Of a stretch of 64,000 nt of DNA, positions 1-64,000 are shown one piece after another. A program made the translations under genes and the position numbers. Under the pieces are notes generated by a model. The model made no database searches. It saw only the letters and a list, made by a program, of their open reading frames with translations, and was not told the DNA's origin. The DNA is from Dictyostelium firmibasis (taxonomy: Eukaryota > Evosea > Eumycetozoa > Dictyosteliales > Dictyosteliaceae). Where the stretch lies: positions 3,046,001-3,110,000 of the forward strand of contig CM069766.1 in NCBI GenBank assembly GCA_036169595.1. The letters are read 5' to 3'. Positions within the stretch are counted from its first letter, which is position 1. Each line of letters opens with the position of its first letter.

Positions 1-2813
1 CTAAATTCTTTTGAATTTGATGAACTAACCATTCCCTCCAATATGGTACATTTATTGACTTTCTATGTAATAATCTTCTATTTATTTGTTCAGTTGTTGG
101 TGTATTTGATGATGTTGTAGAAGATGATGAAGATGAAGATGATGATGAATTTGAGGATACACTTGCAGAGGACGCAGAAGATGCAGTTGACCCATTTGAT
201 TTTATATTATTATTGGATGCATTTGAATTATTATTTGTTGACTTAATTGGTTGGATTACTCTTTGTTTATGAACTTCAATATCTTTTAATTTCTTTTTAT
301 ATGATTCAGATTCATCAGTTTTCTTTTGAAGTAAGAGATCTTTCTTTTTCGATTGATTTTTGAGTTGATCAATGATTACTTCTGTTTTTCTAGCCTCACG
401 TTTAAGTGCGTCTAATTCTTTGGCTTGAGTTTGTTTTGCGTCGTCACGTTTCTTTAATTCATCCCTCATCTTTTTCAATAGATCCGATTTTTGTCTCTTT
501 GTATCTTTGATATCTTGTTGAAGAGCATCGATTTTCTCTTCACTCTTTCTCTTTAAATCTATTAAACGTTGATAGTCTTTTTTATTTGAACCTGCATGTT
601 GATCCAATTGTTGTTTCAATTCATTTAATTTCTTTTCATAGTGTTGAGTTAATCTTTGTTTCTCATCCTCATAGTATTGATCTTTGTCTGAGGAATCTTT
701 GTCCTTATCTTTATTATTATCTAACTCTTTGAGTGCTTGATCTTTTTCAACTGTAACTTCTTCTAATTGTGATTGCAACTCTTTAACTTTTTGATCGAAT
801 TGTTCCTTCATTTGTTGATATTGTTGTTTGGTTCTACTTATTAATTCTAATTCCTCTTCCTTCTCTGAAATATATTGATTTAAATCCGATAATTCTTCAC
901 TATCATTTTCAAATAATTCTATACCCTCAGTTGAGTTTATTTGATCTTGTTGCTGTCTACCTGCTGGCATTATATTATCCTCAGCCATTGGCAATAATGA
1001 ATTTGAGTTTGCAATGACATTTGAAGATGAAATTTGTGTTGAAACAGCTGCAATTATTGGTGTGATTGGTGAAATGGTTGGTTCATTCAATACTGAATTA
1101 AATTGTTCGAATAATTCATTAAAGTAAGTTTGATCTTTATTTGGTGAGAAATTATTTATAAAATTTTGTGAAATCTCCTCCAATTGTCTACTTCTACTTG
1201 CTAATGATTTATATTTACTTGTAATTTTATTGGAAATATCTTGAAGCATATTATTTTCAAACTCTAATTGTGAAACTTTCATATTCAAATCAAATATCTC
1301 TTTCTCTTTCTCTTTACTTATACTTGTAACTATAACTGATGTTGGTGATGGTGTAACTGTATTAGTTGATGGTGTTAATGACGATGATGATGATGATGAT
1401 GATATTGTTGATGATACACTTGATATTGTTCTAGAATTATTCGTTTGTTTATTTGTTGATATTGCCTTACTATTAGTAGTTGGTGGTAATGAAGAGGATG
1501 ATGGTGTTCTACTAAAACCACTATTACCTCCACTACCACCAATACTTAATTTACTGCTATTATTATTACTATTATTACTATTATTATTGGTTAAAGTTGG
1601 AGTTGATAATGGCGGTGCTGGAGCTATTGAAACAGTTGGTATTGAAGCTAAAATTGAGTTTATATCACCAATATCCCTACATGTACATTTTTCTAATAAC
1701 TCTTTCAATGTTTGAATTTGTGTTTTATATGTAAGAATTTGTTGTGTAACTGGATCTATATTTACAACTGGTTTATTCATAATATTTCTTGCTCTATATG
1801 CATATTTTAAAGTCTAGATGTTTGATTAGTTAATATATTATAATGGTTTTAAAAATTATTATTATTATTGAAATGGTTTACATTTAAAGTTTCTTCAAAA
1901 TTTGAATCAGCAGGACTAACACATGCAATCATTAATGTTTTTGAATTACCACCTAATGATGATTGAAGCATACGTGTTAATTTTGAATCTCTATAAGGGA
2001 TATGTTTTGGTTTAGTTGTTGTTCTTCTTGTATCACCTAAAGCACTGATAACATTACCTAATGCTAATAAACCACCATTGATATTGATACCCTCTTTAAG
2101 ACGTTGTCCTTCAGCCTTTGTTTTCTTTACTCTTTCACTTCCTGCTAAATCTACAAAATGAAACATTGACCTAATCGATGGATTTGTTTCGTCCATTGAC
2201 ATAATATCATCATCATCATCCTCCTCATCATACTCTTCATCATCGATAATAATTGATGATTCATCATCTTTATTTGGTGATAATGAAGAATCTGTAGTTG
2301 GTGATTGTTTCTTTTTCTTTTTACCACCCTTTGATGGTTTTTTATCAGATTGTTCAACAGATGTTGATGATGTTACTGGTGAGTTGATTGGTGTTTGTTC
2401 AACGATAATTGAAAATATTGCATGTGATCTACTTGAAAGAGAATTCATTAATGTTGAACCGGTGGTTCTAGATTGTGAACCTCTAATTAATGCTTCTTCC
2501 ATCTGTTGTCTTGATCTTACAATCTGTTCCACTAAACCTGGTATATAAACTTCACCATTTGATTTCTCACGAATTGGTAAACCACCTGCTGTTGGATAAG
2601 GATTTAACATATCCCTAATCTCCTCATTATATAACTCTAAAAATGATACTTTCAATACTAATTGATGTGTATCCTTTTTTCTATCTATCTTGTCATATAT
2701 AAAATCAATAACTCTTGGAATTACACCTAATTCTTCTGCTGGTATACCAATTGTACTCGTCGTACCCATTGTAAATGTTTTACCTATTAATTATTTTAAA
2801 AATAATAAATATA

Positions 2814-2860
<47 letters not shown>

Positions 2861-3235
2861 TGGGTTTATATATATTTATTATTATTATTATTATCATTCT
2901 TTTTTTTTTTATAATAATTAATTATTTAAATTTTAAAATTTACCTGAACCAGTTTGGCCATATGCTAAAATTGTAGAGTTATAACCTTCAAAAAGGCAAT
3001 CGACTAAATTTGCAACACAATCATCAAAAATCTCTTGCTGTCTAGATTTACCATTAAAAACATAATCAAAAGTGAATGTTTGATTATTATCACCCATAAT
3101 AACTTGTGGTTCTCCTTCAACATATTTTACAACTTCCATTGACCTTTCCGCTTCTTCTTTCTTTGATAAGGGTCTAACTCTTAGAGCAACCCTTACACAA
3201 TTATTATCATCTGAATTTATTATTGGTGATGACAT
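1..3235 (-). CDS. kif8: Kinesin-4 family motor (chromokinesin KIF4-like), C-terminus beyond window
   Basis: Plus-end-directed microtubule motor of the kinesin-4 class, by homology. Exons on the minus strand are 3235-2944, 2783-1882 and 1813-1 (open at the edge). Introns 2943-2784 and 1881-1814 have GT/AG ends and keep phase. The motor domain fills residues 1-400: P-loop GQTGSGKT at 93-100, SSRSHA at about 214, DLAGSE at about 309. The motor ends in an [15 protein letters not shown] segment running into NKPVVNIDP, a KIF4-type neck. An insertion of about 70 residues rich in Lys and Asp/Glu sits between the last two switch motifs. After a Ser/Thr/Asn-rich linker, two charged coiled-coil blocks follow (plus positions about 1350-1100 and 950-260). 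The start is the first ATG before a canonical motor N-terminus. The symbol is from memory of the Dictyostelium kinesin list, where kif8 is the kinesin-4 member. The family is firm; the symbol is less so. Confidence 0.9.
2816..2860. repeat. (TTA)n microsatellite in kinesin intron 1
   Basis: About 15 triplets inside the 160-nt first intron of the kinesin gene; they create a spurious poly-Ile frame on the plus strand. Confidence 0.9.
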
Positions 3236-3584
3236 TTTCTTTTTAAATTTCGTATATTATATTTATCTTTTTAATACTAAAGTATGATGTTTTATTATTA
3301 CTATTGTTATTGTTGTTGTTGTTGTTGTTGATTTTGTTTTTATTGTAATTATTTTTGATTTTGATGATATTATTAAATATATATTTATTATTTATTATTA
3401 TTAATATTTATATTAAGTTTATTTTATGTAGTGTACAATTGTATAAATTAAAAAAAAAAAAAAAAAAATTTATTAATATTGTTATAAGTGTCTCCTTTAT
3501 GAATGATTATATGTATTACTGCTCTTTTAATTTTTATAATGTCATCTTTATTGTTATTTTTTAATTTTATTTTATTATTTTTAA

Positions 3585-3615
<31 letters not shown>

Positions 3616-4149
3616 ATTATTATTGTTGTTTTTTTTTTTTTTTTTTTTGGTTGAAGTGTAACGCTATTGAAAAAAATTTTGAGTGCAGATTACTGAGATA
3701 GAATGTTTGTTTATATAAATATAAATGTGAGGTGGGGGGAGTAGAGGGTGTTTTATAATATATCCTTTTTAATTATAAATCCAAAAAATAAAAAATAAAA
3801 AAAATTTAAAATTTAAAAATTAAAAAAATAATAAAAATGAAAGCAATGTGTGTGAGAGAAGTGTGAGTTGAATTAAAATAGTAATAATAAAAAAAAAAAA
3901 AAAAAAAGATTAAATGTTGCAAAAAAACAACGTTTGATTTTTTTTTTTTTTTTTTTTTTTAAATTAAAAAAAAAAAAAAAATGATTAACGATGATATTTA
4001 TGAAAAAACCAAAAATAAAAAAAAAAATAAAAAAAAATAATAAAAAAAAAATGTTTGGTTTTTTATGAAAAAAAAAACAAAAAAAAAATCCACAGAAACC
4101 ATGACGGATTAAAAAACTTTTTTTTATAATTTAAAAAATCAAATCAAAA
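3236..4149. promoter_or_regulatory. Shared divergent promoter region, kinesin / gluconokinase
   Basis: A 914-bp gene-free stretch between two divergent starts. It is mostly A/T homopolymers, with a (TTA) run near 3590 and T and A runs around 3620-4080. Two less A/T-rich islands stand out: a G-rich patch at about 3729-3751 (GGTGGGGGGAGTAGAGGGTG) and a short GC-containing patch near 4091-4108. The ORF readable at 3355-3564 has low-complexity composition and is not supported. Confidence 0.5.
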
Positions 4150-4755
4150 ATGACTGATAATAATAATAGTTTAAATGATGAAATTAAAAATAAATTAGAG
4201 AAACAACAAAAACAAAAAGATCAAAAACTAATTTTAGTTATAATGGGAGTTAGTGGTAGTGGTAAAACTACTATTGGTAAAGCAATCGCATCATCATTAG
4301 GTTGTGGTTTTAATGATGCTGATGAATTTCACAGTGAAGAAAATAAAGAAAAAATGAGATCAGGTATACCATTAAATGACGATGATAGAAAACCATGGTT
4401 AGCATCAATCAATAAAAGAATGATTGAATTTTTAAATGATGAATCTGTCGCTGATTGTTGTTCAGATCATGTTTTTACATGTTCAGCTTTGAAATCAATA
4501 TATAGGGATCAATTATCAAATGGTATTAATAAAGATAATATATTATTCATATTTTTACAAGGAACTAAACAATTGTTATCTGAACGTTTACAATCTAGAA
4601 AAGATCATTTCTTCAATCCAACCTTATTAGATAGTCAATTGTCAACATTAGAATTACCAACTCAATTAGAATTATCAAATCATCATTATGCATTCATTGA
4701 TATTTCAAATTCTATTGATGATATTATTGATGAAATTTTTAATTACTTAAAATAA
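4150..4755 (+). CDS. Gluconokinase (GntK-type carbohydrate kinase)
   Basis: Single-exon gene of 201 residues. It should phosphorylate D-gluconate to 6-phosphogluconate, feeding the pentose phosphate pathway in the cytosol. After a short Gln/Lys-rich N-terminus it has a P-loop GVSGSGKT at residues 33-40, followed by the GntK signature with DADEFHSEENKEKMRSGIPL and DDRKPWL. Further motifs are the CSALKSIYRDQL segment and the ERLQSRKDHFF-P lid region that precedes LLDSQLSTLE. Length and motif order match the thermoresistant gluconokinase family. The first ATG follows an A-rich leader, as is typical here. No targeting signal is visible. It is transcribed away from the kinesin gene and converges on the TMEM184-family gene. 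Confidence 0.93.
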   Translation: MTDNNNSLNDEIKNKLEKQQKQKDQKLILVIMGVSGSGKTTIGKAIASSLGCGFNDADEFHSEENKEKMRSGIPLNDDDRKPWLASINKRMIEFLNDESVADCCSDHVFTCSALKSIYRDQLSNGINKDNILFIFLQGTKQLLSERLQSRKDHFFNPTLLDSQLSTLELPTQLELSNHHYAFIDISNSIDDIIDEIFNYLK

Positions 4756-5121
4756 TTGTATTATAAAAAAAATAATAAAATAAAATAAAATAAAATAAAA
4801 ATTACCAGAGATTCTGGAAAAAAAAAAATTAAATAAATATTTATTTTTCATTAGATGACTAATTTTCAATTTATTATACTATTACTATTACTATTATTAT
4901 AAATACTATTACTATTTTTATTGCCATTGCCATATATTATTGATATTTTTATTTTATTTTGATTAAATTTTCTTTTTTTTATTTTTTTATTTAAATTTAC
5001 CAGGTGCAAAATTAAATTTTTGATTCTTTTTTCTTTTTTTCTTTTTTTTTTTTTAAAAAAAAAAAAATTATTGTTATTATTATTACTATTATTATTATTA
5101 TTATTATTATATATTAAATAT
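4756..5121. other. Convergent 3' intergenic region
   Basis: 366 bp between two stop codons, made of A/T runs and short TTA/TAT repeats. A small dyad, CCAGAGATTCTGG, lies at about 4805-4817 shortly after the gluconokinase stop. No gene is visible. It should hold both polyadenylation regions. Confidence 0.4.
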
Positions 5122-6917
<1,796 letters not shown>

Positions 6918-7319
6918 TTATTATATATTCTAATTTGAATATACTATTATTACTATTATTTACTACTATTATTTATTACTATTATATTATTATTACAATT
7001 ATTTTTTTAATTTATTTTAATTTATGTTAGTTTTTTTTTTTTTTTTTTTTTTTTTGTGTTATAATAATTTCAGAATGAGATTTCTTTTTTTTTTTTTGTT
7101 GTTTTTATTTTTTTTTTTATTTTTTTTATTTTTTTATTTTATTTTTTGTTTTTTTATTGTTGTTTCAGGGTGGTTGTGTGGTGAAATCTTTTTATATGTT
7201 TATATTAAAATATTTTATTTTATTTTTTTAAAAAAAAATAGTAATAACAATAATAATAAATAAATTGTTGCACTAATATAGTGTGTTTTTACAACTAAAA
7301 GTATGATTTTTTAATAATA

Positions 7320-7353
<34 letters not shown>

Positions 7354-7427
7354 TTTTATTTTTTTTTTTTTTTTTTTTTCGGATAAAAAAAATCACTCAC
7401 TAGTGGTGGTTATGGTGCTCATATTTT

Positions 7428-7465
<38 letters not shown>

Positions 7466-8472
7466 TTTCAAAAAAAACAAATCGACTAACTGCTCATTTT
7501 AATTTTTTTTTTTTTTTTTTTTTTTCAATTTCCCAACAAATCACCATTTTTTTTTCATTGTTTTTAATCAAAAAAAGAATAAAATAAAATCAAAAAAATA
7601 ATATTATTATATTAAAATGAATTTTGTTGATAGTGAATATTTGTATTTGAATTTTTAATTTTTTTTTTTTTTTTTATTTTTTTTTTTTCAATTTTATATT
7701 CCATTCAAATTTCAAAAATATCTTAAGCATATTAATAAAAAATGGAAACATAATGTTAATGTTTCCATTTTTTTATTATTTATTTGTTTATGATTATTGA
7801 CCATGTAGTTCATTTGAGGAATTATTCCAAAAAAAAAAAAAAAATTATTATTTAATAATAAATATATATTCTTAAAGATATTTTATTAAAATATTTTTAT
7901 ATATTTTGTGGATAATACATTAGGAATAAATCAACATCACATTATCAAAAAAAAGGTAAAAAAAAGATTTTTTTTTGTCACATATTACTACGTTTTTAGT
8001 ATGAATATCAACATCTTAATTCCAAAACGAGAATATTGTTTCTTATTTTAGATTTTTTTTTTTTTTTTTAGGAAACAAAATTAATGAATTTCATTGTTAC
8101 ACACACACATTTTTTTATTTTTTATTTAATTTAATTTTTATTATTTTATTTAAAATTTTTGATATTAAGCTTATCGTTTTTTGTTCCTAAATAATAATAA
8201 AAATAAAAATAAAATTAAAAATAAAAATAAAATTTTTTTTTTTTTTTTTTATTTTTTTTTAATTTTTTTTGATTTTTGAAAACTCAATTGAAAAAAAAAA
8301 AAAGTTTATTTTGTGTTCCACTCCTTATTTATATATTAAAGACATCAAAAAAAAAACAAAAAACAAAAAAATATAGTAATAACACATAAAGTACTATAAA
8401 AAAAAAGAACAATATTTTAATAATTGAGTGATTTAATAATAAAAAACAGAGAATTTAAGAATAAAAAAAAAG
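6918..8472. promoter_or_regulatory. Long divergent promoter region with hairpin, TMEM184-like / ragC
   Basis: 1555 bp without a supported gene between two divergent starts. It is dominated by poly-T and poly-A tracts of 15-30 nt. A perfect 15-bp inverted repeat lies at 7737-7773 (listed separately). Moderately complex islands occur at 7380-7420, 7780-7830 and 7975-8050. The readable frame at 7024-7263 is almost all Phe/Leu from T tracts and is rejected. Confidence 0.5.
7737..7773. repeat. Perfect 15-bp inverted repeat (hairpin)
   Basis: Left arm AAAAAATGGAAACAT (7737-7751), 7-nt loop AATGTTA, right arm ATGTTTCCATTTTTT (7759-7773), followed by further Ts. It lies in a gene-free region about 0.7 kb upstream of the Rag GTPase gene. 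Confidence 0.8.
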
Positions 8473-10056
8473 ATGGAGGATAATTACGAAGATTATGATA
8501 ATGCTTTTGTTGGTAACTTAGGTGATATGGGTTACGGTGAAGATACACAAGCTGCAGGTGAACCAGCATCACAAATTGAAAATAAACCAAAAATATTTTT
8601 AATGGGTTTAAAGAGGTAATTTATTAATATAGAAATAATATATAGCTCACTCACTCCAAAATGACGATACTCAATTCAAAATGATAGTGATGATATACAC
8701 CCATAAAAAATATCATAATATATATATATTTCTATAATACATGGCATATATACATACACACTACACACATATACTCATTCCTATATTTATATAAAAATAT
8801 TGCGCATTTAAAATATTTATCCAATTAGATCAGGTAAATCATCAATTCAAAAAGTTGTTTTTCATAAAATGTTACCAAATGAAACATTATTTTTAGAAAG
8901 TACAAGCAAAGTTGTAAAGAATGACATCTCAAATTCATCATTTGTTCAATTTCAAATTTGGGATTTCCCAGGTCAATTAGATTTCTTTGACCCATCATTC
9001 GATTATGAATACATTCTCAATAATTGTGGTGCCATTGTTTTCGTCATTGATGCTCAAGATGAAATCATTGAAGCATTACAAAAACTTCATCAAACTATTG
9101 CTAAAGTTTATCAAGTATGAATTCAATAATAATAACAATAATTGTTTATACATTTACTAATATTATTTATATACTTCATATCAAATTGTACCATCACCAC
9201 TACCACTATATCACTATTAATTTTTATTTAATTAGATTAATCCAAATATTCACTTTGAAGTATTCATTCACAAATCAGATGGTTTATCTGATGATCATAA
9301 AATTGATAGACAAAGAGATATTCAACAAAAAACAACTGAAGAATTAACAGATGCAAATATTAATGTACACCCAAGTTTCTATGTGACTAGTATTTATGAT
9401 CATTCAATTTTTGAAGCTTTTTCAAAGGTTATTCAAAAACTTATTCCACAACTTCCAACTTTAGAGAATTTATTAGATGTTTTTATTTCTGTATGTTATT
9501 GTTATTTTATATTTTATTTAATTATTACTTTTCCTAATTATTCCCTTTTTTTTTTTTTTTTGAAATATATTCAGAGATCAAGAATTGAAAAAGCATTTTT
9601 AGTTGATGTTGTTAGTAAAATTTATGTTGCAACTGATAATTCACCAGTTGATATGCAGACTTATGAGTTATGTAGTGATATGATTGATGTAGTTATTGAC
9701 GTTTCATGTATCTATGGGTATGTTTAATTTTAATTATTAATAATAATGAATAATAATTTTCTAAAATTTTTTTTTTCTTTTTTTCTTTAAAAAAAAATAG
9801 TCTTAAAGAAGAAGAGGAAGGTTTGGGTTATGACCAAGAATCACACTCTGTTATTAAATTAAATAATGGAATGGTTTTATATTTAAAGGAGGTAAACAAA
9901 TATTTAGCATTGGTCTGTTTACTCCGTGAATCAAACTTTGATAAACATGGTTTAATTGATTACAATTTTATTTGTTTCAAAAAAGCAATTGAAGAAGTTT
10001 TCAGTAGAAAGACAACTAAAGCTGGTGCAAAGAAAACTATTAAAAAAGCAAACTAA
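8473..10056 (+). CDS. ragC: RagC/RagD-type GTPase
   Basis: Five exons: 8473-8615, 8829-9114, 9236-9490, 9575-9717 and 9801-10056, giving 360 residues. All donors and acceptors are canonical and in phase. Rag GTPases of this type pair with RagA/B and recruit TORC1 to the lysosome when amino acids are available. The G1 motif GLKRSGKS is at 45-52 (split by intron 1). The G3 motif WDFPGQ is at 92-97. The G4 motif HKSD is at 155-158, the C/D form (RagA/B have HKMD). The C-terminal half is the Rag roadblock-type dimerisation domain, ending in a Lys-rich tail. The N-terminus is acidic, as in RagC. The ATG follows AAAAAAAG and precedes an acidic leader, so the start is secure. Confidence 0.93.
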
Positions 10057-10247
10057 ATAAGTTTGACTTGTACTTAATAAAGTTAGAGGCGCACCAAAAC
10101 TTAAACAAATCTAAATAAAAAAAAAATAAAATAAAAAAAAAAAAATAAAATAAAAAAAAAATAAAATAGTAGTACAGTAATAATAATAAAAATAATAAAA
10201 TAATGTAAAAAGGTTTTTCATTTATTTTTTTCATTTATTTTTTATTT

Positions 10248-11523
10248 TTAACAATTTAATTCTAATTTAAATTTACCAGTTGAAGATGTGCCTGAGTCAA
10301 CTTTATATTGACCAGTAATTAAATCTAAAACCTTTGGATCAGATGAGGAGGTAAGAGTACCAGTATAAACAATTGGAAGTTCAACACCATCGCCACTAAT
10401 GATATCGGTTTCAGTTAAAGTGATTGATAAATCATTTTCATTTAAAGTACCTTTTAATTTTGTTTTTGTCTTTAAATCCACCCAATCTACAATACCTTCA
10501 ATATCTTGTTGATTCTTTCTTGATGTAATTTTAATATTGAATTTATAAGGTATTTCAAACTCACCCTTAAATTGATTACCAGCTATTAGATAATCTAAAT
10601 CTAATTTTGGTGTTGTTGAAGTAGCTGATGAACCTGTACCATTGGAAGTATTTGATGCACTTGAAGCTGAAGTCGATGTTGATGATGATATTGAAGAAGT
10701 TGAGGTTGTTGATGGTTTAAAAGTTAAATTAAAGCTTGCTTTTAAATCTGGATTTGCAGAATCAGCAGGATCACTATAGACAATTGTACCTTTTATTGAT
10801 GGTCTATTACCATTTATAACTTTTGCTTCATAGTTATTTGGTAATGAAACTTGATCAGTAGTAGTGATTTGTGTGTGTTCTTCAATCTTTAAATCATCAT
10901 CTTTTAAAGTTGCACGGAATGCTGTTTTTGCATCCTCTAATGTTGGCCAATCGATTGTGCCCTCTAATTTACTTTCATTAGTGTTTATATCATCAACTCT
11001 AGATTCAATATTTAATGAGAATGGGTAACTTTCACTTGTGTTAATATAAAATAATGCTCCCATCCATGTTGATCCAACTTGTAATGAATCAACTTTTAAT
11101 CTTTTACTTGGTTGTTGTTGTTGTTGTTCATCTGAATCACCGCTACTACCACTCTTTGATTTTGTTATGAAATCATCAACATTTAATCTTTTTTTTTCTT
11201 TAATTGATTCTGTGATGAATTGTTCACTAATAGTTTTTAAATCGCTCTTGATTCTCTCTAATTCCTTTTTATTATTTTCATCATCAATATCATTACAAAT
11301 TATTAATGTAGTCTAAAAATTCATATATAGTAGTTATTTATTAATATTCGTTTTTTTTATAAATATATATATATATATAATAAGAGGTATTTGAATGAAT
11401 TACTTTCTTATTTAAAGTTTTTGAGAAGATACCACCACATTCATCAATTGAGTCTGTTAAACTATCTTTATCATTCACTGTTCCAATAATGATAAAATAA
11501 TCATTTTCAAATAATTCTTCCAT
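10248..11523 (-). CDS. BRCT-like N-terminus with duplicated C-terminal domain, unknown function
   Basis: Two exons on the minus strand, 11523-11404 and 11312-10248, giving 394 residues; the intron of 91 nt is phase 0. Residues 1-60 look like the start of a BRCT module (YFIIIGTVNDKD, then ECGGIFSKTLNKK). No Trp-containing BRCT end is obvious, so the domain may be degenerate. A basic linker PSKRLKV at about 110 could be a nuclear signal. The rest contains two related modules, about 125-220 and 294-393. Each carries a G-x-hydrophobic-DW core (EGTIDW / EGIVDW), then a TL-x-x-(D/N)DL segment and a 'V-x-LP' motif. A Ser/Thr-rich spacer separates them. I do not recognise the duplicated module. Confidence 0.8.
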
Positions 11524-11933
11524 TTTTAGTTTATATATCAAGTGTGGACTTGTTTTGTGTATGTTTAAAATTATTAATAAAATTCTGAAAAAAAAAAAAT
11601 AAAAAATATCAATTTTTTTTTTTTTTTCTATTTTCTTTGAAATCAAGATTTTCTTTTATTTTTTTTTTATTTTTTTTTTTTTTTTTTATTTTTTTATTTT
11701 TTTATTTTTTTTTCTTTTTTTTTTTTTTTATTTATATGTGTGATGATGACATTTTTTTTTTTCGCGATGAAAAAAAAAGAAACCCTTTTGTTGAGCTATC
11801 GTTTTTTTTTTATTTTTGGTTTTTTTTTCTTTTTTTTTTTTTTTGTCATCGCGAACCAAATTATTCTCTCTTTGCTTTTATAAAAATATAAAATATTTTT
11901 TTTTTTTTTTTTTTTTTTTGAGGGAATAAGAAA
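11524..11933. promoter_or_regulatory. Divergent promoter region with CGCGATGA inverted repeat
   Basis: 410 bp between the BRCT-repeat gene and the cysteine-cluster kinase. It is T-rich on the plus strand. Arms TTCGCGATGA (11761-11770) and TCATCGCGAA (11846-11855) are exact reverse complements, extended by A and T tracts. CpG-containing words are rare in this A/T background, so the pair stands out. Confidence 0.55.
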
Positions 11934-14900
11934 ATGTCGGATAGTATTTTATCGGCAGAAATTAATCTACCATTATTAAAATGGATGACTAGTTTTAAAT
12001 TAAATTCAAATCTATTTTCAACATCAAGAAATCAATCAATGAAATCTATAAATGAAATCTATAGAGATCTTCAATATAATATCATACCACCAAAAGATGA
12101 GGAACTTCAAAATTTATGGTCACATCTTTATGATTTAAATAATTATTATTCAAACTCTATTGAATATAATCAAGTTGTAAGTTTAAATTTTTTTTTTTTT
12201 TTTTCAATTACAATAATTGTTAATATAAATTTTTTTTTTTTTTTTTTTTTTAAATAGGAAAAATCATTAATTGGTTTAAAATCAAAATATAGAAATAGTT
12301 ATTTAAAAGGATATTATGAAATCATTAATTTATTTCAATCTATTGCAAATGACTTTGAAAAAGTATCAACAACAATAACAACAACAATGAATAAAAATAG
12401 TGTATTGGATGCAATTAATAATAGAAAGAATGAGAATAAAGAGAATAGTTTTAAATTTTTATCATCATTTGAATCATATGTACCAACTGTAGAAGATATA
12501 AAAAGAATTTATTGTATTGATAATAAAGATATCTTGGTCGATAAATCTGGTAGTTTACCAGTTGAATATAAATTATTTCATGGTTTCTCTTTATTAAATT
12601 TATATGTTTATTTAATTATTGTAAATAGAATTGTTAAATTAATAAATGAAATATATCGTCAATCATCAAGTGGTCAAGATAATCAAGAGATAATTAATAT
12701 GTTGAAAGAAAATTCAATTCATATAAAATCAATTGAAGATTTTCAAATTCAATTAAAATCAAATAATCTTTACTATCAACCAAATAAAAAGGAAATACTT
12801 TTAAAATATTCAGTTGAAACAAATTTTAGTACCAATAATAATGAAATTATAAATAATAATAGTGAAATTTCAAATAACAATAGTGAAATTACTTATAACA
12901 ATAGTGAAATTACAAATAACAATAGTGAAATTACTAATAATATTAATAATAATAGTATTAGCATTAATAATAATTTAAATAATAATAATATTAAAACATT
13001 TGAATTCTCAGAAAAAGAATTAAAATATTCAAAAAGATATTATTCATTTAATGAATTTACATTAAGACCAGCGGAATTACCAAATAATAGTTTAAATATT
13101 GAAACACAAAATTTAATATTTTATACAACATTGAATTATATTGGTAATAGCGGTTCCAATAATTCAAATAATAATGGAAGTAGTTTAATATCAAATAGTA
13201 ATTCAGGTGGTAATAGTAGTAATAGTTTAGCACCAAAAATTAAATTTAATTATCATAAACCAAAAGATATAAATCCAAAAATAATTTTGGCAATTTATAA
13301 TAATATTTTATCAATGTCAAAAGTTATTGATAAAAAAACAATTTATTCAATGAATGAAATCATAAAAAATAAAAATAATAATCATCATAATCGTCATAAT
13401 AGTAATAGTAATTATGATGATGACGATGATGACGATGAAGATGATGATGGTTATGATAATGAAGAGTATGAATTAAGTAAAGAATTTAATAATCAAATAG
13501 AGTTTGGTAGTGAAATTATTGAACAGGATAAAGAATGTTATATATGTAGATTTAGATCAGAGTTTATAAGTTTTTGTAATTATTGTAAATGTAGGATGGT
13601 TTGTGACCTATGTTCAGTAAATAAGGTTTGTTGGAATTGTTATTTCAAAGTTGAACCTGGTGAAGAACAAAAGAAATCACATCATTTCATACCACTGGAA
13701 GTGGTTGTAAAATTAAAGGATAGAAAATATCCAAGATTAATCTATATGTTACTTAGATCCTATTCATTCCGTGATCTTATGAATACACTATACCAAAATC
13801 GTTTCGAAAGGGATTCAACCATATCAGCAAAAGATAGATTAACCTATAAATTACATAAAACTAAATTATACAATTTTCATTTGGTTATACCAAATTCTAA
13901 AGATCCTTCACAAACTAAAGAGATTCAAATATTTGATGATTATAGCTTTATAATTGCATTACGTTTATTAATGAATTATATTTTATCAAATTATAAAATT
14001 GATCACAAAGAAATTTTACCACAACCAATACAACAACAACAACAACAACAATCTTCATCAAGACCTCAATCGCCACCTACTGTACCATCATTAACACCAA
14101 TAAATAATCATCATCTTAGTGGCGGAAGTTTATTAGAACATGCTATAGTTAAAAATTTTAACAGTAGTTTTGAAGTACCATCAGATGATAATAATACAAG
14201 TGGCAGTGGAAGTAATAGTAATAGTAATACGAGTGGTAGTTATAGTAAATTTATTAACAACAACAACAATAATAATAGAAAGAATAGTACTGGTAGTGGC
14301 ACAAATAATAACAATCACCATAGTGATAATGAATATTTTAACAATAATAGTAATAATAATAATAATAAAATTATAAATAATAATAGTATTGTTACAATTG
14401 AAAATCCAATTTTATGGAGTATTGATAAATTTACATTAAATGTTACAGAGAGTTCAATTGATATTGAACAGTCATTAAGGATACCATCATTATGTATAGA
14501 GACAGATGTTGAACCATTTGCATCTGGTGGTCAAGCAAATATTTATATGGTAAAACATATTGATTGGCCAATGTTATCCAATTGCCCAGAGGATTCTTAT
14601 GTATTTAAACAATTTATAGAGACAAAAGATTCACTTCAATTGGAAGAGGATAGAGAAAGAGAAATCTATGAGGAGAAAATTTATCACACCTATAAAACCG
14701 GAGAATCAGCTGATAACTTTAAATATAATTTCAGTAATGTTGAACAGACCGATAAGAAATCATTAGAAACTTTATTCTATGAGGAAGTTGATAAGCTAAA
14801 ACGTTTACAATTCTCTGATTACATTATTAAAATGCCAGCAATCTCTGATGATAATCCAAATAAACGTGGTATGCTATTAGAATGTGCAAGTGCAGGATCA

Positions 14901-15548
14901 TTGAAAACCAATCTTTTAGAGTATAGATCTTGGAAGTTAGTAATTAGATTCATGATGGATATCTGTTTGGGTATGATTGATATTCATAAATGTCAAATAA
15001 TTCATCGTGATTTAAAACCTGATAATATTCTTGTATTCGAAAATTTCAATAGTTGTGATGCTTCAGATGAAAACGATGAACGTCAGAGGGAATTTGGTGG
15101 ATTGATTTGTAAAATCACTGATTTGGGTGCATCAATTCAAAAGGAGTTGGTACATGATAATAATTTCACTTCAACTTTTCATACCGATGATTATGTTCCC
15201 GAAGAGTATGGTAGATTTCAATATGATGGTGAAAAAGTTGATATCTATTCTTTTGGTTGCACATTCTTTGAAATGGTTACAAAACATAGATATCAATATA
15301 AACATCCAACACCATTACATCGTGATTTCCTTACAACTGATTTTCAATACATTCCAATTCGTATCAAAACTTTAATTGCTTCATTATTGGCTGAACAATC
15401 TCAAAGAAAACAATCATTTGAAGAAGTTTATAATGATTTACAAGATATCTATAAAAATGTTATTCCTGGTTTACCAGATATACCTCTATCACCAGTTTCT
15501 ACAAATGGTAGCCAATTTTGTAAAAGATGTAACCCTCCTCAAAAATAA
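11934..15548 (+). CDS. Large protein kinase with central cysteine cluster
   Basis: Two exons, 11934-12176 and 12258-15548, giving 1177 residues. The N-terminal 250 residues are helical with no known domain, followed by an N/S-E-I repeat (IxNNNSE) near 260-300. A compact Cys-rich cluster begins at about residue 508 (CYICRF, CNYCKCRMVCDLC, CWNC), enough ligands for two zinc ions in a FYVE/B-box-like spacing. A Gln/Asn/Ser-rich linker precedes the C-terminal kinase domain (about 830-1150). The nucleotide loop is unusual (ASGGQANIY), the ATP-site Lys is in YVFKQF, and the catalytic loop HRDLKPDN is at about 997. The magnesium motif is DLG (about 1036) instead of DFG, and the APE motif is replaced by PEE. 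Catalytic residues K, D and N are present, so activity is likely. Substrate is unknown. Confidence 0.88.
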
Positions 15549-15589
15549 AACACTTTTTCAAAATGAGATGTAACATAACAATTTTTCCA

Positions 15590-18261
<2,672 letters not shown>

Positions 18262-18718
18262 TCTTTTTTTTTTTTTTATTTATTTTTTATTTTCAAAAAA
18301 AAAAAAAAAAAAAAGTGGAAGTTGTTATTTTAATTATTATATTTACATACAAACTGATAAAATTTTTTATTGGTTGCAATTATTGTAGGTTTTTATTTAT
18401 TTAATAACAAAAAAAAAAAAAATTAACAATAAAAAAAACTAAACACAAAATTATTATGTCTGAAAATTTAAAATTTTTTTTAAAAAAAAAAACAACTGTT
18501 TAATGGAGTGGTATTTATTTTATTTTTACCATTATTCTGTAAATTTTGTGTGAGTGTTAGACATGATATATATAGGTGTGTGTGATTGCGGGTGTCTATT
18601 TATAAAAATTAAAAACATTTTTTTCAAAAAAAAAAAAAACAAAAAAAAAAAAAAAGGAAAAAAAGGAAAAAACAAAAAAATAATAATTTAACATATAAGT
18701 ACTTATGTGTTAAATTAT
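18262..18718 (-). promoter_or_regulatory. PDK1-type kinase upstream region with G/T-rich motifs
   Basis: 457 bp between the ARH-like gene end and the kinase start. A/T tracts flank a patch at about 18548-18598 with GTGTGAGTGTT, AGGTGTGTGTGA and TGCGGGTGTC. These resemble the G-box half-sites bound by the Dictyostelium developmental factor GbfA (inference from motif resemblance only). Confidence 0.4.
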
Positions 18719-20299
<1,581 letters not shown>

Positions 20300-21003
20300 T
20301 TAATATGGTTATTTTATATGTTAACTACACAAAGGTGTTTGGTTATTTGAATAAAATTTTTTTAAAAAAAAAAAAAAAACCATGGTTATGTTTTTTTTTT
20401 CAAATTAATTTCTTTTTTTTTTCAAAATTATTTCTATTTTTTTTTTTTTTTTAATTTTGACAAGGCAATAAGACAAATTAGTTCAAATATTAAAAAAATC
20501 AAAATAATTCCAAAAATTTTATTTATTTTCAATAATTATTTTTCTTTTTCCTTTTTCCTTTTTTATTGAAAATAAATAATTTTTTTTCCTTTTATATTGA
20601 AAACAAAATTTTTTTTTTCAATTATTATTAATTAATTAATTTTTTTTTCTCATATAAATATTGTTTTGAAAAGAAAATTGATTCATTAAAAAAATATGTT
20701 TTTTAAATGGTGTGTGTTTGAAAAAAAAAAAAATAAATTGAAAAAAAAAAAAAAAAATTATAGTTTTTTAATTTAAATTTTTTATTTTAATTTGGTGGTT
20801 TGTGAAATTGATTTATTTTAATTTTTTTTTTTTTTTTTTCATCAATTTACAAAAAGATATTAATTTAATTAAATTTTTTTTTTTTTTTTATTTTTTTTTC
20901 TTTTTTCAATTATTAATTTTTTCAATTAATTTAATTAAATTTTTTTTTTTTTTTTTTTTCTTTTATTTTTTTTTTTAAAATTTTAATAATTAATAATAAA
21001 ATA
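20300..21003. promoter_or_regulatory. Divergent promoter region, ARH-like / short-chain dehydrogenase
   Basis: 704 bp of A/T-rich DNA with many T tracts and a few runs such as TTTTTCCTTTTTCC near 20541-20560 and GGTGTGTGTTTG near 20709. No gene or strong dyad is visible. Confidence 0.45.
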
Positions 21004-21083
21004 ATGTTTTCATATTTAAAGAATGTTCAAAAAGTTGGATCTACCTCCATTAGATTTTATTCATCTATAAGTTTGTATTTGGG

Positions 21084-21117
<34 letters not shown>

Positions 21118-22116
21118 GAAAAAATAAAATATTTTTTTTTTATTAATTAAATTAAAATAAAATTAGAAAAGGGTAGATTAGATGGTAAAGTAGCATTAAT
21201 TACTGGAGCAGCAGATGGTGTTGGTAAAGAATCATCATTATTATTTGCTAAAGAGGGTGCTAAGGTATTATTGGTTGATGTTAATGATATAAAAGGTAAA
21301 GAAGTTGAATCATTGATAAAATCATCAGGTGGTGAGGCATCATTTTTTAGAGCAGATGTCAGTAAAGCATCCGATGTCAAAGATATGATTGATGCTGCTG
21401 AAAAAACATTTGGAAAATTAAATATCCTTTTCAACAATGCCGGTATTATGATCTCTGAAGATGATGATTCTGTAAATACAACCGAAGAAGTTTGGGATAA
21501 AACTATGAATGTTAATTTAAAGGGCGTTTTTTTAGGTTGTAAATTTGGTATCCCTGCTTTATTAAGAGCTGGTGGTGGTACTGTAATTAATACTGCAAGT
21601 TTTGTTGCTTTAATGGGTGCTGCCACCCCACAAATTGGTAATATTTATTAATAATAATTTAACAATAATATTTATTAATAATAATTAAAATATTTTTTTT
21701 TTATTTTTTTAAAAAAAAGCCTATACTGCAAGTAAAGGTGGAGTTTTGGCAATGACAAGAGAGTTAGCAATTATTCATGCAAGACAAAACATTAGAGTTA
21801 ATGCATTATGTCCAGGTCCATTGAGAACAGAGTTATTGGATAAATTCTTAAATACCCCAGAAAAAAGAAATCGTCGTTTGGTTCACCTTCCAATGGGTAG
21901 ATTCGGTTTGGCAAATGAAATTGCAAATGGTGCTTTATTCCTTGCAAGTGATGAGGTATTTATTATCTATTTTTTTTTTTTTTTTAATTTTATTTTTTTT
22001 TAAAAAATATTTTCTAATTGATATTTTATTTTGTCTTTCATTAGTCTTCATATGTCACTGCCTCAACATTTTTGGTTGATGGTGGTTTAACAGCATCTTA
22101 TGTTACTCCACTTTAA
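21004..22116 (+). CDS. Short-chain dehydrogenase/reductase, probably mitochondrial
   Basis: Four exons: 21004-21070, 21167-21637, 21720-21955 and 22045-22116, giving 281 residues. Classical SDR fold with a TGAADGVG cofactor loop at 35-42, NNAG at 112-115, catalytic Ser near 167 and a Tyr-x-x-x-Lys pair at Y181/K185. The YTASK motif is built by the exon 2-3 join, which supports the model. The C-terminus has the usual FLASDESSYVTAS and VDGG motifs. The Asp after beta-2 (LLVDVND) suggests NAD preference. Exon 1 encodes a basic, Ser-rich, acid-free leader (MFSYLKNVQK...STSIRFYSS) typical of a mitochondrial presequence. The substrate cannot be read from the sequence. The antisense frame at 21147-21626 is a shadow. 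Confidence 0.92.
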
Positions 22117-22313
22117 AAAATTAAATAAAAATACAAAATTAATAATAATGAATTTCAAATTTTTAAAGCTACATAAAAAAAAAGGGTATTAATAACAAAA
22201 AATAATAAATTGTGAAATAAAAAAAGCATTGGAAAAATATTTCTAAATCTATAATTTTTTTTATTTATTATGTTGCATAAAAACAATGTTAACTAATTCA
22301 TTTTTTTAACAAT

Positions 22314-23513
22314 TTAGTTATTTAATTTGTCAAAAATTTTTAAAATTGAATTAAATGAATCATCGTTATAAATATTATCCAAAACTTGATCTTTAAAAAC
22401 ATAAATTGATATAACATCACCACCAAATTCATCAATTTTTGTAATTGGTTTTGAATGAGACCCACATAGAATGAAGGTTAAAATAACATGAGTTTTTGTA
22501 AGCAAATTTTCTAATTCTTTTTTGTATGAATCATAATCAACTCTTGCACCGGTACAATAAATTGAAAAAAGTGTAACACTTTTTTGATCGGTTTTTTGGG
22601 TCTCTTGATTGTTTGAATTTAATGAGTTTAAAGATCCTACATTTTCTAAATTAATTTCAATTTTGGATTTTTTATTGTATTCATTATATACTTCAACCTT
22701 TTGATTGATAAAGTTTTTTATTGAACAATAATACTTTTCAGAACTTGAAACATAGTTAAATTTTATATTGTGGAATTTTGGTTTTGATAATTCATTAATA
22801 GGTAATTGTCGATATTTATTGTAATAAAGAAGTTGTTGACCTGTTTGACTCTGTTGACTTGTTTGATTTTGTTGTCCTTTTTGACTTTGTTTATTTTTTT
22901 TACTTTGTTGATCTTTTTTACCTTGTTGATCTTTTTGACTTTGTTGACCTTCTGGACCTAGTTGACTGTAAAGATTTGGTTCATTCTGTTGACTTTGTTG
23001 TCCTTTTTGACTTTCTTGACCTAGTTGATCTTTTTCACTTTGTTGATCTTTTTGACTTTGTTGGTCTTCTTGAGTTTGATGACTATTTACGATTTGAATT
23101 AGTTGTTCAAACATTCTATTATTTAATAGGTCTTGAGTCTCATTTTCTTTAGAATTATTATCGTTATTATCATGTTCTCTTTTTGGGATTACAAATCTAT
23201 AAAAACCATTCAAAATTTTACAAAGTCGGGTCTTTTGTTCGTTCAGATTTTCTACAATTGAATTTGTATTTCCATTTTGAGAATGTATTAATTTTGCCAA
23301 ATATAATATAATCAAATTATGTACTTCAATTTTTTCACAAAATTCTTTATTTTGATTTTTTATCTCATCTTTTACTTTTAGTATTTCATCTTTAATTGAA
23401 ATTTGTTGGTTTTGTTGATTTTGTATTGATTTCAATTCTTCGTATAATATTTTTGGATCTGAAGAAAAATTTCCTTCTATACAAAATTCTAAATATTTAA
23501 ATATTTTTTCCAT
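22314..23513 (-). CDS. Gln-rich repeat protein of unknown function, divergent partner of the VWA-GTPase gene
   Basis: Single exon, 399 residues, no domain recognised. Residues 1-115 are helical with a short coiled-coil character (IKDEILKVKDEIKNQNKEF). Residues about 125-240 carry imperfect repeats of QKDQQSQ / QKGQQSQ type, on a background of Gln, Lys and Ser. The C-terminal 130 residues look globular: SVTLFSIYCTGARVDYD, then VILTFILCGSHSKPITKIDEFGGDVISIYVF. That alternation of hydrophobic strands and helices resembles a small alpha/beta fold. It starts 316 bp from and opposite to the VWA-GTPase gene, so the two probably share a promoter. Whether they work together is inference. Confidence 0.75.
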   Translation of the reverse strand: MEKIFKYLEFCIEGNFSSDPKILYEELKSIQNQQNQQISIKDEILKVKDEIKNQNKEFCEKIEVHNLIILYLAKLIHSQNGNTNSIVENLNEQKTRLCKILNGFYRFVIPKREHDNNDNNSKENETQDLLNNRMFEQLIQIVNSHQTQEDQQSQKDQQSEKDQLGQESQKGQQSQQNEPNLYSQLGPEGQQSQKDQQGKKDQQSKKNKQSQKGQQNQTSQQSQTGQQLLYYNKYRQLPINELSKPKFHNIKFNYVSSSEKYYCSIKNFINQKVEVYNEYNKKSKIEINLENVGSLNSLNSNNQETQKTDQKSVTLFSIYCTGARVDYDSYKKELENLLTKTHVILTFILCGSHSKPITKIDEFGGDVISIYVFKDQVLDNIYNDDSFNSILKIFDKLNN

Positions 23514-23829
23514 TTCTATATATTTTTTTTAGAACAATAAGTATAATAATTTTCATTTTTTTTTGAAAAATATAAATTAATAAATTTTTTAAAGGGATAA
23601 ACTTCTTAGAAAATTAAAAAAAAAAAATATAAATCCGATTTGGCAATTTAATGTTTTTTGAGCCAAAAACTTGAAAAAATTGTGTTGGAAATTTTTGGAT
23701 AATAGATTTTATATAAATTTGGAAATTTTTTAAGGTTTAAAAAAATAAGTTAATGAAAAAAAAATCTATAAAATTGAAATTCTTTTTTAATTTTTTTATT
23801 TGGCACAAAAATAATTTATATGACCAAAA
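23514..23829. promoter_or_regulatory. Short shared promoter of the orphan / VWA-GTPase pair
   Basis: 316 bp between divergent ATGs. It includes a more complex island, about 23630-23745, with two near-copies of TTGGAAATTTTT (about 23687 and 23721). No other gene is visible. Confidence 0.45.
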
Positions 23830-25928
23830 ATGTTTGACAAAGAGGATAATTTAATATTTGGAGAATCCTTATTAACAGATTTGGAATCAAATATAATTAC
23901 ATACACAATAATAGTTGATACAAGTGGGTCAATTTCCTCATCGGTTTTTTCTACAGTAAAGTTGTGTGTCTTGGGTCTTATTAAAATAATTTCAAAAGAG
24001 AGCAAAATATCTGTGATTAATTTTTCAAATGATGCCAAAGTGGTTTCAGAATATAAAACTGACAAAAAAAAATTAGAAGAAGAAGTAGAGAATGGTAAGT
24101 TTGCATCTTTCTATAAATTTAATTTTGACAATAATACTAAAATATAATATGAATAGGACTTCATCATTTGAGTGCTGGAACAAATTTAATTTCTGCACTA
24201 GAATTAGCATCAATGAGAATTGATTTATTTCAACCAAATAAAAAATCAAAGAATATAATTATTATAATTACAGATGGCCATCCTGATAAAGATCCAACAT
24301 TCTTAACCATTGATTTAATAAAAAAAGGAATTGAATTTTTAGGAATTGCAGTTGGTAATGTCTCAAAATCAAATTTTGAAAAAATGTTACCTGGTCAACA
24401 AATTTTTTATTTTGATACATATAAAAATTTGTGTGAAAATATTCAATCAAATTTAAATAAAAAAAAATTTCCGTTATCTTATAAAGTATACCCATCAAAC
24501 AATAATATTCAAAGATCAAATGAAACCTTATTTTTAGATTTCGAAATTTCACCTTCAGCGAATTTGGATTCATTTGATAAAGATACTATTGAAATAAAAA
24601 TTTTAGAAAATGATTATTATTTTGGATTTACTTGTAAAGTCGGGATCAAAATAGATCAAAATAACCCATTTATAGCAAAAATGTGTTTAAAAGTAAAAAA
24701 CAATTCAAAAACAAAAGATTTGCCTAAAAGAATTGAATTTGAAATTGAAATAATAAATGATGTTTACTCTGGTTACTTTCATATGGATTTTGCATGGTAC
24801 AGTGGCGATTTAAAAAATGATTATAATATCAATATAATGGTTGAAGGTCAAATTGGTAATGGTAAATCGTCATTATTAAATTCAATTTTTAATTTGTTTA
24901 CTTCAGATCAAAAGATTCAACACAGTTTCACTACATCGAGAAGTTCTGGTCATGTTACAACTGCTATTGAATATAATCCAATTTTAAATCTTCTAAATAG
25001 TAAATCAAGAGATAGGGATTTTCTTCCTATTTATCAAAAAATTATTGAAAATATAAAAATTACATTAGTAGATAAACCTGGTATGACACTAGAAAATGAA
25101 GGAAGTATTAGTATTCTTAAAGCTAGAGAAGGTTGTTATGAAAATGGTATGTCTAAAGATAATATTGTAGCAGGTCTTCCAAATCCATTTTTCTCAATTC
25201 ATGCTTTCATTTTTGTTGTTTCTATTAAATGTTTTATTGGTGAAGAAAGTGATCTTAAAATGGTTAAAATCAAAATCGAAGAATGTATATCAAAAGCCAA
25301 GATTAAACCAATTCTAGCTATTACTTTTTGTGACCATTTTAGTAATGAAGAATTAGAATCTTGTAAAGGAGATATAGAAAAGTTACCTGTTGATAAAGAG
25401 AATGTGTTTTATTTTTTATCATATATTGATAATGAAACAAAACGTGATCCAAATAAAGACTTCATTGCTTGGAATTTATTAAAATGTGCATTTCAAATTG
25501 GTAAACAAACAATAGAACTTGAACGTGTCAAAGATTCAAATAGACAATACTTTAATAATATTATAAATAAATACAACAACAACAATGATAACAATAATTA
25601 CAATAACTTAAGTACAGGTATAGTTGGAGAATTTTCAAGTTCAAACTCGTTGAATCTAAATCTCCCACTTGAAAATGTCTCTCTTGGAATGATTACATCA
25701 CCAATTAAACCATGGACAATTTCAGTTGAGGAAGGAAATAGTACATTTAAATTCAGGGTATCGCCAAAGATCACCTTGGATAATTTTAAATTAGATGTTT
25801 CAAAGCAAATAGAAAAAGACCCATCTGCATATTACTTCGAAGATGATCAAGGTTGTATTTTATCGGGAAAATCCACAATTGATGAACTATTAGATAATAC
25901 ATCAAAAATAACAATTGTTTACCAATAA
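23830..25928 (+). CDS. VWA domain + IFI44-like GTPase + ubiquitin-like C-terminus
   Basis: Two exons, 23830-24094 and 24157-25928, giving 678 residues. Residues 20-200 form a von Willebrand A domain with an intact MIDAS: DTSGS at 30-34, the Thr in SAGTN at about 97, and the Asp in ITDGHPD at about 128. A beta-rich middle follows. The GTPase domain has P-loop GQIGNGKS at 319-326, a DKPG switch motif at about 394 and a GLPNPFFSIHAFIFV segment. This layout resembles interferon-induced protein 44 GTPases. The G4 motif is weak (TFCDHF). An Asn-rich linker leads to a final 75 residues that read like a ubiquitin-like beta-grasp (FKFRVSPKITLDNFKLDVSK, then CILSGKSTIDEL). Function is unknown. The order suggests metal-dependent ligand binding coupled to a GTP switch. 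Confidence 0.82.
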
Positions 25929-26364
25929 TCTTTTTTTCACACTTTTATTAAATTCTTAAAAATAAAATATAGACATAATAAATTTCTTTGTATCTTATCC
26001 GATCTGTTATCATAATAAAGGACGGTAGTATTTGGAGTAAAGTTATATTTAAAGATAATGTATTTGCACTATTTTTATCTTTACCACAATCGGTATTACA
26101 TGGATAATGTCTACCTGTAATTGAAAATGTTGAACACTAATATTGGAATTGGATGTTGATGTGAATTTTTCCTATCAATTTCGATTGGAGATGCCTTGTG
26201 GAAATTTTGAAAATAAAAATAAGACCAAAAACCCAAATTTATTAAATCTGCCACTGTTGATTTAAAATTATTGTTATTGTTATTAATATTGTGCTTTACT
26301 AGATGAATATGTTGAGTTTTTATAATAAAGAATAATTAAGTTTTTAAAATTAAACTTTGGAGAG

Positions 26365-26405
<41 letters not shown>

Positions 26406-26715
26406 TGAAGTCGTTGTGGTGTATTTGTATTACACAGTTACGTACCAGGAATTTATTATAACTAGTTGGCTACTATAAATGGGTCATCTAATATTTCCAA
26501 CTACATTATTATTTTATCTTTGTGAATAACAAATACATAAACTTGATTCAAAAAGAATAAATTTAAAATATAAAAAGAAAAAAAAAAAATTAGCGAAATT
26601 TTTTTTTTGAAAAAAAAAAAAAAAAAAAAATTAAAATAAATTATTATTTTTTGTTTTTCAAATTCTCTGAATTAACTTTAATTTCAATTTATTTATATAT
26701 TCAAACACGTGTAAA
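25929..26715. other. Intergenic region with possible gene relic and ints7 promoter
   Basis: 787 bp. The left half (about 25960-26340) is clearly less A/T-rich than other spacers and is described separately as a possible relic. The right half has a run of about 40 A at 26363-26402 and a complex island 26403-26500 that includes TATAAATGGG at about 26475, a plausible core promoter for the Integrator 7 gene. Confidence 0.45.
25960..26340 (-). pseudogene. Possible decayed coding sequence (frameshifted), unknown family
   Basis: On the minus strand one frame reads as protein from about 26335 to 26115, including VADLINLGFWSYFYFQNFHK, then stops. A second frame continues from about 26130 to 25965, with SITGRHYPCNTDCGKDKNSA. 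The two overlap where a one-base shift would join them. There is no start codon context, no usable intron and no poly-Asn bias, and base composition is coding-like. I do not recognise the family. It could also be a non-coding RNA or a regulatory island. Confidence 0.3.
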
Positions 26716-30118
<3,403 letters not shown>

Positions 30119-30244
30119 AAAAATTTAATAAATATGATTTATTATTAGTGATTAATTTTTTTTTTTAAAGTTTATCGATTTCTTTTTATTTATATTTGTT
30201 GTTAATTTTTTAATTTATTGTTTCTAAATAATAATTAATATAAT

Positions 30245-33200
30245 TTATTGATTTATTTCATTTTCTACAACATTTTTAGTTTCATTTAAAATAGTTTCAT
30301 TATTGAGTGAGGTATCATTTTCTTGGTTTAATTTTTTACTATCATCACTTTTTTCTTTTTCTAATATTTCTGCTTTCTCTTCTTCTACTTTCTCTTTTTC
30401 AACTTTCTCTTTTTCAACTTTCTCTTCTTCTACTTTCTCATTTTCTACTTTCTCATTTTCTACTTTCTCATTTTCTACTTTCTCATTTTCTACTTTCTCA
30501 TTTTCTACTTTCTCATTTTCTACTTTCTCATTTTCTACATTTTCCTTTTCTTTATGTTTTTCTTCTTGTAATGCTAAATTATCCAAGGTTAATTGTTGAT
30601 TTTGAACTATTAAATCTTGAATTTGATTTAAGAGATGATTATTTTTAAGTTTTAAAGTTATTGAAACCTTTTGCCAATCCATTGGTTCTTTTAATGGATT
30701 TCTCCAATAACGAAGATAATAACCTTTCCAAAGGGTAATATGTTCACTTCTCCATTCTGGTAAATGGAACGCTCTAGAGGTTTCTTGCTCATAGGATGTA
30801 TAGAATGGATTTAGATAAGGAGTCAATGGGTTTGAATTTATATAGCTCCAAAGTGATATGGTATCCTTTTTAAGGTTTTGTCTCTCCTTTTCACTGTTAC
30901 AAAGGAAGGTACCAAATTGACAAGAATAGAGAGCATCTAAGATTGTGATTAAATAGTTTTCATTGAATTGGAAGTAATCATGATATTGATTCATCAATTG
31001 GTAAACACAATCGATGAATTGAAGGAATACAGGTGAACGTTGACTGTCGGAATACCAATTACGATCACCATGTCTAACACGATTCATAAAACAATGACCA
31101 AAACTTAACCACTCCTTTTCAATTAAAACTTGGAAACCTTCGATTGTACGAAAGTATGGATCTTGAATGATCATAGTCAATGAGGAGAGTTGAGAAGTTC
31201 TATCCCAACCATCACTGCAATGTAATAAAACTGGATGACCCTTATTGATGAGACTAACTGCTCTAGCAACACCTAATAACAATGTACGAATATGATCTAA
31301 CCAACGAGTTTCGTTGAGACCACTTAACCAATTCTCATCGTTGTTTGATTGACAAAATTGTTCCAACTTATTGATAGAGTCACGCATTGAATGAATATTT
31401 GCAATTCCAAGGAATTCAATATCACAATTGTAATTCAATTCATAGCCCATACCCTTTGCAACGTTTGCAATTGCATTTGCCTTTGGACGTGCATCTAAAA
31501 GGAACAATGATTTACCGGATGGACAAGCCAAACGAATAGAGTCGACTAATTTCTCATCGACAAGACTCTTTTGTCTGGTGATACCAACCATTGGTTGAGA
31601 GGAACGTGCCAATGGTACACCATCTCTACTGATCCAAGATAATGCTGGAATACGTCCTTTGGAACGGAAATTCATACAAATACCAACCTCTTCATCGGAG
31701 ATATTATGTGGCACCACCAACCATTTTGGATAGGTTGGGTTAATATATTCGATATTCTTTTCAGAGTAACGCCATTTAATGTATGAACCTGGTGTCTCTG
31801 TAAGAATACCTTGACGTAACCATTCACCGAAATCATTCAATATTCTCCAACCATCTTGTAATTGAGATTTGTTTGGTGAGTATTTGAATGCAAATAGATT
31901 TGGTACATCTTGAAATGCAAATATTCTCATTCTATAGATGATTGGTTGAGTTATATCACCAACGTATTCACCATTACTACCGCTATTAATCAATGGATTA
32001 TTATTACCACCGTTGATATAGGGTGATCCATTATTCCCACTACCACTATTGCTATTATTATTATTATTTACAGAAACACCACCCAATGTATTGAATGATT
32101 GTTGTTTGAACTCCTTTGGCTCAATATGGAACTCAATCCTCCTAAAATTTTTACCCCATATTGATATTGCACTATCAAATCTAAAACTTGTTACCCTTTC
32201 GATACGATAAACAGTTGCCAATGGTATCCATGTTAGTTCGGTCAAAGTTTGTTTACTAATGAATAGGAATCTAAATTCGGTTATATATAATAATGCTTGA
32301 ATTATAGCACCATTTAGATGATCTACATAGTAAACTGGAATATGATCTTGATCTCCAAACCATACTATTCTATTCTCTCCCTCTAATCTACTATAGTTAA
32401 TACTATTACTGCTATTATTTAAATTATTTATATAAAAATTTGCCGCCACCTCTTCTTTCTTTGGAGTTAATGGTGATTCAAATACCATATTTGCATTTAA
32501 ATTTGTAGTATTATTATTATTAATATTATTACTATTACTATTTAATGGATTAAAATTTTGTTCGTTCTAAAAAAAAAAAGAAAAAAATTAGTAAAACAAA
32601 AATCAGCAAAATTAACAAAAATTTTAAATTAAAAAAAAAAAAATTTTTTAGTTTTTATAATTTTTTTTTTTTTTCAATTTTTTTTTGGCTTTCCTGGGAG
32701 ATCTTTTTTTTTGTCCCAAAATTTTATATCTTTCAAGTAAAAACTGAAAAAAAAAAAAAAATATAAAATATAATAAAACTTTTAAAAACATACATTTGGA
32801 GTTATTAAAGCTATATATTTTCTAAACTCTGGTTCTAATTTGAATAATAAGAATTCAAGTAATACATCAAATAAATTATGGGTAACATGAGCTGATAAAT
32901 CATCTTTAATCTCTTTTTGTTTATTTAGTTGTTCTTTTGTTGGTTCTTCAGGATCCTCAACTGTTGTAATATTTGGTTGATCTTTGTTGGTTGGCATTGG
33001 TGTTGTAGTTGGGGTACTGAATAAATCTGAATCTAATGGAGATGAATCAAATAATGAACCACCAATACTAGAAGATGATGTTGATAATGGATTATTGGTT
33101 GTTGTTGTTGTATTGGATGAATTATTTAAAGAAGTTGGTTTTTGCCATAAAGGATCTAATAAAGCTTTTAAACTATTATAAACACTTGTATCAATGAAAC

Positions 33201-33600
33201 CAATATAGAATGAAGAGGATGGATATAATGGTTGAGTTTGTGGTGGTGATGATCCTGTTCCACCAGTGCTACTGTTAGAGAATAGATTAGAATTACTTGT
33301 ATTTGGTGATACATTTGGTTTTATTAAGAAAGTTGATATAATATCATTTGCTAATTTCAAATTAAATGGTGGGTTATCAACTAGAAATGATTGTTTAAAT
33401 GATTGAATCGATTCATAACATTGTAACATTGATGCCAATGAATATTTATTCTTTTCAATTAAATACTTTCTAAAATCACTAAAATGTTTAGAATTCTCTA
33501 AATAGTTTTTTAAATCATTTATTTTATTATTCTTTTGATTTTGTTGTATATTATTTATTATATTATTAATTTCTGGATGTTCATTTTGAATTATTGTCAT
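30245..33600 (-). CDS. RGS-like domain fused to GRAM/PH and active myotubularin phosphatase
   Basis: Two exons on the minus strand, 33600-32794 and 32566-30245, giving 1042 residues. The 227-nt intron has GTATGT and TTTTTTTAG ends and joins in phase 0. Exon 1 has no independent stop before the donor, and exon 2 is open upstream of its first ATG. Residues about 25-265 resemble an RGS domain (HFSDFRKYLIEKNKYS, then LFDVLLEFLLFKLEPEFRKYI) with a Ser/Thr-rich insertion. A GRAM/PH-like region follows (about 330-520). The myotubularin phosphatase has HCSDGWDRTS with catalytic C719 and R725, so it should remove the 3-phosphate of PI3P and PI(3,5)P2 on endosomes. The tail has about eight VENEK pentapeptide repeats, likely coiled coil, and an acidic end. 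Confidence 0.87.
30390..30542 (-). repeat. 15-bp tandem repeat encoding VENEK/VEKEK pentapeptides
   Basis: Unit TACTTTCTCATTTTC on the plus strand, about ten copies with small changes. It encodes the charged heptad-like tail of the RGS-myotubularin protein and makes several other frames look open. Confidence 0.9.
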
Positions 33601-34264
33601 GGTTATATGTATATAATATATAAAAATATATATATATATGTGTGTGTGTGTTTTTTTTTTTTTTTATATTTATTCTGTTATTTTTCTATTTTATTTTTTT
33701 TATTTTTTATTTTTTTCTATTTTTTTTTTAAAATAATTTTCTTGTATTATTATTATTGTAGTGTGCTACATATGATAATATAAATTTTAATCTTATTTAA
33801 ATATATTTTATAGTTTTTTTTTTTCCACAATCCAAAAAAAAAATTAAATATAACACTGTTTTTGAGGATGTGAAAAAATATTTCTTTTTTTTTTTTTTTT
33901 TTTTTTTTTCCACAAAAAAAAAAAATTAAAAAAATTAAAAAAATAATAAAAAATAAAAAAAAATAAAAAAAAAAAGGTCTCGTGTTCCAAAAAAATATCT
34001 ATTTTTTTTTTTCAATTTTGCCGTCATCGATTTGATTTTTTTTTTTTTTATTTTTGAAAAACATACATTTGAAAAAAAAGAATGCATATGTCGATTCTGG
34101 GTTGGATTTTTTTTTTTCAATTTTGCCGTCACCGATTCACAATTTGGAAAGTAATTAGTCATAAATAATAGATTCAAAATTAAAAAAAAAAGATCCAACC
34201 CAGAATCGAACGCCATGAATCAGGGTGTTATTTAGTTGTTTAAATTTAGGTATTGCAAACATTT
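33601..34264. other. Intergenic region with direct and inverted repeats
   Basis: 664 bp between the RGS-myotubularin start and the stop of the ankyrin-like gene, both on the minus strand. It holds a (TA)/(TG) tract at about 33628-33650, long T/A tracts, and the repeat structure at 34003-34209 described separately. No complete gene is visible; the frame at 33935-34216 is low-complexity. Confidence 0.5.
34003..34209. repeat. Direct repeat CAATTTTGCCGTCAYCGATT plus 17-bp inverted repeat
   Basis: The word TCAATTTTGCCGTCAYCGATT, preceded by a T run, occurs at about 34012-34032 and 34117-34136. TCGATTCTGGGTTGGAT at 34091-34107 is the exact reverse complement of 34193-34209, and both arms continue into T/A tracts. 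The arms contain a GTTCGATTC-like word resembling a pol III B-box. The adjoining sequence does not fold as a tRNA. Confidence 0.65.
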
Positions 34265-34925
34265 TTATTTCTTAATTTTATTTTTAAAATAAGAATAGGA
34301 AATACCAGATCCCATTGTTAAATTTTCAAGTTGTGAATAATTTATATTTGAATATTTTAATAGTAATTCAGTACAATTAATTTGATTATTAGAAATTGAA
34401 AAAGCTATAATATCATTAAGTTTTGTTGGTGTAAACCAACCATTACCTTTTGATTTCTTTTTAAGAATTTCACAATGATGTTGTTGAATATGTTCTAATA
34501 ATTTTAATTGACCAATTTCACAGATTTTAAATAAAATACTATAAAGAAAATCTTGAACAATACGGTCACCTTTTTTTTGATTCACTTCTTTCATAATTAT
34601 ATCAAAAGCATCGATGTCACATTCTTGAACTATAAATTCAATAATTAATTCAGTAATACTATCTTTTTTAACACCTTTCGAGAATAATTCACCAATTTCA
34701 TTGGTTCTACCAGTTAGATATTTAAAAATTATTAAATTTTTATCATTAACTAATCCATCTTTTGTAATTGGATAATTAACTGAAAATAGCCAATCTAAAA
34801 ATTCTAACATATGAAAGGGTGGTTTTTTACTAGTTTCTAGATATTTACAACAATGAATAAAAAATGAATCGATTTTAATATCAGTATTATTAACAATGTA
34901 TTTTAATAAAGTGATTAAATCATTT

Positions 34926-35019
<94 letters not shown>

Positions 35020-36717
35020 CATATAATGTTGTTGGATTAAATGAAAATTCTTTAATTTCATAAATTTTTTGATGATTTTTAACAACATGAGTAATCATTG
35101 GTAAATTGAATGAACTTTTTTTAATGTTTTCACCAGATAGGATAATTTTCTTTTCACTAATAGTATCATTGATATTCTCTAATTTTTCAAAAGATTTTAA
35201 TAGTTCAATATTTGAAAGACGTAAAATAAATATTTCTAAACCATGATTAAAAAGATTTGTTTTAAATTGTTTATAAAGAAATTCTAACATTTCAACTGAC
35301 TTAATATAATCTGATACTATAATATTTGGTTTTTGAAATGTAAATGGTGATTTATCATTTAATTTATCAATTGAAAACTTTAATAATTCTATATCATCAT
35401 TTTGAATTAATAGAAGTAATAAGAAAAATGATAAACCATTATTATTATATTCTATATTAATGAAATCAATCCATGATGAAATAAATTCTTTTTGATTTTC
35501 TTTAGAATGATAATGAGTAAATAAATAATTTCCTTTAAATCTATTATCATTATCATGTGTAATTACAGTTTTTTCAAATTCCTGTAATCCTTTTGGATGT
35601 TTAAATAGTTTAAACAATAGTTCAAGATTTCCATATTGTAACGACATTTTACAATTTGTTTGATGAACTGAAAATCTACCCTTATCATTCTCTAAATTAT
35701 CAAAACAAATATAATATTCAAAATCTATTTCTGAAATATTAGATTCTTTATACCAATGATTTAATAATTGCTTTATGATTTGTTTATTTGTATTTTCATT
35801 TAATTGCCAATTAATTGGATTAATTAACTCTGATTCTAATTGATCATTTGTAAATTGTTTGAAAATTTGATCATAATTATCAATGGTTTTATTTTTAATA
35901 TTTAATAATTGATCTAAAACTTTACAACTTAATATTAAATCTTTTAATTTTAATTGATTTGAAATTGGTGAGCTTGTTGGTGGAAATAATGATATTATAA
36001 CATCTTTAATAATACTACTTTTTTCTGGTTTTTTTATTAAATTATTCTCTAATAAATATAAAATTGTTTGAAATTTTTCTTTTTTATAATTCATATTTAA
36101 TTTACCATAAAAATCTTGAGATATATTTGTTGCTGCAACTTCTTTCCAAATTAAATCATGATTGTTTTTATTATTTATATCAATTATTAATTTATTTTTT
36201 CTTTCTTGATTTTCATCATCAATCAATAGATATTTAATGATTGGTAATGAACTATAAACTATTGTATTTATAAAGAAATTATTAAATGTAGGTATAAAAC
36301 CTAATTCATTCATTAATACTTTTAATGCTGGTACACAATTATACATTATCATATTTCTTAAAAATTTACTAGAACTAATAATATAATCTGGAAGTGTTGA
36401 ATTTTGATATTCTTCAATTACTTTTAAATCTTCAATGAAATAACCATAGTTTTTAAATAGATTTTTAAAAAAATTATACGTATCTTGATCATCAGTTTGA
36501 AATTTTGAAAAGATTAATTCAAAGGTTTTATCATAATTATTACTTTTACTATAACTTAAAAAACAACTCTCTTTAGTATCAAGTGAATTAAATACAAGGT
36601 ATTTATCATTATTGTTTACTCTATCTTTGAAAATTAACCATTGGTCATTTCTTAGTAATTTTTCAATTGAAAACATTAAATCATAATTTGGTGATAAATG
36701 TAGCTTTATTGATTCTT

Positions 36718-36764
<47 letters not shown>

Positions 36765-36862
36765 GATATTATTTCCTTGTTTTCTAAATGTACTGTTTTT
36801 TGTTTTTTTTTACCAAAATCTGATTCTAATTCAGAGTTATGTTCTTTTTTTTTATTTGGCAT
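34265..36862 (-). CDS. Ankyrin-repeat-like helical protein, Dictyostelium-type, unknown function
   Basis: Single exon, 865 residues. A basic N-terminus (KKKEHNSELESDFGKKKQK) and a run of about 15 Thr precede helical-pair repeats of ankyrin type across most of the protein. Examples are MYNCVPALKVLMNELGF, YSSLPIIKYLLIDDENQ, IQNDDIELLKFSIDKL and SNNQINCTELLLKYSN. Consensus is degenerate, as in many Dictyostelium ankyrin-like proteins. An Asn run interrupts residues about 615-645. No catalytic motif, signal peptide or membrane segment is seen. The start is the first in-frame ATG after an A/T-rich leader. Confidence 0.75.
34928..35019 (-). repeat. (AAT)n Asn run in the ankyrin-like protein
   Basis: About 30 pure triplets in frame, located between helical repeats. 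Confidence 0.95.
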
Positions 36863-37280
36863 TTTGGATATTTTTTTTTTAATTATTTGTAAAAAAATAA
36901 TAATAATAATACTAATAATAATTTAAAAAAATAAAAAAAAAAAAGTAAAAAAAAAAAAGTAAAAAAAATATATTTTTTATTTTTTTTTTCTTTTTTTTAT
37001 TTTTTTTTTTTTTTGTAATCAGTTTTTTTTAGATATTTTTCAATCAAAAGTAAAAAAGTAAAAAAATCTAATTTCAAATAACACACCAATTTATAAACCA
37101 ACCGATGAACGAGAGATTCCATTATTTATGTTAAATTATTGCACTGTGTGCATTAAATAATTAAAATTTAAAAGAAACACTCTAACAAATTTGTTCTCTT
37201 TTTTTTTTTATTTTTTGTTCACAAAGAATTGAAAAAATAATTTCAATGATTTTTTAAAAAATTGAGATAAATTGGTTTGG

Positions 37281-37320
<40 letters not shown>

Positions 37321-37385
37321 ATTATATATTAGGTGCGAATGGCCGAGGCTGGGTAAAACCATTTTTTTTTTTTTAATTTTTTTAA

Positions 37386-37431
<46 letters not shown>

Positions 37432-37487
37432 TTTTTTTTTTTTTTTTTTTTTTTTTCATTTTATCATTCTTTCATATAAATTAAGGA
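36863..37487. promoter_or_regulatory. Divergent promoter region with tRNA-like 5' half and dyad
   Basis: 625 bp between the ankyrin-like gene and the 2449-residue gene. An imperfect dyad surrounds GCACTGTGTGC near 37131-37165. A short GC-rich island, AGGTGCGAATGGCCGAGGCT and following bases (37331-37360), sits between an A run and a T run. T tracts then lead to the ATG at 37488. Confidence 0.45.
37332..37360 (+). other. tRNA 5'-half-like GC island
   Basis: GGTGCGAATGGCCGAGG and the next 12 bases resemble the acceptor strand, D-arm and A-box (TGGCNNAG) of a Leu- or Ser-type tRNA, followed by a T run. No anticodon arm, B-box or 3' half follows. It is a fragment or a coincidence, not a working tRNA gene. 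Confidence 0.3.
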
Positions 37488-44981
<7,494 letters not shown>

Positions 44982-45359
44982 AAAATAAAATAAAAAAACC
45001 AAACAAAACAAATGTAGAAATAAATAATAATTGTTATATTTTTTAAATAATATAAAAAAAAAAAAAAAAAAAAAAATTTTCATTAAATTTTAATTTATTT
45101 TTTATTTTAAAATTAATTGGATAGCCTGTTTATTAAAATAAAAAAAATAAAAAAAATTAAAAAAAATTAAAAAAAAAATATTAAAAAAAGATTTTTTTTT
45201 TTTTCTTTTTTTCTTTTTACCAAACATTCTCATAAAATACATACATTTCATCCTTATTAATTTGTTTAATTTTTTAAAATTCTCTTTTTTTTTTAAAATT
45301 TTTTTTTATTTTTTCAAAAAAAATTTAATATTTTAACTTTATATTATAAAAAAAAAAAA
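44982..45359 (+). promoter_or_regulatory. Upstream region of maea
   Basis: 378 bp between tandem genes. It is A/T-rich with one more complex patch (TTACCAAACATTCTCATAAAATAC, about 45216-45240). No gene is visible. Confidence 0.4.
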
Positions 45360-46694
45360 ATGTCTAGTAGTAGTGATACGAATAAAAAAACAAATGGTTT
45401 ATCAACAACAACTACAACAACGGCATCAAATAGTTCAGAATCAAATATAATAAATGAAATTCAATTAGAGAGGTCATTATTAAAAGTACCATTTGAATGT
45501 ATAAATAAATCATTTAGGATATCACAGAAATCAATTGAAAAGGAGATGAACAATGTAATAATACAAATAACAGAGATTAATAAAAAGAGATTAACCATTT
45601 CAAAGGATGATGCAATCAATACGGTTGATAAACTATTAACTAGAGTACAACAATTAAAGAGAAAGATGGAGGATGTTAAATTGGAAGAAGAACAACAAAT
45701 AAAGAAATTGAAATCGCGTCTCTCTCATTTAAATATAGCTACAAATTGTCAAAATCAAAAAGATCATCGTGAATTATTTAACAATACAAGAATTAATAGA
45801 ATTTTAATTGATTATTTTTTAAGAGAAGGTTATTATGATAGTGCTATTGAATTTTCAAATCAATTAAAAATTAAAGTAATTATTTAATAATATTAGTTAT
45901 ATAATTATTGATAATTAATAATTAATAATTAATATTAAAACACTTTTTATTTGTTTTTCTAGGATTTTGTTGATATCGAAATATTTTTATCATCAAAAAA
46001 AGTGGTTGAAGGATTAAATAAATTTGATTGTACAGAGGCACTAAATTGGTGCAATGAAAATAAATCAAAATTAAAAAAAATAAATAGTACATTAGAGTTT
46101 AATTTAAGGATACAAGAGTTTATAGAGTTGGTTAGATTAGGAAAGATGATGCAAGCCATTGCATATGCAAAACTTCATATATCACCAAACTCTTCGACCA
46201 ATATGAAAGAAATACAGAGGGTAGCAGCAACACTTGTTTTTAAAAAGGATACTACATGCGATCGTTATAAAAAATTATTTGATTCAAAGAAATGGTCGGA
46301 ATTGATATGTCAATTTAAGAATGACAATTTTCAACTTCATTCATTGTCTACGAAGTCAATGTTAGATATTTCTCTACAATCAGGTTTATCGGTCCTAAAG
46401 ACTTCTTCCTGTGGTAATGAATCAACTTTCAATGTAAATTGTCCTTTGTGTGATCCTTCATTCAGAGGATTGGCAACCTCTTTACCAATATCATTACAGA
46501 GTCATTCAAGTTTGGTTTGTCGTATAACTGGTGAAATTATGAACGAAGATAATTATCCAATGGTTTTACCAAATGGAAATGTTTTCAGTAAAAGAGCAAT
46601 CATTGATATGTATAAAAAACAAGATAAAATCATTGATCCTAGATCTGGTAATGAATATAAATTAGAAGAATTAAAAAGAGCTTATATCTCTTAA
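45360..46694 (+). CDS. maea: MAEA/Gid9-type RING subunit of the CTLH (GID) ubiquitin ligase
   Basis: Two exons, 45360-45875 and 45963-46694, giving 415 residues, close to the animal length. After a Thr/Ser-rich N-terminus and a coiled coil (about 80-125), a LisH-like segment (RINRILIDYFLREGYYDSAIEF) leads into CTLH and CRA domains (about 180-300). The C-terminal divergent RING reads CPLCDPSFRGLATSLP then SLVCRITGEIMNEDNYPMVLPNG. This matches the MAEA/Fyv10 RING with its QSHSSLVC and LPNGNVFS features. MAEA pairs with RMND5 as the catalytic RING dimer; the yeast complex degrades gluconeogenic enzymes. A paired RMND5 gene is not in the window. Confidence 0.92.
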
Positions 46695-47150
46695 AAAAAA
46701 AAAAAAAAAAAAAAATTAAGAAAAAATTAAAAAAAAAAAAAAACATTCATATATATATTTTTTTTTTTTTTTTTACACTTTTTTTTTGTGTATATATAAA
46801 AATAAATAAAATAAAAAAAATAAACCAAATGATTGAAAATAAAAAAATATAAATATAATATATTTCTTCCTTTTATTATTTTTTTTATTATTATTATTTT
46901 AAAATAATTAATTGATTATTTAAATTAATTGAGATTAAAGTTATGAAAAAAAACACCAATCGAGATGGAAACATGACGGTTACAAAAAAAAAAATTTCAT
47001 ATTTTTTATATTTTTTTATTTTTTTTTTATTTTATTTTTATAATTTTGTGAAAAAAAAAAAAAAAAAAAAAAAATTAAAATTAAAAATAGTTTTGTTTTC
47101 ACACTCACATAAAATTATTTTTCATTTATATAAATAATAATTATTATACA
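46695..47150 (+). promoter_or_regulatory. Upstream region of the C2-LRR gene
   Basis: 456 bp of A/T tracts with one more complex stretch, about 46951-46982 (CACCAATCGAGATGGAAACATGACGG). No gene is supported; the frame at 46943-47137 is low-complexity. Confidence 0.4.
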
Positions 47151-47226
47151 ATGAATATCCTTCAAATCAATGGTATTATTAAAATTATTTTTTATTTTAA
47201 AATTTTTTATGGAATAAACCCCCCTC

Positions 47227-47289
<63 letters not shown>

Positions 47290-48826
47290 AATTTATCTAT
47301 TTTTATAAAAAAAAATAAATAAATTTAGTTATTGAAGGTAGAGATCTTGTTGCAAGTGATTCAAATGGATTTTCAGATTGTTATACAACATTAATATTAG
47401 GGGCACAAAAAAAGAAAACTAAAATTATAAAGAAATCATTGAACCCAAAATGGGGGGAAACCTTTTTAATGCGTATATCACCATTAGATGAAAAATTACA
47501 TGTGCTATTACAAGATTGGGATCAATTTAGTAGTGATGATTTTATGGGAGAATGTTTTATTGATATAAATTCATTAGATGATACAGCAACATGGTATACA
47601 TTATTACCACGTCCAAATAAACCAGATGATTTTGTTAAAGGTGAAGTATGTATAAAAGCACGTGTTGTTAAATCATCAAATATTGTCAAAGATAAAATTC
47701 CTTTGAATATGTTAACAGAGGTAAATAGTCGTTGCACTAAATTTGAAAATGGTGATGGTAAAGATCCATTCGATATCTCTGGTATTGGTCTTGAACAATT
47801 TCCAGATTTCCTTTTTGATCATATTCCAAACCTTCAAGATATAGATTTAGGTTTCAATCAATTTAAAATGTTTCCATCTTTAATATCTTTTAAAAAATTA
47901 ACAACATTAGTATTAAATGGTAATTTCATTCTAACTGTACCCGGTGAAGTTTTAGATTTGCCAAAATTAAAAGTTTTATCAATTAATGGTAATCATTTAA
48001 TTTCTTTACCTGTAAGTATTTAATTTAAAATCATTTATTTTATTTATTTATTTATTTTTAATGATTTTTTATTTATATATAATTTCTTTTTAAAAATAAG
48101 TCTGAAATTAGTAAATTGGTATCATTAGAGAAATTAGAGATTGCAAATAATAAAATTACAGAATTATGTCCAGAGATTGCAAATTTACCAAAATTAGAGG
48201 AATTAGTTATCTCTGGTAATCCATTAACTAAATTACCACCAAACTTTTCTTCATTAACATCTTTAGAAATTTTAGATGCAAGTGGTTGTCAATTAGTTAG
48301 ATTACCTGAAGATTTTTCAATGATGACAAAATTATTAGAAGTTAATTTTGGTAATAATAAGGTAAATAATAAATGTAATCGCATGATAAATTTATTAAAT
48401 TTAATATTAATATGTATAATATAAATTGGATATATATATATATACATATTCATAGTTAGTAGCATTACCAAATCATATTGGTAGATTAACAAGATTAGTA
48501 GTATTAAATTTAATGGATAATAAATTATTAGATTTACCAATGTCAATCGGTAATATTCAAGGTTTAGGTAAATTAGGAGCAGGTATAAACATTGAAGGTA
48601 ATCCAATTCAATCAGAGGAAATCATGAAAAGATATAAGATTGGTAATGATCAATTAATGGATTATTTAGAAAAGAGAATGGCTTTATCTGGTTATTCATT
48701 ACCTGAAATATCTAAAATTCCAAAACTAAATTCAAGTAATGGTAATATCCCAACAAATACAACTACAACATCAACAAATTCACAACAACAACAACAATAT
48801 TCAGTGGTTGATGCATCAAAATTCTC

Positions 48827-48867
<41 letters not shown>

Positions 48868-49450
48868 CATCGCCAAATGGTGCAAATATACCACCAACAC
48901 AACAATCATTATCACCAACACCACAAACTCCAACTCAAACAAAGGATCAAGATGTTGTTAATAAAACAATTGCTCTTAAAAATTGGATTATATCAACAAT
49001 TAGAGGTGAAATTAGACCAAAAATGGGTAAGATTAAAAATCAAATACTTCGTTGTGTTTCAATTCAAGAGGGTGTTGGTATTGCAAATGTATTTAAACAA
49101 ATTAAACCTGTAAGTTTTTTTTATTTGTTTAGAAAAAAAAAAAAAAAAAAAATTAAAAATTAAAATAAAAAATTAATGTTATTCAATTTAATTACTAGGA
49201 AATTGAAAAATTAAAATTATTAATTCCACCAAATTATCCAATGCCTCCACCAGCTGCAAATACTGTTGGAGGTAAAACTTTCTCTGGTAATGATAAATTA
49301 GAGCAATTAAAAGATTTAGTGGCTATTTCAATTGATGACTACGACGTATTATTTGCTGTATTATATCAACTCATACCAAATAACACTGATCCACAATTAA
49401 TTGTTTCTGTAACTCAATCTTTAAAGAAAATCAAAGAAACTATTCCTTAA
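47151..49450 (+). CDS. C2 domain plus leucine-rich-repeat protein
   Basis: Five exons: 47151-47172, 47329-48011, 48101-48361, 48456-49109 and 49199-49450, giving 623 residues. The tiny first exon encodes MNILQIN; joining it to exon 2 completes the first C2 strand (LQINVIEGRDLVASDSNGFSDCY), which fixes the start. The C2 domain (1-105) keeps Asp residues of the calcium loops (SDSNGFSD, then QDWDQFSSDDFMGE). About nine leucine-rich repeats follow (about 150-365), of the plant/Ras-suppressor type with LxxLxxLxLxxNxL. After a Gln-rich linker the C-terminus is a helical domain (NWIISTIRGEIRPKMGKIKNQ, then LEQLKDLVAISIDDYD). Likely a calcium-dependent membrane-binding scaffold; partners are unknown. 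Confidence 0.88.
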
Positions 49451-52097
<2,647 letters not shown>

Positions 52098-54431
52098 ATG
52101 GCGGATTTATTAAGCACAAATTCTATGAGATCATATGATCAAAAACAAACCACACCACCTTTAACACAACACCAACAACAACCGCATCAACAACCAAAAT
52201 CTATTTTGAATAATGATGGTAAAAATTCATCGATTGGGTCAGGATTTTCTTTACCAAATCCAGGTTCAGCAAGAGCTTCACCTGTAACATTTTTAACGGA
52301 AAATGTACAAACACCATCTCAAACTAATTCACCAACATCTTCAATTAGAGGTTATAATGTAAATTGTAATATCCCAAATAATAATAATATTAACAATAAT
52401 AATAACCCAGCATCAAAAAAATATAAAGAAATTTTACCAAATCCAATGAATAAACAACAATCATCATCCTCTTTATTATCGACACCTACCCCATCATCTT
52501 CAATATCCCCTACAAATACAAATACAACAACAACAACAACAACATCTTTATCCTCATCCTCATCTTCATCCTCATCCTCATCCTCATCTTCATCCTCATC
52601 CTCATCCTCATCCTCGTCATCTTCAACATCATCAATAATGAGAACAATTCCAACATTGCAACAACAAAAACAGATTGGAGCTAGCCATTCATTGGATTCA
52701 ATAACATCACTTTTAAATGATTCTTATGATCAACAATCAGATTACTATTGTAAACATTGTTTCAAAACTTACCCGCCCACAACTTTTATTAATAAAGCGG
52801 CTTTTAATAAACATTTAATTACTTGTAGTAATAAGAAAAGAAAAACTGGTGACGAAGGATTTGTTCCAGAATATAATTCAAATAATAATATAACAACTAC
52901 AACTACAACAACATCATCATCGTTTAGTGATTTTAGAAAATTAAATATATATAATAATAAAAATGAAGATTCATCCGAATATGAATATAATAATAATAAT
53001 TCTAATATAAAATCAAAGACGACAAGAGAAACAATGAATATTAATAATTTAAATAATGATTCAGATTCATCACAATATAGACAACCATACTCATCAAATG
53101 ATCATTTAATTGGATTTACACAACCAAATTCATCGCCACCACCAAGTTCACCAAGATGTTCAACCGATTTGGATCAACTTCAAAGTTCATTAAGATTCGC
53201 TCTACTCGATGTCATTGAAGATAAGATAGCTGAAGAAACTGAATTGGAATATATAAGAAAGGACTTTAAAAACATTGGAAATGAAATTATAATTCAAGAC
53301 TTTAAAAAAGAAAAAGAAATACAACAACTCTATCAAGTAATTAATACCGAATTAAAAGAAACAGAAGAAAGAGTAAAGTTTGATATTGTTGACAGATCAA
53401 AGCAAGAAGAAAATCAAATGAAAAAAATGAAAGAAGAACTTTTAGCACAATTCAACGAAATGGAATTACAGTTGAAAAAATTAATTGAAAAACTTCCTAT
53501 CTCGTCAGCTTCTTCTTCTACTTCAACATCATCACCTTCATCATTATTGGAATCAAATATACCAATTCATTCAAATGATACTCACCATCACCACCAAGAT
53601 GAAATTATCAAATCTGAAATTAAAGTTGCATCTCCTTTTATAAAACAAGAATTAAGACAAGAAGAAAAAGATTCACCTCCAGATGAAAAAGAATTGACAA
53701 TTGATGATGAAAATCATGAAAATATTAATAAAACTACAGACAACCTAAAAATAGAAGAAAATAAAAAACTTGATGAAGAAGAGGATCAAACTCCAACCAT
53801 TTCAACGTCAATAATTAAAAATGAGGATGATAAAAATGGTGGAGACCAAATGAAATTGAAAATAACTTTTTCAAAGAAATCATCTGATATTAATTTAACA
53901 AGTAGTGGCTCTTCTAATCCAGTTGTTTCTCCATTGGAAAATGGTAACAATGAAATTGAAAGAAAAGAAATTATTAAAAAAATTGAAGAGATAAAGAAAA
54001 CCATGAATGAAAAAATAATGAATTATAGTGTTGCTTTGGCCACTCAAGGTAGAGAGTTTGATAGAGAAATAACCATTCAATCAAATAACTATGAAAAATT
54101 ATTATCAAAGAAATTTCAAGATATGAAAAAAGATTTAAATGAAAATACTGATGCTCTATCAACTTCTTTTGATATTCTTGATAATATTCTTATTAGTCAA
54201 TCTTTACAACATCAACAAATGCAACAACATTATAAACAACAACAACAATTTCAACAACAACAGCAACAACCATTCCAATCAATTAATCTCCCTCCTGTAT
54301 ACAATAACTCTTCGCACTTTAACTCAAGTAATCTAATAAACCAATATTCATATAATAATTATCAACAACAACAAACCAATCAACAAAATCAAACCAATCA
54401 ACAAAATCAAAAGAAAACTAAATTATTTTAA
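52098..54431 (+). CDS. Single zinc-finger, coiled-coil protein, possible nuclear regulator
   Basis: Single exon, 777 residues. The N-terminal 215 residues are low-complexity (Gln/Pro, Thr and a run of about 30 Ser). One C2H2-like finger lies at about 216-250, with a Cys-x2-Cys pair (CKHC) and a His-x4-Cys end (HLITC). It is flanked by the basic NKKRKTGDE, a plausible nuclear signal. Residues about 355-465 form a long charged coiled coil, and a second lies at about 620-690. The C-terminus is Gln/Asn-rich. The long upstream region with G-box-like elements would fit a developmentally regulated gene. Function is not assigned. Confidence 0.8.
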   Translation: MADLLSTNSMRSYDQKQTTPPLTQHQQQPHQQPKSILNNDGKNSSIGSGFSLPNPGSARASPVTFLTENVQTPSQTNSPTSSIRGYNVNCNIPNNNNINNNNNPASKKYKEILPNPMNKQQSSSSLLSTPTPSSSISPTNTNTTTTTTTSLSSSSSSSSSSSSSSSSSSSSSSSSSTSSIMRTIPTLQQQKQIGASHSLDSITSLLNDSYDQQSDYYCKHCFKTYPPTTFINKAAFNKHLITCSNKKRKTGDEGFVPEYNSNNNITTTTTTTSSSFSDFRKLNIYNNKNEDSSEYEYNNNNSNIKSKTTRETMNINNLNNDSDSSQYRQPYSSNDHLIGFTQPNSSPPPSSPRCSTDLDQLQSSLRFALLDVIEDKIAEETELEYIRKDFKNIGNEIIIQDFKKEKEIQQLYQVINTELKETEERVKFDIVDRSKQEENQMKKMKEELLAQFNEMELQLKKLIEKLPISSASSSTSTSSPSSLLESNIPIHSNDTHHHHQDEIIKSEIKVASPFIKQELRQEEKDSPPDEKELTIDDENHENINKTTDNLKIEENKKLDEEEDQTPTISTSIIKNEDDKNGGDQMKLKITFSKKSSDINLTSSGSSNPVVSPLENGNNEIERKEIIKKIEEIKKTMNEKIMNYSVALATQGREFDREITIQSNNYEKLLSKKFQDMKKDLNENTDALSTSFDILDNILISQSLQHQQMQQHYKQQQQFQQQQQQPFQSINLPPVYNNSSHFNSSNLINQYSYNNYQQQQTNQQNQTNQQNQKKTKLF

Positions 54432-54478
54432 TAATTAATAAAAAAAAAAAAAAAAAAAAAAAATATTTATTTGATAAA

Positions 54479-55814
54479 TTAAACTTTTTTATTATCTACA
54501 GGTTTAAAACCTAGAGAATTCTTTAAGGTTTCAGTACTCTTTAAAAGTTCAAGGATTGACCCGAACAAACTGTTAAATAACTAAATTAGTATTCAAAAAA
54601 AAAAAAAAAAAAAAAAAAAGAAAAAAATAATATTAATACATACTCTTGAGAAGGATTTTTAAAGATGAAAAAATTATAAGATTCAAAAAGTAATTGATTA
54701 ACAAGACTTCCCATTGAAGCATTGACAATATCTCTTGATAATTTTTTTGAAACTGCTTTTAAATAAATGTAATTCCATAAAGCTATAATTTTTTTTTTCA
54801 GAAAAAAAAAAACCAAAAGGTTAATATAATTGAAGTTTAATTATTTTTTCAAAATAATACATACTGGAAAAACCCAAGAGTTCTTGTTCTTTATAATCAA
54901 GTGCAGTAAAAACCTCGTTAACTGATTCACGGAATTCTTCAAAAGTGATGGATGGAGTAAACTCTTTTGAAATTAAAGCTTGATAATAATCATCACTCAA
55001 CTGTCTACCGAAATTAAAGGCAACATACTTAAGACAGTAAACTGCCATGGATGTATCTTTTTCTGTCACTGAGAATTTATCAATACCTTCGACTGTATCT
55101 TCAATGATTTTGTTTTGTATATTAAAAACGAAATCATCATTTAATAATGAAAAGAGAGCTAATTTATAATTTCTATTCCATGATATTTGAAATAGGTTTG
55201 GGTAATCTGATGAATATGCACCTCTTACCTCTGGAGTATTTACAATTGAATCTATAAACTGTTTAGAATAAGTTTGGACAAAATGATTTGGTAATTCATT
55301 TCCTCTTAATGTTTCTGAAAAATATAACCATTGACTCTTTAGATTTGCAAATTCATTTTGATCAAGTGATTCATCTTTCAATATTAAATGAAATTCATTA
55401 TAAATTTCAACTAAGCTTTTTTCTTTTTCACTTTTCAATAATTTACTAAAATCCATTTCATCCATATTTAATTCTCCCATATTATTTATTAATACTGAAA
55501 ATATATTTCTCTCTATTCTTTGACTTAAAAAAAGTTTCCTGAAAAAAAAAAAAAAAAAAAAAAAAAGAACAATTAGTAAATTATTTAATTCTATTGATAA
55601 TTAATTTAAAGGAAAATATTTACAATGACATTGAACGAAGATCCCAGTCTGATAAAAATCCTAATAAAAATTTTTCTGAAAGTGGTTGGGAAGTTTTAAT
55701 TGAATCAATAAAATCTAACAATTCTTTTGATTTTTTAGAAGTATTTGTAATTAAATTTTTAAGGTATAAAGTATTTTCTCTAAAAAAAAACTATTTATAA
55801 ATAAATTTTATTAA

Positions 55815-55881
<67 letters not shown>

Positions 55882-57147
55882 GTTATTGTTTAATTTTAGC
55901 TATTTTAAAAATTAACATACTTTATACATTCTATTCTTAATATCGATTAATTTTAGAGATAAATCTTTTTTGTCCGAAATTTTAATCCAACCCTCTGGTA
56001 TATATAGAGATCTTTCTATTTCAAAATTATCACAATCTGTCAATATCCCAATGGTTGATGTTGCGTATTGATCGTAATCTGAACAAATTGAAGTTTCATT
56101 ATCACTGTATCGGAATGGTTTTAAACCACTAATAACTGGCACAAAAATTGGTTTTGGACATCTTTGGATTATTGCTTTTACTATTTGTTGTCTAACAACT
56201 TCATTCTCATTTCTTTTTGCTAACCTCTATATACATATATATTTTTTTAAATATTTAAATCAAAAAAAATAAAAAATAAAAAAAAAAAAAACAACATTGG
56301 TTGACAATTTATATTATTAAAATAATTAATTTACTAATATAGGAAATTATTGATTAATTATAAAATATTATTTTAAATTATTTACATGGCTAAAATTTGG
56401 AGTTAAAACAAAAATGGCATTATCTACATTTGGTGATTCAAAAATTATATCCATATATGTAACACCTTTTTTTTCATTAATTATTCCGATTTTTGATTTT
56501 ATAGAATCAAAGTCAAAAATTTTTTTAAAATTTCTTGAACCATCTGCATTTTGAAATTCAAATGAATTTGCTGAATCTTTATTTCTTCTACAATGAATAT
56601 AAAAAGTTTTTTTAATACGATCGATATCTTCAAAAGCATCAATTCCCATTAAACCTTGAACAACTTCTTTATAACTAAAATTATATTCATTATCAAATCC
56701 TAAAAAAACAAATACTCCTAATTGTTTTGAATTTTCTTTTTTTTTTTTTTTTTAAACAGTATTAATATTATATAAATTATATATAGAATTTTGTTATTTA
56801 TTTGAATATATAATACCATTTCTTAATAAATTATAATATGAATTCATGATATCAGAGTTTTTTTGTTCTACTAAATTTAATTGTTTTTCAAATGGTGAAG
56901 ATAAACCATCAATAATATTTTTTGAAAGGTTGGAATACAAATCTGTATCTTTATTTAAATGAGTTTTCGTCGATAAATATTCCTGAGCTCCAGCGATACA
57001 ACTAGCACGCAACGATTTACCAATTCTACGAAAATCTATTTCGTTTGATTGCCCAAAAAAAGCACCACCTATAATTGATTTTCTGGTGAAAATACTAGTA
57101 TCACTTTTTTGTATTGATTTAATTCCATTCCTAATTATAAATGACAT
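54479..57147 (-). CDS. Seven-exon orphan protein, 679 residues, unknown function
   Basis: Reconstructed from fragments on the minus strand: 57147-56817, 56717-56386, 56226-55921, 55790-55624, 55538-54865, 54782-54644 and 54569-54479. Every join keeps phase, and the sum is 680 codons including the stop. Exon 4 starts with three TTT codons directly after TAAATAG; other acceptors give stops. The N-terminus (MSFIIRNGIKSIQKS) is weakly amphipathic and lacks acids for about 16 residues, so a mitochondrial location is conceivable. The remainder is a mixed globular protein without repeats or long Asn runs, unusual for this locus. Distinctive segments are FLSDWDLRSMSLKLFLSQRI, spanning exons 4-5, and YPNLFQISWNRNYKLALFSL. 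I recognise no family. Confidence 0.75.
55815..55881. repeat. (ATT)n microsatellite, intronic
   Basis: About 22 triplets within intron 3 (55920-55791) of the seven-exon orphan gene. Confidence 0.9.
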
Positions 57148-57299
57148 TATTTGAAGTTTTCGATACGAAAACTATCTCTATAAATTTTAAATGAAAAAAA
57201 TAAAAATTAAAAAAAAAAAAAATAAAAAAAATAAAAATAAAAATAAAAATAAAAAAAAAAAAAAAATAATATTATTTTTCAAAAATGCGACATTTATTT

Positions 57300-58508
<1,209 letters not shown>

Positions 58509-58653
58509 TTATGAGTATATGAACAAAAAAAAAATTAATTAAATAGAAAAAAAGTATTGTGTGTGTTGAAAAAAAAAAAATTTTGAAAAAAATAAACGAG
58601 TAATTCCAGGAAATTTGTATTATTATTTAATTTTTTTTTTTTTTTTTTTTTTA

Positions 58654-60952
<2,299 letters not shown>

Positions 60953-61236
60953 CTTTTTCTCTTTTAAAAAAAAATGAAAAAAAAAAAAAAAAAAAGGAAA
61001 TTAAAAAAAAAAATGAAAAAAAAAAAATGAAAATAAAAAAATAAAAATAAAAACTAATAATAATTATACCATTTTGATTATTTTATTTATAGAAGGAAGA
61101 TATATATATTTTTTATGTACGTTTTGGTTTTGTATAATTATTATTAAATATTTATAATTGATTCTTGATCATTATTATTATTATTTTTAGTTTTTTAAAA
61201 GAAAAAAACATCAAAAAAAATAAATAAATAAATAAA
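60953..61236 (-). promoter_or_regulatory. PIG-B upstream region
   Basis: 284 bp between the PIG-B start and the stop of the AF4-like gene, A/T tracts throughout. No gene is visible. Confidence 0.4.
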
Positions 61237-62096
61237 TTAGGACTGTTTATCAGATTCTTTTTTTACTTGATCAATAAATTCGAGGTATGGTTGATAGAAA
61301 AAATTAAAATGAAAACCAGGTATATTACTGTGTTGTATTGATTTTTCCCAAGAATCCATTCCTCTAAAAATATCTTCTGTATCTTTAAAGTATTGTGCTG
61401 TTTTAGTATTTACATGAGATGTATTTGGTTGATTATTATTACTGTTTGTAGTGGTTGTATTTGATGATGTTGTTGTTGTTGTTGTTATTGTTGTTGATGA
61501 ATGACTTGGTGATTCACTTGGGTTACTGGGATTTGGTGTTAATGGAGCTGTTGCTGGATTTGCAGGTTGGATTAATGATTTTGATGATGAACTTGGTAAA
61601 AATGATGAATATACACTAGAAACCTCTTTTCTAATATGTTTTAAATTATCTTTTTTAAGGCAGAACATTTTGATACAACAAAACGATTCACATTTAAAAC
61701 ATAATGAAGCTTTTGGATCATCTTTGAAATGAAGTGCCAAACGGGAAGTATTAGAAAAAAACGTAGAAATCTCTGATAAAAATGAAATGATATTTGGTAG
61801 TGGATCATTCACTTCAATCATATAATGTGTGGTTAAAAGGTATTTTAGTCCAACTTGTAAATACATCTCCAAACATTCATTTTGATTCTTACTTTGAAGT
61901 TCTTTTGCTAATTTCTTTAAATTCTTTGCATCCTCTTTAATCTGATCAATTTGTAATCTAATTTGTTTCTCCTCTTGTTTGGTTTTCTTTGGTGTTAATT
62001 CAACTGATAATCCATCTTTATTGTTGTCTTTTTTATTATTACTATTATTATTATTGTTATTGTTATTGTTATTATTATTACTATTACCATTATTAC

Positions 62097-62162
<66 letters not shown>

Positions 62163-64000
62163 TATTATTATTATTGCTACTACTATTATTATTGCTATCT
62201 TTTTTATTATTACCACTATTATTATTGTTGTTATTATTATCCTTTCTATCTCTATCTCTATCACCACCACTACCACCACTACCACTACCTCTGCGATCTC
62301 TATCACGGTCTCTGTCTCTATCTCTGTCACGATCTCTATCACCGCCACGATCTCTGTCTCTGTCACGATCTCTATCTCTATCACGATCTCTATCACGATC
62401 TCTATCACTACCACTACGACCACCTCTATCACGATCTCTATCTGCATCGCCCCTATCACTATTGCCACGATCTCTACCTCTATCTCGGTCTCGGTCTCTA
62501 TCACGATCTCGGTCTCGGTCTCGGTCTCTATCACGATCTCTACTTCCTTCACGACTGTCTCTATCTCGGTCTCTATCGGATCTATCTCTGTCAGAGTCCC
62601 TACTACTTGAAGGTCTGCTACTGTTATTACTACTACTGCTATTACTACCACTATCTCTAGAACCAGAATCTTTACTAGTTTCCTTTTCTATTATTTTCTT
62701 ATCGTGGTCAGAAACAGAGAAAGGATTTATTGAGGATGGTGGAGGTGGTTGCTGAGGTGGAGGTGGTGGAGGTGGTTGTTGTTGTTGTTGTGGCTGTTGT
62801 GGCTGTTGTGGCTGTTGTTGTGGCTGTTGTTGTTGTTGTTGTAGTGGTGGAGGTGGTGATGGTTCCTCTTTCTTTGTTTTTGTTGTTGATAACAATGAAG
62901 TAGATTTTTTATCTTTCCCATTCGATGATGGTGTAGATGAGGAAGCTGATTTTGATGGTTTTGGAGGTGACTCAACTTTTGATTTCTTTTGTGATCTTTT
63001 ATCGGGTCTATCGATTTCATTCTCAGAGTCTTCAGAATCATCATAATTTGATGAGGATTTTGGATTTGGATCATCAATATCCATATCAATTGAATCTGTT
63101 GGTTTTGGATCTGATTTTGTTGAATTTATTGATTTTCTTTTACCACCCTTTTTTTTATCGTCTTCCATTGGTTGGGGTTCATCTTTTTTATCTTTTTTAT
63201 TTGAAATTTTATCTTTTCTATCCTTTTCTTTTTCCTTTTCCTTTTCTTTTTCTTGTTTACTCTGTTTATCTTTTAGTCTGTCTTTTTCTTGTTTCTCTTT
63301 TTCTTTCTTTTCTAATCTTTCAACTTTTTCTTTTTCCTTTCCTTTTTCCTTTTCTTTTTCTAATTTATCTGGCTTTTCTAATTTGTCTGACTTTTCCAAT
63401 TTTTCTAATTTTTCTGTTTTTTCTTTTTCTAATTTTTCTTTTTCTTTTTTTTCTTCTAAATCTTTTGATTTTGGTGTTGAAGTCGTTGATGAAGAATTGC
63501 TATTATTATTGTTGTTGTTTTCTTTACTAGTATTATCTGTTTTCACAGCTAATTTCGGGATTTTTAAAATTAATTTTTCTTTCTTTACAGTTGGTGTTGT
63601 ACTTGCAGAGGAATTGGTACTACCACTACTACTATTAGGTGATTTAATTGGCTCTAATGATGATGATGATGATGATGATGAAGATGATGATGTAGTGGTT
63701 GTTGTGGTAGTTGTTGTAGTTTTCTTTAAATCTGCACCATTTAAGTTGCTATTGTTGGATATATCCTTCGATGATTCTATTTCATTTATTTTGGATTTTT
63801 TACTATTAGTTAATGATGGGTGATTATTTATCATTTTATCTGTATTATTCTCAGTATTGTTACTATCACTAATATTATTTTTTATGATGTTATTGTTACT
63901 ACTGTAATAAGTTGTTGAAATAATATTGTTTTCTTTAATATTGGTATAATCTATCGAATCGTTAAATGGAGAGAGTAATGGGCTTATTGGACAAATCATA
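61237..64000 (-). CDS. AF4/FMR2 (AFF) C-terminal-homology-domain protein, 5' end beyond window
   Basis: Open minus-strand frame from 64000 to a stop at 61237, at least 920 residues; the ATG at 63999 may be internal. The first 650 residues are low-complexity: Ser/Thr, Lys/Glu blocks, basic patches, Gln/Pro runs, then Arg-Asp repeats and Asn runs. The C-terminal 260 residues are globular and follow the AFF homology domain in order. A helix of EDAKNLKKLAKEL type leads to ECLEMYLQVGLKYLLTTHYM, then ASLCFKCESFCCIKMFCLKK. A Ser/Thr/Pro loop and a last helical part (DTEDIFRGMDSWEKS) follow. Animal AFF proteins use this domain to dimerise as scaffolds of the super elongation complex with P-TEFb. Homology is judged by eye. 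Confidence 0.75.
62265..62590 (-). repeat. Arg-Asp (RD) dipeptide-repeat coding region
   Basis: Imperfect hexamer CGATCT/CTATCT-type repeats on the plus strand encode alternating Arg-Asp with Ser/Gly interruptions. RD/RE repeats are typical of nuclear RNA-processing and elongation factors. The repeats keep all other frames open and generate false ORFs on both strands. Confidence 0.9.

Follow-up and report, generated by a model that had tools for sequence, protein, structure and literature searches.

A two-exon gene at positions 23830–25928 (+) of the window, the 64,000-nucleotide stretch of Dictyostelium firmibasis DNA analyzed here, encodes a 678-amino-acid protein that belongs to a family of modular GTPases. 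As judged from sequence alignment, the members of this family share a constant linker and GTPase and differ in the heads that precede them; this modular family is the main new finding of this study. With about as much confidence as doubt, we interpret the 678-aa protein as a multidomain, probably cytosolic GTPase of a small dictyostelid family, which would act as a head-sensed, nucleotide-switched assembly with a ubiquitin-like tail.

Gene structure and the VWA domain

The coordinates given for the gene by the first-pass annotation, 23830–25928, were found to be correct once a 62-nt GT-AG intron (GTAAGT...TAG) at 24095–24156 (+), located inside the VWA domain, was spliced out. Exon 1 (23830–24094, +) encodes the protein start and the first half of the VWA domain, and exon 2 (24157–25928, +) includes the stop codon. 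The exons are in frame after removal of the intron, and their junction rebuilds the VWA stretch ...EEVENG|LHHLSAGTNL.... The GC contents of exon 1, exon 2, the intron, and the upstream gap were 0.28, 0.26, 0.18, and 0.15, respectively.

The VWA domain at residues 27–179 (23908–24428, +, with the intron within the span) matched the Pfam VWA family with 62.6 bits against a cut-off of 23.8 (E 7.3e-17). Its MIDAS is complete by sequence and consists of D30, S32, and S34 in loop 1 (DTSGS, residues 30–34; 23917–23931, +), T97 (24180–24182, +), and D128 (24273–24275, +). The VWA domain with an intact MIDAS, which had been claimed from motif reading, is thus certain as a sequence assignment.

Analysis of the hydrophobicity of the sequence revealed no N-terminal signal-like stretch. 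The hydrophobic maximum, a 19-residue window at residues 432–450 with a mean of 1.79, was borderline and lay within the GTPase, where it may be a core strand, with membrane contact as the alternative. Since no signal-like stretch was seen and the hydrophobic window was borderline and located in the GTPase, the protein is probably cytosolic.

A family with a constant GTPase and varying heads

A genome search with the exon-2 protein identified three paralogs on contigs C3, C5, and C4 with E-values of 7.5e-38 to 1.1e-34. After splicing, the paralog proteins are 727, 697, and 665 aa long and have the order VWA, linker, GTPase, and tail. All four VWA-type members were matched by Pfam VWA within an E-value limit of 1. 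In the alignment, the MIDAS of the paralogs is degenerate, with loop 1 reading ETSSR, ETSST, or ETTSK versus DTSGS: D30 is replaced by E and D128 by G in all three, S34 by R, T, or K, and T97 is A, T, or A. The paralog L003, which keeps Ser and Thr, may have a weakened metal site. The genome search with the VWA domain alone (E up to 1) returned, apart from the query itself, a pair of weak and unrelated matches (best E 0.058); it recovered no paralog, which suggests that the VWA domain is strongly diverged within the family.

A fifth member was found in exon pieces on contig C1 (L013:2084–4824, about 877583–880323, +) when a paralog GTPase was used as the query. It consists of a B-box-like zinc motif, a region judged by eye to be helical or coiled-coil, a long Asn/Asp-rich stretch, the linker, and the GTPase. 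This member has no ubiquitin-like tail, and its G3 motif is split by an intron holding a very long TTA repeat. Its B-box-like motif scored 19.8 bits with Pfam zf-B_box, below the cut-off of 24.1 (E 8.7e-4), and on visual inspection its Cys/His spacing is compatible with a B-box. The proposed fusion of three modules stands in that VWA, GTPase, and tail occur together in one protein, but it is not unique, since three paralogs are built alike and a B-box-like motif and helical region replace the VWA domain in a fourth relative.

The linker (residues 191–310; 24462–24821, +), delimited from the family alignment, is specific to the family and common to all five members; a PDB sequence search with it yielded no significant match. 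A varying head on a constant linker and GTPase would fit a receptor head placed on a switch core. The family also offers a natural experiment, with one head containing an intact metal site, three with degenerate sites, and a B-box-like motif in place of the fifth.

The GTPase domain occupies residues 311–539 (24822–25508, +), as delimited by Pfam, the family alignment, and profile comparisons. The G1/P-loop GQIGNGKS (residues 319–326; 24846–24869, +) is conserved in all five members. In G3 (DKPG, residues 394–397; 25071–25082, +), D and G are invariant in the five, and the same is true of T, F, and D in G4 (TFCD, residues 478–481; 25323–25334, +). A post-G4 motif, YIDNETKRDPNKD (residues 511–523; 25422–25460, +), is also present in the presumed IFI44 sequence described below. 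With G1, G3, G4, and the post-G4 motif starting at residues 319, 394, 478, and 511, the motif order is ordinary. The segment GLPNPFFSIHAFIFV, quoted by the first-pass annotation as resembling IFI44, lies at residues 428–442 of the GTPase. The best Pfam GTPase family for the 678-aa protein was Septin, with 20.2 bits, below the cut-off of 26.2 (E 4e-4), and AIG1 had an E-value of 0.097. No GTPase model passed its Pfam cut-off, no model was above the cut-off in an NCBIfam scan of the protein, and four further loci of the genome conserve the domain. At the level of sequence, the GTPase of the 678-aa protein is real.

In a tree of the five GTPase sequences, the 678-aa protein paired with the B-box member with a support of 0.93, on long branches. 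GTPase identity between the 678-aa protein and the other members is 28–37%, three of the four VWA members have a degenerate MIDAS, and contig C1 carries a relic of the family (C1:542433–542519, −; L014:2434–2520), a 29-residue match with an internal stop. These features would be expected if the family were specific to its lineage, fast-evolving, and largely dispensable, with no fixed role, but the GTPase motifs are kept in all five members and the paralog reading frames are open after splicing, and we consider this explanation very improbable. A second decayed linker stretch, in a different frame, was observed near the relic.

Relationship of the GTPase to IFI44, septins, and AIG1

IFI44 and IFI44L are GTPases that vertebrates produce in response to interferon, and relatives of them occur in molluscs. 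The human IFI44 sequence used in all comparisons was not a database record; it is what we take to be the human sequence and is called presumed IFI44 here. It was scored, at equal search-space size, with a GTPase profile of the five family members. The GTPase part of presumed IFI44 obtained 23.4 bits (E 4e-4) and the whole protein 21.9 bits (E 0.0012), whereas the highest score among 700 controls, which comprised 699 shuffles and one reversed sequence, was 9.3. After the P-loop columns were removed, presumed IFI44 scored 16.5 bits (E 0.062) versus 9.4 for the controls. By hhalign, the family profile and presumed IFI44 were collinear over 206 columns with a probability of 95.9% and a score of 49.9, which was reached by none of 150 shuffles (best 13.7).

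In the PDB, the five-member profile matched septin-3 best, scoring 18.0 bits over its whole sequence (E 0.019) and 12.2 bits over the best single stretch. By hhalign septin-3 reached 93.8% with a score of 44.4, its piece having been chosen by the profile, which favors septin-3. The 30 control GTPase sequences of the D. firmibasis genome, obtained from 32 loci and including three genes represented twice and several partial sequences, reached at most 41.4%, the top one being the AIG1-like L066. Presumed IFI44 was thus the highest by hhalign among the 32 sequences compared, and septin-3 was a close second. When members were compared singly with presumed IFI44, the 678-aa protein gave 50%, the three paralogs 62–93%, and the B-box member 0.4%. 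With a profile lacking the 678-aa protein, the score of presumed IFI44 dropped to 17.2 bits, approximately the septin level.

The post-G4 motif, written as Y-x(5-9)-D-x2-K-D, occurred in all five members and in presumed IFI44, and in none of the 32 control GTPase loci, some of which represent the same gene. As an indication of chance occurrence, the pattern was found in one other of the 42 long frames in the window.

These comparisons provide good support for placing the GTPase in the septin/AIG1/IFI44 group, nearest to presumed IFI44 and with septins close behind. The nearness to IFI44 is a profile likeness of the GTPase domain and does not imply orthology. The first-pass annotation had called the domain IFI44-like; this description is retained insofar as IFI44 is the nearest relative (95.9%, presumed sequence) and has the post-G4 motif in common, but it is tempered by the nearly equal septin-3 (93.8%) and the weak Pfam matches.

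As an alternative, which we hold to be clearly less probable than our interpretation, the GTPase may be of septin-like or paraseptin type, strongly diverged and serving as a scaffold for membranes or the cytoskeleton, with no particular tie to IFI44 or immunity; the VWA domain and tail would then be adaptors in housekeeping assembly. Such a relationship is suggested by Septin being the best, sub-cut-off Pfam family and septin-3 the top PDB match over most of the family GTPase. However, presumed IFI44 scored higher with the same profile, even though the septin-3 piece was favored by being picked with it, and the post-G4 motif is common to the family and IFI44, the compared septin-3 piece stopping before that region. 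In addition, G4 is TFxD in the family and AKAD in septins. Even if a defense role is not borne out, the family would still be an example, from outside animals, of interchangeable heads on a GTPase core of septin/IFI44 type.

The GTPase of IFI44 is collinear with that of the family, but the 678-aa protein differs from IFI44 and IFI44L in joining its GTPase to a VWA domain, a family-specific linker, and a ubiquitin-like tail. IFI44L has a TLDc domain before its GTPase; unlike IFI44L, the 678-aa protein had no TLD match in the whole-protein Pfam scan. TLDc–GTPase fusion elsewhere in the genome was considered and set aside: six TLD matches were present, two of these loci were read, and a GTPase was in neither frame. 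AIG1/GIMAP proteins supplied the nearest control GTPase, L066, yet it remained far below IFI44 and septin-3.

Like the present protein, CPRas of Dictyostelium combines a VWA domain and a GTPase, there a circularly permuted Ras, in a single eukaryotic protein, according to the parts of that report available to us (PMC2430557). In CPRas, as described there, the GTPase is Ras-type, has the motif order G3-G4-G5-G1-G2, and precedes the VWA domain, whereas here the VWA domain precedes the GTPase, whose motifs run G1-G3-G4 (CPRas: PMC2430557). The motif positions show that circular permutation of the CPRas kind is absent from the 678-aa protein.

The predicted ubiquitin-like tail

The GTPase is followed by an Asn-rich low-complexity tether (residues 540–602; 25509–25697, +) and a predicted ubiquitin-like tail (residues 603–678; 25698–25925, +), which was delimited by profile comparisons. 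The reference for the tail was an alignment of 19 ubiquitin-family domains from the same genome. The 76-residue tail aligned to it end to end by hhalign with a probability of 30.6% and a score of 25.0, whereas none of 150 shuffles reached this score (best 11.0). Among 32 windows along the 678-aa protein, those clear of the tail scored at most 9.6 against the same alignment. A profile of the four tails scored 17.7, versus 11.7 for the best of 150 column shuffles. In a PDB search at E up to 10, the four-tail profile matched 20 sequences, 19 of which were ubiquitin, ISG15, or RAD23 (E 0.17–1.1), and 16 of these 19 were in register with the second strand and first helix of ubiquitin. The top match was a heavy-metal binding protein.

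Taken singly, the three paralog tails did not exceed shuffles against the ubiquitin-family domains, and a profile of the paralog tails alone recovered no ubiquitin in the PDB search. Pfam gave only a weak PI3K_p85B match on the tail (E 0.027). The structure prediction proposed as a check by the first-pass annotation was uninformative for the tail alone (single-sequence AlphaFold2, mean pLDDT 47.2), and another AlphaFold2 model, with a pLDDT of 35, was too poor for a fold search. We assign the tail as ubiquitin-like with moderate confidence: for the C-terminus that the first-pass annotation called beta-grasp-like, likeness to ubiquitin-family domains is seen in the 678-aa protein, with its score of 25.0 against a shuffle best of 11.0, but not in the paralog tails, which singly were no better than shuffles. 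The protein ends in TIVYQ and lacks a C-terminal Gly-Gly, which means that the tail is not a conjugated modifier.

The presence of a MIDAS and a ubiquitin-like tail in one chain, with a flexible tether between them, raises the question of a head-to-tail latch, in which the MIDAS would bind the protein's own tail in the manner of Rea1. In the available parts of a report on Rea1, its MIDAS is described as binding ubiquitin-like domains, with a glutamate of the UBL completing the MIDAS metal site (PMC6624252), which provides a precedent. In that system, as far as described there, the two modules likewise occur as binding partners, but the MIDAS and the UBLs, Rsa4 and Ytm1, are on separate proteins, and Rea1 has an AAA+ motor (PMC6624252). 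Compared with Ytm1/WDR12-type UBLs, the tail ranked 825th of 1004 sequences (four tails and 1000 shuffles), the Notchless/Rsa4 type being outside this profile. A Rea1-style latch by homology was consequently rejected, the match to Ytm1/WDR12-type UBLs being no better than that of shuffles. By eye, the residue of the tail that aligns with glutamate E80 of Ytm1 is Thr, and the tail is kept in three paralogs without an intact MIDAS. We consider a latch of this kind, which is drawn by analogy, unlikely.

Proposed mechanism and possible role

MIDAS domains engage acidic residues via a metal. In our preferred interpretation of a head-sensed, nucleotide-switched assembly, the VWA domain would bind a partner via an acidic residue bridged by the metal. 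Nucleotide-driven pairing of GTPase cores is usual in septins and GIMAPs, and partner binding together with such pairing would convert the protein from a latent form to an assembled one and back. The tail may dock machinery that recognizes ubiquitin, such as the proteasome, Cdc48, or autophagy adaptors, and the paralogs with a degenerate MIDAS could be co-assembling or regulatory partners. The likeliest setting, which we infer solely from the usual company of these domains, would be the cell-autonomous handling of ingested microbes.

The first-pass annotation suggested that the protein may be a defense or membrane-remodeling switch. A defense role of the 678-aa protein is plausible by analogy, as suggested by IFI44, the B-box head, and the lifestyle of the organism. 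No genomic link of the gene to defense genes was found. Both IFI44 and IFI44L are strongly induced by interferon, and to our knowledge their mechanism is poorly understood. The wider proposal, that IFI44-type GTPases are not confined to animals and that the dictyostelid GTPase core with exchangeable recognition heads (a metal-binding VWA, a degenerate VWA, or a TRIM-like B-box and helical region) and a ubiquitin-like tail forms a cell-autonomous defense switch against microbes that are ingested or invade, is one that we regard as doubtful. An IFI44-related GTPase in a tractable, bacteria-eating amoeba would offer a knockout model, and its head and tail hint at input and output.

A review of cell-autonomous defense in D. 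discoideum lists, in its available parts, homologues of TRAF, TRIM (a single one), GBP, and STAT (PMC5758549). An infection transcriptome reports up-regulation of GTP-binding proteins, mostly of Ras type, and von Willebrand and B-box are not mentioned in the portions of its main text available to us (PMC6902447). Bacterial conflict systems contain VWA proteins in combination with MoxR ATPases and effectors, and the accessible parts of that article mention no GTPase comparable to the present one (PMC8195603). In titles and abstracts, no description of the family was found, and a gene-number database entry may exist. At the same level, IFI44 appeared with Dictyostelium in incidental mentions only, and interferon-induced protein 44 with amoeba in a salmon study.

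Distribution and genomic neighborhood

Two pattern scans of prokaryotic contigs gave 593 and 589 pattern matches and two scans of viral contigs gave 452 and 393, with zero confirmed relatives in either set; the phage and plasmid collections likewise contained no confirmed relative. A prokaryotic or viral origin of the family was rejected on the basis of these prokaryote, viral, phage, and plasmid collections.

Upstream, a gene at 22314–23513 (−), encoding a Gln-rich protein of 399 aa, is oriented divergently to the GTPase gene, with approximately 316 bases between the two. It is single-copy in the genome and without a Pfam family at E 0.001, and on these grounds it was dropped as a candidate functional partner. 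The long frames at 34268–36862 (−, 865 aa), 39195–44537 (+, 1781 aa), and 52098–54428 (+, 777 aa) had no Pfam match at the same threshold. At 15636–18261 (−), two adjoining frames each encode one half of a protein kinase, with a PH_3 domain (E 1.6e-35) at the end of the second, and presumably represent a single PDK1-type gene interrupted by an intron. An ADP-ribosylglycohydrolase is encoded at 18722–20299 (−; Pfam E 1.5e-24). Directly downstream of the GTPase gene, pieces of Integrator subunit 7 are encoded at 26716–30118 (+; INTS7_N E 6.5e-47, INTS7_HB E 6.3e-14).
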